Shown here piece by piece: positions 1 to 64,000 of a DNA stretch of 64,000 nucleotides. The stretch spans positions 1-64,000 of the forward strand of contig CAIUSV010000044.1 in the NCBI GenBank assembly GCA_903901915.1, given 5' to 3'. The DNA is from an uncultured Rhodospirillaceae bacterium. GTDB lineage: Bacteria; Pseudomonadota; Alphaproteobacteria; Rhodospirillales; Magnetospirillaceae. The first letter of the stretch is position 1, and each line of letters begins with the position of its first letter. The notes under the pieces were generated by a model. It did not search any database and was not told where the DNA came from. It saw only the letters and a list, made by a program, of their open reading frames with translations. The position numbers and the translations under genes are program-made.

Positions 1-140
1 ACCATGACGGCTTCTACGCCGCCAAGCTGGTCTCCGCCCGCTTCTACATCGGCCACATCCTGCCCCACGCCGCCGCCCTCGAACAAACCGTCCTCACCGG
101 AACCGACGCCGTCATGGACCTCGAAGAGTGCCAATTGTGA
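1..140 (+). CDS. acyl-CoA dehydrogenase, C-terminal fragment (gene starts left of window)
   Basis: Frame 3 reads HDGFYAAKLVSARFYIGHILPHAAALEQTVLTGTDAVMDLEECQL*, resembling acyl-CoA dehydrogenase C-termini; stop at 138-140. Confidence 0.6.
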   Translation, partial: HDGFYAAKLVSARFYIGHILPHAAALEQTVLTGTDAVMDLEECQL

Positions 141-220
141 GGTAACCCCACCGCCGCCGTCGAGAGGTTGCCAGTCTTCCGCTTCTGGGCGACTATGGCG
201 ATCTTTAAGAACGGGGGGAC

Positions 221-1054
221 GTGGTGGCAGCAGCAGCCGGTCCGGCTTGGATTCGCGACGCGCGCCACGTCCAGTTGGCGATTCTCGCGCTGCTGCTGGC
301 GATCAATCTGATCGCGGTCGATTTCGGTGCCGACCTGCTGGCGGCGGCGGTGGCGGTAGCAGCGGCGGTAGCGACCCAGGCCGGATGTTCGCGGCTGGTC
401 GGTCTGCCGAGGGTCGAATGGCGCTCGGCAGTGATCGCCGCGCTGTCGCTGACCCTGCTGTTGCGCGGTGATGCCCTCTGGGTCCATGCCGTGGCGGCGG
501 CCGTCGCCATCGCCGCGAAATTTTTCGTCAGGGTGCGGGGCAAGCACGTCTTCAATCCGTCGGCGCTGGGCATCGCCGTCCTGATCTTCGCCACCGACCA
601 CGCCTGGGTTTCGCCGGGCCAATGGGGAACCAGCGCCTGGTTCGCCGTCCTGCTGACGCTTCTGGCCGCCTGGGTGCTGCACGCCTCGCGCCGGACCGAC
701 ATCGCGCTGTTCTATCTGTGCAGCCATTGCGGCTTGCTGCTGGTCCGCGCCTGGTGGCTTGGCGACCCCATCGCCATTCCGCTCAATCAGGTGCAGAGCG
801 GCTCGCTGCTGCTGTTCTCGTTCTTCATGATCTCGGACCCGCGTACCGTTCCCGACGCCCGGCCCGCCCGCCTGCTGTTCGCCGTCGTGGTGGCGGTAAC
901 CGCCCACTGGCTGGCCTTCCAATGGCATTTCCGCCCAGCGCTGTACGCGGCGCTGGTCGCCCTGTCGCCGCTGATCCCCCTCCTCGACCGCCTGTTTCCG
1001 GCCGACCGGTTTGAATGGCAGGCCCCCGCAACAGAAGGAACCCCGTCATGCTGA
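221..1054 (+). CDS. RnfD/NqrB-like membrane protein (RnfABCDGE-type electron transport subunit D family)
   Basis: Multi-TM protein with RVRGKHVFNPSALGIAVLI and SGSLLLFSFFMISDPRTVPD motifs typical of RnfD-like proteins; GTG start; overlaps the next gene by 7 bp. Confidence 0.75.
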   Translation: MVAAAAGPAWIRDARHVQLAILALLLAINLIAVDFGADLLAAAVAVAAAVATQAGCSRLVGLPRVEWRSAVIAALSLTLLLRGDALWVHAVAAAVAIAAKFFVRVRGKHVFNPSALGIAVLIFATDHAWVSPGQWGTSAWFAVLLTLLAAWVLHASRRTDIALFYLCSHCGLLLVRAWWLGDPIAIPLNQVQSGSLLLFSFFMISDPRTVPDARPARLLFAVVVAVTAHWLAFQWHFRPALYAALVALSPLIPLLDRLFPADRFEWQAPATEGTPSC

Positions 1055-2421
1055 CTCCCGTCCGTGGCGCCGTGCTGCTGGCCGCCCTGATCCTGCTGCC
1101 CTCCTCCGCCGCCCAGGCGTTCTGCGGCTTTTATGTCGCCAAGGCCGACGCCCGGCTGTTCAACAAGGCGTCGAAGGTGGTGGTGGCGAACGAGACCAAG
1201 GGGATCAACGATCACGAGACCGCCATCACCATGGCCAGCGATTACGAAGGCGATCCCAAGGAATTCGCCATCGTCGTCCCGGTTCCCACCTTCATCGAGC
1301 GCAAGCAGATCGGCGTGGTCGAGATCAAGACCATCGACCACCTGGACGCCTATACCGCGCCCCGGCTGGTCGAATACCACGACGGCGACCCGTGCTACGT
1401 CCCCGACGACACCATGATGAGGGCGACCGGTTCGGCGCCGCGCCCGGCCCCTTCCGCCATGCACGCGCCTGAACGCTATCGCGGCGTCACCGTCGAAGCG
1501 ACCTACGACGTGGCCGAATACGACGTATCGATCCTGTCAGCCACCGAAAGCGACGGTCTGGCCAACTGGCTGATCGATAACGGCTATCGCCTACCCGACG
1601 GCGCCGACGCGGTGCTGGGGAGTTATATCAAGCAGAACATGCGGTTCTTCATCGCCAAGGTGAATCTTGACCGCATGCAACTGCTGGGGCGCGGCTTCCT
1701 GCGCCCCTTGCAGGTGCGCTATCACTCGGCCAAGTTCATGATCCCGATCCGGCTGGGCACCCTTAACGCCTCGGGTCCCCAGGATCTGGTCGCCTTCCTG
1801 CTGAGTCCCCGTGGCCGGATCGAAACCACGAATTACCAGACCGTGGCGCTGCCCAGCGGGATGGACATCCCGCTTTACGTCAAGCAGGACTTCGGTACTT
1901 TCTACAAGGCCATGTTCGATCACGCCGTCGCCGCCACGGGAATGAGGGCGGTATTCCTGGAATACGGATGGGACATGGCTTGGTGCGATCCGTGCGCCGC
2001 CGATCCCTTGAAGAACAGCGAACTGGTGGAACTGGGGGCGCGCTGGATCGACGGCGACGCCCCCACCCCGTTCCGCGGCGGCCGGGGCGGGTATTCCTCG
2101 GTTTACGTCACCCGCCTGCACCTCCGCTACGACGCCAAGCATTTCCCCGAGGATCTGATGCTGCAGGAAACCCCCAACCGCGACAATTTCCAGGGCCGCT
2201 ACGTGCTGCGCCATCCCTGGCGCGGCGAGGCCGACTGCAAGGCCGGCGACCGCTATTTCGACGGCCTGCCCGACCGGTATAGCCGCGAGGCCGACACCCT
2301 GGCTGACCTGACCGGTTGGGACCGGGCGGCGATCAAGACCAAGATGGAGGAGAACGGCCAGCCCTTCAGTTCCCAACGGGCCGGCGGCTTCGGCGCGTTC
2401 TTTCGCCGAGGCCTGGAATAG
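1048..2421 (+). CDS. DUF2330 domain-containing exported protein
   Basis: Signal peptide followed by CGFYVAKADARLFNKASKVVVA and YEGDPKEFAIVVPVPTF, as in DUF2330; C-terminal WCDPC motif. Confidence 0.8.
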   Translation: MLTPVRGAVLLAALILLPSSAAQAFCGFYVAKADARLFNKASKVVVANETKGINDHETAITMASDYEGDPKEFAIVVPVPTFIERKQIGVVEIKTIDHLDAYTAPRLVEYHDGDPCYVPDDTMMRATGSAPRPAPSAMHAPERYRGVTVEATYDVAEYDVSILSATESDGLANWLIDNGYRLPDGADAVLGSYIKQNMRFFIAKVNLDRMQLLGRGFLRPLQVRYHSAKFMIPIRLGTLNASGPQDLVAFLLSPRGRIETTNYQTVALPSGMDIPLYVKQDFGTFYKAMFDHAVAATGMRAVFLEYGWDMAWCDPCAADPLKNSELVELGARWIDGDAPTPFRGGRGGYSSVYVTRLHLRYDAKHFPEDLMLQETPNRDNFQGRYVLRHPWRGEADCKAGDRYFDGLPDRYSREADTLADLTGWDRAAIKTKMEENGQPFSSQRAGGFGAFFRRGLE

Positions 2422-2432
2422 CTTGGCCCCCC

Positions 2433-2927
2433 CTATTCCGCCGGCCCCGAATCGGGAGGCATGAAATCGGGGCGACTACGGCCGGTCCACGTCGCCGGTC
2501 CCTTGCCGGGAAACCGGTTCTTTTCCGCCGCGTAATAGGCGCGATACGCCGCCACCGGATCGGAAGTCCGGTAGCAATCGGGCATCGCCTGGGGAGGGTC
2601 GCTCCAGCCGATATCGGGGATGACGGGAACATCCGGCAATCCGGCGATGACGCCGGCCGACGCATGGACCCGTTGCCGCCTCAGGGTATATTCCGCCCCC
2701 AACGCCAACCCCAGCCGCCGCGTCCATTGCCAGTGGGCCAGACTGTCGCCGACCCACAAGACGCAGGGATGGCGACCATGGGTTGGCTTATAGGGGGTGG
2801 TCATACCGTGGCGAAACAGCGCCGCGCACAGGATCTGAGCGGTTTCCAGCACCATCTTGGCTACATGCTGGTCGCAGTGCAGTCGGGCGGCGATCGCCGG
2901 GTCGCGATCAAGGAAAAAGATGTTCAC
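2433..2927 (-). CDS. conserved hypothetical protein
   Basis: Intact 164-aa ORF, MNIFFLDRDPAIAARLHCDQHVAKMVLETAQILC...; divergent from hsp20. Confidence 0.7.
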   Translation of the reverse strand: MNIFFLDRDPAIAARLHCDQHVAKMVLETAQILCAALFRHGMTTPYKPTHGRHPCVLWVGDSLAHWQWTRRLGLALGAEYTLRRQRVHASAGVIAGLPDVPVIPDIGWSDPPQAMPDCYRTSDPVAAYRAYYAAEKNRFPGKGPATWTGRSRPDFMPPDSGPAE

Positions 2928-3051
2928 CGTGGTCCCTCTTGACGCCCTCCGACACCGACCTATCTCGATACCACGAAATCGCCGTTATCGGGATTTCGCG
3001 GTGGCCCGGAACAGGCCGCCTCCCTGGTTGCTTCGCAAAGGAGAGCTAGTC

Positions 3052-3510
3052 ATGCGTACCTTCGATCTGTCCCCGCTGTTGCGGTCGAGCGTTGGCTTCG
3101 ACCACCTCAACCATCTGCTGGAGACCGCCGCCCGCCTTGACGAGACGGCACCGTCCTATCCCCCCTACAACATCGAGAAGCAAAGTGACGACCGTTATCG
3201 TATCACCATGGCGGTTGCCGGTTTCGAGGAAAGCGACATCGAACTGACCGCCAAAGGCCAAACCCTGCTGATCGCCGGTAAGATCCGCAAGGAAGAAGCC
3301 AAGGTGGAGTACCTCCATCACGGCATCGCCGGCCGGTCGTTTGAACGCCGGTTTGAGCTGGCGGAGCATATTCGCGTCGACCGTGCCAGCTTGGCCAACG
3401 GCCTGCTGCATGTGGATCTGGTGCGCGAAATCCCCGAGGCCATGAAACCCCGCACCATCAAGATCGAGGCCCAGGCCGAACCCCGGCTGATCGAGTCCAA
3501 GGCCGCATAA
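3052..3510 (+). CDS. Hsp20/IbpA-type small heat shock protein
   Basis: YPPYNIEKQSDDRYRITMAVAGFEESDIELTAKGQTLLIAGKI alpha-crystallin core; GGAG SD 9 nt before ATG 3052. Confidence 0.92.
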   Translation: MRTFDLSPLLRSSVGFDHLNHLLETAARLDETAPSYPPYNIEKQSDDRYRITMAVAGFEESDIELTAKGQTLLIAGKIRKEEAKVEYLHHGIAGRSFERRFELAEHIRVDRASLANGLLHVDLVREIPEAMKPRTIKIEAQAEPRLIESKAA

Positions 3511-3679
3511 GCTTTCAGTGCCAAAAAGTCTGCCGCCGGTCGGACACCCGAGGCCCATCGCCTTGGCGGACCGGCTGGCGGCAGGCGAGCGGGCTTTGGC
3601 ATTTTCGGAACGGCGAGTTTGAGCTACCTTGCCACCTGACCGGACTGATACCGGCCCCTTGCCGACGGAACCTGTCGAT

Positions 3680-4594
3680 ATGCCAAGTCCACAAGCGGCC
3701 ATCTGCACCGAAAGTGCAAGTTTCGGCCTGTTTCTGACCCTGGTGATTGAACCGGGCGGCGAGGCCGCCGCCCGCCGCGCCGCCGCCGCCTTGTCCGAAC
3801 TGACCCAACGCCTCGCCGGGGAACTGGCCGAGCCGGCGCTGGTCAGTGCCCTGGGTATCGGCGCCGCCGTCTGGCCACGTCTGGTCGGAGGTACCGCGCC
3901 GTCCGGTCTGGCGCCGTTTCGGGCGATCGCCGACGGGCCGCGCCGGGCTCCGTCCACCCCGGCGGATCTGTTCGTGCACATCCACTCGCCTCGCCACGAC
4001 GCTAATTTCGCCCTGGCCCGCGCGATGATGGGCATGCTCGGCCCCCGGGCGCGGGTGATCGAGGAGATTCACGGGTTCAGGAATCGCGGTGGACGGGATC
4101 TCACCGGCTTCGTCGATGGCACCGAGAATCCCAAGGGTGACGAGAAGGCGGCAGTGGCCCTGGTGGGCGACGAGGACCCTGTTTTTGTCGGCGGCAGTTA
4201 CGTATCCATCCAACGCTGGGTCCATGACCTTGCCGAGTGGGAGGCACTGCCGATCCCGGAGCAGGAAGGGGTGATCGGCCGCACCAAGGACGACGACCAT
4301 GAGCTGGATGAAGAAACCAAGCCGCCCAGCGCCCACATCGCCCGCGTCGTCATCGAGGAACACGGCAACGAGTTGCAGATCGTCCGCCATTCACTGCCCT
4401 ATGGCACCATCGGCGAATGCGGACTTTATTTCGTCGCCTATGCCGCCGACCCGCTTACCTTCGACAAGATGCTGGGCCGCATGATCAACCGCGATGCCGA
4501 GGGCAACAGTGATCGCCTGATGGAATTCTCCCGCCCGGTGACCGGTGCCGCGTTCTTCGCGCCATCCGTGGAGTTTCTTCGCGCCCTCGATTGA
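3680..4594 (+). CDS. Dyp-type peroxidase
   Basis: GFVDGTENP motif and conserved C-terminal MLGRMI/DRLMEFS region. Start could be 3629. Confidence 0.9.
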   Translation: MPSPQAAICTESASFGLFLTLVIEPGGEAAARRAAAALSELTQRLAGELAEPALVSALGIGAAVWPRLVGGTAPSGLAPFRAIADGPRRAPSTPADLFVHIHSPRHDANFALARAMMGMLGPRARVIEEIHGFRNRGGRDLTGFVDGTENPKGDEKAAVALVGDEDPVFVGGSYVSIQRWVHDLAEWEALPIPEQEGVIGRTKDDDHELDEETKPPSAHIARVVIEEHGNELQIVRHSLPYGTIGECGLYFVAYAADPLTFDKMLGRMINRDAEGNSDRLMEFSRPVTGAAFFAPSVEFLRALD

Positions 4595-4754
4595 ACGCCG
4601 ACCGCCCCCAAATGGGACTATCGGCGAAAGGTGGACCACCCCAAACTTGCCCCAGTCTCAGGGAGAGACAGACTGAAGGCTCCGTTGCGGCGGTGTGACC
4701 CCCACATCCCCCCAAGATGCCCCGTCATACGTCGCGGGCGGAGTCGGTCAGGGA

Positions 4755-4788
4755 GCCGGCAGGGAGAGAGCAATCCCCCCCTGCCGGC
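4755..4788. terminator. strong hairpin (10-bp GCCGGCAGGG/CCCTGCCGGC stem) between convergent genes
   Basis: Perfect inverted repeat between Dyp peroxidase (+) and the REC-HDOD gene (-); no clear U-tract. Confidence 0.5.
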
Positions 4789-4837
4789 ATACCCCCCTCG
4801 CCGGAACGTGTTCGCGCCGACGACGTGGCGGCGGCGG

Positions 4838-6073
4838 TCAGGTTTCGCACTTGTCCTTGATTTTCGCGGCCTCGGCGGCCCAGGCATCGATGCGTGCGGC
4901 AACGCCGATATCGGCGAGATAGGTAAGATCAAGTCCCGCCTTCCACATCTCCTTTTCGACCGCGCTCTCCGGCTCGGGCTTAACCATATGCTGGGCGGCA
5001 TGGACCACCGCGACCGGCCCCAGTCGCTGGCTGAAAGCCGACTCCCCCGCGGACGGTCGATGATGGTAGAGAACGGCTTCGACCAGCGTGTCGCTAAACC
5101 CCCACAGACTCAGCAATGCCCCTCCGATTTCCTGATGGGAGGCGCCGAACATCGCCCGCTCGGCGGAAACAATCTCGCCACCGGAGCTGTCGAGATCGCG
5201 GCACAACCGGGCCATCTCTCCCGGACGATTGCTGAACAGAATCAATGAACCGACCTGGGACAGCAGCCCGGCACACTGGCACTGATCGGCCTCGGCCTGA
5301 GCCATCCCCTCCAGTTCCGCGATGCGGCGGGCGACAGCCCCGATCATCAGGCTGCGAGCCCCGAGACGCCTTATCGCCTCCAGCCCCGAGCCTTCCACCC
5401 GGAAGGCATCGAAAACACCGGCGACCACCGCGAGAGTGCGGACCAGATCAAACCCCAGCAACCGCACGGCCTGCAGAACGTCCGAAACCTTGGTGGGGGT
5501 GACGAAATAGGCGGAATTGACGAATTTCAGCAGCTGCACCGTCAGTCCGACATCCGACGAGATGATCCGCGCCACCTCGGCGGCGGAACCGTTGGCCGAT
5601 TGCAGCTGATCGAACAACTCGGTAAGAGCCGTGGGAAATGCCGGGACCGACTTGGCCCCCGAAATCACCGACAGCAATTCCGGCGCTCCCAGCTTCCTGC
5701 GGATCAGCAGCGTTCGCTCCAAGGCCTGGACCAAGGTCGTGGTATCGCAGGGCTTGACGAAATATTGATGGGCGGGACCGAGCGTGCGAAAGATCGCTTC
5801 GCGCTGGGAATAGCCCGATAGAATGAATCTTGCGGTCGCCGGATGGCGGTGACGGACCTCCTCCAGCAGAGCCGCTCCGTCCATCCCCGGCATGCGCATA
5901 TCGGTTACAATCACATCGACCGCTTCCGAAGCCATGACGTCGAGTGCCGCCGGTCCGCCCGTCGCGAACAGCAACCTCCAGCGATTGTCCTGATCCGACA
6001 GCTTGCGCCGCAAGCCGTCAAGAATCGGCTTTTCGTCATCAACGAACAGAATTGTCGGAGAATGCTCCGTCAT
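4838..6073 (-). CDS. response regulator with HDOD output domain
   Basis: N-terminal REC (ILFVDDEKPILDGLRR...VIVTDMRMPGMDG) plus C-terminal HDOD region (SAKSVPAFPTALTELFDQLQ...). Confidence 0.85.
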   Translation of the reverse strand: MTEHSPTILFVDDEKPILDGLRRKLSDQDNRWRLLFATGGPAALDVMASEAVDVIVTDMRMPGMDGAALLEEVRHRHPATARFILSGYSQREAIFRTLGPAHQYFVKPCDTTTLVQALERTLLIRRKLGAPELLSVISGAKSVPAFPTALTELFDQLQSANGSAAEVARIISSDVGLTVQLLKFVNSAYFVTPTKVSDVLQAVRLLGFDLVRTLAVVAGVFDAFRVEGSGLEAIRRLGARSLMIGAVARRIAELEGMAQAEADQCQCAGLLSQVGSLILFSNRPGEMARLCRDLDSSGGEIVSAERAMFGASHQEIGGALLSLWGFSDTLVEAVLYHHRPSAGESAFSQRLGPVAVVHAAQHMVKPEPESAVEKEMWKAGLDLTYLADIGVAARIDAWAAEAAKIKDKCET

Positions 6074-8007
6074 GCGACTTCCTTCGAGGATTGTTCCGGT
6101 GAACCACCGATGGGCAAGAGAACCTCGAAGCAGGTTCCAACTCCGGGTTCGGACTTGACCTTGATGGTCCCACCGTGGCGATGAACGATCGCCTTGGTAA
6201 TGGCAAGACCCTGGCCGGTACCCTCGCCCGGAGCCTTGGTGGTGAAAAACAGCTCGAACAGCCGATCCAGGTTTTCCTGGGGAATCCCCACACCGGTATC
6301 GGCTATGGCCAACTCGATAAAATCATTGATAGCCCGCGTTCTCACGGTAATCCGTCCTGGCTGCGGGCGTTCCGCCTGGCCGATCGCCTGGGCCGCGTTA
6401 ACGATGAGATTGACCAGGATCTGGTTGACCTCTCCCTCGATGGCGTTCAACCGCGGCAGGTCATGCGCAAGATCACATACGATTTCGGCAACGTTCTTCC
6501 ACTGGCTGCGCGTGACGGTCAGTGCGGTCTCGATCGCCAGATTGAGATCGAACGGCTGTGGCGTCTTGCCGCTGGGATAGGAGAATGCCTTGATCGCCTG
6601 GACAATGGCTGAAATTCGTTTCACCCCGTCCAACGCCTGATCGGCCGCCGCTGGCAGTTCACGGGCGGCGAAATCGAACTTGAAGGCGACCACCTGATCA
6701 CGAACCGCCGCCCACTCGCCGGATGCCGCCGCCGACCGGGCTTGGTTGACGATATCCAACAACCGGGGAAGCCAATCCCGGATGAAGGATATGTTGTCAC
6801 CGATGAACTGCGCCGGTGTGTTGATCTCATGGGCCACACCACCAGCCAGACTCCCCAGCGCCTCCAGCCGACCGATTTCCGCCAGCCTTTCTATCATCGC
6901 GGCGCGCTCGTGTGCCTGACGCGCCGATGTCCGCGCGGCCTCGCGGTTGTTCAGCAACTGCGAGATCCACCACATCAGCGCGGCACAGATCAAGGACAGA
7001 GCCACCGCGCCGCCACCGATCAACACCGCCCTGTGGCGCCACTCGGCAAATACCAGTTCCTCGGTCGCCGTCACGATGACCACCAGCGGATAGCCGGAAA
7101 CCTCGCGGGGGGCGACGATTCGGAATCGGCTATCGCTTTGATCAACCAACCGCGGCTCGTTGGTGATAAAGGACCCGACCCCCGCCTTGACTGCCTCCAA
7201 CCCGGGTTGAGAAAGTATTTTCCCCATGGAATCGTCGGCCTCGGGGCTTCTCGCCATCAGCCCGCCATCGGCGCGATAGAGTGAAATGGCGCTGAACTCG
7301 CTGAAACTGACCGCTCGGTAATAGTCGCTGAAAAAGCCGCTTCCCAGTCCCGTCAGCACCAGCCCGATGGTTTCCCCGGCGCTGTTCTTGATCTTGCGGG
7401 TCAGATAGAACGTCCATTGGCCGGTGCCGCGATTGCGGACCGGCAGGCTGAGAAAGAATCTCAGATCCGGGTCGGTAAAGTGTGCCTTGAAATAATCGCG
7501 GTCGGCCAGATTGATCGGTGGCGGCGGATAACTGCGGGTGAAATTCACCACGTCGCCATTGGCCGCCACCACCGTGGCCACGTCGATCTGCGGAAGACCG
7601 CCGACCTTGTCGTTCAGCATGTCGAAGATTGCCCGACTGCCCAAGACCTGACGCAGTCCACGGTCATCTTCGACGCCCAGTTCCAATACGCGATCGGCGA
7701 TGGATTTTTGCACCAGATCGGCTGCCGCGATCGATTGCCGGGCGTGCTCGGCCAGAAGCCGGGAAAGGTTCGGCAGGTTGGCCCGATAGCTCTCGATGGC
7801 TTGCAGGCGTTGGACGTAAATCGTCATCGCCGCCGCCAACAACAACAAAACGATGAGAACGATGCCGTAGATACTGACGATATTGCTGACCGGGGAAACC
7901 TGACGCGCGGCACGCATTTCGCCATCCGCTCCCTGCGGATGTGTCGCCTGCGTCGCTTCGCGCATTCCATCTGGGCTCATCGGCGGCAACCCCTGCACGA
8001 ACGTCAT
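6070..8007 (-). CDS. sensor histidine kinase, Cache-type sensor domain
   Basis: TM-Cache-TM then [17 protein letters not shown] and [39 protein letters not shown] overlaps with both neighbours. Confidence 0.85.
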
Positions 8008-9965
8008 ATTTCTTGTGGACAGGATATACTTGGCGACGGGGCGTGCCCAGAAAACTGTGCCGCATCGGCAACTGCGGGCAGCCACACCCGGAAGCAGGCG
8101 CCGGAGCCCGGCTTCGATTCGGCTGTGATGGTACCGCCGTGGCGCAAGATGATCGCCCGGGATATCGCCAACCCCTGACCCGTTCCCTTGCCTGGCTCCT
8201 TGGTGGTAAAAAACAACTCGAAAAGGTGATCGAGATTCTCCTGGGCAATACCGGTGCCGGTATCGGCCACCGACAATTCCACGCCACCGCCTTTTGAGTG
8301 GGTCTGGATATCGATGCGCCCGAGTTCACCTCCACCCTTCTCCTCGATGGCATGTGTGGCGTTGACGATCAGGTTGACAAGAACCTGATTGATTTCGGAC
8401 TCGATACCGGAAACGTGCGGCAGGTCGGCGTCGAGATGGAATTCGAGATTGGCCGCGTACTTCCACTGATTCCTGGTGACGGTGGTCGCGATCCTGACCG
8501 CCCGGTTCAGGTCGAATGGCTGGGGCGTCTTATTGCTGGGATACGAGAATTCCTTGATCGCTTGTACGATCGAGGAAATCTGCTCGATACCCCCGCGCGC
8601 CTGTTCGGCGGCGGCGGGAAGCTCCCGCGCGGCGAAGTCATACCGCATTTCTCCGGCGTATTCTTTCATCCGGAAATCTTCGGTGGCCTGCGCCAGCTTT
8701 AACAGCCCCAGAAGGCGCGGCAGCCAGTCGATGATGAAATCAAGGTTATCCTTGATGTATTGCGCCGGAGTATTGATTTCATGGGCCACCCCACCCGCCA
8801 AGGTTCCAAGCGATTCCAGGCGGTTGGCTTCAGCCATCCGCAACATGTAGGCCGCCGCGTCGATTTCGCTTCTGGCGGTCATCAGCCGACGCAATCCGAT
8901 GGTCAGCACCACGGCGGCGCAAAGCGCCAGAACTCCACCGACGATACCTTGCAGCTCCTGGCGCCGCAAAACGTCCATATCGCCTTTGACGCCTCGTCCG
9001 TATCCGATATGGACGGGATAGTTGGGAAGTTTGCGGAAAACCCAGGTGCGCCTGATGCCATCCACCGGGGATTCCAGGACCGCCCACTTCTCGGTAACTC
9101 CCCTGTTCAACATATCGCTCAAGGCTGGGGAATTGATCACTTTTCCAAGGCTCTGTTCCGCCACCGGGTAGCGGACCATCTGGAGTGCATTGGCGTCGAT
9201 CAATGTCACGACGTCGTCATGCTCCATCTTCAGCGTCTGATAGAAGCCGATAAATCCCTCATCCAATCCTAGATTGGCCACCAGCATGCCGGCGAAGGTG
9301 CCGTCGGGAAATTCGATCCGGCGGGCGATCTGCACGCCCCATTTTTCCGAGACCCGCCCCTTGAGAGCCTCGGACAATGACGGGCCATCGCCGGCCCCCT
9401 GCTTCAGAAACTGAAAATATTGGCGATAGGCAAGGGAGCCACCGTTGGCGCCTCCCACCGAATTCGCGAAAATAGTACCTTCGGCGTCCGTCAGGGTCAT
9501 CGAGACGATGGCCGGAAAGCGGACTTGGTGTTCCTTAAGCATCAGCTCCAGCGCCCTACGCCGCGCCGGGGCGATGCCATTGCCCCGAGCCATGTCGGAG
9601 GGAAGGACATGTTCGACCGTTTCAAGCAACAGCTGGTTCGCGCGGTCAAATGTCAGTAACGCTTGGCTCTCCGCCAGCCTGACGGCGAATTGAACCTGAT
9701 CGTGTTGGCTCTGAAGGTGGGCGCCATAGGATTGGTATATGTTATTGGCCAGAAAACACTCGAACCCCAACGTGCAAATCCAGATCAATCCGATAATAAA
9801 ATGGGTGCGCCGCTGGAGTGGCGGATATTTCTTCCTCTTGGCGAAATCCTTGATGTGGCCGACCAGAGGCAATTCCGCCCCCCCAAAAACAGAACCTCGA
9901 ATGCCCCATTCATGGTGACGCAGAACCTCCAACCCCGTAGTCCCAAATGGGATCGGCCTCCCCAT
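8004..9965 (-). CDS. sensor histidine kinase, Cache-type sensor domain (paralogue of downstream kinase)
   Basis: [17 protein letters not shown] and [35 protein letters not shown]; start uncertain (9965 ATG or 9863 GTG). Confidence 0.82.
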   Translation of the reverse strand: MGRPIPFGTTGLEVLRHHEWGIRGSVFGGAELPLVGHIKDFAKRKKYPPLQRRTHFIIGLIWICTLGFECFLANNIYQSYGAHLQSQHDQVQFAVRLAESQALLTFDRANQLLLETVEHVLPSDMARGNGIAPARRRALELMLKEHQVRFPAIVSMTLTDAEGTIFANSVGGANGGSLAYRQYFQFLKQGAGDGPSLSEALKGRVSEKWGVQIARRIEFPDGTFAGMLVANLGLDEGFIGFYQTLKMEHDDVVTLIDANALQMVRYPVAEQSLGKVINSPALSDMLNRGVTEKWAVLESPVDGIRRTWVFRKLPNYPVHIGYGRGVKGDMDVLRRQELQGIVGGVLALCAAVVLTIGLRRLMTARSEIDAAAYMLRMAEANRLESLGTLAGGVAHEINTPAQYIKDNLDFIIDWLPRLLGLLKLAQATEDFRMKEYAGEMRYDFAARELPAAAEQARGGIEQISSIVQAIKEFSYPSNKTPQPFDLNRAVRIATTVTRNQWKYAANLEFHLDADLPHVSGIESEINQVLVNLIVNATHAIEEKGGGELGRIDIQTHSKGGGVELSVADTGTGIAQENLDHLFELFFTTKEPGKGTGQGLAISRAIILRHGGTITAESKPGSGACFRVWLPAVADAAQFSGHAPSPSISCPQEI

Positions 9966-10011
9966 ATCGGCAAATAAAACCCTCGGCCCGATCCGATCCG
10001 TCGGGACGGTA

Positions 10012-10437
10012 TCAGGGGGTAAACGGGCGCATGGGCAATCCCCGGGCTTGCCAGCCTCGCCCCGAAGCGTCCCCCAATACGCCCTCATTGATATTCAACA
10101 CCCGGACGAAGCCCTGCTTCAGCAACAGCGATTGGGCCGCCGCCGAGCGGCGTCCCGAACGGCAGATGACACCGACGGGCCGGGTCCGGTCCCCATTGAC
10201 GACCTTGAGAACGCCTGAAACGAAATCGTCATTCAACTCGACCGTCGCGGCACCGGACGGAACACCGCTCTGGCGCCACTCCGCCGGTGTACGGACATCA
10301 ACAATGATCAACTCTCCCTTGGCCGCCAGAGCCAGCGCCTCATCGGGAGAAATGATCGCACCGTCGTTCGCCCGTGCGCCAAAACCCGTCAATACCAGGA
10401 TGGTCGAAAGGAGCAGGTTCTTAAGCTTCAGCATCAT
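10012..10437 (-). CDS. rhodanese-like domain exported protein
   Basis: Signal peptide; LIIVDVRTPAEWRQSGVPSGA and CRSGRRSAAA rhodanese active-site loop. Confidence 0.88.
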   Translation of the reverse strand: MMLKLKNLLLSTILVLTGFGARANDGAIISPDEALALAAKGELIIVDVRTPAEWRQSGVPSGAATVELNDDFVSGVLKVVNGDRTRPVGVICRSGRRSAAAQSLLLKQGFVRVLNINEGVLGDASGRGWQARGLPMRPFTP

Positions 10438-10666
10438 GCATCTCCGCGCGTCAACCACGGGGGGCGACGATATATTAATTATACCTAATATTATACGATC
10501 GCCCCTCCGTCGCAACTCGAAAAGTCGGCGGCACCAATCGCAGCGGCAACGCCCCCATGCTGCACCGCAACATAGTGCTTGCATTTTCGCCCAGCTCGCG
10601 TACAAAGGCGTCATGTTGCAACGCAGCAATCGCTGCCGCGAATACCCAACCGAAGGAAACGCCATC

Positions 10667-11014
10667 ATGACCGTAGCCACCGTCGATCAGATCACCGCCG
10701 CCGCCAAGGCCAATGTTGATGCCCTGACCAAGGGCGGCAACGCCGCCATCGCCGGTTTCCAGGAGCTGGCCAAGGCCTATCAGGCGCTGGCCACCAAGAA
10801 TGCCGAGAAGCTGACCGCTTCGATCCAGGCGCTTAGCTCGGTCAAGAGCCCGGCCGAGTTCGTCGAGCTTCAGCAGAAGCTGATCAAGGAAGGCGTCGAT
10901 GCCGCCGTCAGCGACAGCCGCAACATCGCCGACCTGACCACCGCCGTATTCACCGCCGCGTTCGAGCCGGTCAAGCAGCAGGTCGAGGCCGTGCAGAAGT
11001 CGATCAAGAAGTAG
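10667..11014 (+). CDS. phasin family protein
   Basis: MTVATVDQITAAAKANVDALTKGGNAAIAGFQELAKAYQ..., helical phasin-like protein. Confidence 0.85.
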   Translation: MTVATVDQITAAAKANVDALTKGGNAAIAGFQELAKAYQALATKNAEKLTASIQALSSVKSPAEFVELQQKLIKEGVDAAVSDSRNIADLTTAVFTAAFEPVKQQVEAVQKSIKK

Positions 11015-11049
11015 GCGCCCCGGCCTTCATGGCCGTCCCTGCCGAAATC

Positions 11050-11084
11050 GAGCCGCATCCTGTCACCGGGGTGCGGCTCTTTTT
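11050..11084 (+). terminator. intrinsic terminator of phasin gene
   Basis: GAGCCGCA...TGCGGCTC stem followed by TTTTT. Confidence 0.85.
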
Positions 11085-11177
11085 GCGCCGAAAGCCAACC
11101 GGTGATATCGCCCCTTCCCGCTCGACCGACGAAGAGGCATCATCGCTGGACGCACTCCAGAACCCCACGGAAAAGCA

Positions 11178-11609
11178 ATGTTCGAGCAATTCTCAGGTCC
11201 CGTGACCCTCCTTGTGATTGACGACGATGAAACCGTGCTTGGGCTACTATCCCACTTGGCTAAACAAATGGGGGCGACCGAGGTTCTGTTGGCCAAGGAC
11301 GGCGGCCAGGGATTGCTGATCGCCTGCGAAAAAAAGCCGACCTTGGTAGTCTGCGATCTTGGCATGTATCCGGTCGATGGGATCTCGTTTCTCGCCGGAT
11401 TGCGCCACGCCCGGGACAAGGAGGTGGCGTCGATCCCGGTGGTGATGTTCACCGCCGAGGGCGACACCGATTCCGAGGTCAAGACCAGCCGCCTGGGCAC
11501 GGCGGGCTATTTCAAGAAGCCGTTCAACCCCAAGGGCTTGGCTGTGAGGCTTTACGCCATCGCCGAAAGCCGCCTGAAGGAGCTTGCCGATAACGCCGCG
11601 GCGCATTGA
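11178..11609 (+). CDS. CheY-like response regulator
   Basis: LLVIDDDETVLGLL...VVCDLGMYPVDGISFL...KKPF; single REC domain. The usual D-x-x-M reads DLGM. Confidence 0.85.
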   Translation: MFEQFSGPVTLLVIDDDETVLGLLSHLAKQMGATEVLLAKDGGQGLLIACEKKPTLVVCDLGMYPVDGISFLAGLRHARDKEVASIPVVMFTAEGDTDSEVKTSRLGTAGYFKKPFNPKGLAVRLYAIAESRLKELADNAAAH

Positions 11610-11709
11610 ACATCGATCCCTTCCCGCCCTCGCATCACCAATCCGACCTTGACACCCCTGGGTATAGCGTAAACCCTAAGTATGGTCGTCGGATCGCGAG
11701 GCGGGCAGG

Positions 11710-12606
11710 TTGGCGGACAGTCCAGAGACACCGGAAAGACAAGAGGCTCTCTTCCAGGACATCATCGGAAAGATGTCCTCGGCGAGTGATCCCGCCAAGC
11801 TCGAGGAGCTTTCCCTCCTGGCGCTGAAGATGATGCTGCGGCGTTCGGATGACTCGAAGGCGTTGAGTGACCAACTGACCGGGCAGATCAAATCGATTGT
11901 CGCCGCGGTAACGACCGTCCACCCGTCCGAGGCGTCCCGGAAAGCCATGGTGATCGCGGCGAAGGGCTGCATACAGGTCCTCAAGGCTGCCCGGGACCAA
12001 CGGCCGCCGCGCAAAGCCGAGGCCGCCGGTACGGGGTCGACGCCCCCGCCGCCCAAGACGGATATAAGAAAGGCCCCCGGATCGAGCAAGAAAGCCGCGG
12101 ACGAGCCCGAAGACGCGAAGCCCGTCGAAGACAGCGGCGATCATGAGGAAAAAAGGCTGAAGATCATCATGCTGTCCGTCGTGGGCGTGCTGATCATAGC
12201 CACGTCGATCGCCGGATACGTCGTGTGGCATTCCCTGCCGGGGACCCTAGCCATCGACGGAGCGCAAGCCGGCAAGTCGGCCACCGACGGGACCGCGTCT
12301 CCCCCCGATACCTCCGACGCCGGCCAGTTCATCGACCAGATCGTCCTGGCGGCACGGCACAATGCCGCCCCGGCGCCCCCCCTGTTCGGCGGAACGCTTG
12401 AAGTCACCTCCATCATGGGCGGCCACCAAGTGGTCGTGGCGGGCGGTGTCCCCCCGCAGGTCTGCGCGGATGCCGGAATGGTGTTGGCCGAAAAGGGCCT
12501 GCTCAGCATCAACGGCCAAACGCCGTCCATCACCACGCAGCAGGCCATAAACGATCTGTGTGCCAAGGACGGCAACGGCGCCACCATCACATGGTCGCCG
12601 AAGTAA
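11710..12606 (+). CDS. single-pass membrane protein with pilin-like C-terminal domain
   Basis: Helical N-terminus, one TM (IIMLSVVGVLIIATSIAGYVVW), C-terminal VPPQVCADAG...INGQTP...CAKDGNGATITWSPK. Start uncertain (TTG 11710 or ATG 11773). Confidence 0.65.
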   Translation: MADSPETPERQEALFQDIIGKMSSASDPAKLEELSLLALKMMLRRSDDSKALSDQLTGQIKSIVAAVTTVHPSEASRKAMVIAAKGCIQVLKAARDQRPPRKAEAAGTGSTPPPPKTDIRKAPGSSKKAADEPEDAKPVEDSGDHEEKRLKIIMLSVVGVLIIATSIAGYVVWHSLPGTLAIDGAQAGKSATDGTASPPDTSDAGQFIDQIVLAARHNAAPAPPLFGGTLEVTSIMGGHQVVVAGGVPPQVCADAGMVLAEKGLLSINGQTPSITTQQAINDLCAKDGNGATITWSPK

Positions 12607-12621
12607 CGCCGGGTTCCGCCG

Positions 12622-14967
12622 TTACGAAAGCCGGCGCAGTTCGCTCGCCATCTCCTCCAGCAGGGCCAGCACTTCGTGCGAGGCGCCGTTCAGGCGATCG
12701 ACCTCGGCCAGAGCCTCGGTGGTGTCACCGTGGGCGTGAAGTTCCAGCGCCACCCTGCCGTGGGCGTGGACCCGCTGATGAGGATCGAGCAATCGGCCAT
12801 AGGCCGGCAGACGGGTCAGACGGTCATCCTTGAGCGTATCGTACCACTTGCCCAATCGGCAGGTATGATGATCGGTCAGTTGGCCGGACGTCAGCGCGTT
12901 GCGCCCCATGATCCGATCGAGAATGGAACGCTTGAACCGAATATGGTCGTTCTTGGCGACCTGAAGCAACGTCTCGGCGGTACCGAGCTTGGCGAACTCC
13001 TCCGCCCTACCGTCAAGAACGTCGGCCGCATTGGTCATGGCCTTAAGAACTTCGGATATTTCGTCCAGATTCTCATGCGCCAACGCGGCGATATCACCGG
13101 TGGCCGAAGACACTTCGGCCGCAGCCGAATTCTGCTGGTTAAGGATTTCCGAAATTTCCCGCATGCGCTCGGTAACGCCGTCGATACGTCCGGCGATAAT
13201 ACCCAGACCATCGGTGACCTGCGCCACCGCCGCCGTCCCTTCCTCCGCCGCCCCGCGCGAGCGGACCATGGAGTCCCGGGCGCCATTCATGTCGGAAATC
13301 AACCCGCCGATGCGTTCGCGAATGTCCACGGTGGCCTTGGCGGTCTGGTTGGCGAGATGTTTGACCTCGTTGGCGACCACGGCGAAGCCCTTGCCGGCCT
13401 CGCCGGCCCGCGCCGCCTCGATGGTGGCGTTGAGCGCCAGCAGGTTGGTCTGTCCGGCGATATCCTCGATCTGGTCGATGATGGTGGCGATCAGGTCCGA
13501 GGTCTTGCCCAATGCCTCGATCTTGTCTCCCACTTCGGCGACCGCCTGCATCAGGGCGGTCATGACCCGTTGGGCGGTTTCGGTCGCCGCCACGCCATCC
13601 CGTGCGGCCACTTCGGCGTTGTATGCCTCGTCGGCGGCGATGGCCGAGGACTGGGAAATGGTATCGACCGAGGCCACCATTTCCTCGATGGCGCTGGCGA
13701 TGGATTGGGTCTGTTCGGCCGAACGGCGCACCGAAACCATCATCCGGGCCAGGACCACGCCGGCCTCGTTGCTTTGGACGGCGGCTTCAACCACGCCTTC
13801 CAACTGAAGTTGCATGCCGTCCTGAAGTGCCTTATGCCCGGTTTCCAGTTCCGCGACGCTACGCTGCTGCGCCGCCTCCAACTCGGCAGTGCGCTGGACT
13901 TCCCGCTTGACCACTTCGACGGCCCGCGCCATGTACCCGATTTCGTCGGCGCGCTCGAGACCGGCGATCTCCACGTCGAAGTCGCGTCTGGCGATGCGGT
14001 CCAAGGCGCCGCTCATGGCCAGAACCGGCCGGGTGATGGCGCGGCCGAGCCAAGCGCCAAGCGCGGCGGCAAGCACCAGTGCGCCAAGCACCAGCCCCCA
14101 CATGATCCGATGCACTTCGGCCAGTTGGCCGCCGTAGAGGCTGGCGTCCATGGCGATTTCCGCGACCCCCAGCGGCTTGCCGCTATAATCGGCGACCACC
14201 CGTCCCAACACGGCGATCCTGCCGCCCTTGCCGTCCTCCATCGCCTTGATCACGTCCCGCCCCGCCAGGGCGGCGGCAATCTCGGACGACTCGAGGTTGG
14301 ATGTCGGCAAGGTTCCGGCAAACATCTTGAAGCCGTCCTTGCCTGGGACATGCAACACCACATCGACGCCATAGGATTTCTTGAAATCATTGAAAAAGGG
14401 CTGCCCGAAACTCATGCCGAATTCAATCGATCCCACATGCCGGCCTTCGTCGAACAGCGGCGTCAGCCCGCGCACCCCCAGACCGGCGACGCCGTATTCC
14501 AACCCCTTGGTCGGCTTCTGCGTGGCATTGGTCTGAACCACGGTCTGGCGAATGGCCGACAGGTCGTCACCGAATTTGGCCGGAGCGTGCGCCCGCAGGA
14601 ACGAAGTGGCCGGCGGAGTATGAAACTGGAACTGCTCGATGCCGAAAGTGGCCGCCATCGCCTTGAACGGTGGCAGCATCTGGGCCGCCAGCTGATCACG
14701 TTGTCCGGTAGCGACCAGATGGGATACCCCCGGAAGATTGGCCACCAGAACCGCCAGGGCGCTGGCCTCATCGGCCGCCCCCGAGATCGCGGCAGCCAAC
14801 TGCTCGAATCGCCCGACAAGCTCGCGGTGTTCCGCCTGCTCGATCAGCGAGACGGCATGGCGGTTGGCGACCCACCCCATGAACGCGGCGGTTCCCACCG
14901 ACATGGCGATCAGGGCGGTTCCAAATCGAGCGGCGATTCCAATGGCCATATCTTTGCGAGCCTTCAT
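12622..14967 (-). CDS. methyl-accepting chemotaxis protein with periplasmic sensor, HAMP, MCP signalling and C-terminal CZB domain
   Basis: [40 protein letters not shown] hairpin tip; C-terminus HIRFKRSIL...[13 protein letters not shown]...HQRVHAHG matches CZB zinc-binding residues. Confidence 0.9.
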
Positions 14968-15153
14968 TCAGAAAGGCAGTTGTCCTGCCGCAATCGGCCG
15001 GTATGGTATCTAAAACACCTATAATTTTAAATACTGAACACAGCCACTCTCACCCCCGTTTATGTGGGCGAGAGCAATCTGTCGATTATTGTTTTCCCCT
15101 CAACCCTTCATCACACCGACATTCACCACCGAATGCGTACATATGCGAGTATC

Positions 15154-15849
15154 CTAATCGCCATCGGATATCAATTCCAACGCCTGCGCATCGCGGCGGA
15201 AGATATTGCTGGCGACTTCGACAATCACCCGCCTCTTCTTGAAATCGGACACCACCCGGCAAGCCGTCTCGGTGGTGATCCCCAGCAGCGCCCCGACGTC
15301 GTCGCGGCCGAACAGGCGGCAATGTTCGACCGAAGACGGCGCCAGCAACAAGAACAGCCGCGCCATCCGCTGCCGGGCGCTGCCGGTGGACAGCTCGCGC
15401 ATGCATTGATGCGATCGCTGCACCATGGCATGCCACTTTTCCATCAGCTGCCGATTGAGTTTCGGCGATAGCTTCGCCACCACGTCCCTGGGCAGACGGC
15501 AGACCTTGGTGGGCAGCAGCGCAACGGCGGTATGCTCGTAGTGAGGCGATACCGTGGCCTCCAGGCCGGCGACATCGCCCTGGCCGACAAGACTGACGAT
15601 GCGATAACCGCCGTCCGCCAGATATTGCTCCAGTTTGATCAACCCCTCCCGCACGGTAAACAGCGCGGAAGCCGGCTGCTCTTGTTGATAGAGCGCGGTC
15701 CCGGGAGGCAGCCAAATGTCTTCAATGGGAAGATGAACGCTATTGAAATCGTCGCTGGTAAGATCGGCGAAAAGAACCAAATGTCGAATGGCGCATTTTT
15801 CGCAGGTCTCCAAACCATACCAAGCCGCTTGAATCTCAGTCTCGCGCAT
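15154..15849 (-). CDS. Crp/Fnr family transcriptional regulator
   Basis: N-terminal CxxC...H region, cNMP-binding fold and HTH GALLGITTETACRVVSDFKKRRVI. Start at 15849 preferred because the 15906 start overlaps a palindromic operator. Confidence 0.88.
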   Translation of the reverse strand: MRETEIQAAWYGLETCEKCAIRHLVLFADLTSDDFNSVHLPIEDIWLPPGTALYQQEQPASALFTVREGLIKLEQYLADGGYRIVSLVGQGDVAGLEATVSPHYEHTAVALLPTKVCRLPRDVVAKLSPKLNRQLMEKWHAMVQRSHQCMRELSTGSARQRMARLFLLLAPSSVEHCRLFGRDDVGALLGITTETACRVVSDFKKRRVIVEVASNIFRRDAQALELISDGD

Positions 15850-15897
15850 TGCCTGGATACCTTTATCAGACACAAAACATACCGGATATCCATCATC

Positions 15898-15915
15898 CAC
15901 TGACAATTGTCAGTG
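15898..15915. promoter_or_regulatory. perfect 18-bp palindrome CACTGACAATTGTCAGTG, candidate Crp/Fnr-family operator
   Basis: TGAC-N4-GTCA symmetry; lies between the divergent crp/fnr gene and the tandem-CZB gene. Confidence 0.7.
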
Positions 15916-16009
15916 ATGACCTGCCGCGTCGCCGCCTATACAGACAACACTCCCGGCGCCGGATTACCACGCGCCGCCCCGATGTCTTCGCACCCAAGGA
16001 CGACGCAAG

Positions 16010-16861
16010 ATGACCGCTGTCGAACTCGACGTCAACGCCGCTCGGCTTGCCCATCTTCGCTGGGAAACCGCTCTTGAGGCGTTGGTGAACGGCAGCCGCA
16101 CCGACACGCCGCTGCAGGGGCACGAGGATTGTGACCTGGGCACCTGGATCTACGGCACCGGTCTCAGCCGCTATGGCAAATTGGGGGCGGTCTGGCAGTT
16201 GAAGACCGCGCACAAGCGCTTTCACCACGTCGCCGAAGAGATCCTGGCCGCCCTGGCCGCTGGCGAACAGAAACGCGCCGTGGATCTGCTGGACGCGGTC
16301 CGGCGGTTGAGCGGAGAAATTCTCTTCCTGCTGACGTCGCTGGAGTTGGATGTGATCGAAGCGGCAATCAACGCCACGCGAGCCAAGGACATTCCATCCC
16401 GGCTGCTACGGGCGCTGTTTCCTCGCCCCACCCCCATCGACATCATCTCGATCCAGAGCCTGGGCGAAGCCGGCAGTGGCCGCCATAGCCTCAACGTTAC
16501 CGGCGCCCGCCTCGCCCACCTGAAATGGATACGCGATCTGCAATGGGCATTTCGCGGCCACGGCAAAACCATGTGCGCCCAACCCAGTGATGAATGCAGC
16601 CTGGGAATCTGGATACACGGAACGGCGATGAAGGAACTGGGGGCCACCGAAATTCTGAGGGCGCTTGATGTATCCCACAAGAAATTCCATCGTGAAGTCG
16701 ACATAGTACTGTCCTCACTAAAACATGGAAAGTACAAAAGTGCGGACGAATCCTATGAAGAGGCATTGGTGTTGAGCGGAGAAATTATAACCATCCTGAC
16801 ACGCCTCCAACTTGAACTTACAGACTCCAACGTCCTGTCCGCTCAGACCTCAAAGCTCTAA
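16010..16861 (+). CDS. soluble tandem CZB (chemoreceptor zinc-binding) domain protein
   Basis: Two copies of ARLAHLxW...HEDCDLGTWIYGTG/SDECSLGIWIHGTA...H(K)xFH; no TM or MCP domain. Confidence 0.8.
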   Translation: MTAVELDVNAARLAHLRWETALEALVNGSRTDTPLQGHEDCDLGTWIYGTGLSRYGKLGAVWQLKTAHKRFHHVAEEILAALAAGEQKRAVDLLDAVRRLSGEILFLLTSLELDVIEAAINATRAKDIPSRLLRALFPRPTPIDIISIQSLGEAGSGRHSLNVTGARLAHLKWIRDLQWAFRGHGKTMCAQPSDECSLGIWIHGTAMKELGATEILRALDVSHKKFHREVDIVLSSLKHGKYKSADESYEEALVLSGEIITILTRLQLELTDSNVLSAQTSKL

Positions 16862-16885
16862 CGCCATACTCACGGAGACGGCGCC

Positions 16886-17332
16886 ATGCCCATGCGATTG
16901 CATTCACCTTTCGGCCCAACCTGCCTTCAGGGCACGGGAACCGCGACGCCGGCAACGGCGGGGGGAGCCGTCACCTGTCCCCAGACCGGGGGATCACTGA
17001 CCGCCAAAGGATTGGGCCTTAAGGCTGGCGCGGGAGCCGGGAGCGGCCTGGGACTTGGCCCCTGCGGCACCGGCACCGTCGGCAAGACGGCTCTGGGCGC
17101 CAAGGGGGCGTTGGGAGCCAAGGGAGCCACCGCCGTAGCCTGGAGCGTCGGGGGCGGCGCGGCCACCGGCCACGGCTTCAGCCTCGGCCTCGGTCTGGGC
17201 TTGGGGGCATGGGGGCCGGTCCTGTTGGGGGCCGGGGTCGTGGCGCTGGGTTACTACCTCTACGCCAACCGGGATCGCCGGCCGGTCCCGAAGGATGAGC
17301 TGGCATCCGCCCTTGAAGACATCAACCGCTGA
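16886..17332 (+). CDS. Mms6/MamD-like LG-repeat protein (magnetosome-associated family)
   Basis: Gly/Ala-rich region then SLGLGLGLGAWGPVLLGAGVVALGYYLYANRDRR...DELASALED; the LGLGLGLGAWGP(I/V)(I/L)LG motif is characteristic of Mms6/MamD/MamG proteins. Confidence 0.72.
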   Translation: MPMRLHSPFGPTCLQGTGTATPATAGGAVTCPQTGGSLTAKGLGLKAGAGAGSGLGLGPCGTGTVGKTALGAKGALGAKGATAVAWSVGGGAATGHGFSLGLGLGLGAWGPVLLGAGVVALGYYLYANRDRRPVPKDELASALEDINR

Positions 17333-17339
17333 TCTGCCC

Positions 17340-17361
17340 GACCGGCCGAAAAAGGCCGGTC
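17340..17361. terminator. hairpin GACCGGCC-GAAAAA-GGCCGGTC between convergent genes
   Basis: Perfect 8-bp stem at the convergent gene end; no strong U-tract. Confidence 0.45.
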
Positions 17362-20300
17362 ACCGGCGCCCCTCTTCGACCAACCCGCGGATGGCCGCCG
17401 CGATGACGGCATACCGCTGCTCGACGGTATCAATCAGCCCATTGATCGATTCAGCGGTGTCGCCGTCGAGAATGGCCCGCTCCATCTGCGCCGCCGCGTC
17501 GTGGACGCCGGTGACCCCCAGAAAGGCGGAACTACCCTTCAGCGAATGGGCGATACGGCGCGCCTCGGCGATCTCGCCGGCGGCCAGATGCGCCCTCACC
17601 CGCGCCATGTAGCCGCCGTACTCTCCGGCATAACTTTCAAGAACCGAAACATAGCGGATGGCCCGGCGGCAGTATTTGATGCCCACCTCGACGTCGATTC
17701 CGTCAACATGGCCGAGATGGCGCCGCAGACGCGCCTCTTCGTCTTCATCGGCGACGGGCGTGGCCGCCTCGGACGGCGCGGCAACAGCCTGAGAAGAGGA
17801 TATCGTCAGCCATTTGAGCAGGGCGCCATAAAGGTCCTCGGGCAGAACGGGCTTGGCCAGATGGTCGTTCATGCCGGCCGCCAGGCACCTGTTCTGGTCC
17901 TCGGCGAATGCGTTGGCCGTCATCGCCACGATCGGCACCTGGCGCCCGGCCGGTAACCGCCGGATCGCCCTGGTCGCGTCCAACCCATCCATCTCGGGCA
18001 TCTGCATGTCCATCAGGATCAGATCGAAGCCTCGGGACCTCACCGCGTCCACCGCATGTATACCGTTCTCGGCGATTGCCGCCTTCAATCCGATATCCGC
18101 CAACATCCCCAGAACCACCTCTCGGTTGGTCCGGTTGTCTTCGACCAGCAGAATGCGGGCCTCGGCATACGTCTCGGTCAGGCGCCTCTCGACCTCGGCG
18201 GCACTCAGTCCCGCCGCCTCGCCCCCCACCGCCGGCACCTGTTCGCCCGCCACGCCCAAGACCGCATCGAACCAGAACAGGCTGCCGGCGCCCGGTGTAC
18301 TGTCAAAGCCCGCCCCCCCTCCCATCATCACCGCCAGACGCCGCGTGATGGCCAGCCCCAGGCCGGTTCCACCGTATTTACGGCTGGTGGAATCGTCCGC
18401 CTGCTGAAAATCGGTGAACAGCCGGCCTTGCGCTTCGAGGGGAATTCCCACCCCGGTATCCTCGACTTCAAAGCGGCACAGGACCCCGCCGTCACGGTCC
18501 TCGACCTTGCGGGCGCGCAGGACGATCGCGCCCTCGGCGGTGAATTTTATCGCGTTGCTGAGATAGTTGAGCAGGCATTGCCTGATCCGCAGTTGATCAC
18601 CGTTCAACCGGAATGGAATAGCCGGATCGACCTCCACCGACAGGGACAATCCCTTGTCGTCCACGGCCTGGGCGACCTGAAGACGGGCAACCTCGATCGC
18701 GGCACGGAGATCGAAATCCCCGGCACTGAGCGTCAATTTCCCGGATTCAATTTTCGAGAAATCAAGAATGTCATTTATAAGTAGCAAAAGATGCTGGCCA
18801 GACATTAATATCTTATCAATGATATCTATATTATCCCTTTTTTCAACCCTCCTCCTGAGCATCGATGCCATGCCAATAATAGCATTCATTGGCGTTCTTA
18901 TCTCATGACTCATATTTGCGAGAAATGACGACTTTGCATGGTTTGCCGCATCAGCGGCAATATTACTTTTCTGCAATTCAATATTCTTAATCCGGATATC
19001 ATCCTCGGCAATCTTGCGCTCGGTAATATCCTCGAAAACCCAAATGCTTCTATTCCCGGAAAGCTCTTTCTGAATGATCTGCCCCGACACCCGAATCCAG
19101 ATATCCCGACCACTAATGTGGCGCATTTGCAGCTCTGTCGTATAGCGCTCCCCTCGATCGAGAATAGGGTAGCCGCTACGTTGGATTTCGTCATAGTCTT
19201 CGTCTGAGATGAACAGGCATCGCGTTGAAACGCCATTCAGCTCTCCCTGAGAATAGCCAAATATTTTTTCGACCATCCTGTTTGTCCAAACGAATATGCG
19301 ATCCCTGATGTAGGCGATACCAACGCTGGAGTTGGACAGAATCGTATTAAGCTCCTCCATTCTTTGATGGAGGCTGTCGTTTAAACGGATCTGGTCGGTA
19401 ATATCGCGGGAGAAAATCGCGACGCCGGAAATGACGCCGCGACTGCCATGCACAGGATATATCCGGTTGTCGAGGATCAGCTCACCCTGTTCATCCTGAT
19501 TGCACAGGGGCGTACCGGTTTGGATGACCTGGCGGCATTGCTCCCGGCGCGATTGCGCCAGAGCGGGAGGGAGAAGGGCGAAGAACGATACGCCGATCAG
19601 GTCTTCGACCCGGGCGTTGACCCGCTCGGCCAACGCCTGGTTCGCCGCCAGTGTGATTCCGTTGCCATCCATCAACAGGGCGGCGTCACCGGAGGCATTG
19701 ATCAGCGTCCTGGCGACTCCCTCGCTGTCGGAAAGCTTCCGCTGCTGTCGTTGCGCCCACAACAGCAGCCCCGCCATCACCAGCGAAGAAACGAAGACGG
19801 TGGCCAGGGTGATTTTGTTGCGCAGGTTGGTGGCGGCGATGGTTTCATGGATGGGTGCCAACTCGGCCCTTTCGTCCAAGGCCACCACCGAGATCAACGG
19901 CCATTCGCTGAGCCGCTTCCACGCAAAATCCAGCGGAATATTGTCGATCGACGACATCCCGCGATAGGTTTCGGTATCGCTGCGGGCGGGATCGAGGAAC
20001 GGCCGGTCGGCGGGAGTCTTGCGGCCCATGGCCTCTTCCATGCCGTGGTTGCGCGCCAGGAAGGTGCCGTCGCTCTGGATCAGCGAGACAACGTCACCTG
20101 GGTTCAGCGACAAGGCGGCAAACGATGCCGAAAGATATTCCGGCCGAATGCCGACGACCGCCACCCCCAGGAACCGACCATCCTTGCGCACCGCACGGGA
20201 AAAGACGATCACCCACCGCTTTTCACCCAAACGCCCTTTCAATGGGCTGCCGATGAACAATCGGTCCTCGTCGCTTTCGGCGTGAAACTTGAAATATTGG

Positions 20301-20698
20301 CGATCTCCGACGTAAAGCCCCTGGCTGACGGTGTCGGAGGAATAGGCCACATGCCCGGTCGGATCGACAACCAGGACCAGATTGACCGAGCCCGACGGAA
20401 GACTTCTAATAATATGAGCGGCTTCGCGGTTGGCCTCCGCTTCTCCCTGGGCCAGCGCTTCTCGCAGATGGAACAACGCCATTTCCACAAGGCGGATCAG
20501 CGCGACGGTATGCTGGCTGATCGAATCAGCCAGCTGCTTGGCCCGCAGATCATTGCGCGCCATGGCTTCGGTCAACAGCCGCTCCTGGACCCTGGCGGAA
20601 TCGACCGTATAGAAAAAGCCGAACGCCGCGCTCAACACGATGATGGCCACCGCCATCGCCGAGAGAAGAGGAACGCGAATCCGCATGGGGCTAGACAT
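17360..20698 (-). CDS. hybrid sensor histidine kinase/response regulator (dCache-PAS-PAS-HisKA-HATPase-REC-Hpt)
   Basis: [46 protein letters not shown]...[14 protein letters not shown], and Hpt [12 protein letters not shown]. Confidence 0.93.
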
Positions 20699-21425
20699 CG
20701 TCCCCGGAGACTACGGCGCCATCCGCCTTCGCCGTCGTGTTCAGGACATGATGGATCATGGCGCGGGTCTGGCCGTATTCCTCGGGAGCGAATTTTATGA
20801 TAAGGCAGTCGCCATCGGCCCGCTCCACGGTGCCGGTCGTCTCGATCCTCTGGCTCTCCAGCAGGGCCCCCCTGATCCTGGGAATAAGCCCGATCGCCAC
20901 GGAAGCGACGGACGGAACCAGCGTTGTCCGCAGCGTCATCGAGTCGACCGAAATGTCGACCACGTCCACCATTGCCCCACCGATATCGGCCTTGATGCCC
21001 TGGCCGGTAAGACGGGGAAACTTCCGGCGCTCCAATTCCTTGACGTGCTGGGCGACGGCCCGATCGTGACTGAACAGATCGACGACGATTTCGACCAACC
21101 GCTCTTTCAGGGCCTGGCGCATGGCGGCGATATCCGCTTCGTCGCAGACGAGGTGCCGCAACCCCTCGATGCGCGACTCCGCCTTTCTATGGGCGGCAAG
21201 ATGCTTGGCCTTGGAAGACAGATCATCCTCGGGAAACAGTTTTTCCTCGTCGGCGAAGTGAATGGTCGACAATTCCTGAAATTCCATCACCGCGGTCTGT
21301 GCCGCTTCGACATAGCCCTCATCGACGGCGAGACTCAGGCCCGAGAGCAGCTGCATCAGCTGCCTATGCTGGTCGTCGAGCCGCGTGTTGCCGACGGACA
21401 TGGACTCGTGCCAACTGAACCGCAT
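20691..21425 (-). CDS. hemerythrin-domain protein with C-terminal PilZ-like domain
   Basis: N-terminal [20 protein letters not shown]...H...FxxEE...HxxxHxxxE hemerythrin pattern; C-terminal [19 protein letters not shown] resembles PilZ RxxxR...; overlaps the kinase gene by 8 bp. Confidence 0.78.
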
Positions 21426-21440
21426 GGCAGGTCTCTCCTG

Positions 21441-23570
21441 TTAACGGGCCTGGCCCATTGATGGAACGGCCCCTTTTGCCTTGCGGGCAAGATGGGCGGC
21501 AAAATCGATATCGGTTTTCTGGATATGAACCAGCAGCCAGTCCTTGAGGAATTGCAGGACCTTGAGCGAAACGGTGCCGCTTCGCATCTCCAGCTGCTTC
21601 TGAAACTCCTCGACCTTGGCGATGAAGCCGGCATGCGCCTGCATATGGGCATCGAAGCCCGGATAGGTGGCCCGGTCCATCTGCGCCTGCTCGCGGGCGA
21701 AGTGCTCGCGGGTATAGGAGATCAGGTTGGCCACCACCCGCTCGATCGCCTCCGAACCCTGGCCGCCCAGCATGGCGGTGTGCAGGTCGTTCACATAGGC
21801 GATCAATCTTCGGTGATCGCCGTCGATCATCGCGTTGCCGGTGACCAGACTGTCGGACCAGGCAAAGAAGCCGCCTTCTTCCTCGACCGAAGCATCACTG
21901 ATGCTCGACAGGAACCCGTGAACATCCTCTCTCAGCTTGGTCGCCCGCGCTCCCAACGCCGTCGCCGCCACCGAAACGTCGCGGGCGGCCGTATCAACGC
22001 CCTTGGCGCCATCCAGAACCTCCGAGGCGCTGTTCGAGACCTCGGCGGTTCTTTGCGACGCCGCCTGTACGCTCCGCGAAATCTCGTCGGTGGCCGCCGA
22101 CTGTTGCTCGACGGCGGCGGCAATGGACGCCGAAATCTGGCTGACCTCCTCGATGGTGGCGGTGATCCCCCGCAATGCGCTAACGGCATTGTCGGTAGCC
22201 ACCTGCACCTCGGAGATCTGATCGGCGATGCTGCCGGTGGCCTTGGTGGTCTGCGCCGCGAGTTGCTTGACCTCGCTGGCGACCACGGCGAAGCCCTTGC
22301 CGGCTTCGCCCGCCCGGGCCGCCTCGATGGTGGCGTTCAGCGCCAACAGGTTGGTCTGGGACGCTATGTCGTTGATCAGGTTGACCACGTCGCCGATCCG
22401 CTGGACCGCCGCGGCAAGCCCCTGGACCAGGACATCGGTCCTCGCCGCCTCCTCGGTGCCCGAGTGGGACACTTGGCTGGCCAGCGATACCTGCCGGGCG
22501 ATTTCCTGAATCGACGCCGACAGTTCCTCGGCGGCGGAGGCGACGGTCTGAACATTGCCCGAGGCCATGTCCGAAGCCACCGCCATCGCGTTCGCCCGTC
22601 CCGACACCAGTTCCGCCACCTCGGCCATGGACTGCGCCGACTTCTCCAAGGTCACCACGGAATGAACCAGTTCCGTCACCGTCGCGCTGGCAATGCCGTC
22701 AAACTCGGTGGTGATCTCCTCGATACGCTCGGCCCGCTTCTCGCGCGCCGCCTTGTCCGACTGGATTTTCTCGCTGATGGTGCGGCGCTCTCGCTCGCCT
22801 GCCCGCCACACCTCGATGGCGGAAGCCATGGCCCCGATTTCGTCACTGCGGCCGACTCCCGGGATGGCGACATCGAGTTTACCCGCCGCCAGACTGCCCA
22901 TGGTTCCCGTGATGCCGCCTAACGGCAGGGTGATGGAACGGGCAACGGCGATGGCGCCGACGCAGGCAAGAACCGACCCGATGGCGGCAAAAATAAGGGC
23001 GGCGGCCTTGTACCAGCCATCGCTGGCGTCCGCCTCCTTCTCGGTCGCCTTGATCAAACGGTCGGACTTGATCACCAGCGCATCGATCGCCGAGCGATGA
23101 ATTTCGTAGGCTGCGGTCATATCGCGGAACGCCGTTTCGGCCGCCGCCCGATCACCGCGCCCAAGGGCGGGGAACAACGCTTTTTCGCTCAGATCAAAAA
23201 AGCGAATCGCCGGCCCATATGACGTGTCGAGAAGAAGTGTGCGAATATCGGCATCGACATTGGCGCTCGACCAGAACGCGTGACGATCGTCATAGTCCGA
23301 TCGAAGCCGCCGCATCTTCTCGATGTATATTTTATAATCTTCGGCAGGCGCCGTTATGGCTTTCGATGCCGTCAGGTATGATTCGATGATGTATTCCGGC
23401 GGCGGCAAAATGTCCGCCACCAGATCCTTTTCCTGGGAAATCTTGTTATAGATCGGACCATTGACCTTCAACGTATTGAGGGCCACCCACCAGCCTGCGG
23501 ACACGCAGGAGATGGCCAGGGGAAAGAGCGTGGCAAGCACAAGAAGCTTACCTTTGATTGTCAAACTCAT
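21441..23570 (-). CDS. methyl-accepting chemotaxis protein with C-terminal hemerythrin domain
   Basis: TM-sensor-TM-HAMP, [35 protein letters not shown], then [22 protein letters not shown]...HFAREQAQM...HAGF...HIQKTDIDF. Confidence 0.9.
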
Positions 23571-23775
23571 AATCAAATCTCATTGATAAGCTTCGGAGAT
23601 TTTAACCTGGACGCCGGTACGGCGGCATCCATCCGGGTATTCCCACCTGACCGGGGTGAAAGGTGCCCCCCCGCGGTTTCGATACCCGTGCCGCAAATCA
23701 AGCTGATCCACGAACCCGCGCGCGTGCCAGTCCCAAACAGGACCTCCGGAATGCCGCAAGCAATGCCGGCGCCGC

Positions 23776-24750
23776 CTAGCCAACCGGCGAAACACGATTG
23801 AGTACCAGTCTGACCAACTCGGCCTGTCGCGACACGCCGGTCTTGAGAAACACCCGTTTGAGATAGTTTCGCGCGGTACCGACGGTAATTCCGGAAACTC
23901 TCGCCGCCTCGACCAGCGACAGCCCAAGCGACAGGGAATGGGCAATATGCGCTTCGGCCGGCGTCAGACCGAAGATCGAGGCCAGATGCGTCGAACTGGG
24001 GATGTTGGCGTCGTCGGGATCGCGGAGATAGATGGCGGCGGCCCCGGCGTCGCGCAGGCCCGAAGCCGCGGCCACCACCACCGATAACGGGCTTCCCAAC
24101 AGCGGCCGCGCGACCGACATGCTGCCGCCGCTGCCCTTTTCCGCCGCCAGACGGATCAACTCGTGCAGGCTGGCGCTCTCGGGCGGAGTCGAAGTCCGAC
24201 AGATCTTGTCCGGGCCGATCATCAAGCCGTCGCCGACGGCGCAGATCTCGCGGCCGCGGCGGTTCATAAACAGAACATGCGCCCCGGCATCGACCACCAG
24301 CACGCCGACCGCCAAGGAATCCAGCGCCACCTCGCCTAGGGATGCGGCCGAAGACATGACGGCACGGGCCTTGGATTTGCACGCGGCCTCGATACCTTCA
24401 ACCAGGAAATTGATATGGCATGGCTTTGTAAAGAAACGGAATATTTCTGCGCGATTAATCGCATCAATGGCGATTTTCAGATCCGCCTCTCCGGTAAGGA
24501 TGATGTATTCGGCGTTCTGCCTTATCTTGCGCATGGCCAGAACCAGTTCGATGCCATTGATCATCGGCATCTTCATGTCCGACACGACCACGTCGTAGGC
24601 ATTCGCCTTGAACTGGACCAGGGCGTCCTGCGGCGAATTGCAAAACGTCATCTCCCAACGCGCGGCGTGATGGGAACCCAAAGCACGCCGCAGGCCGTCC
24701 AGCACGTTGGACTCGTCATCAACGAACAGAATGCGAGGTTTGTTTACCAT
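23776..24750 (-). CDS. response regulator with LuxR-type HTH
   Basis: ILFVDDESNVLDGLRRAL REC; C-terminal LTPAEAHIAHSLSLGLSLVEAARVSGITVGTARNYLKRVFLKTGVSRQAELVRLVL. Confidence 0.88.
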   Translation of the reverse strand: MVNKPRILFVDDESNVLDGLRRALGSHHAARWEMTFCNSPQDALVQFKANAYDVVVSDMKMPMINGIELVLAMRKIRQNAEYIILTGEADLKIAIDAINRAEIFRFFTKPCHINFLVEGIEAACKSKARAVMSSAASLGEVALDSLAVGVLVVDAGAHVLFMNRRGREICAVGDGLMIGPDKICRTSTPPESASLHELIRLAAEKGSGGSMSVARPLLGSPLSVVVAAASGLRDAGAAAIYLRDPDDANIPSSTHLASIFGLTPAEAHIAHSLSLGLSLVEAARVSGITVGTARNYLKRVFLKTGVSRQAELVRLVLNRVSPVG

Positions 24751-24909
24751 GCCGCCTGCTTGCCCACGTGCCGACTTTCACCGGCTGGTGCCATCCCGAA
24801 GATCTCTTCAGGGATAGGGCGGCGCCTCTCCGGATCACCGCACAGCATACCAATAGCATACTTATCCTGGACATATCGAGCGACAAGGAGTTTACGCCGA
24901 CGCATAGCC

Positions 24910-25199
24910 GGTACGCGGGTTTGGCCTGAAACCCGTACCCACCATCCGACGTGCGGCACCGCATGGATTCCACGAAACCGCAGCCTGCGCTTTCAGCTTG
25001 CCGCAGGCTTTGGGGGAGGAGCTGGCGGTCAGCTGTACGGATAACATCGACAAGCATCGGGTGGCGGTCGAGGTTCTCGGCATTCCCCAAGATCAGGTCG
25101 ACGAGGTGTTTGCCTTGGTCACGATGATCCGGGCCAAGGCCATGGGCCACGCCGCAGCCCGCTTCAACGGCAACGGGACGCATCCCCGTGGCAACACCT
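24910..25199 (+). pseudogene. possible remnant of a carboxymuconolactone decarboxylase/AhpD-like small protein
   Basis: Frame reads ...LPQALGEELAVSCTDNIDKHRVAVEVLGIPQDQVDEVFALVTMIRAKAMGHAAARF; no ATG/GTG start and the frame runs through a terminator. Confidence 0.35.
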
Positions 25200-25230
25200 G
25201 GGCGGTAGCACATCGCTACCGCCCCTTTTC
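25200..25230 (+). terminator. intrinsic terminator
   Basis: GGGCGGTAGC-ACATC-GCTACCGCCC perfect 10-bp stem followed by CTTTTCTTT. Confidence 0.8.
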
Positions 25231-25232
25231 TT

Positions 25233-25355
25233 TCATTGGCAGAAGATATTGGCGGCCAACGTCAGGTCCATGACCGGATTCCGGTACAGGGACCAGGCCG
25301 AGGCCAGCAGGGCGAGTCCCAGCGCCATCCCCACAGCGCGAACCAGCGTCGTCAC
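25233..25355 (-). CDS. 40-aa single-TM microprotein translationally coupled to MFS gene
   Basis: GTG start overlapping the MFS stop (GTGA); VTTLVRAVGMALGLALLASAWSLYRNPVMDLTLAANIFCQ*. Not in the supplied ORF track. Confidence 0.55.
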   Translation of the reverse strand: MTTLVRAVGMALGLALLASAWSLYRNPVMDLTLAANIFCQ

Positions 25356-26563
25356 GCCGCCACCTTCACCGCCTCCGCACCTGTCTCCTCCTTGATCGGC
25401 AGGTTGATCAGGGCGGCGATCAGGCTGAGGCCGATGGCCACGGCCCAGGCGCCATCATAGGAGCCCAACCGGTCATACAGCACGCCGCCCAGCCAGCCCC
25501 CGAGGAAGGCACCGAGCTGATGGGCGAGGAACACCACGCCTCCCAGCATCGACATGTTGCGGACTCCGAACAGGGTGGCGATGGTTCCGTTGGTGAGCGG
25601 CACGGTGGATAGCCAGAACAGTCCCATGGCCGCACCGAAGACATAGGCGCTGGTTTCGCTCACCGGCAGGAAGGCGAAGGCGGCGATGATCCCAGCCCGC
25701 GCCAGATAGAGCCAGGACAGCAGCATCGGCTTGCGCCACCTGCCGCCCCACAGGCCGGCAAAATAAGTGCCGGGGATATTGAGCAGGCCGATCAGGGCCA
25801 GCACCATCGAGCCGGTCCCCGCCGACAAACCCTTGTCGGAGAGAAAGGCCGGAACATGGGTGGCGATAAACACCACCTGGAAGCCGCAGACGAAGAAGCC
25901 CAGCGCCAGCAACTGGAAGCCGCGGTGGCGAAGGGCGGTGCGGATGGCCGCCGCCGCGCCCATCTCGGCGGCCTGGACAGGGGCTCCGCCACGCTCGAAC
26001 AGGGGCAGGGCCAGCGGGACGATGACCACCACCAGGATCGCCATGGCCGCCAGCGCTCCCGACCACCCGAGCAGGCCGATGCCGCCGAGAGCCCCAGGCA
26101 GCATGACGAACTGGCCGAAAGCCGCCCCACCCATGGCGATGCCCAAGGCAAGGCTGCGCTTCTCTGCCGAGGTCGATCGGGTGACGGCCCCCAGCACCAG
26201 CGGATAGGTGGTGCCGCTCAGGCCCAGCCCAACCAGAACACCCGCGCCGAGGACAAAGGCAAACTCGCCCTGGGTCAGGGCCATCACCAACATTCCGGCG
26301 ACGTAGAGGATGGTGCCCGCGATGATCATTCGGCCCGCCCCTATACGGTCGGCGAGCATGCCGGCGAAGGGCTGGGAGAGGCCCCAGATCAGGTTCTGGA
26401 GCGCGATGGCAAATCCGAACACCTCCCGCCCCCAACCACCGGCCACGGAGATTGGCTGCAGGAACAGACCGAAGGAGTGTCGGACTCCCAATGAGATCGC
26501 CAGGATGGCGGAGGCACAGACGAGCACGGTAAGTGGGCTGTGACCGGTCTTGGACTGAGGCAT
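25352..26563 (-). CDS. MFS transporter
   Basis: 12-TM pattern, GMLADRIGAGRMI and later FLGGWLGGVLYDRLGSYDGAW. Confidence 0.88.
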   Translation of the reverse strand: MPQSKTGHSPLTVLVCASAILAISLGVRHSFGLFLQPISVAGGWGREVFGFAIALQNLIWGLSQPFAGMLADRIGAGRMIIAGTILYVAGMLVMALTQGEFAFVLGAGVLVGLGLSGTTYPLVLGAVTRSTSAEKRSLALGIAMGGAAFGQFVMLPGALGGIGLLGWSGALAAMAILVVVIVPLALPLFERGGAPVQAAEMGAAAAIRTALRHRGFQLLALGFFVCGFQVVFIATHVPAFLSDKGLSAGTGSMVLALIGLLNIPGTYFAGLWGGRWRKPMLLSWLYLARAGIIAAFAFLPVSETSAYVFGAAMGLFWLSTVPLTNGTIATLFGVRNMSMLGGVVFLAHQLGAFLGGWLGGVLYDRLGSYDGAWAVAIGLSLIAALINLPIKEETGAEAVKVAA

Positions 26564-26625
26564 GGTTCTCTCCCGTCTGGAGGTAAATCGAAGGTCCGGC
26601 ATGGGAATTTCGAGCGGATCGATGC

Positions 26626-26892
26626 TCATGGCGCGCCCCCGTCGCGAAGCGTGCAGGGCACTGCGTCATGGCCGAGATCGAGCTGACAGTGATGACCCAA
26701 CCGCTCGCGCAGCGCCGCTCGCGCCCGGTGCAGCACGTTGCCCTCCGCTATTCCCAGAGCCTTTACGACCTCGGCATGACTGGCCCCGCCCATGTCGTGG
26801 AGAACCAGAACCTCGCGCCGGCGGTCGGACAGCGCCAGCACCACGAAGTGGCGCAGATCGGCCCGATAGGCGGCAAGATCGAGGTCGGTCAC
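26626..26892 (-). CDS. short sigma-70 region-4-like protein (internally shortened ECF-like)
   Basis: LSDRRREVLVLHDMGGASHAEVVKALGIAEGNVLHRARAALRERLG resembles sigma region 4; the region 2/3 body is absent. Confidence 0.55.
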   Translation of the reverse strand: MTDLDLAAYRADLRHFVVLALSDRRREVLVLHDMGGASHAEVVKALGIAEGNVLHRARAALRERLGHHCQLDLGHDAVPCTLRDGGAP

Positions 26893-26985
26893 GGTGCCTT
26901 CTCCTTTAGTCCGAAACGGACCGGACTGGCCCTGTCTCTCATTGGACGGACGAGCCGGCGGGACCGTTACCTGGGCTGCGATAAA

Positions 26986-27011
26986 TTTCTATATTTCGAG
27001 ATATATAGAAA
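26986..27011. promoter_or_regulatory. AT-rich inverted repeat TTTCTATAT-TTCGAGAT-ATATAGAAA
   Basis: 9-bp perfect arms upstream of the minus-strand sigma-like/MFS unit; contains TTTCGAGA, shared with the arsR upstream site. Confidence 0.5.
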
Positions 27012-27072
27012 TAATAGGACGCAGTTTACGTTTTAGTGCCGGGTAAACCGGGGATCAGGCCAAAACCATGCG

Positions 27073-27870
27073 CTACGGCTTGCGGGCCTGGATGATGGCC
27101 GATGTCACGTAATCTTCGACGCCGAGACCGGGGGTCCATTCGGCGATCAGCTCTCGGCTCTCGGGCTTGGGGTCGATGCGAATGTCGAAGAATCCGGCCT
27201 GTTCCAGCCATCGCGACAGGTCTGCGACTGTCGCCGCGCCACCAACACAACCGGTGAACAGATCCCTGACGGCAGCCAGTTCCGGCGGCAATGGCTTCAA
27301 CATCACCACATCCGACACCGCCACTCTGCCACCGGGTTTCAAGACCCGGAACGCCTCGGCGAACACCGCCGCCTTGTCGGGCGAGAGATTAATGACGCAG
27401 TTGGATATGATCACGTCAGCGGCATTGTCGGCGATGGGCAGATGCTCGATCTCACCCAGACGGAATTCGACATTGGAGAGGCCCAGCCGAGCGGCGTTGG
27501 CGCGCGCCTTGTTCAGCATTTCATGGGTCATATCGACCCCGATGACGCGCCCGGTCTCGCCGATCCGGCGGGCGGCAAGAAAGGCGTCGAAGCCCGCCCC
27601 GCTGCCCAGGTCAACCACCACCTCGCCCGGCCGCATCGCGGCGATGGCCTGGGGATTGCCGCAGCCGAGGCCAAGATTGGCACCGTCACCCACCGCGCTC
27701 AGATCCGCCTCGTCATAGCCCATGCGCCGGGCTAACTCGGTTGCGTCGGGACCGCCGCAGCACGGCGATTTGGCCACCGGCTTGGGGGCGCAACACGACG
27801 ACGCAGCGCCTTCGGCAATGGCGCCGTAGCGCGAGCGGACAAGATCTCGGACCTGTTCGGGGGTCATCAC
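27073..27870 (-). CDS. arsM: arsenite methyltransferase
   Basis: CCAPK...SPCCGG, LGLGCGNPQAIAAMRPGEVVVDLGSGAGFD, SNCVINLSPDK, as in ArsM. Confidence 0.92.
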   Translation of the reverse strand: MMTPEQVRDLVRSRYGAIAEGAASSCCAPKPVAKSPCCGGPDATELARRMGYDEADLSAVGDGANLGLGCGNPQAIAAMRPGEVVVDLGSGAGFDAFLAARRIGETGRVIGVDMTHEMLNKARANAARLGLSNVEFRLGEIEHLPIADNAADVIISNCVINLSPDKAAVFAEAFRVLKPGGRVAVSDVVMLKPLPPELAAVRDLFTGCVGGAATVADLSRWLEQAGFFDIRIDPKPESRELIAEWTPGLGVEDYVTSAIIQARKP

Positions 27871-27877
27871 AGCCTCC

Positions 27878-28177
27878 TCAGCTACAACAGGGATCGCGGC
27901 TACAGCAATTCTCGGTCAGATAGGCCACCACCGCCCGCATCTGGACGAACTCGGCGGAATAGATCAGCGAGCGTCCTTCGCGCCGTACCGTCACCAGCCC
28001 GGCGTTCTTGAGGTGCGACAGGTGGAACGACAAGGTGTTCGGTGGGATGGCCAATTCCTCGGCGATCTGCCCGGCAGGCAGCCCGGCAGGCCCGGCGGTC
28101 ACCAGCAGGCGAAATACCCGAAGGCGGCTTTCCTGGGCCAGCGCGGACAGCGCGGTGATGACGGCTTGCTCTTCCAT
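27878..28177 (-). CDS. ArsR family transcriptional regulator
   Basis: Winged-helix ALAQESRLRVFRLLVTAGPAGLPAGQIAEELAIPPNTLSFHLSHLKNAGLV; C-terminal ENCCSRDPCCS cysteine pairs. Confidence 0.92.
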   Translation of the reverse strand: MEEQAVITALSALAQESRLRVFRLLVTAGPAGLPAGQIAEELAIPPNTLSFHLSHLKNAGLVTVRREGRSLIYSAEFVQMRAVVAYLTENCCSRDPCCS

Positions 28178-28201
28178 GTTTCGAGAATTATCGAAATATG
28201 C
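28178..28201. promoter_or_regulatory. candidate ArsR operator
   Basis: TTTCGAGAATTATCGAAAT imperfect palindrome directly upstream of the arsR start. Confidence 0.5.
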
Positions 28202-28447
28202 GGGGCTGTCAAGATCCATGACTGAATTTTTTCGCCATCCGGGTGTGAAGCGGATCGCCTCAGAACGGTGTCCCCGACGTCGTTGCCAGCGCCGGTATTC
28301 CAGCTTCCAATGCTCGATGGTGACGGTGCCGAACGGTTCGCCGCTCAGCACCCAGACCACGTCCGGTTCCAGGTCACCTTGGCCGGGGATATGGCGCGGC
28401 ACCCGCTACCGGATACTATTTGGGTACTGAAATCGAGTCTGCGCCAA

Positions 28448-28480
28448 AACGAAAAGCCCCGGCACTATGGGCCGGGGCTT
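28448..28480 (-). terminator. intrinsic terminator downstream of tRNA-Thr
   Basis: Minus strand AAGCCCCGGC...GCCGGGGCTTTTCGTTTT. Confidence 0.85.
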
Positions 28481-28507
28481 AACTACCTGGAAATACAGGC
28501 TTAAAAA

Positions 28508-28583
28508 TGGTGCTGCCGAATGGAATCGAACCATCGACCTTACCCTTACCAAGGGTATGCTCTACCGACTGAGCTACGGCAGC
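28508..28583 (-). tRNA. tRNA-Thr (anticodon GGT), CCA encoded
   Basis: Cloverleaf GCTGCCGTAGCTCAGTCGGTAGAGCATACCCTTGGTAAGGGTAAGGTCGATGGTTCGATTCCATTCGGCAGCACCA. Confidence 0.95.
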
Positions 28584-28707
28584 AATGTCAGCGGCCGGGC
28601 GACCCGGGCCGTGAAGAGGGGCGCTTTATGCCACAGCCATTAACCTGACGCAAGCCTCTTCACCTCGGTGATTGACGGCCGGCGCGGCGGCGGGAATAGT
28701 GACGGCC

Positions 28708-28896
28708 ATGAGCCAGCAAGACCACCCCAATCTCTCGGAAAAAGGCCGGGCGGACGCCGCCGCCCGCCAGCGCAGGCAGGCCGAGGCGCTGCGCGCCAAT
28801 CTGGCCCGGCGCAAGGCCCGGGAGCGGTTACGCCACGACGACGAGAGCCGCGCTTGTCCCGATGACGGCCATGGGCTAAAGGACCCCGAGACCTAA
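28708..28896 (+). CDS. small hypothetical protein
   Basis: [42 protein letters not shown]..., 62 aa, just upstream of dcd. Confidence 0.6.
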
Positions 28897-28909
28897 GGGA
28901 GCGCTCACC

Positions 28910-29464
28910 ATGTCCGTCATGCCCGATACCTGGATTCGTGAAAGGGCCACCACGGCCGGCATGATCGAACCGTTCACCGAGAAGCTTCAGCGCGAAGGCG
29001 TCATCTCCTACGGCCTGTCGTCCTATGGCTACGACGCCAGGGTCAGCCGCGAGTTCAAGATCTTCACCAACGTCGATTCGGCGGTGGTCGATCCCAAGGC
29101 GTTCTCGCAGGAAAGCTTCGTCGACCGCGAGACCGACGTCTGCGTCATCCCGCCCAACAGCTTTGCCTTGGCCCGCACCGTCGAATACTTCCGTATCCCC
29201 CGCGACGTGCTGGTGATCTGCCTGGGCAAATCCACCTATGCCCGCTGCGGCATCATCGTCAACGTCACCCCGCTCGAGCCCGAGTGGGAAGGGCACGTCA
29301 CCCTGGAATTCTCCAACACCACGCCGTTGCCGGCCAAGATCTACGCCAACGAGGGCGCCTGCCAGTTCATCTTCCTCAAGGGCCATTCGGTGTGCGAGAC
29401 CTCCTATGGCGACCGCTCGGGCAAGTACCAGGGCCAGAAGGGCGTCACCCTGCCCCGGTTGTGA
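28910..29464 (+). CDS. dcd: dCTP deaminase
   Basis: [10 protein letters not shown]...[64 protein letters not shown]. Confidence 0.96.
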
Positions 29465-29465
29465 C

Positions 29466-30983
29466 GTGGACGCGACCTCCCAGTCCGAGGTCATCCGGTT
29501 CCTGGCCGATCCCGCCAGTCATGGCGGTGCCCCGGTCGAGCGCATCGACACCCATATCTCCACGGTAATCCTGACCGGTCGGTCCGTCTTCAAGCTGAAG
29601 AAGGCGGTGCGATTGCCGTTTCTCGACTTCACCACCCTGGCGGCGCGCAAGGCCGCCTGCGACGCCGAGTTGGCCATCAACCGCCGCGCCGCGCCCGACC
29701 TCTATCTCGGGGTGATGGCGGTGACGCGGACCGCCGCCGGCGATTTGGCGCTGGGCGGCGACGGCGAGGCGGTGGACTGGGTGGTGGAGATGCGCCGCTT
29801 CGACCAGTCCACCCTGTTCGATCGGCTGGTGCGGACCGGTGGCCTCGACCGCCCCCGCCTCAATCAGTTGACCGAGGCAATCGCCGCCTTCCACCGCGCC
29901 GCGCCGGTACGCCGCGACAAGGGGGGCGCCGCCGGGCTGGCCTGGACCATCGACACCAACCGCGCCTCGATGCTGCCCCATGTCTCCGCCATCCTGCCCG
30001 CCGCCCAGGTCGAGCGACTGGCCGGGGAATCCCGCGCCGCGCTGGCCCGGCTTGGCCCGCTGATGGAGGCCCGGCGCGACGCCGGGATGGTGCGCCACTG
30101 CCACGGTGATCTTCACCTTGGCAACATCTGCCTGTTCGACGGCCGACCTACCCTGTTCGACGCCATCGAGTTCTCCGAGGACATCGCCTGCATCGATGTG
30201 TTCTATGACCTCGCCTTCCTGCTGATGGACCTGGACCATCGCGGCGCTCGCCCCATGGCCAATTGGGTGCTGAACCACTATCTCGACCTCACCGCCGATT
30301 TCGACGGGGTCGGATTGCTGCCGCTGTTCCTCTCGGCCCGCGCCGCCATCCGCGCCCATGTCGCAGCCACCATCGCCGCCAACGGCGGCGGCGGGGAGCG
30401 GATCACCGAGGCCCGCGCCTATCTCGACGCCGCCTTGGCCTATCTGTCGCCGCCGCCGCCTCGTCTGCTGGCGGTGGGTGGCCTGTCGGGCAGCGGCAAG
30501 TCGCGCATGGGCCGCGAGCTGGCGACCTTTCTGGCGGTTCCCGGCGCGGCGGTGGTGCGCACCGATTCGCTGCGCAAGCATCTGATGGGGGTTGCCATCC
30601 ACGACCGCCTCGGCCCCGAAGGCTATGGCGAAGAGACCACCGAGCGCACCTACCGCACGCTTTACGACACCTGCGCCCGCCTGCTGGCCGCCGGCCATTC
30701 GGCGGTGGCCGACGCGGTGTTCGCCCGACCGGACCAGCGCGCCGCCATCGAAGCGGTGGCGGCCAGGGCGGGGGTGCGGTTCGACGGCCTGTGGCTGGAT
30801 GCGCCGCCCGACCTTGCCGCCGCCCGCATCCTTGGCCGCAAGGCCAACGTCTCGGACGCGACGCCCGAAGTGTTGCAACGCCAGCTCGCCTACGATCTTG
30901 GCGCCATCACCTGGAGCCGCATCGATTCGTCGCCGCCCAAGGAGGAGTCCCTGGCCGCCGGCAGGGCCGCGATCGGGGTATGA
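29466..30983 (+). CDS. bifunctional aminoglycoside phosphotransferase-like / AAA_33 ATP-binding protein
   Basis: HISTVILTGRSVFKLKKAVRLPFLDFTTL, HGDLHLGNICLFDGRPTLFDAIEF, and Walker A GGLSGSGKSRMG. Confidence 0.88.
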   Translation: MDATSQSEVIRFLADPASHGGAPVERIDTHISTVILTGRSVFKLKKAVRLPFLDFTTLAARKAACDAELAINRRAAPDLYLGVMAVTRTAAGDLALGGDGEAVDWVVEMRRFDQSTLFDRLVRTGGLDRPRLNQLTEAIAAFHRAAPVRRDKGGAAGLAWTIDTNRASMLPHVSAILPAAQVERLAGESRAALARLGPLMEARRDAGMVRHCHGDLHLGNICLFDGRPTLFDAIEFSEDIACIDVFYDLAFLLMDLDHRGARPMANWVLNHYLDLTADFDGVGLLPLFLSARAAIRAHVAATIAANGGGGERITEARAYLDAALAYLSPPPPRLLAVGGLSGSGKSRMGRELATFLAVPGAAVVRTDSLRKHLMGVAIHDRLGPEGYGEETTERTYRTLYDTCARLLAAGHSAVADAVFARPDQRAAIEAVAARAGVRFDGLWLDAPPDLAAARILGRKANVSDATPEVLQRQLAYDLGAITWSRIDSSPPKEESLAAGRAAIGV

Positions 30984-31063
30984 CACCCACCCGGACGCGG
31001 TGGATTTCCAAGCCGCCGCTTCCGGAGCATAATGACGGATCAAATAGCGAATGGAGGGCCGTC

Positions 31064-31936
31064 ATGTCCGCCTATAAGTCCATTCTGGTGCCGGTCGGCG
31101 ACGCCATTTCCGGCGTCGCCCCGCTGGACGCCGCCATGCGTCTGGCCGGACGTTTCGGCAGCCATGTCACCGCCCTGCATGTCCGTGTCGATCCCACCAC
31201 GGCGGTACCGCTGGTGGGTGAAGGCATGTCGGGAGCCATGGTCGAGGAGATGATCGGCCTGGCCGAGACCCAGGGCGCCCAGCGGGCCATGGGGGCGCGC
31301 CGCGCCTTCGACGACGCCTGTGCCCGTCACGCCATGCCGTTGGCCATCGCCGCGCCGGTCCTCGGCCCGTCGGCCGAGTGGATCGACACCGTCGGCCGCG
31401 AGGAGGATCTGGTGGCGTGGCGCGGGCGCCTGTCCGATCTGCTGGTGTTCGGCCACCCCGGCGCCGACGCCGAGATGCCCACCGCCATGACCCTCAACAC
31501 CGCCCTCATGGCCAGCGGCAAGCCGCTGCTGCTGTGCCCCGACCAGCTTCAGACCGATTTCGGCCGTTCGATCGCCATCGCCTGGAATGGCAGCGCCGAG
31601 GCCGGGCGGGCGGTGGGTTGCGCCATGCCCTTCCTGCGCGAGGCAAAGAGCGTCACCGTGCTGTCGGTGGCGGAACACGCCGACAGCGCCGTCGAGGCGC
31701 CGGCCGCCGAGCTGACCGCCTATCTGGGATGGAACGGCGTCGCCGCCGCCACCACCGTGGTGCATGCCTCGGCCTCCCATGCCGGCGAGGAACTGCTGCG
31801 ACAGGCTTCGAGCTGCGGCGCCGATCTGCTGGTGATGGGGGCCTATACCCATTCCCGCCTGCGTCAACTGATCCTGGGCGGCGTCACCCGCCACGTCATC
31901 GCCCACGCCAAGCTGGCGGTGCTGATGACCCACTGA
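31064..31936 (+). CDS. universal stress protein (UspA family)
   Basis: YKSILVPVGD...; C-terminal LLVMGAYTHSRLRQLILGGVTRHVI. Confidence 0.92.
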   Translation: MSAYKSILVPVGDAISGVAPLDAAMRLAGRFGSHVTALHVRVDPTTAVPLVGEGMSGAMVEEMIGLAETQGAQRAMGARRAFDDACARHAMPLAIAAPVLGPSAEWIDTVGREEDLVAWRGRLSDLLVFGHPGADAEMPTAMTLNTALMASGKPLLLCPDQLQTDFGRSIAIAWNGSAEAGRAVGCAMPFLREAKSVTVLSVAEHADSAVEAPAAELTAYLGWNGVAAATTVVHASASHAGEELLRQASSCGADLLVMGAYTHSRLRQLILGGVTRHVIAHAKLAVLMTH

Positions 31937-31956
31937 GGCGCGTCTAGTGGTCCGAT

Positions 31957-31983
31957 CCTGACGCTTGGTTCCCAAGCGTCAGG
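31957..31983. repeat. perfect 12-bp stem/3-nt loop hairpin CCTGACGCTTGG-TTC-CCAAGCGTCAGG
   Basis: Directly visible inverted repeat just after the usp stop; no U-tract. Confidence 0.7.
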
Positions 31984-32017
31984 TGAATCGGCCCGCCAAC
32001 TGATTGAATTGTGGATA

Positions 32018-32110
32018 TACGAAAAAGCTGCGCTTTTTCATGGCTCAAACGCCGCTCTGGCTCAAGAGTTTCCCGATTTTCCGAATTCAGCTTAAATGCG
32101 GGAAACTCTA
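32018..32110 (+). repeat. ~90-bp dispersed intergenic repeat, copy 1
   Basis: GAAAAAGCTGCGCTTTTTCATGGCTCAAACGCCGCTCTGGCTCAAGAGTTTCCCGATTTTCCGAATTCAGCTTAAATGCGGGAAACTC; near-identical to the reverse complement of 35013-35103. Confidence 0.9.
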
Positions 32111-32587
32111 GGAATTCCTGCGCGTCAACACCAGCGCCAACAGGCCGAGACCGGCGGAGTACGGCAGGTTGAGCGCCGCCATGGTGATACCATGGAACGA
32201 CCATTGCGGCTGGTCGCAATGGACCTCGGCCGGGCGGTTCAGTTCGGCCAGCATGTCGGCCACCGCAAGCGGGCCGTCATTGCTGGCGGGGCAGACCGCC
32301 GACGCCCACCAGTGCTGCTCGACGCCGACGTGATAGAAGGCGATGCAAGCGTTGATCAGCAATACCAACCCGGCCAACCGGATCAGGAGTTGGCCTAGCG
32401 ACGGCGAAGCCGATCGCCGCAACGAAACCGCCGCCAACAGCGCCGCCAGCACGAACGGCACCCGCTGGGCATGGCAAAGCACGCAAGGACGCAGGCCGAA
32501 GACGAATTGGCCGGTAAGGGCGGCGGCCAGGGCCGAAACACAGGCCGCAACAAGGGCGATAGCGATCAGACGGGGCGAGATAACCAT
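32108..32587 (-). CDS. disulfide bond formation protein B family
   Basis: RPCVLCHAQRVPF CxxC loop, 4 TMs, second Cys pair (VCPASNDG...EVHCDQPQWSFHGI). Confidence 0.9.
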   Translation of the reverse strand: MVISPRLIAIALVAACVSALAAALTGQFVFGLRPCVLCHAQRVPFVLAALLAAVSLRRSASPSLGQLLIRLAGLVLLINACIAFYHVGVEQHWWASAVCPASNDGPLAVADMLAELNRPAEVHCDQPQWSFHGITMAALNLPYSAGLGLLALVLTRRNS

Positions 32588-32670
32588 GGTGGCGGACTAT
32601 AGCCTCTGTCGGCCGGCTTGACCATAACCGCGACGCCATCGACAATCGCGTTTTGAGGATCTGGGAATTC

Positions 32671-33606
32671 ATGACACTGGACGAGGTCAGGGCGGGGGGC
32701 AAGGCGGGGCTGGCGAAAGCGCTGGCGGAGATCGAGCGCGCCCCCGATGCCGAGGCCACCGTGGCGTTGCTGGACGCCGCCCATGCCGCACCCACCGCCC
32801 ATGTGGTCGGCATGACCGGCCCGCCCGGGGTCGGCAAATCGACCCTGATGAACGCCTTGATCGCCAGTTGGCGACAGTCGGGCCGCACCGTCGGCTGCAT
32901 CGCCGTCGATCCGTCGTCGCGCCGTTCGGGCGGAGCCTTGCTGGGCGACCGAACCCGCCTGACCACCGATCCCGACGACCAGGGGGTGTTCGTGCGATCC
33001 ATGGCCGCGCGCGACCGCCTGGGCGGTCTGGCGGCGCTTACCATATCCGCCATGGTGCTGATGCGGGCGCTCTATGACATCGTGCTGATCGAGACCGTGG
33101 GCGTCGGCCAATCCGAAACCGACGTGGTCGGAGTCGCGGATACCGTGCTGTTCTGTGTCCAGCCGGGATCCGGCGATTCGCTTCAATTCATGAAGGCCGG
33201 AATCGCCGAAATCCCCCATCTTGTGGTGGTGACCAAGTCCGACATGGGCGCCGCGGCGGTGCGGGCCCGGGCCGACGTATTGGGAGCGCTGAGCCTGGGC
33301 GGCGGCGATACCCATGAGGGTGGCGCACACGAGGGCTGGACGGTTCCGGTCATGATGGTATCCTCCACCCTACGCGACGGTATCGGCGCGCTGGCGGATG
33401 CTATCGACTCCCACGCCACCTTTCTCGCCGCGTATGGCCGGCTTGGCCGCACTCGCCATGCCCAGGCCGAGGCGTGGTTGGTGGAGGCGGTGCGGGAGCG
33501 GTTCGGCCGCGAGGGAATTCGTCGCGCCGGCAACCTTGCCCTGGATGCGGCGGCCTCGCCGTTCGGACGCCTGGCCGAGATATCGCGCCACCTAAGGATT
33601 GATTAG
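32671..33606 (+). CDS. meaB: methylmalonyl-CoA mutase-associated GTPase MeaB/ArgK
   Basis: GMTGPPGVGKSTLMNALI, AVDPSSRRSGGALLGDRTRL, VLIETVGVGQSETDV. Confidence 0.94.
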   Translation: MTLDEVRAGGKAGLAKALAEIERAPDAEATVALLDAAHAAPTAHVVGMTGPPGVGKSTLMNALIASWRQSGRTVGCIAVDPSSRRSGGALLGDRTRLTTDPDDQGVFVRSMAARDRLGGLAALTISAMVLMRALYDIVLIETVGVGQSETDVVGVADTVLFCVQPGSGDSLQFMKAGIAEIPHLVVVTKSDMGAAAVRARADVLGALSLGGGDTHEGGAHEGWTVPVMMVSSTLRDGIGALADAIDSHATFLAAYGRLGRTRHAQAEAWLVEAVRERFGREGIRRAGNLALDAAASPFGRLAEISRHLRID

Positions 33607-33684
33607 TTTTTCGGGTTCCGTCGCAGATGTTGACAACCCGAGCAGAATAGGCCGACCATCAGATAACGCTAACCAGGGGGAAAC

Positions 33685-34995
33685 GTGCCCTCTTCCGCCG
33701 CGGCCCGGTCCGGAACGGTCATTCTCGATCACGAGCTTCTCGAGCTCGTGTCGGCGCTTGTCTGCATTCTGCGCGACGGCGAGGTGACGTTCCTCAATCA
33801 GGCCGGCGTCAAGATGCTGGGCCTGGACGGCGGCGAAGCGGCCATCGGCACACCGTTCGTCGATTTCGTCGAATCCGATTACCGCTTTCTGGTCGAGGCT
33901 GGTTGGGATCTCCTGGCCGAGGAGGAATTCCTGCCGCTGAAGCTGCATCGCACCGACGGCACCCGTTTCGAGGCGGAAATCCGCGTACGTCGGGCACCGT
34001 CGCCCGACGAGCTGTTTTTGGTCGAGGCGCGCGATATCTCTAAGTTCGTCCGCTCCGCCGAGGCCCTGCGCGAGCGCGAGGAGCGGCTTCAGGGCGTGCT
34101 GGCCTCTGTCGCCGAAGGCATCATCACCGTCAACGAACAGGGACTGATCGAAACCGCCAATCCGGCGGTGGACCGCATGTTCGGTTGCGGTCGCGGCCAA
34201 CTGGTCGGGCAGCCCATGGCCCTGCTGATGCCCGAAAACATGCGTGACCATCACGACGAAATGTTCCGCCTGTACCTCGGCGGCCATCACAAGCTGATGG
34301 GGCGTTCGGTCGAAGGGGTGGGCCGCCGCGCCGACGGCACGCAATTCCCCATGGAAATCTCGGTCGCCGAGCTGCGTCACGGCAAGGGCCGGCTGTTTAC
34401 CGGCATTTTGCGCGATATCTCCGAGCGCAAGGAAAACGAGGACCGCATCAAGCGGCTCGCCCATCACGACACCCTGACCGGCCTGCCCAACCGCAATCTG
34501 CTCAACGACCGCATCAATCACGCCTTGGCCCGCGTCCGCCGCCATGGCGGCCGCATGGCGGTGCTGTATGTCGACCTCGACAAGTTCAAGCCGATCAACG
34601 ATACCCTGGGTCACGAAGCCGGCGATGCGGTGCTGCGCGAGGTGGCGCAGCGACTGAATACCTGTATCCGCGGGTCCGACACGGTGTCGCGGGTCGGCGG
34701 CGACGAGTTCGTGGTGGTGGTCGAGGAAATCGGCCGCCCCGGCGAGGCGGCCATGGTCGCCCGCAAGATCGTCGATGTGCTGGCGCGGCCCATCCCCTAC
34801 AACGAGCATGCCTGCCAGATCGGCGCCTCGATCGGCATCGCCGTGTTCCCCGACGACGGCAGCACCATGGACGACGTCTGCAAAGCCGCCGACGTGGCCA
34901 TGTACCGGGTCAAGCACGCCGGCCGCAACGGCTTTTGCTTCTATTCCCAAAGCGAGCCGCAGGACGAAATCGACTACAGCGACGCCCCGGCCTGA
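33685..34995 (+). CDS. PAS-PAS diguanylate cyclase
   Basis: Two PAS regions then AHHDTLTGLPNRNLLNDR and RVGGDEFVVVVEE GGDEF signature; no EAL. Confidence 0.92.
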   Translation: MPSSAAARSGTVILDHELLELVSALVCILRDGEVTFLNQAGVKMLGLDGGEAAIGTPFVDFVESDYRFLVEAGWDLLAEEEFLPLKLHRTDGTRFEAEIRVRRAPSPDELFLVEARDISKFVRSAEALREREERLQGVLASVAEGIITVNEQGLIETANPAVDRMFGCGRGQLVGQPMALLMPENMRDHHDEMFRLYLGGHHKLMGRSVEGVGRRADGTQFPMEISVAELRHGKGRLFTGILRDISERKENEDRIKRLAHHDTLTGLPNRNLLNDRINHALARVRRHGGRMAVLYVDLDKFKPINDTLGHEAGDAVLREVAQRLNTCIRGSDTVSRVGGDEFVVVVEEIGRPGEAAMVARKIVDVLARPIPYNEHACQIGASIGIAVFPDDGSTMDDVCKAADVAMYRVKHAGRNGFCFYSQSEPQDEIDYSDAPA

Positions 34996-35012
34996 GACCG
35001 CCCCGAATCGCT

Positions 35013-35103
35013 GGAGTTTCCCGCATTTAGGCTGAATCGGAAAATCGGGAAACTCTTGAGCCAGAGCGGCGTTTGAGCCATGAAAAAGCGCAGCTTTTTC
35101 GTA
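35013..35103 (-). repeat. ~90-bp dispersed intergenic repeat, copy 2 (inverted relative to copy 1)
   Basis: Reverse complement matches 32018-32110 with only a few differences. Confidence 0.9.
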
Positions 35104-35115
35104 CAACCAGAATCC

Positions 35116-35148
35116 TAGAGTGCTGCAGCTTCAAGCCGAAGCACTCTA
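35116..35148. repeat. inverted repeat TAGAGTGCT...AGCACTCTA
   Basis: Perfect 9-bp arms adjacent to repeat copy 2 and overlapping the stop of the proline-rich ORF. Confidence 0.6.
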
Positions 35149-35697
35149 TTGGCAGCGCGGCAGCTTCGCCGCCTGTTCCAACGTCGCCGTGGCGGCGGCC
35201 TTCAGGCACACCGGCGCGGGCGGCGGCGTGGACGGCGGCGCGGCGGCGGAAGGAGGTGGCGCAGGCTTGGCCACCGGCTTGGGCGGCGGGACGGTGACGG
35301 CGGGTGGCGACGCGACAACCGGAGCGGCAGGAGCCGGAACACTGGCGGGGGGAACACTGGCGGCCGGCGTCGGCAACGCGACCGGCGTTACCGGTGTCGG
35401 TGCGGGTGCAGGAACCGGCGGCGCGACCGGAGCCGGCGCGGAAGCCTGGACCGGGGGCGACACGGGGGCAGGCGCCTCGGACGGCGGCGGCGACACCGGA
35501 CCCGGCAGGTTGAGATAGGGCGACGGGCTGGAGATCGGCGGCCCGACCAACACCTTGAGGAAGCCGCCGACACCGTCGATGACATCATCGACCACGGTCT
35601 GATCGGCGGGAGCGTCATCGGCCCGAACCGGAACGGTCGAGGCCAACACCACCCACACCGCCAGGGTCAGACGAAGGCCGGCACCGGACGCCCGCAT
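35146..35697 (-). CDS. exported proline/alanine-rich protein
   Basis: Signal peptide (MRASGAGLRLTLAVWVVLASTVPVRA), long PAP-rich low-complexity segment, C-terminal conserved-looking CLKAAATATLEQAAKLPRCQ. Confidence 0.7.
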   Translation of the reverse strand: MRASGAGLRLTLAVWVVLASTVPVRADDAPADQTVVDDVIDGVGGFLKVLVGPPISSPSPYLNLPGPVSPPPSEAPAPVSPPVQASAPAPVAPPVPAPAPTPVTPVALPTPAASVPPASVPAPAAPVVASPPAVTVPPPKPVAKPAPPPSAAAPPSTPPPAPVCLKAAATATLEQAAKLPRCQ

Positions 35698-35701
35698 ACC
35701 C

Positions 35702-35944
35702 TCAGTCTGCCAGCTCGATGGCGTAGTTCTCGATCACGGTATTGGCGAGCAGGCCCTTGCACATCTGCTCGACCGCGGCCTTGGCCTTGGCGGGATCGCT
35801 TTCGGCCAGATCAAGCTCGATATACTTGCCCTGGCGCACGTCGTTGACGCCGGCGAAGCCAAGCGAGCCAAGCGCGTGCTGCACCGCCTTGCCTTGGGGA
35901 TCGAGGACGCCGGTCTTGAGGGTGATGTGGACTTTGGCTTTCAC
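35702..35944 (-). CDS. purS: phosphoribosylformylglycinamidine synthase subunit PurS
   Basis: KAKVHITLKTGVLDPQGKAVQHALGSLGF; GTG start. Confidence 0.93.
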   Translation of the reverse strand: MKAKVHITLKTGVLDPQGKAVQHALGSLGFAGVNDVRQGKYIELDLAESDPAKAKAAVEQMCKGLLANTVIENYAIELAD

Positions 35945-36003
35945 TTGCGGTCTTTCCGTTCTATCGCTGCACAGGACAGACAAGGGGGGGCGGAAGCTCC
36001 CCC

Positions 36004-36768
36004 TCACTGCATGGTCGCCGGCCCCTTGAGATCGCGGGGGCCACCCTCGGGCAGAATACCCAGGCGCCGCGCCACTTCCTGATAGGCTTCCTCGACACCG
36101 CCGAGGTCACGGCGGAAACGGTCCTTGTCCATCTTGTCGCCGGTCTTGACGTCCCACAGGCGGCAGGAATCGGGGCTGATCTCATCGGCCAGAACGATCT
36201 GCATGTCGTCGCCGTTGTAGAGGCGGCCGAACTCGATCTTGAAGTCCACCAGACGGATGCCGACGCCGAGAAACAGCCCGGTCAGAAAGTCGTTGATGCG
36301 CAACGCAAGCGACATCATCTCGTCCAGGTCCTGGGTATTGGCCCAGCCGAACGCGGTGATGTGTTCCTCCGACACCATGGGATCGCCCAGCGCATCGGAC
36401 TTGAAATAGTATTCGACGATCGAGCGCGGCAACGCCGTGCCCTCGGACAGGCCGAAGCGCTGCGCCAGCGAACCGGCGGCGACATTGCGGAGCACCACTT
36501 CCAGCGGAATGATCTCGACCTCGCGAACCAGTTGTTCGCGCATGTTGAGACGGCGCACGAAATGGGTGGGAATTCCGATCTCGCCCAGGCGAAGCATCAG
36601 ATACTCGGAGATGCGGTTGTTCAGCACCCCCTTGCCGGTGATGGTGCCCCGCTTCTTGTTGTTGAAGGCGGTCGCGTCATCCTTGAAGTACTGGACCAGG
36701 GTGCCGGGTTCGGGTCCCTCGAACAGCACCTTGGCCTTGCCTTCGTAGATCTGTCTGCGTCTGGCCAT
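36004..36768 (-). CDS. purC: phosphoribosylaminoimidazole-succinocarboxamide synthase
   Basis: [39 protein letters not shown]. Confidence 0.96.
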
Positions 36769-36864
36769 GAAAAGCTTCCGGTTGAAACGGGGCGCGCTAT
36801 GGCCCGGAGGACCCGCCGGGTCCGTGGCTTGGTATAGCAGGGAAGCCGGGGGGGAGCAACGGCA

Positions 36865-37635
36865 TCACATCCGCAGTTCCACCTCGGTGAAGGCGGTGCG
36901 ATCGGGACGGCCGGCGGCGAAGCGCCACACCGGCGGCAGCGGTGCCAGCGCCATCGATGGCAAGGCGATCAGCGAACTCGACACCGTGCCGAATCCGTCG
37001 GCACGGGAGAAACACATGGCGGGCGCCTCCTCGCCGTCGGGTCCGGTGGCGCCGGTATCGGCCATCAGTCCCGGCCAGCCGCCCCAATCGCCGCCGTCGG
37101 GCCGGGCCGGGTCGGGGCAGGGCGGCGCCAGGGTGCCGAACCGGTCGAAATAGGCGGCGATGCGCGGGCTGGAACGGTCGTCAAGGTCCAGCGCGCTCAG
37201 CATGTGCAGGCCCGGCGCGATGGGAACCTTCCGGATGGCGCGACCGTCGGCCCGCATCCAGAAGGCATCGCGATTATCGGCCACCACCATATTGAACGGA
37301 CGGTAGGAACCGGCCTCCAGGCCGGCCAGGGCTTCGGCGGCATCGGCGGCATCGGCGTGGTCCAGGGCTTCGAGCACCAGTTCACCGCGCGACCGCTTGC
37401 CCGCCTCCGGCCCCAATGTACCCATCCGATTGAGAATGGCGGCCACCACTCCGGTATCGTTTATCCCCAGCCACGACCCGCCGGCCAGTTCGTCTCGCCC
37501 CGCCACCGCCTCGGGCCGGTCATCCCACCAGCGGCCCGGCCGCCGCCATGGCCGGTCGGCCATCTCGTCGCGATTGGCGGCAACCACCAGCGGCCATGAT
37601 TCGGTGGGTCGGCGAAGCAGCACCAGGGTGCACAT
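36865..37635 (-). CDS. NRDE family protein
   Basis: MCTLVLLRRP...LVVAANRDEMADRPWRRPGRWW...GSWLGIN. Confidence 0.9.
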   Translation of the reverse strand: MCTLVLLRRPTESWPLVVAANRDEMADRPWRRPGRWWDDRPEAVAGRDELAGGSWLGINDTGVVAAILNRMGTLGPEAGKRSRGELVLEALDHADAADAAEALAGLEAGSYRPFNMVVADNRDAFWMRADGRAIRKVPIAPGLHMLSALDLDDRSSPRIAAYFDRFGTLAPPCPDPARPDGGDWGGWPGLMADTGATGPDGEEAPAMCFSRADGFGTVSSSLIALPSMALAPLPPVWRFAAGRPDRTAFTEVELRM

Positions 37636-37712
37636 GGGCAAGAAATCCGTTTCTAGCGATCCTGCGGCTGGTTATAACACTTCCGTCGAAGATTTGGCGG
37701 CGGGACGCTCCG

Positions 37713-38045
37713 GTGAACAACAACGTTTTCGATGATCGCGAGAAGTCTTTCGAGGCAAAATACCGGCTCGATCAGGAAATGGCGTTCAAGGTCCGGATGC
37801 GACGCGACAAGCTGCTGGGCCTGTGGGCCGCGGAGAAGATGGGTATCGGCGGTGACGCCGCCAAGGCCTATGCGTTAGCCGTGGTCCAGGTGGAATTCGA
37901 CGCCGACGACCGCGACGCCGGTCACAAGGTGGCACGTGACTTCATCGCCAGCGGCATCGATATCGCCGAGCCCGAGATCCGCCACCAGATGACGGTGTTG
38001 CTGGAAACCGCCCGGGAACAGCTGTTCTCCGAAGTGGCTCGGTAA
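37713..38045 (+). CDS. DUF1476 protein (ATPase inhibitor subunit zeta family)
   Basis: FDDREKSFEAKYRLDQEMAFKVRMRRDKLLGLWAAEKMG; GTG start. Confidence 0.92.
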   Translation: MNNNVFDDREKSFEAKYRLDQEMAFKVRMRRDKLLGLWAAEKMGIGGDAAKAYALAVVQVEFDADDRDAGHKVARDFIASGIDIAEPEIRHQMTVLLETAREQLFSEVAR

Positions 38046-38054
38046 TAAAGCGCG

Positions 38055-39530
38055 TCAGTCGGAATGGTGGGGCTTGTGCGCCCCGTGATGGCCGACATGC
38101 TCGTCGATCTCGGCCACCCGCAGCACGTTGGTGGTTCCCGAATGGCCGAACGGCACGCCGGCGGTGATGACCACCCGGTCGCCAACCTTGGCGAAGCCTT
38201 CGGTGCAGGCGAAATGCATCGCCTTTTGGACCATCTCGGTGAAGTTGCGCACGTCCTTGGCCAGGACCGAATGTGTCCCCCACACCAGGGCCATCTGGCG
38301 CGCCACCTCGATGTCGGCGGTCACCGACAGGATCGGCGGATCCGGGCGCTCGCGCGCCGCCCGCAGCGTGGTCGATCCCGACGAGGTATAGGTGACGATG
38401 GCCGCCGCCCCCAGGGTATGCGCCACCTGACGCGCGGCGGCGCTTATGGCGTCCTGGGTGGTGCGCTCGGGCTCCAACCGCGAGGCCTCGATAATGACGC
38501 GGTAATGCTGGTCGCCTTCCACCGTGCCGATGATGCGGTCCATCATGGCAACCGCCTCGACGGGAAAATCGCCGGACGCGGTTTCCGCCGACAGCATCAC
38601 CGCATCGGCGCCGTCATAGACGGCGGTGGCGACGTCCGATGCCTCGGCCCGGGTCGGTGACGGCGAGTGAATCATGGATTCCAGCATCTGGGTCGCCACC
38701 ACCACCGGCTTGCCGGCCAGCCGGCAGGCCCGCACGATGCGCTTTTGCAGGATCGGCACCGTCTCGGGCGGACATTCGACCCCCAGATCGCCGCGCGCCA
38801 CCATCACCGCGTCCGAGTATTCGACGATCTCGGCAAGGTGTTCGATGGCCGAGGGCTTCTCCAGCTTGGACAGCAGGCGCACCCGCCCGCCGCCCTCGAC
38901 CTCGGCGATCAGGCGGCGCGCCTCCATTACGTCCTCGGGTCGCTGGACGAAGCTGAGCGCGATCCAGTCCGCCCCCATCTCGACCGCGAAACGCAGGTCT
39001 CGGCGGTCCTTCGCGGTCAGGGGCGAGATCGGCAAGATGACGTTGGGAACGTTGAGGCCCTTGTGGTTGGACAGTTCACCGCCGGTCAACACGGTGGTCT
39101 CGGCGAAATCGCTACCGTGCCGCTCGACCCGGAGGCGGATACGCCCGTCGTCCAGCAGCAGTTCGGCGCCCACCGACAGGGCGGCGAACACTTCGGGATG
39201 GATCAGCGGCGCCCGCAGGGCGGTTCCCAGCGTCTCGCTCATGTCGAGTCGAAAAGCGGCGCCGCTCTCGATACGGACCCGGCCCCCCTGGAAATCGCCG
39301 ACCCGCAGCTTCGGCCCCTGAAGGTCGGCGACCACGGCAATGGGACGGTGAAGTTTTTTCTCGACCTCGCGGATGGCGGCGATCCGCGCCTGATGGTCGT
39401 CGTGGCCGCCATGGCTGAAATTGAGCCGGAACACGTCGGCACCGGCAAGGAACAGGCTTTCGATCGCGGTTTGGGTCGAACTGGCCGGCCCCAGCGTGGC
39501 GATGATCTTGGCGTTTCGCTTCCGTCTCAT
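38055..39530 (-). CDS. pyk: pyruvate kinase
   Basis: RRKRNAKIIATLGPAS, MVARGDLGVECPPETVPILQKRIVRACR, ATQMLESMI. Confidence 0.96.
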   Translation of the reverse strand: MRRKRNAKIIATLGPASSTQTAIESLFLAGADVFRLNFSHGGHDDHQARIAAIREVEKKLHRPIAVVADLQGPKLRVGDFQGGRVRIESGAAFRLDMSETLGTALRAPLIHPEVFAALSVGAELLLDDGRIRLRVERHGSDFAETTVLTGGELSNHKGLNVPNVILPISPLTAKDRRDLRFAVEMGADWIALSFVQRPEDVMEARRLIAEVEGGGRVRLLSKLEKPSAIEHLAEIVEYSDAVMVARGDLGVECPPETVPILQKRIVRACRLAGKPVVVATQMLESMIHSPSPTRAEASDVATAVYDGADAVMLSAETASGDFPVEAVAMMDRIIGTVEGDQHYRVIIEASRLEPERTTQDAISAAARQVAHTLGAAAIVTYTSSGSTTLRAARERPDPPILSVTADIEVARQMALVWGTHSVLAKDVRNFTEMVQKAMHFACTEGFAKVGDRVVITAGVPFGHSGTTNVLRVAEIDEHVGHHGAHKPHHSD

Positions 39531-39550
39531 CGCAAGTTCCCCTCGTGCGG

Positions 39551-40345
39551 TTATGATCCGCCGACGTCCGGCCGCCGGGCCGGCTGTTCGGCGTAGCGGT
39601 CGAGCACCCAACCCAGATGAGCGCGCATGGCGGCCTCGGCCGCCGCCGGATCGCGGGCGCGAATCCCGTCAACTATGGCGCGGTGCTGGGCAAGGATGAC
39701 GCCGTCGTCGGTGCGCGACGGAAACAGACGATAGCGATGGAACTCCAGCATTTCGCGCAGCACGCCGCGAATCACCGCAACGATGTGCAGATAGATGCCG
39801 CTGCGCGACGCCTTGGCGATGGCGAGATGAAAGCGCATGTCGTTTTCGGTCTTGTGCCGGCCGGCGGCGATGTCGGCTTCGGTGGCCGACATGATCCGCT
39901 CAAGCTCGGCGATGTCGTCGTCGCTGCGGTTGAGCGCGGCGCGCACCACCGCCCAGGTTTCCAGGATGGCGCGGATTTCCGCCAGATCGTTCAGATTCTC
40001 GCAATTGACCCTGACCAGTTCCCGCATGCCGGGATCCATCGCCGCCGACGAGGCGATCACCCGGGTACCACCGCCCTGCACCGCATCCAACAGTCCTTGT
40101 GTCTTCAGGCCTTGCAGCGCGGCGCGCACCGAGACACGGCTGACCCCCATCTCCTCGGCAAGCCGGCGCTCGCCGGGCAAACGATGCCCCGGCCCCCATT
40201 CGCCCGAAGCGATACTGGCCAAAATCCGGTCGGCCACCCGCTCGGAGACCAACCCACCGTCCTTTGCCCCAGACTTGTCGGGTGCCCCAGACTTGTCGGG
40301 TGCCCCAGACTTGTCGGGTGCCCCGGACTTGTCAGGACGTGGCAT
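39551..40345 (-). CDS. FadR-subfamily GntR transcriptional regulator (FCD domain)
   Basis: GHRLPGERRLAEEMGVSRVSVRAALQGLKTQGLL wHTH; FCD C-terminal domain. Confidence 0.9.
   Translation of the reverse strand: MPRPDKSGAPDKSGAPDKSGAPDKSGAKDGGLVSERVADRILASIASGEWGPGHRLPGERRLAEEMGVSRVSVRAALQGLKTQGLLDAVQGGGTRVIASSAAMDPGMRELVRVNCENLNDLAEIRAILETWAVVRAALNRSDDDIAELERIMSATEADIAAGRHKTENDMRFHLAIAKASRSGIYLHIVAVIRGVLREMLEFHRYRLFPSRTDDGVILAQHRAIVDGIRARDPAAAEAAMRAHLGWVLDRYAEQPARRPDVGGS
40267..40334. repeat. in-frame 18-bp tandem repeat (~4 units) encoding (PDKSGA)4
   Basis: CCAGACTTGTCGGGTGCC units; last unit diverged by a few bases. Confidence 0.9.
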
Positions 40346-40534
40346 CGTTTTCCCGCATGGCAATGAGACCGCGATATTTTCCGACGTTTCCGGATCGTGC
40401 GCCCGCCCGGTTGCGCCGTCAAGCCGGCGGGTGCACCATGGAATACGGCGCTTCGCTTTTGCGCAATTCGGTACTACAATGCCGACAAACCAAAAAACAA
40501 GACTTGCTACAAACACAGCATGGGAGGAAGTTTC

Positions 40535-41689
40535 ATGAGCTGGAAGCATACCGCCGGGGCCGCCCTGGCGATCGCCTTGAGTGTGACCGGAGCCACCAAT
40601 GCGCTGGCGGCCGACGACATCAAGATCGGCGCATTCCTGTCGGTCACCGGCCAGATGTCGCCCATGGGCGACCCGCAGAAGCGGACCTTCGACATGATGG
40701 TCGAGAAGATCAACGCCGAGGGTGGCGTGCTTGGCCGCAAGATCCAGATGATCATGTACGACGATGGTTCCGAGCCGGAAAAGGCCACCACCTTCGTCAA
40801 GCGCCTGATCGACAACGACAAGGTCGATATCATCATCGGCGGCTCGGGCACCCCCACCAGCATGTCGGTGCTGGGGCTGATCGAACGCGCCGAGATTCCG
40901 TACATGTCGCTGGGCGGCGGCACCGCCATCGGCGACCCGGTGCGCAAGTGGACCTTCAAGTTTCCCCAGTCCGACCGGCTGGCGGCCGAGAAGGTGCTGG
41001 CCGACCTCAAGAAGCGCGGCCTGACCAAGATCGCCCTGCTGTCGGAGAACGTCGGCTTCGGCAAGTCCGGCCATGACCAGACCGTGGCGCTGGCCCCCAA
41101 ATACGGCATCCAGATCCTGATCGACGAGGTCTATTCCCCCAAGGACCCCGACGTCACTCCGCAATTGACCAAGATTCGCGGCACGGCGGGTACCCAGGCG
41201 CTGTTCATCTTCGGCACCGGCACCGGTCCGGCGGTGGTCACCAAGAACCTGCGCCAGCTCGGTATCACCCTGCCGACCTACCAGTCCCACGGCGTCGCTT
41301 CCAAGGAGTTCCTGAAGCTGGTCGGCACCGCCGCCGACGGCACCCGCCTGCCGGCGGGCGCCCAGGCCGTCGCCGAGCAGTTGCCGGCCAACGACCCGCA
41401 GAAGAAAGTCACGATGGACTTCAAGAAGATGTACGAGGACAAGAACAAGCCGCTGGAAGCCGGCCCCCTGCCCGGCCATGGCCTTGATGCGCTGATGATG
41501 ACCATCGACGCCATGAAGCGGTGCAACTGCACCGACAAGGCCAAGCTGCGCGACGAAATCGAAAAGACCAAGGGCTTCGTCGCCACCACCGGCATCTACA
41601 CCTACTCGCCCACCGACCACATGGGCCTTGGCCTCGACGCCTTCCGCATGGTCGAAATCAAGAACGGCGACTGGGTCATCGTCGACTAA
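40535..41689 (+). CDS. ABC transporter substrate-binding protein (branched-chain amino acid/aromatic type)
   Basis: Signal peptide; IKIGAFLSVTGQMSPMGDPQKRTFDMMVEKINAEGGVLGRKI. Confidence 0.93.
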   Translation: MSWKHTAGAALAIALSVTGATNALAADDIKIGAFLSVTGQMSPMGDPQKRTFDMMVEKINAEGGVLGRKIQMIMYDDGSEPEKATTFVKRLIDNDKVDIIIGGSGTPTSMSVLGLIERAEIPYMSLGGGTAIGDPVRKWTFKFPQSDRLAAEKVLADLKKRGLTKIALLSENVGFGKSGHDQTVALAPKYGIQILIDEVYSPKDPDVTPQLTKIRGTAGTQALFIFGTGTGPAVVTKNLRQLGITLPTYQSHGVASKEFLKLVGTAADGTRLPAGAQAVAEQLPANDPQKKVTMDFKKMYEDKNKPLEAGPLPGHGLDALMMTIDAMKRCNCTDKAKLRDEIEKTKGFVATTGIYTYSPTDHMGLGLDAFRMVEIKNGDWVIVD

Positions 41690-41801
41690 GGTCCCTGACG
41701 CCTTCCCTCCCCAGCCATGCCCGTGACACCCACGGGCATGGCAAGGGTGGGGGATAGCCCTTTCCGGGCCTTACGCTGACATCTGGACAGGACCGAACTC
41801 C

Positions 41802-43310
41802 ATGAACGGTGCCGACGAAATCCTGGGGCCGTCTCTGGCCGCCGGGCGGGGCGATCAGCTTGCCCTGGTCTGCGGTGAGCGGACCCTGACCTTCTTCCAA
41901 TTGGAGCGCCTCGCCTGCCGTTTCGGCAATGCCATGACGGCTGCCGGGGTCAAGCGGCAACAGCCGGTGCTGTTGCTGCTCGACGACGGCCCCGAGTTGG
42001 TGGCGTCCTATCTGGGCGCCATGAAGGCTGGGCTGATCGCCGTCGCCCTGAACACCCGATTGGCGGTGAAAGATCTCGCCCATGCCCTCGGCGACAGCGG
42101 TTCACCGCTGCTGCTGGTCGAGAACGAGTTGCGCGACCTTGCCGCCGAAGCCTGCACCCTGGCCCATGTCTCGCCCCGCCTCGTCCCGATGGCGGCGTTG
42201 GACGCTTTTCTCGCCGATGCCTCCGATCGACTGGTATCAGCCGACATGGCGCCCGAGGACACCGCGCTGTGGATGTACACCTCCGGCACCACCGGCCAGC
42301 CCAAGGGCGCGGTGCATGTCCACGCTTCGATCCCGCTGGGGGATCGCCATGTGCGCGAGAACCTGGGGATCCAACCCGGCGACCGCATGTTCTCGACCTC
42401 CAAGCTGTTCTTCGCCTATCCGCTGGGCCACTGCCTGATCGGCGGCCTGCGCGCCGGCGCCACCCTGGTGCTGCATCGCGGCTGGCCCGACGCCGCCGCC
42501 GCCGCCGAGGTCATCACCCGCACCCGACCCAAGGTGGTGTTGTCGGTACCGTCGCTCTACCGCATCCTCGCCAAGGAGGGATTGGGCACCACCGAAGCAT
42601 TCCGCAATGTCCGCACCTGGGTCTCGGCCGGCGAGAACCTGCCGGCCGAACTGTGCCGCCAGTGGATGGACCAGACCGGCGGCCTGATGCTGGAAGGCAT
42701 CGGCTCGACCGAGGCGTTGTTCCTATTCATCGCCAACACTCCCGCGGCCATGAAGCCCGGAGCCTGTGGCCGTCCGCTGCCCTGGGCCGAGGCCCAGTTG
42801 CGCACCCCCACCGGCGAGGTCATCACCGCCGCCGATACGCCCGGCGATCTGTGGGTCCGCATGGCCTCGCTGTTCCGCCGCTACCACAACCGGCCCGACG
42901 TCACCCAGCGGGTGCTAAAGGACGGCTGGTGGAAGACCGGCGATGTCTTCGCCTTCGACGCCGACGGCTGGTGGACGCCGCAAGGACGCTCCGACGACAT
43001 GATCAAGGTATCGGGCCAGTGGGTCAGCCCAGCCGAAGTCGAGGAGGCCGCGCTAGCCGTTCCCGGCGTCGCCGACGCCGTGGCGGTGGGAATACCCAAC
43101 GAGGACGGACTGGTGCGTCTGGTGCTTTATGCCGTCGCCGATGTCGGCGAGCACGAACCGGCGCTGGAAGGGCGCATCGTCGAAACCCTGCGCGGCAAGC
43201 TGGCCATCTACAAGTGTCCACGCAGCGTCCGCTTCCTCGACGCCATACCACGCACCGCCACCGGCAAGGTGCAACGCTTCAAGCTGCGCGAACAGGAGGC
43301 CGCCCCATGA
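41802..43310 (+). CDS. benzoate-CoA-ligase-type acyl-CoA synthetase
   Basis: YTSGTTGQPKGAVH, GWWKTGDVFAFDADGWWTPQGRSDDMIKVSGQWVSPAEVE, PRTATGKVQRFKLR. Confidence 0.9.
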   Translation: MNGADEILGPSLAAGRGDQLALVCGERTLTFFQLERLACRFGNAMTAAGVKRQQPVLLLLDDGPELVASYLGAMKAGLIAVALNTRLAVKDLAHALGDSGSPLLLVENELRDLAAEACTLAHVSPRLVPMAALDAFLADASDRLVSADMAPEDTALWMYTSGTTGQPKGAVHVHASIPLGDRHVRENLGIQPGDRMFSTSKLFFAYPLGHCLIGGLRAGATLVLHRGWPDAAAAAEVITRTRPKVVLSVPSLYRILAKEGLGTTEAFRNVRTWVSAGENLPAELCRQWMDQTGGLMLEGIGSTEALFLFIANTPAAMKPGACGRPLPWAEAQLRTPTGEVITAADTPGDLWVRMASLFRRYHNRPDVTQRVLKDGWWKTGDVFAFDADGWWTPQGRSDDMIKVSGQWVSPAEVEEAALAVPGVADAVAVGIPNEDGLVRLVLYAVADVGEHEPALEGRIVETLRGKLAIYKCPRSVRFLDAIPRTATGKVQRFKLREQEAAP

Positions 43311-44257
43311 AAGCCATGGTGATCGATGCATTCGGCGGCCCCGAGGCCATGCATATGGCCGACATTCCCACTCCCGTCCCCGCTTCCGGCGAGGTGCTGA
43401 TCCGCATCCGCGCCACCAGCGTCAATCCGGTGGAGTGGAAGATCCGCGACGGCCACCTGTCCCGGCTGTTCCCCTGCTCGTTCCCGCTGATCCTGGGCTG
43501 GGACGCCGCCGGCACCGTCGCCGCGATGGGCGAAGGCGTCACCGGCTTTTCCCCGGGCGACAGGGTGTGGTCGTACTGCCGCAAGCCGGACATCCAATGG
43601 GGCACCTACGCCGAATACGTCACCATGGCGGCCGAATCGGTGGCACCGATGCCGGCCGTCCTGTCCTTCGCCCAGGCATCGACCATTCCCCTGGTCGGGC
43701 TGACCTCGTGGCAGTCTCTGTTCGACGTCGGCGCCATCCGCCCCGGCCAATTCGTGCTGATCCATGCCGGCGCCGGCGGCATCGGCAGCCTGGCGATACC
43801 GCTGGCCAAGTGGGCGGGCGCGACGGTGATCGCCACGGCGCGGACGGTCAATCACGACTATGTGCGGGGCCTGGGCGCCGACCACGTCATCGACTACACC
43901 GCCCAGGACTTCGTCGCCGCCACCAAGGCCATCGCCCCCGAAGGCGTCGACATGGCCTTCGGCACCGTCGGCGGCGAGGTGCTGACACGCAGCTACGCGG
44001 CGGTCAGGCGGGGCGGCATTCTGGTCTCCGTCACCGACCGCATCGACGCCGATCGGGCCGAACGCCACGGCATCCGCGTCGCCTATGTCTTCGTCGCCCC
44101 CAACGGCCAGCAGTTGCGCCGTCTCGCCGCCCTGGTGGACGGTGGCACCCTGCGACCGCCCGAGATCGAGGAAATGCCCCTAGACCGTGCCGCCGAGGCG
44201 CTGGAACGCAACAAGCTGGGCCATGTCCGCGGCAAGATCGTGCTGAACGTCGGGTAG
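43307..44257 (+). CDS. NADP-dependent medium-chain oxidoreductase (quinone oxidoreductase-like)
   Basis: MKAMVIDAFGGPEAM...GWDAAGTVAAMGEGV...LIHAGAGGIGSLAIPLAKWAGA; ATGA overlap with the upstream ligase. Confidence 0.92.
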   Translation: MKAMVIDAFGGPEAMHMADIPTPVPASGEVLIRIRATSVNPVEWKIRDGHLSRLFPCSFPLILGWDAAGTVAAMGEGVTGFSPGDRVWSYCRKPDIQWGTYAEYVTMAAESVAPMPAVLSFAQASTIPLVGLTSWQSLFDVGAIRPGQFVLIHAGAGGIGSLAIPLAKWAGATVIATARTVNHDYVRGLGADHVIDYTAQDFVAATKAIAPEGVDMAFGTVGGEVLTRSYAAVRRGGILVSVTDRIDADRAERHGIRVAYVFVAPNGQQLRRLAALVDGGTLRPPEIEEMPLDRAAEALERNKLGHVRGKIVLNVG

Positions 44258-44265
44258 AGACGCCA

Positions 44266-45927
44266 CTACACGCGAACCAGATGGACCTCGGTAATCGGCT
44301 TCTTGCCGTGGCTGTCCCGCAGCGAGCGGCGCACCGCCAGACGGGCGGCCTCCCGCACCACGCCGTCATCACGCCGGGCCTTGAGCGGCAATTCCTCGAC
44401 GGCATCACGCACCGCCTCGACCACCACCTCGTGCTCCTCGGCCTCGTGGGCGGAATCCAGCAGGCCCAGCGCGGTCAGCTGGGGATCGCCCAGCAGCCTG
44501 CCCGCCTTGTCCAGCACCACCGTCACCACCGCCGAGCCGTTGAACACCATGCGGCGGCGATTGCGCAGAATCTCCGAATCCAGACGGACGATGCGGGGAC
44601 CGTCCTGACACAGCCGGCCGGTGGCGACGTGGTCCACCACCTCGGCGGGACCAGGCGCCAGCCGCAGCACATCGCCATTGACGATTTCCACCGCCTCGGC
44701 GACGCCGCATGACCGGGCCAGCCTTGCGTGCTCCTGGAGGTGGCGGGCTTCGCCGTGAACCGGCACCGCGATCCGTGGCCGCACCAGCCGGTACATCTCC
44801 TGCATGTCCTCGCGGGCGGGATGGCCGGAGACGTGGACGAACTCGTCCTTCTCGGTCACCACCTCGACGCCCAGGCGGACCAGTTCATTTTGAAGGTGAT
44901 AGATCGGCTTCTCGTTGCCCGGAATGATGCGCGACGAGAAAATCACCACGTCGCCCTTGCCCAAGGTCACATGGGGATGGTCGCCCGAGGCGATGCGAGC
45001 CAGCGCCGCCCGTGGTTCGCCCTGGCTGCCGGTACAGATGTACAGCACCTTGTCCTTGGGCAGATAGCCGGCGTCATGCTCGGTGAGGAACGGCGGCAGA
45101 TCGGACAGATAGCCGTTTTCCCGCGCCGCCTTGTCGATGCGCCACAGCGACCGCCCGACCAGGGCGACGTTGCGGTCATTGGCCGCCGCCGCCACGGCGA
45201 TGCTTTCCAGCCGCGCCACGTTGGTGGCAAAGCACGATACCGCCACCCGACCATCGTAGCGCCCCAACAGACCGATCAGGCTGGCCCGCACCTGGGATTC
45301 CGAGCCGGTATGCCCCCGGCTGAAGACATTGGTGGAATCGCCGACCAGCGCCAGCACCCCCTCCTTGCCGGCACGGCGAAGCGCCTCGAAGTCGGTGGGC
45401 AGCCCCAGCAGCGGGTCGGGATCGAACTTCCAGTCGCCGGTATGGATCACCGTGCCGACCGGCGTGCGGATGGCCAGCACATTCGGTTCGGGAATGGAAT
45501 GAGTGACCGAGATCATTTCGATATCGAACGGACCGGCGGTGAAGCGCGAGCCCAATTCAACTACATTGAGAGGCACCCGCCCCTGCAAGCCGGTCTCGTG
45601 TAGCTTGTTGCGCAGGATCGAGGCCGAGAACGGAGTTGCCCACACCGGACAGCCCAACCGCTCCCACAGGTACTGAATCGCCCCCAGGTGATCCTCGTGG
45701 CCGTGGGTCACCACCAGCCCGACCAGATCGTCACGCCGCTCGGCGATCCACTCGGGATCGGCCATCACCACGTCGATCATCGGCATGGTGTCGTCGCCGA
45801 ACGACACTCCCAGATCCACCATCAGCCACTTGCCGCCGAAACCGTACAGCGACAGGTTCATACCAATCTCACCCGCGCCCCCAAGCGGCAGGTAGACAAG
45901 CTCGGCCCCCGATCCGGTCAGGTTCAT
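44266..45927 (-). CDS. ribonuclease J
   Basis: [55 protein letters not shown]. Confidence 0.95.
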
Positions 45928-46706
45928 TCCGTCGCCAATCCGGCGTTACGGCGGTGGATCTCCAACAGGCCGCGCAAGGTGAGGTCGGCGTCCAGCGCCT
46001 CGATCACCTTGGTGGCCTCGGCGAACAGCGGCGCTAGGCCGCCGGTGGCGACCACCAGCATTTCCGAGCCGAACTCCTCCTTGATGCGGCGGATCAGCCC
46101 TTCGATCAACCCGACATAACCCCAGAAAATGCCCGACTGCATCGCCGGCACCGTGGCGCGGCCGATCACCTGCTTGGGCCGTCCGATGGCGACGCGCGGC
46201 AACTTGGCAGCGGCCATGTGCAGCGCCTCCAATGACAGGTTGATGCCCGGGGCGATGGCGCCGCCGCAGTAATTGCCGTCGCCGTCGACCACATCGAAGG
46301 TGGTGGCGGTGCCGAAATCGATGACGATCAGCGGCCCCTTGTAATATTTGTGCGCCGCCACGGCGTTGACCAGGCGGTCGGCGCCCACTTCCTCGGGGCG
46401 GTCGAGCAGCACCGACAGGCCGAGATAAACCCCGTCATCGCCCACCACCAGCGGTTCGCAATGGAAATAGCGCCGGCACAGCGTCTTCAGCCCGAACACC
46501 ATGGCCGGCACCACGCTGGCGATGATGGCCGCGGTGATGTCTTGGCGGTTCAGCCCCTCGATGGTCAGCAACTGGGCCAGCCACACCCCCAACTCGTCGG
46601 CGGTGCGCTCGGTATCGGTCGAGGCGCGCCACTCGCCGCGGCGCTGGTCGCCGTCATAGACGGCGAAGACGATATTGGTGTTGCCCGAATCGATGGCAAG
46701 CAGCAT
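45924..46706 (-). CDS. coaX: type III pantothenate kinase
   Basis: [19 protein letters not shown]...[28 protein letters not shown]. Confidence 0.96.
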
Positions 46707-46718
46707 GAAACGACTCCG

Positions 46719-47465
46719 TCAGGCTCCCGGAAAGAACACATCGCCGGCCAGAATACGCCGCCGGCCGGCTTCCCCCTGATCCAGCAGCAGGGCGCCTTCC
46801 TCGTCAAGGCCGGCGAATACCCCGGCCAACGTCTCCGCCTCCAGCCGCACCACCACCTGCGCGCCCACTCCCCGCGCCCGCTTGATCCATTCGTGGCGGA
46901 TCGGGGCGAAACCGGATTGGCGCCACACCTCCAGCCACGGGACGAAGCGGCGGCAAATCGCCGTCAGCACCTCGGGCACCCCGCCGGTCCACCCCACCTC
47001 GGCCAGGGCAACCGCCGCATAAAGGCTTTGGCCCGGCGGCGGGGCGCGCTCGACGTCAACCCCCAGTCCCAGAACCAACCAGCCGTCACCGGCGGCTTCC
47101 AGCAGCATGCCGGCGACTTTCTTGCCGTTACACAGCACGTCGTTAGGCCACTTGCAGCGAAATTCGGCGGCGGTCACCAGATCTTCAAGCCCCTCGGCAA
47201 CCGCCAGCGCGGCGGCAAAGCCGATTTGCGCGGCCTCGGCCAGGGGGCGATCCAGCCGGATCAGGATCGAAGCGTGCAGGTTGCCCGCCGGGCTTTCCCA
47301 ATGACGGCCGCGCCGACCGCGACCGGCGGTCTGAGTTTCGGCGGAAATCACCAGAAGATCGGCGGCGGTGCCGTCAGACACCAGCCGCCGCGCTTCGTCA
47401 TTGGTACTGCCGACACTGCCCAGCCGGATATGGCGGCAGGGCGGCGGCGGCTTGCCAGCGATCAT
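46719..47465 (-). CDS. birA: biotin--[acetyl-CoA-carboxylase] ligase
   Basis: [54 protein letters not shown]. Confidence 0.95.
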
Positions 47466-48925
47466 CCGGCGGCGGGAAACAGCACCGCCGCCGCCGCCTT
47501 GGCGCTGATCACCAACGGTCCGGGAAGGAAAGTGAAGGCCAGAACCACCAGGGTAGCCACCGCCATCACCACGCCCATGGCACGGCCGACCGGGCGGTCG
47601 AACGCTTCGGCGGCTTCATCAAAATACATCACCTTGATGATGCGCAGGTAGTAATAGGCGCTCACCACCGAGGACAGCACGCCCAGGATGGCCAGGGTGT
47701 ACATGTGGGCCTCGATCGCCGCCATGAAGACGTAGAACTTGCCCCAGAACCCCGCCAGCGGCGGAACACCCGCCATGGAGAACATCAGCACCGCCATCAC
47801 CACGGCCATGGCCGGATTGGTCTTGGACAGACCGGCCAGATCGTCGATGCCTTCCAGCATGCGGCCCTTTTGGCGCATGGACAGTATGACGGCGAACACA
47901 CCGACATTCATGAACAGGTAGATCGCCAGATAGATCAGCACGCCCTGGATACCCAGGTCGGACCCCGACGCGATGCCCACCAGCATGAAGCCCACATGGC
48001 CGATGGCGCTATAAGCCATCAGTCGCTTGATATTGCTTTGTACGATGGCGGCAAAGGCGCCGACGAACATCGAGGCGATGGACAGGAAAGTCACCACCTG
48101 GCGCCACTGGTCGGCAAGCTCGCCGAACGGACCGGTCAGGACGCGGGTCAGCAGGCACATCGCCGCGATCTTGGGCGCCACCGCGAAGAACGATGTCACC
48201 GGGGTCGGAGCGCCTTCGTAGACGTCAGGCGCCCACATGTGGAACGGCACCGCCGAGATCTTGAACGACAGCCCCGCCAGCACGAACACCAGACCGGCGA
48301 TGACGCCGAAATTAACCGCCGTCCCATGGCCGTGGCCGTCGGCGAAGACCTTGGCCAACCCCTCGAACGAGGTGGTGCCGACAAAGCCGTACAGCAGCGA
48401 GGCGCCGTACAGCAGCATACCCGACGCCAGCGCGCCAAGGACGAAGTACTTCAACCCCGCTTCGGTGGCGCGATGGTTGTCGCGGTGATAGGCCGCCAGC
48501 ACATACAGCGACAGGCTTTGCAGTTCCAGGCCGAGGTAAAGCGACATGAAGTCGTTGGCCGAAACCATCATCATCATGCCCAGCGTGGCGAACAGTACCA
48601 GCACCGGATACTCGAAGCGCCCGATCTGCTCCTTCTCAAGGAAGGGCAGCGACATGGCGCAGGTCATGGCCGAAGCCAGCAGGATCAGCGCCTTGGCGAA
48701 ACCGGAGAACCGGTCGGCGACGAAGGCGCCGTTGAAGGCAAGGTGACGGTCGGCGCCCAGCGACGACACCAGCACCATGGCCGCCGCCAGGACCAGGATG
48801 GTAAGCACCGAGATCGGCCGCGTATTGTCCTCCTTGCGGAAGACGCCGAGCATCAGCAGCGCCATTCCGGCGATGGCGACGAACACTTCCGGCAGCACCG
48901 GGACGAGGTCGAGAGTCTGAATCAC
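47462..48925 (-). CDS. nuoN: NADH-quinone oxidoreductase subunit N
   Basis: Multi-TM antiporter-like subunit at its conserved place in the nuo operon; GTG start. Confidence 0.95.
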
Positions 48926-48938
48926 GTCGGCATCTCCC

Positions 48939-50453
48939 TCAGCGCACCGCCACCGACAGGCCGTCATGGGCGGCCCTGGCGAGCTCATAATTGTCGATCA
49001 GCTTGGCCACCGAGGCGTGGATCGGCTCGATGAAGGTCGACGGGTACACGCCCATCCAGATCACCACCACGATGAGGGGCACGAACACCGCCACCTCGCG
49101 CAGGTCGAGGTCGAGGATGGTCTTCAAATCCTCGCGCACCAAGCGGCCAAAGACCACCCGGCGGTAGAGGTACAGCATGTAGGACGCTCCGAGCACCAGA
49201 CCGGTGGCGGCGAAGAACGACACCCAGGTGTTGACCTGGAAGACGCCCAGCAGCACCAGGAACTCGCCGACGAAGCCAGAGGTTCCGGGCAGGCCGACCG
49301 AGGCCAGGGTGAACAGCATGAACACCGCCGCGTATTTCGGCATCCGCTCGGCCAGACCGCCGTAACGGCCGATCTCGCGGGTGTGCATGCGGTCGTAGAC
49401 CACGCCGACGCACAGGAACAGCGCGCTGGCGACGATGCCGTGCGACAGCATCTGGAAGATGGCGCCCTCGACCGCCTGGGTGGTCATGGCGAAGATGCCG
49501 ATGGTGACATAGCCCATGTGGGCCACCGAGCTGTAGGCGATCAGCTTCTTCATGTCCTCCTGCACCAGCGCCACCAGCGAGGTGTAGATCACCGCGACGA
49601 TGGACAGGGTGTAGACCAGGGGAGTGAAGTAGATCGACGCCTCGGGCATCATCGGCACCGAAAAGCGCAGGAAGCCGTATCCGCCCATCTTCAGCAGCAC
49701 GCCCGCCAGGATCACCGAACCGGCGGTCGGCGCCTCGACGTGGGCGTCGGGCAGCCAAGTATGGACCGGCCACATCGGCACCTTCACCGCGAACGAGGCG
49801 AAGAACGCCAGCCACAGCCACTGCTGCATGGCGAAGGGGAACGAATGCGCCATCAGCGACGGGATGTCGGTGGTGTGAGCCTCGAAGTACATGGCCAGCA
49901 TGGCCAACAGCATCAGCACCGAGCCGAGCAGGGTGTAGAGGAAGAACTTGAACGCCGCGTATACCCGCCGGCGACCGCCCCACACGCCGATGATGATGAA
50001 CATCGGGATCAGCACGCCCTCGAAGAACAGGTAGAACAGCACCAGATCAAGGGCGCAGAACATGCCCACCATCATGGTTTCCAGCACCAGGAAGGAAATC
50101 ATGTACTCCTTCACCCGCACCTTGACGCTGCCGAAGGTCGACAGGATGCACAAGGGCGTCAGGAAGGTGGACAGCAGCACGAACCACATGGATACCCCGT
50201 CCACGCCCATGGAATAGGCGATGGTGGTGCCAGGGAACCAGTTGGCGGTTTCCTTGAACTGGAAGTCGGGGGAGGCGCCGTTGAACTTGCCCCAGACGAA
50301 CAGGGAAACGATGAAGGTTGCCGCCGAGGTCAGCAGCGCCACGCTGCGGGCGTTCCTCGTCACCACCTCGGCTTCGCCGCGAATGGTGAGGATGAACAAC
50401 GCGCCGAGTAGCGGCAGGAACGTCGTCAGCGAGAGAAGTGGCCAGTCGTTCAT
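48939..50453 (-). CDS. nuoM: NADH-quinone oxidoreductase subunit M
   Basis: [38 protein letters not shown]. Confidence 0.97.
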
Positions 50454-50471
50454 GTGACGTCTTCCTCGTCG

Positions 50472-52403
50472 TCAGCGCGCGTTGAAAATGTACCAGGTCA
50501 CGAACACCGCCACGCCGATCAGCATGGCGAAGGCGTAGTGGTAGATGAAGCCGCTTTGCAGCCGCGCCACCCGCCGCGCCATCCCCCGGGTCGCCGCCGC
50601 GACCCCGTCGGGGCCGCAACCGTCGATCAGGGCGCCGTCGCCGCCCAGCCACAAGCCGCGGCCGAGACGGAAGGCCGGCTTGACGAACAGGGTGTCGTAC
50701 AACTCGTCGAAGTACCACTTGTTCAGCAGGAAGCGGTAGATGCCCTGGAAGGCACCCGCCAGCGCCACCGGCAGGGCGGGTACCAGCGAGTAGAACAGAT
50801 AGGCCAGGGCGATGCCCGACACCGCCACCACCGTCGGCAGCAACGCCACCCATTCCGGAACATGGTGGGCGTTCTCCAGCGACGGATGCGCCGCCGTCAC
50901 CAGGATGGAATGCCCCCAGAACTCGTGGATACCATGGCCGACAAACAGCTCGTGGCCCAGCCAGCCGGCGAACACCGCACCCGTCGCCAGGAATAGCAGC
51001 GGCAGCAGCATCACCGCCGGGCTTTCGTGGACGTGGGCCATCACATGCTCGTCGGCGCGGGGACGGCCGTGGAACGTCAGCAGCAGCAGCCGCCAGGAAT
51101 AGAACGCCGTCAGGAAGGCGGCCGAGATGCCCATCCAGTAGGCACCCTGCCCGACCACCGTGTGCGAGGCCCAGGCCGCCTCCAGGATGGTGTCCTTGGA
51201 GTAGTAGCCGGCGAAGAACGGAATGCCGGCCAGGGCCAACGACCCGATCCACATCAGCGCCCAGGTCACTTTGACGTGCTTCCAGATGCCGCCCATCTTG
51301 CGGATGTCCTGCTCGTCGCTCATGGCGTGGATCACCGAACCGGCGCCGAGGAACAGCAGGGCCTTGAAGAAGGCATGGGTCATCAGGTGGAAGATCGCCG
51401 CCTGATAGGCCGATACGCCGATGGCGAAGAACATGTAGCCCAACTGCGAGCAGGTCGAGTAGGCGATGATCCGCTTGATATCGTTTTGCACGCAGCCCAC
51501 CGTCGCCGCGAAAATCGCGGTAGCGGCACCGACCACGGTCACCACGCTGAGCGCGGTATCGGAGAACTCGAACAGCGGGCTCATGCGGGCCACCATGAAC
51601 ACGCCGGCGGTCACCATGGTGGCGGCGTGGATCAAGGCGGAAACCGGCGTCGGACCCTCCATCGCGTCGGGCAGCCATGTGTGCAGGCCGAGCTGGGCCG
51701 ACTTGCCCATGGCGCCGACGAACAGCAGCAGGCAGCAGATGGTGATGGCGTGCCACTCGACGCCGAAGAAGGTCACGGTGGCATTGGCCTTATCGGGCGC
51801 CGCGGCAAAGATGGCGTCGAAGCCGACGCTGTCGAACAGGAAGAAAATGCCGAAGATGCCCAGCGCGAAGCCGAAATCACCCACCCGGTTGACCACGAAC
51901 GCCTTGATGGCGGCGGCGGAAGCCGACGGCTTCTCGTACCAGAAGCCGATCAGCAGGTAGGATGCAAGACCGACGCCTTCCCAGCCGAAGAACATCTGGA
52001 CCAGATTGTCGGCGGTCACCAGCATCAGCATGAAGAAGGTGAACAGGGACAGATAGCTCTGGAAGCGCTGGATGCACGGGTCATGGGCCATGTAGCCGAC
52101 CGAGTAGACATGCACCGCCGCCGACACCCAGGTGACGACGATCAGCATGACCGCGGTCAGGGTATCGACCTTCAACGCCCAGGTGACGTTGACCGAGCCG
52201 GACTGAATCCAGTTCATCAGCGCGATGGTCTCGGGCTGGCCGCCCAACGCCACCTTGGCGAAGGTCACCCCCGCCAGCGCGGCGGAAGCCAGCAGCAGCC
52301 CGCAGGTGACCAGCTGGGCCCCGCGCTTGCCGATGAAGCTGCCGAACAGACCGGCGATGGCAGCTCCCAGCAGCGGCAGGAATACGGTCGCGATGGTGAT
52401 CAT
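50472..52403 (-). CDS. nuoL: NADH-quinone oxidoreductase subunit L
   Basis: AQLGLHTWLPDAMEGPTPVSALIHAATMVTAGVFMVARMSP. Confidence 0.97.
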   Translation of the reverse strand: MITIATVFLPLLGAAIAGLFGSFIGKRGAQLVTCGLLLASAALAGVTFAKVALGGQPETIALMNWIQSGSVNVTWALKVDTLTAVMLIVVTWVSAAVHVYSVGYMAHDPCIQRFQSYLSLFTFFMLMLVTADNLVQMFFGWEGVGLASYLLIGFWYEKPSASAAAIKAFVVNRVGDFGFALGIFGIFFLFDSVGFDAIFAAAPDKANATVTFFGVEWHAITICCLLLFVGAMGKSAQLGLHTWLPDAMEGPTPVSALIHAATMVTAGVFMVARMSPLFEFSDTALSVVTVVGAATAIFAATVGCVQNDIKRIIAYSTCSQLGYMFFAIGVSAYQAAIFHLMTHAFFKALLFLGAGSVIHAMSDEQDIRKMGGIWKHVKVTWALMWIGSLALAGIPFFAGYYSKDTILEAAWASHTVVGQGAYWMGISAAFLTAFYSWRLLLLTFHGRPRADEHVMAHVHESPAVMLLPLLFLATGAVFAGWLGHELFVGHGIHEFWGHSILVTAAHPSLENAHHVPEWVALLPTVVAVSGIALAYLFYSLVPALPVALAGAFQGIYRFLLNKWYFDELYDTLFVKPAFRLGRGLWLGGDGALIDGCGPDGVAAATRGMARRVARLQSGFIYHYAFAMLIGVAVFVTWYIFNAR

Positions 52404-52409
52404 CCGCTT

Positions 52410-52721
52410 CTACCCCTTGAGCTGGCTGACTTCTTCGACCGCGATGGTACCGCGGTTGCGGAAGAAGATGACGACGATGGCCAGACCGATGGCGGCTTCA
52501 GCCGCCGCCACCGTCATGATGAACATGGCGAACACCTGACCGACCAGGTCGTTCAGATAGGACGAGAACGCCACCAGATTGAGGTTCACCGCCAACAGCA
52601 TCATCTCGATCGACATCATGATGATGATGATGTTCTTGCGGTTGATGAAGATGCCGAACACCCCCAGCGTGAAGATGATGGCGGCAACCGTCAGATAATG
52701 GGACAGACCGATCTCGAACAT
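52410..52721 (-). CDS. nuoK: NADH-quinone oxidoreductase subunit K
   Basis: [41 protein letters not shown]. Confidence 0.97.
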
Positions 52722-53329
52722 CAGATGCCCCTCCCCGACTGGACCTTGCGCAGTACCGCCGATTTGGCCGTGCGCGCCACCTGATCGGCGATGACCTGCT
52801 TGCGAACCCCGGTGCGGGACCGATGGGTCAACAAAATGGTGCCGATCATCGCCACCAGCAGGATCAGTCCCGACGCCTGGAACATGTAGACGTAGTTGGT
52901 ATAGATCAGCTTCCCCAGCGCCACGATATTGGTGGCTTGATCGATGGTCGGCGTCGGCGCCCGGATCAGCGCCTCGACATCGGGGGCAAAGGCCCAGCCG
53001 CCGACCATGGCCAGCAGCTCCACCAACAGCACCACCGCGATCAACGCCCCGGTGGGCAGGTATTGCAGGAAGCCCTCGCGGAACTGGACCTGATTGATGT
53101 CGAGCATCATCACCACGAACAGGAACAGCACCGCCACCGCGCCGACATAGACCACCACCAGCACCATGGCGAGGAACTCGGCCCCCAGCAGCAGGAACAA
53201 CCCCGCCGAGTTGAAGAAGGCGAGAATCAGCCAAAGTACGGAATTCACCGGGTTGCGTGCCGAGATGACCATCACCCCGGCCCCTACCACGATGGCAGAG
53301 AACATGTAGAAGATCAGAGCCGTGAACAT
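52721..53329 (-). CDS. nuoJ: NADH-quinone oxidoreductase subunit J
   Basis: [53 protein letters not shown]. Confidence 0.97.
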
Positions 53330-53344
53330 GCCTCGTCCCCTAAA

Positions 53345-53833
53345 TCAGCGGTAGGGCGCGTCGGCGGCGATGCGGTAGGCCAATTCGACCTCCCAGCGGT
53401 CGCCGTTGGCGAGCAGTTTGGACTTGTTGTACATGAGCTCCGCCCGGGTCTCGGTGGCGTACTCGAAGTTCGGCCCCTCGACGATGGCGTCCACCGGGCA
53501 CGCCTCCTGGCAGAAGCCGCAGAAGATGCACTTCGTCATGTCGAGGTCGTAGCGCCGCGCCCGGCGCGACCCGTCCGCCCGCGGCTCCGGCTCGATGGTG
53601 ATGGCCTGGGCCGGACATACCGCCTCGCAAAGCTTGCAGGCGATGCAGCGTTCCTCGCCGTTGGCATAACGGCGCAATGCATGCTCGCCGCGGAAGCGGG
53701 GCGACAACACACCCTTTTCATAGGGGTAGTTGATGGTCACCGGCGGCTTGAAGAAATAACGCAGCGTCACCGCCAAGCCCTGAAACAGCTCGTACAGGAA
53801 GAACGCGCGCGCGGTGCGGTCGATGAACGACAT
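53345..53833 (-). CDS. nuoI: NADH-quinone oxidoreductase subunit I
   Basis: Two 4Fe-4S motifs [12 protein letters not shown] and [16 protein letters not shown]. Confidence 0.97.
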
Positions 53834-53844
53834 CAGTCAGGCTC

Positions 53845-54873
53845 CTATCCCTGATTCGGCAGCCAACCGAACGCGGTCAGCACGCTTGCGGTCAGAACCA
53901 GCCATATCAACGAGAACGGCAGGAATACCTTCCAGCCCAGGCGCATCAACTGGTCGTAGCGATAACGCGGGAAGGTGGCTCGCACCCACAGGAAGATGAA
54001 CATCACGAAGCAGATCTTGAGGAACAGCCACAGCGGCCCCGGGATCATATTGAACGGCGCGATGTCGAACAGCGGCAGCCACCCGCCCAGGAACAGAATG
54101 GAGGTCATCGCCCCCATCAGCAGCATGTTGGCGTACTCGCCCAAAAAGAACAGGGCGAAGGCCATGGCCGAGTATTCGACGTTGTAGCCGGCCACCAGTT
54201 CCGCCTCGGCCTCGGGAAGGTCGAAGGGCGAGCGATTGGTCTCGGCCAGGCCGGAAATCAGGAAGATGAAGAACATCGGCAGGTGCGGGATGATGAACCA
54301 CATCTTCTTTTGCGCCAGCACCACGTCGGAGAGGTTCAGCGACCCCACCGTCAGCAGCACCGAGATCAGCACGAAGCCGATGGAGACCTCGTAGGACACC
54401 ATCTGCGCCGCCGACCGCAGGCCGCCGAGGAAGGCGTACTTTGAGTTGGAGGCCCAACCGGCCATGACGATGCCGTACACCCCCATGGACGAGATGGCGA
54501 AGATGTAAAGGATGCCGACGTTGATGTCGGCCAGCACCATGCCCTGATCGAACGGGATCACCGCCCACGCCACCAGCGCCAGGAAGAAGGTCAGCATCGG
54601 CGCGCCGATGAAGATCACCGGGTTGGAGTTGGTCGGAAGCACCGTCTCCTTGACGAACAGCTTGAGGCCGTCCGCCATGGGCTGCAGCAGCCCGAGCGGC
54701 CCAACCGTGTTGGGTCCCTTGCGCAGCTGCATGGCACCGATCACCTTGCGCTCGGCATAGGTGAGGTACGCCACCGCGATCAGCAGCGGCAAGACGATGG
54801 CGACGATCTGAACGACGATTACGATCAGACGCCAGACGAAGGGGGGCAGCAGCCCGGCCAGAAGGTCAACCAT
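53845..54873 (-). CDS. nuoH: NADH-quinone oxidoreductase subunit H
   Basis: [38 protein letters not shown]. Confidence 0.97.
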
Positions 54874-56935
54874 GGGTCCCCGTCTTCTTGTGGTTGCAAC
54901 CACCGCCGAACGCCGCCGTGCACTCCGCCATGGTCTTGGAGGCACGACTGATCGGGTCGGTCATGTAGAAGTTGTCGATACCAGACACCAGCGACCGGTC
55001 CGACGGCGTACCGTCGGTGCCGAAAGCGGCCCCCCAGGGGGCGGCGGTGACCTCGCCGATGGCGGCGAAGACCGGACTGACCTTGGTCAGACGCTCGCGC
55101 ACCGCCTTCAGGCTGTCGTAAGGCAGCAACTTACCCAACGTCTCGGACAGCGCGCGAATGATGCGCCAATCCTCCTTGGCCTCGCCGGGCGGGAAGACCG
55201 CCAGCTTGGTCTGCTGGGCCCGGCCTTCGGTGTTGACGTAGGTGGCGTTCTTCTCGGTATAGGCCGCACCGGGCAAAACCACGTCGGCGCGGTGCGCCCC
55301 GGCATCGCCATGGGACCCCTGATAGACCACGAAGGCACTGCCAAGGCCCTTGACGTCGATCTCGTCGGCGCCAAGCAGGAACACTACCGAGATGTCACCC
55401 TTGGCGGCGCCATCGACGATGGCGGCGGTATCCCGCCCCCCCGTCCCCGGCACGAAACCGAGGTCGAGACCACCGACGCGGGCCGCTGCTGTGTGCAGTA
55501 CGTTAAAGCCGTTCCAACCGTCCTTGACCAATCCGGCGGCATCGGCCAGCTTGCGGGCCAGCCCCAGGATCGCCGCACCGTCGTCAGCGGCCAAGGCGCC
55601 CTGACCGATGATCAGCGCCGGCTTGGCCGCCGCCTTCAGCACCTCGAAGAAGGGATGCTTGCCGTCGGCGATATCCTTGAGAACCGTCGCCGAAGCCCCC
55701 AGATGCTCGTACTTGTAGGTCAGGTCCGACTTGTGGCCGATGCGCGCCACCTTGAAGCCACCCTTGCTCCAACGCTTGCGAATGCGCGCGTTGAGTACCG
55801 GGGATTCCTTGCGCGGATTGGTGCCGATCAGCAACAGCGCGTCGGCCTCCTCGATGCCCGCCGCCGTGCTGTTGAACAGGTACGACGCCCGCACCGCCGG
55901 ATCGAGCTTGGCGCCGTCCTGACGACAATCCAGATTGGGCGACCCCAGCAGCGCCATCAGGTCCTTCAGCGCCACCATGGCCTCGGCGTCGGCCTGATCA
56001 CCGGCGATGGCGGCGATCTTCGAGCCGTCGAGGCCCTTGATCCTGGCGGCGATGGCGGCGAATGCCTCGGCCCAGCTCGCCGGCTGCAACTTGCCGTCCT
56101 TGCGGACATATGGCCGGTCCAGACGCTGGCGCTTAAGCCCATCGACGGCAAAGCGCGAGCGGTCCGACAACCATTCCTCGTTGACGTCCTCGTTGACGCG
56201 GGGCAGGACGCGAATGACCTCGTTGCCGCGGGTGTCGACCCGGATGGACGCGCCGAGGCCGTCCATGGCATCGATGCTTTCGGTCTTCTTCAACTCCCAC
56301 GCCCGGTAGGTATAGGACGCCGGCTTATTGGTCAGCGCCCCCACCGGGCACAGGTCGATCAGGTTACCCGACAGCTCGGACGAAACCGCTGCGTTGACGT
56401 AGCGACCGATCTCCAGGTGCTCGCCGCGACCGAGACCACCCAGCACCGGGGTGCCGGCGACTTCGGAAATGAAGCGGATACAGCGGGTGCATTGGATGCA
56501 GCGGGTCATCATGGTCTGAACCAGCGGACCATAATCCTTGTCCGGCACCGCCCGCTTGCCCTCCTGGCAACGGCCGCGATCGGAGCCATAGGCCATGGCC
56601 TGATCCTGCAGATCGCACTCGCCGCCCTGGTCGCAGATCGGGCAGTCGAGCGGATGGTTGATCAGCAGGAATTCCATCACCCCCTGGCGGGCCTTGCGCA
56701 CCACCGCGGTGTTGGTCTTGACCACCATGCCCTCGCCCACCGGTTGGGCGCAGGACGCCACCGGCTTGGGCATCTTCTCCACTTCCACCAAGCACATGCG
56801 GCAATTGCCGGCGATGGCGAGGCGCTCGTGATAGCAGAAACGCGGGATCTCGATGCCGAGTTGGTCGGCGGCCTGGATGATGGTCGTCCCGGCCTCGACT
56901 TCGATTTCCCTGCCGTCGATCGTCAGCTTGGGCAT
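54866..56935 (-). CDS. nuoG: NADH-quinone oxidoreductase subunit G
   Basis: GCxxC-type Fe-S motifs ([34 protein letters not shown]). Confidence 0.97.
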
Positions 56936-56952
56936 TGCCGTACTCTCTCTTC

Positions 56953-58236
56953 TCAGGCCGCGCGGGTCTTGGCTTGGCGATCCTTGATGCGCCGCTCAAG
57001 CTCGGGACGGAAGGTGCGGATCAGGCCCTGGACCGGCCACGCGGCCGCATCACCCAGGGCGCAGATGGTGTGACCCTCGATCTGCCGGGAAACCTCCTCG
57101 AGAAGGTCGATCTCGGACAGCTGGGCGTCGCCGGTAACCATGCGGTTCATGATGCGGGCCATCCAGCCGGTGCCTTCGCGGCACGGCGTGCACTGGCCGC
57201 AGCTCTCGTGCCAGTAGAACTTGGACAGCCGGGCGATGGCGCGGACCAGATCGGTGGACTTGTCCATGACGATCACCGCCGCGGTGCCAAGACCGGAGCG
57301 CTGGGCCTTGAGCGCGTCGAAATCCATGGTCACGGTATCGCACTGAGCCTTGTTCAGCATCGGCACCGACGACCCGCCGGGAATGATCGCCAACAGATTG
57401 TCCCAGCCGCCGCGCACACCGCCGGCATGCTTTTCGATGAGGTCCTTGAGCGGAACACCCATTTCCTCTTCGACGTTGCACGGATTGTTCACATGGCCGG
57501 AAATGCAGAACACCTTGGTGCCGGTGTTGTTGGGCTTGCCCAGGCCGGCGAACCAGGAGGCACCGCGACGCAGGATGGTGGGCGAAACCGCGATGGATTC
57601 CACGTTGTTAACCGTGGTCGGACAGCCGTAAAGGCCGACACCGGCCGGAAACGGCGGCTTCAGGCGGGGCTGGCCCTTCTTGCCTTCCAAGCTTTCGATC
57701 AGCGCCGATTCCTCGCCGCAAACATAGGCGCCGGCGCCGCGATGGACGTAGACCTCGCAGTCCCAGCCCGAGCCGCAGGCGTTCGGCCCGATCAGGCCGG
57801 CAGCCCTGGCTTCGTCGATGGCGTAGTTGAGGTGTTCGGCCTCGCGCACGAATTCGCCGCGAATATAGATATAAGCGGCGTGCGCCCCGATGGCGAAACT
57901 GGCGATCAGCGCGCCCTCGACCAGCTTATGCGGATCGAACCGCATCATCTCGCGGTCCTTGCAGGTGCCGGGCTCGCCCTCGTCGGCGTTGATAACGAGG
58001 TAGTGCGGCCGTGGCCCTTCGGTCTTGGGCATGAACGACCACTTCACCCCGGTGGGGAAGCCGGCGCCGCCTCGGCCGCGCAGACCGGAATTCTTCATCT
58101 CGTCGATGATCCAGTCGCGGCCCTTGGCGAGAATGTCCTTGGTGCCATTCCAGTCCCCGCGTGAGCGCGCCCCGGCCAGCCGCCAGTCGTGGAGGCCGTA
58201 CAGGTTGGTGAAGATCCTATCTGAGTCGCGCAGCAT
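56953..58236 (-). CDS. nuoF: NADH-quinone oxidoreductase subunit F
   Basis: [33 protein letters not shown]. Confidence 0.97.
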
Positions 58237-58844
58237 CAGGCCTTCTCCGTCTGGAAGGTAAGCTCGGTGAGCGAAGTCGGCCCGCCCGCCGGGCACGAGA
58301 ACTGGCGACCGTTCTGCGGACCCGGCTTGGGGGTCTCGCCGCGCTTCAGCGCCTCCAGCACCGCCTTGGTGCTGTTGGCGTCCAGGTCCTCGTAATAATC
58401 GTCGTTGATCTGCATCATCGGCGCGTTGACGCAGGCGCCCAGGCATTCAACTTCCGACAGGGTAAACAGCCCGTCGGAGGTCATGTCGCCGAAATCGACG
58501 CCCAGCGCCGCCTTGGCGGCGGCAACCACGTCGTCGGAACCTCGCAGCATGCAGGGCAGGTTGGTGCAGACCTGGACGTGGAACTTACCCACCGGCTTGC
58601 GGTTGTACATGGTGTAGAAGGTCGCCACCTCCTCCACCCGGATGGGGGCCATGTCCAGCATGCCGGCAATCACCTCCATGGCGGCGCGGCTGACCCAGCC
58701 TTCCTGGCGCTGGGCCAGATCAAGCAGCGGCATCACCGCGCTCTGCTGGCGGCCGGCGGGATATTTGGCGATGAAGGCCTTGGCCTTCTCGGCATAATCC
58801 GCCGTGAAGGCGAAGCTGTTCGGTTCGTGGGTCATGTTGCTCAT
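58236..58844 (-). CDS. nuoE: NADH-quinone oxidoreductase subunit E
   Basis: [38 protein letters not shown]. Confidence 0.97.
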
Positions 58845-60019
58845 CGGTCGATCTCGCCGAAAACGATGTCGACGGAGCCGATGTTGGCGACCACGTCGGC
58901 CAGCATGTGCCCCTTGGACATCATGTCGAGGGCCTGGAGGGAGACGAACCCCGGCGGCCGGATCTTGCAGCGGTAAGGCTTACCCGAGCCGTCGGAGATC
59001 AGATAGACCGAGAACTCGCCCTTGGGCGCCTCGGTAGCGGCATAGACCTCGCCGGCCGGGACATGGAAGCCCTCGGTGCACAGCTTGAAGTGATGGATCA
59101 ACGCCTCCATCGAAGTCTTCATCTCGGCGCGCGGCGGTGGGCTGACCTTGCGGTCCTGCACCTTGACCGGGCCGCCCGGCATCTTGGCCAGGCACTGCTT
59201 CATGATCTTGATGCTTTCGCGCATTTCGAGAATGCGCATCAGGTAGCGGTCGTAGCAATCGCCGTGGCTGCCCACCGGAATGTCGAAGTCCATCTCGTCA
59301 TAGACTTCGTAGGGCTGGGCCTTGCGCAGGTCCCAGGCGATGCCCGAGGCGCGCAGATTGGCGCCGGTAAAGCCCCAGTCCAGGGCCTGATCCGGACTGA
59401 CGATGCCGATATCCACCACCCGCTGCTTGAAGATGCGGTTTTCGGTGGCGATGGTCTCCATGTCGTCGAGGACGGGAATGAAGGTCTCACACCACTGGCC
59501 GATGTCGTCGAGCAGATCCGGCGGCAGATCGGCGGCGACGCCGCCCACCCGGAAATAGGCGGTATGGAGCCGGGCACCCGAGGCGCGCTCGTAATACTCC
59601 ATCAGCTTCTCGCGTTCCTCGAAGGCGTAGAGCAGCGGCGTCATGCCGCCCACGTCCATGACGAAACAGCCGACGTTCAGCAGATGGTTGAGGATGCGGC
59701 TGAGCTCGGCCATCAGCGTGCGGATGTACTTGGCCCGCGGCGGCAATTCGATCCCCAGCAGCCGCTCCGTCGCCAGGACGAACGGATGCTCCTGGTTCAT
59801 GGTGCCGACATAATCCAGCCGGTCGAAATACGGCGTCGATTGCAGGTAGGTCTTGTGCTCAATCAGCTTCTCGGTACCCCGATGCAGCAGGCCGATATGG
59901 GGGTCGGCTCGCGCCACCACCTCGCCCGCCATCTCCAGCACCAGACGCAGCACGCCGTGCGCCGCCGGATGCTGGGGACCGAAATTGATGCTGTAATTCT
60001 GGATCTGGGATTCGGCCAT
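58841..60019 (-). CDS. nuoD: NADH-quinone oxidoreductase subunit D
   Basis: [39 protein letters not shown]. Confidence 0.97.
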
Positions 60020-60020
60020 C

Positions 60021-60623
60021 TCAGCTATTCCCCCCGGCCTTCTCGTCGCCCGGCAGCGGACCTTCCCACGGCGACAGGAAATCGAAGCTGCGGAAATCCT
60101 GGGTGAGTTTCACCGGCTCGTAGACCACCCGCTTCTGCTCGTCGTCGTAACGCACCTCGACATAGCCGGTCAGCGGGAAATCCTTGCGCAGCGGATGCCC
60201 CTCGAAGCCGTAATCGGTCAGGATGCGGCGCAGATCGGGATGGTCGGAGAACAGCACCCCGTACATGTCCCACACCTCGCGCTCGAACCACCCCGCCGAA
60301 CTGAACACCCCGGTCACCGAGGGAACCGGAGTCTCCTCGTCGGTGGCGACCTTCACCCGGACCCGCTGGTTATGCTTCAGCGACAGCAGGTGATAGACCA
60401 CGTCGAAGCGCTGCTCGCGCGACGGCCAGTCCACCCCGCACACATCCACCAGCTGCTTGAACAGGCAACCGGCGTCGTCACGGAGATAGGTGAGAACCTT
60501 GACCACCCCGGCGGCGCGGACCTGAAGCGTCAGTTCGCCGCAGCGATTGACCTCGGTCCCCAACACGTCCTGGGGCAGGGCTGCGGCGATGTAGTCGCCA
60601 AGATCCTTCAGCGCTTGCGTCAT
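60021..60623 (-). CDS. nuoC: NADH-quinone oxidoreductase subunit C
   Basis: [51 protein letters not shown]. Confidence 0.97.
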
Positions 60624-60646
60624 GTTGGGCAATCCCTGTTTGTGCG

Positions 60647-61213
60647 CTAGCGGAAAATCGACCCGGTGCGCCGGATCTTCTTCTTCAGTTGCAGGATGCC
60701 GTACATCAGCGCCTCGGCGCTGGGCGGGCAGCCCGGCACATAGATATCCACCGGCACGATGCGGTCGCACCCGCGTACCACCGAGTAGGAATAATGGTAG
60801 TAGCCGCCACCGTTGGCGCACGATCCCATCGAGATCACCCAGCGCGGCTCGGCCATCTGGTCGTAGACGCGCCGTAGCGCCGGCGCCATCTTGTTGGTCA
60901 GCGTGCCGGCGACGATCATCAGGTCGGACTGGCGCGGGCTGGGACGGAAGACGACGCCGAAGCGGTCCATGTCGTAACGCGAACAGCCCGCGTGCATCAT
61001 CTCGACGGCGCAACAGGCCAGACCGAAGGTCACCGGCCAAAGGCTGCCGGTACGGGCCCAGTTGACCACGGCGTCGACGCTGGCGACGACAAAACCCTTA
61101 TCGGAAATCTCGTCGGTGACGACACGCAGCAGCGCATCCTGGGCCGGACCGGGAGGCAGCGGCGCCGCGTGGTCGGCCGACAGGATGCCGGTGGAGGACG
61201 GGTTCACTCCCAT
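60647..61213 (-). CDS. nuoB: NADH-quinone oxidoreductase subunit B
   Basis: [56 protein letters not shown]. Start may be 61234. Confidence 0.96.
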
Positions 61214-61569
61214 TCCAGGGCTCCCTTTCGCCATTCATAGATGAAGCCGACGGTCAGCACGCCCAGGAACAGCATCATCGACCAGAACCCGAACATGCCG
61301 ATCTTGCCCAGCGTCACCGCCCACGGAAACAGGAAGGCGACTTCCAGGTCAAAGATGATGAACAGGATGGCGACGAGGTAGAACCGCACCTCGAACTTGG
61401 AACGGGCATCGCCGAAGGCGTCGAAGCCGCATTCATAGGCGGCCGCCTTCTCCGTGTCGGGCTTCTGGGTCGCGACCAGCCATGAGCCGCCGACACAGAT
61501 CCCGGCGACGACGATGGCGATGCCGAGAAAAACCAGGATAGGCAGATATTCGAGCAGCCAAGCGTCCAT
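61204..61569 (-). CDS. nuoA: NADH-quinone oxidoreductase subunit A
   Basis: [41 protein letters not shown]. Confidence 0.97.
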
Positions 61570-61806
61570 CGTCCCGCCCTACCAAAAGGTGTTCCGACCC
61601 GAGGCCCCATCCCGACTTCCGGATCGTCGCGCGCCCGATCCCGCCCTTAGACTGCCAAACATCTTGGAATTGTCGTCATGGCGGGGTGGTGCGAAAGCGA
61701 CGGTTCGTGAATGCCGATCGGGAGCGACCTCCTGCTACAAACCACACCACACTGCGCCCGCCCTTGGCCGGTCGCCCCCCGCGGAACCACCTCTATCAGG
61801 GCGGTA

Positions 61807-61883
61807 TGGCGGGAGTGACGGGGCTCGAACCCGCGACCTCCGGCGTGACAGGCCGGCGCTCTGACCGACTGAGCTACACCCCC
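61807..61883 (-). tRNA. tRNA-Asp (anticodon GTC), CCA encoded
   Basis: GGGGGTGTAGCTCAGTCGGTCAGAGCGCCGGCCTGTCACGCCGGAGGTCGCGGGTTCGAGCCCCGTCACTCCCGCCA. Confidence 0.95.
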
Positions 61884-62152
61884 CGCGGCCACCCGCGTGG
61901 GTAGGAGCGGTGTAATCCAGGGCCAATGACCTGTCAAGCCAACAAGGTGATACCCACAACATTTTTATGGCGGAAGGGGCATGCGGAAATCCGCGAGGGA
62001 AGCTGGCACGCCAAAATTGGCCGATCGTCACGATGGCTAGATTTATAATAATTGCCGACTTATCCCAAAGTATGCGCAGTATAACCATATTCGGCGCCGA
62101 CTGGACTTTGCATAGTCTTCGCTAGATCACAATGAAATGTCTTGATGTTTTT

Positions 62153-62166
62153 TTGACATAGATCAG
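62153..62166. promoter_or_regulatory. FNR/FixK-like box TTGACATAGATCAG
   Basis: Near match to TTGAY-N4-RTCAA in an AT-rich intergenic patch. Confidence 0.4.
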
Positions 62167-62289
62167 TTGTTAACGTTTCGTCACCTTTCGCCGCGTAAAA
62201 TGGCGCATAACTGACGATGAGGGGGCGGTCTTTTTCCGGCATCCCACAGGTGCGGAAGGCCGGCGTGAGAGTCGGCGCGATCTCACCGG

Positions 62290-63765
62290 CTACCCACGTC
62301 CGACGACGGGAGACTGGCTGCTCCGGCGCTTGGCCTCATACATGGCGGCATCCGCATCCTTGATGATCTGATCCGGATCGCCATCATCTCCCAGGAACAG
62401 CCGTATCCCGATACTGGTTGACCCCTGGTGGCGAATATCGCCCAACACATACTCCTCGCTGAGACTCCGACGGAGTTTATCGGCTACCGAATTGGCCTGA
62501 GCCGCCGCCCGGTCCGGATCGGGCCCCAACCGTTCCAGCACCACAACGAACTCATCGCCACCGATCCGGGCGACGGTATCGCTGTCGCGCACCGACGCCA
62601 GCAGGCGGCGACCGACTTCCAACAGCAGGCGATCTCCGACATCATGGCCGTGCGTATCGTTTAACTGTTTGAATTTATTCAGATCAAGAAACAGAACCGC
62701 CAGATGGCTGTCGTCACGCCGGCTGGTGCTCAATGCCCGGCTCAACCGATCCAGCAGGAGACGGCGGTTGGGAAGATGGGTCAGCGCATCATGAAAGGCG
62801 ATATGGCGTAGTTCCTCTTCTCTGCGTTTGCGCTCGGTCAGGTCAACGAACTGGATCAGCAGATGCCCTTCGCCGTCGAGATAGGTCGGCAGTATCCGGG
62901 CTTCGACCCAAATTTTCCCATTGCAGGGGGTTACGACGTTGATTTCCCGCTGCTGCGGGCTGTGGTGCGCCAGCGCGGTCAGGCAATCGCCGAGAAGGCC
63001 GGATTCCCGCCACGCCTCGATGGCGTGGAAGTTTTGCGCGGCAAGGTCCTCCCGCGTCGCGCCGACAAGCCGGGCATAGGCGTCATTCGCCAGAACGCAC
63101 CGGCCACTGCCGGCATACACCCCCATCGGAAGTGGTGAGCACAGAAGAATCGTCTTGTTGAAGTCAAGAGCTTCGGAGAGGTGCCGGGTACGCTCGATGA
63201 CGCGATCTTCCAGGGTCGTGATCGAGGCAGCCAGATTCTGAAACAGCCTTGCGTTATCGATGGCGACGCTCGCCTGATTGGCGAATAGCGTCATGACGGT
63301 CAGGTCGCGGGTGTCGAAAGAAGCGCCACCTTCCTTGCCCATCGCCGACAGTCCGCCGATGATGACGCCGCGGCATATCAGCGGAACCAGCAGAATCGAA
63401 GACATGCCCGGTGCCCAACGCTTGCTGGAATCCAGCTCGAAATCCCAGTGCTCGCCGAAAAGCAGCGGCCGTTGGCGTTGGAGGACCCAGCCGCAGGGGC
63501 CCTCTTGAATCGGAAAGGTTTGATTGAGAAGCATCGACGCGAACTTTCCGTGCGCCGCGCCATAGGTGAAGGTCCGGCGATCAGGATCGATCAGCGGTAC
63601 GACCAGCGTCTCGGCATTCACGACCTGGCGGGCGGCCTCGGCCACCGATACCAGCAGGTGCTCCAGATTCAGTTCCGAGACCAGATTCTCCCCCAGCGCC
63701 AGCAAAAGCTCCATTTCCTTGCTGGTCAGCGCAGGGGGGCCGGTGATGTCGTTGAGTTCGTCCAT
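62290..63765 (-). CDS. GAF-PAS diguanylate cyclase
   Basis: GAF region, PAS region, then AFHDALTHLPNRRLLLDRL and RIGGDEFVVVLERLG. Confidence 0.92.
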   Translation of the reverse strand: MDELNDITGPPALTSKEMELLLALGENLVSELNLEHLLVSVAEAARQVVNAETLVVPLIDPDRRTFTYGAAHGKFASMLLNQTFPIQEGPCGWVLQRQRPLLFGEHWDFELDSSKRWAPGMSSILLVPLICRGVIIGGLSAMGKEGGASFDTRDLTVMTLFANQASVAIDNARLFQNLAASITTLEDRVIERTRHLSEALDFNKTILLCSPLPMGVYAGSGRCVLANDAYARLVGATREDLAAQNFHAIEAWRESGLLGDCLTALAHHSPQQREINVVTPCNGKIWVEARILPTYLDGEGHLLIQFVDLTERKRREEELRHIAFHDALTHLPNRRLLLDRLSRALSTSRRDDSHLAVLFLDLNKFKQLNDTHGHDVGDRLLLEVGRRLLASVRDSDTVARIGGDEFVVVLERLGPDPDRAAAQANSVADKLRRSLSEEYVLGDIRHQGSTSIGIRLFLGDDGDPDQIIKDADAAMYEAKRRSSQSPVVGRG

Positions 63766-63795
63766 CGACGTGATCTCGAAAACAGCCGCTGAGGA

Positions 63796-64000
63796 TCAGA
63801 ACGTGACGTTGTAGTCCGCGCCCGCGACCTCAAGATAATAGGAGGTGACGCCCTTGACCTCGGCATCCACGATCAGGTCATGGGGAACCGAGGTCGCCAG
63901 GGCATCGACGCAGACCTGGCAGATGGTATAGCGGACCCCCAGGTCGCTGGCGTGACGGATCAGGTCCTCCAGTTGGGCCATGCCCTTGCGGCGCATGACG
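63796..64000 (-). CDS. DsrE-family-like protein, C-terminal part (continues past window edge)
   Basis: VMRRKGMAQLEDLIRHASDLGVRYTICQVCVDAL...GVTSYYLEVAGADYNVTF resembles DsrE/DsrF-like C-termini. Confidence 0.5.
   Translation of the reverse strand, partial: VMRRKGMAQLEDLIRHASDLGVRYTICQVCVDALATSVPHDLIVDAEVKGVTSYYLEVAGADYNVTF

Follow-up and report, generated by a model that had tools for sequence, protein, structure and literature searches.

A sixth group of LG-repeat proteins of magnetotactic bacteria, encoded beside a tandem-CZB protein

The window, by which we mean the whole 64,000-nucleotide stretch of DNA analysed here, contains an open reading frame (ORF) that an earlier note had described as a 148-aa Mms6/MamD/MamG-like protein in a signalling locus. 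Is this protein one of these magnetosome proteins or a relative of them, and what might it do next to a tandem-CZB gene? The ORF reads as described, with an RBS-like GGAG upstream (Table 1), and its product does carry the LG-repeat/transmembrane (TM) signature of magnetosome proteins: a [LV]GLGLGLGxWGP tract, then one TM helix, then a short charged tail. Small membrane proteins of this type, rich in glycine and leucine, shape the magnetic crystals of magnetotactic bacteria. The only hydrophobic segment has its peak window at residues 104-122, consistent with one predicted TM helix, and AlphaFold places a helix at residues 110-127 in a model of such low confidence (pLDDT 47.5) that it is uninformative. 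Acidic residues had been noted in the C-terminus; the tail is charged, but with five acidic and five basic residues it has no net acidity. Differences from the gene's orthologue in strain SS-4 fall 35/27/71 by codon position, a third-position excess that fits a protein under selection.

Three CZB domains are encoded in the region, two in the tandem-CZB gene and one at the C-terminus of a dCache_3-HAMP-MCP receptor (12622-14967) that adjoins the Crp/Fnr gene. Downstream of a hybrid kinase gene (17360-20698), the interval 20691-23576 encodes a hemerythrin protein and an MCP whose C-terminus is a hemerythrin domain.

Table 1. Features of the CZB-LG locus, in window coordinates
Feature	Position	Strand	Remarks
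Crp/Fnr-family regulator, 231 aa	15154..15849	-	length from the start codon common to orthologues (ORF list start: 15906)
Operator CACTGACAATTGTCAGTG	15898..15915	.	perfect 18-bp palindrome, FNR-like; between the divergent Crp/Fnr gene and the CZB gene
TATACA	15937..15942	+	conserved -10-like hexamer (inferred promoter)
Stand-alone tandem CZB protein, 283 aa	16010..16861	+	Pfam CZB 7.5e-19, two stretches
LG-repeat membrane protein, 148 aa	16886..17332	+	member of group "X", the sixth set of LG paralogues in magnetotactic bacteria
LG tract SLGLGLGLGAWGP	17180..17218	+	residues 99-111; begins the sole hydrophobic segment

Relation to known LG-repeat proteins

Scored against NCBIfam profiles, the window LG protein fell below every cut-off: 46.6 bits for MamD (NF040916; 2.7e-12, cut-off 100 bits), 35.8 bits for Mms6 (NF040917; 8.5e-9, cut-off 200 bits) and 32.5 bits for MamG (NF040985; 7.6e-8, cut-off 100 bits). 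The MamD match spans only profile positions 228-313 of 318, the C-terminal part. Masking the 13-residue LG tract left no similarity to the other LG groups in profile scoring, with the Mms6 score at -1.3 bits, within the range of shuffles; an alignment to Mms6 or MamD beyond the tract, on which the earlier note had made its proposal depend, was thus not found by sequence methods. This disappearance is what one might see if the protein were a generic, low-complexity glycine zipper that resembles Mms6 and MamD in composition. Against such a protein, none of 1,000 full shuffles per profile (Mms6, MamD, MamG and Mms5) reached the score of the intact sequence, and among 1,000 shuffles that kept the LG tract and the regional composition at most one matched or exceeded it for each profile. 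Since the unmasked sequence outscores its shuffles and masking erases the similarity, shared ancestry with the LG proteins is argued solely from the LG/TM core.

We collected 68 LG-type proteins from the family genomes; they fall into MamD, MamG, Mms6, Mms5, group X and a 250-aa "LG islet" type that accompanies a second MamD. In the tree, group X is set apart by a 1.48-long stem with support of 100/99; its nearest branch is Mms6, a weak join (89/75) that is flagged as a meeting of long branches. Cut-offs, tree and masking together lead us to reject the identification of the window protein as Mms6, MamD or MamG. As judged from its sequence, the protein represents a separate LG-repeat paralogue group beside Mms6, MamD, MamG and Mms5.

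Distribution and genomic setting

Among 55 family genomes, the window LG protein (P0001) matches 22, all in lineages with MamE-type matches (one genome, G011, being counted through its congener G012), and there were no LG matches in the family lineages without them. A class-wide sample of 394 other genomes gave no match at E<=1e-5. The best hits outside magnetotactic bacteria that would have spoken against the earlier note are therefore not seen, and this confinement to magnetotactic lineages, together with the shuffles, largely refutes the glycine-zipper explanation and leaves it very improbable.

Intact or near-intact members of group X occur in the window genome, a Telmatospirillum MAG (G008), SS-4 (G048), G040, G021, G043, UT-4 (G030) and PR1 (G038; frameshifted in the assembly), and in all eight the CZB and LG genes adjoin. 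We take G021 to be MSR-1 and G039 to be AMB-1, with which the gene order is consistent; the CZB-LG operon is absent from the presumed AMB-1 and from others. G043 is XM-1 (PMC5073270). Of the 17 genomes with MamE over cut-off, 12 have an orthologue of the CZB protein (>=66% identity), vs 0 of the 38 others (Fisher 1.4e-8, relatedness ignored); within the genus, none of the six members without MamE over cut-off has one. CZB has a divergent Crp/Fnr gene as its neighbour in the window genome, G008, G040, XM-1, SP-1, G031 and VK2.

In PR1, the CZB-LG pair has feoAB and an LG/MmsF-like pair on one side and mamY-mamX-mamZ-ftsZ-like genes on the other; MamY, MamX and MamZ are all over their cut-offs. 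The pair is likewise a few kb from mamY in SS-4 and in G021. With the pair a few kb from mamXY in PR1, SS-4 and the presumed MSR-1, its apparent isolation from magnetosome genes is a peculiarity of the window genome. The locus had been described as lacking magnetosome genes, and this holds for the 97-kb contig: a tblastn search of the whole contig with the MSR-1 mamAB, mamGFDC, mms6 and mamXY ORFs (E<=1e-4) gave no homologue, and the only matches of MSR-1 magnetosome-region ORFs were between hemerythrin-domain proteins. It does not hold for the genome, which encodes full MamD on contigs C65 and C11, MamG on C11, MamE over cut-off on C21 with a second MamE-like gene on C50, and two MmsF/MamF-like proteins that matched no NCBIfam model. 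Mms6 on C21 (170.7 bits, cut-off 200) and MamY on C74 (464.9 bits, cut-off 600) score below their cut-offs and far beyond chance. These genes place the window genome in a magnetotactic lineage and make the window part of a non-island contig.

Away from the mamG-F-D genes on C11, the same genome holds a second LG islet (G000:C65:22788-24763; L037 10708-12770), which encodes a 261-aa LG protein and a full-length MamD (408 bits). Related pairs or LG members occur in XM-1, G034, G038, G040, G048, G011, G012 and BB-1; the one in XM-1 lies at 1.62 Mb, far from that strain's mms6/mamXY region.

The LG gene is less constant than its neighbour. No LG gene accompanies CZB in G031, LBB-42 or VK2. In that of P. 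marisnigri SP-1 (L046:2460-2660) an in-frame gap, possibly a real deletion or an assembly collapse, joins the N-terminus to the KDELAVAL tail, leaving neither LG tract nor TM segment. Separately, 81-aa CZB remnants occur upstream of mamY in M. moscoviense BB-1 (L066:8673-8914) and beside mamX/mamZ-like genes in P. kuznetsovii LBB-42 (L048:5573-5815).

A published deletion bears on function. MSR-1 strain dA5, which lacks mgr4151-mgr4174 (19,651 bp beside mamXY), forms wild-type magnetosomes (PMC3197154). Summed, the A4, mamXY and A5 lengths differ from the dA7 deletion by no more than a few hundred bp, which puts A5 on the side of mamXY away from mamAB. In G021, mamE lies at 2,499-2,502 kb, mamY at 2,456 kb and LG at 2,450 kb; from this order and the side of A5, the MSR-1 LG and CZB genes would fall inside dA5, a mapping made in this analysis and not stated in PMC3197154. 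Any role of LG or CZB would then be conditional or redundant under laboratory conditions.

These observations raise the possibility that the magnetosome island carries the LG protein as a passenger: an LG duplicate that serves, or once served, general membrane or redox signalling with CZB and has no magnetosome role. The wild-type phenotype of dA5, the loss or degradation of LG in several magnetotactic genomes while CZB persists, and the MCP, hybrid kinase and hemerythrin genes around the window locus would all suit such a passenger. Three other observations would not: the gene keeps strictly to genomes with magnetosome genes, even within a single genus, it shows the synonymous-site excess, and its LG/TM core is nearly invariant vs 65% identity over the remainder. 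We regard the passenger explanation as a possibility of the second rank, and a rather doubtful one.

The tandem-CZB protein and the control region

The LG gene begins 24 bp after the tandem-CZB gene and both stand downstream of the Crp/Fnr operator, in agreement with the earlier note. Pfam CZB (PF13682) scores 68.3 bits on the tandem-CZB protein, in two stretches, against a gathering threshold of 29.4, and the Pfam search found no MCP or CheW domain in it. Its predicted 3His/1Cys zinc ligands (H15, C41, H68 and H72; H170, C196, H223 and H227) are invariant in 11 orthologues. Published work on CZB domains places sensing at this site, be it of zinc, of HOCl or of a redox-dependent supply of zinc (PMC8262984; preprint PMC13370339). 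The structure model (pLDDT 79) shows two helical bundles, which match the DosC MID domain and the DgcZ CZB domain (3t9o) by domain only, with probability 0.99-1.0, TM-scores to target of 0.66-0.81 and weak E-values (~0.9). A PDB sequence search with the CZB alignment gave no match, and in the literature searched we found no paper that brings "magnetosome" and "CZB" together.

Most CZB domains act in chemotaxis (PMC8262984), and a preprint connects one CZB receptor with taxis toward oxygen (PMC13370339). On these grounds the CZB-LG pair might belong to magneto-aerotaxis, linking the magnetosome chain or membrane to chemoreceptor signalling and not to crystal growth. The dCache_3-MCP-CZB receptor next to the Crp/Fnr gene would fit such a link. 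The tandem-CZB protein's lack of an MCP or CheW domain speaks against it, as does the fact that no MCP-CZB neighbour was seen at the other loci, and we consider a taxis function improbable.

All 12 intact CZB loci carry the 12-bp operator core, TGACAA[AT]TGTCA, upstream of the CZB gene, although the remaining spacer has diverged. A TATACA/TATATA-like -10 follows about 30 bp downstream of the operator centre across the CZB loci, a spacing that would set this centre at about -42, the position of a class II activator. The core is rare, with 0-5 occurrences in each of 11 genomes, and it also precedes ccoG (G021, G025 and G031) and nirS (the presumed AMB-1 and SS-4), identities that were read from N-terminal sequence. 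In VK2, a neighbour of the CZB-Crp/Fnr pair likewise reads as ccoG by its sequence. Given the motif and the other genes that it precedes, the CZB-LG operon would be expected to be induced at low oxygen. The tie to redox and metal sensing suggested by the earlier note is thus upheld as a prediction, through the CZB zinc ligands and the FNR-type operator. A second core in the window genome (C24:459) lies inside a repeat-protein ORF and is probably a chance occurrence. We also asked whether the operator regulates mam/mms LG genes in general and found this unsupported: a perfect site, TGACAATTGTCA (C108:716-727; L119), lies directly upstream of an mms6-mmsF-like pair in G031 only, and elsewhere sites occur at chance level.

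The divergent Crp/Fnr protein keeps three of the four essential cysteines of FNR, namely C35, C38 and one in the position of Cys122. The third FNR cysteine is replaced by Phe or Ala in all seven Crp/Fnr sequences, which makes oxygen sensing by a canonical [4Fe-4S] cluster doubtful. The cysteines of MgFnr and its consensus, TTGAN6TCAA, have been described (PMC4065386). We rejected the Crp/Fnr gene as a magnetosome-specific factor, since homologues of 60-70% identity occur in non-magnetotactic relatives.

A candidate accessory operon and its known counterparts

The explanation we put first, at roughly even chances and unproven, is that the window ORF encodes an accessory, low-oxygen-induced LG-repeat magnetosome protein that is co-expressed with a Zn/redox-sensing CZB protein. 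One operon would yield the LG protein and a cytosolic tandem-CZB protein, with the divergent FNR-type regulator switching it on at low oxygen through the palindrome at about -42, so that microoxic or denitrifying cells would induce it. The LG/TM segment would insert into the magnetosome membrane, probably handled by MamF-like proteins, and the CZB protein may report the cytosolic zinc or redox state and so modulate or time the accessory function of LG. Among these elements, we infer the magnetosome-membrane destination, the induction at low oxygen, the binding of zinc and any contact between CZB and LG. A stronger version, in which the tandem-CZB protein directly controls the LG protein in the magnetosome membrane and couples the state of organelle or crystal to redox and metal supply, we consider unlikely.

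Published work offers points of contact. Mms6 is directed to membranes by its GL repeat (PMC11332177), and MamF-like proteins target glycine-rich C-terminal helices that follow Ala-rich domains (PMC11628618); the two MmsF/MamF-like genes of the window genome fit delivery of this kind. In MSR-1, mms5op and mms6op, which carry LG paralogues, are upregulated under anoxia, and most magnetosome genes are almost constitutively expressed (PMC9549626), which is why a specifically regulated accessory operon would be informative. If our reading is right, the magnetosome parts list would gain another LG-repeat subfamily, separately regulated and with a sensor partner of its own, and with it a testable candidate for how the organelle is tied to redox and metal state.

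Compared with FNR and MgFnr, the regulator has the Crp/Fnr fold and its operator contains the TGA-N6-TCA core of the MgFnr consensus (PMC4065386), but the third iron-sulphur cysteine is missing in all orthologues and the operator flanks are C/G, not T/A. With DgcZ and TlpD, the tandem-CZB protein shares CZB domains, here two, with 3His/1Cys ligands and the CxLGxW motif; it differs in having two domains in tandem and no output domain. The window LG protein resembles MamD/Mms7, which gave its best NCBIfam E-value, in the LG tract and TM segment, but is without the N-terminal part of ~200 residues. Like MamG and Mms5 it is a small LG-repeat membrane protein, although these have another tail and form groups separate from X in the tree. 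From Mms6 it differs in lacking the DEEVELRDALA-type acidic motif, in its tail charge (five acidic and five basic residues vs seven and three in the same genome's own Mms6) and in having no mmsF-like gene beside it; the two share an LG repeat followed by a TM helix and a short charged tail, and both have a Gly/Ala-rich N-terminal region.
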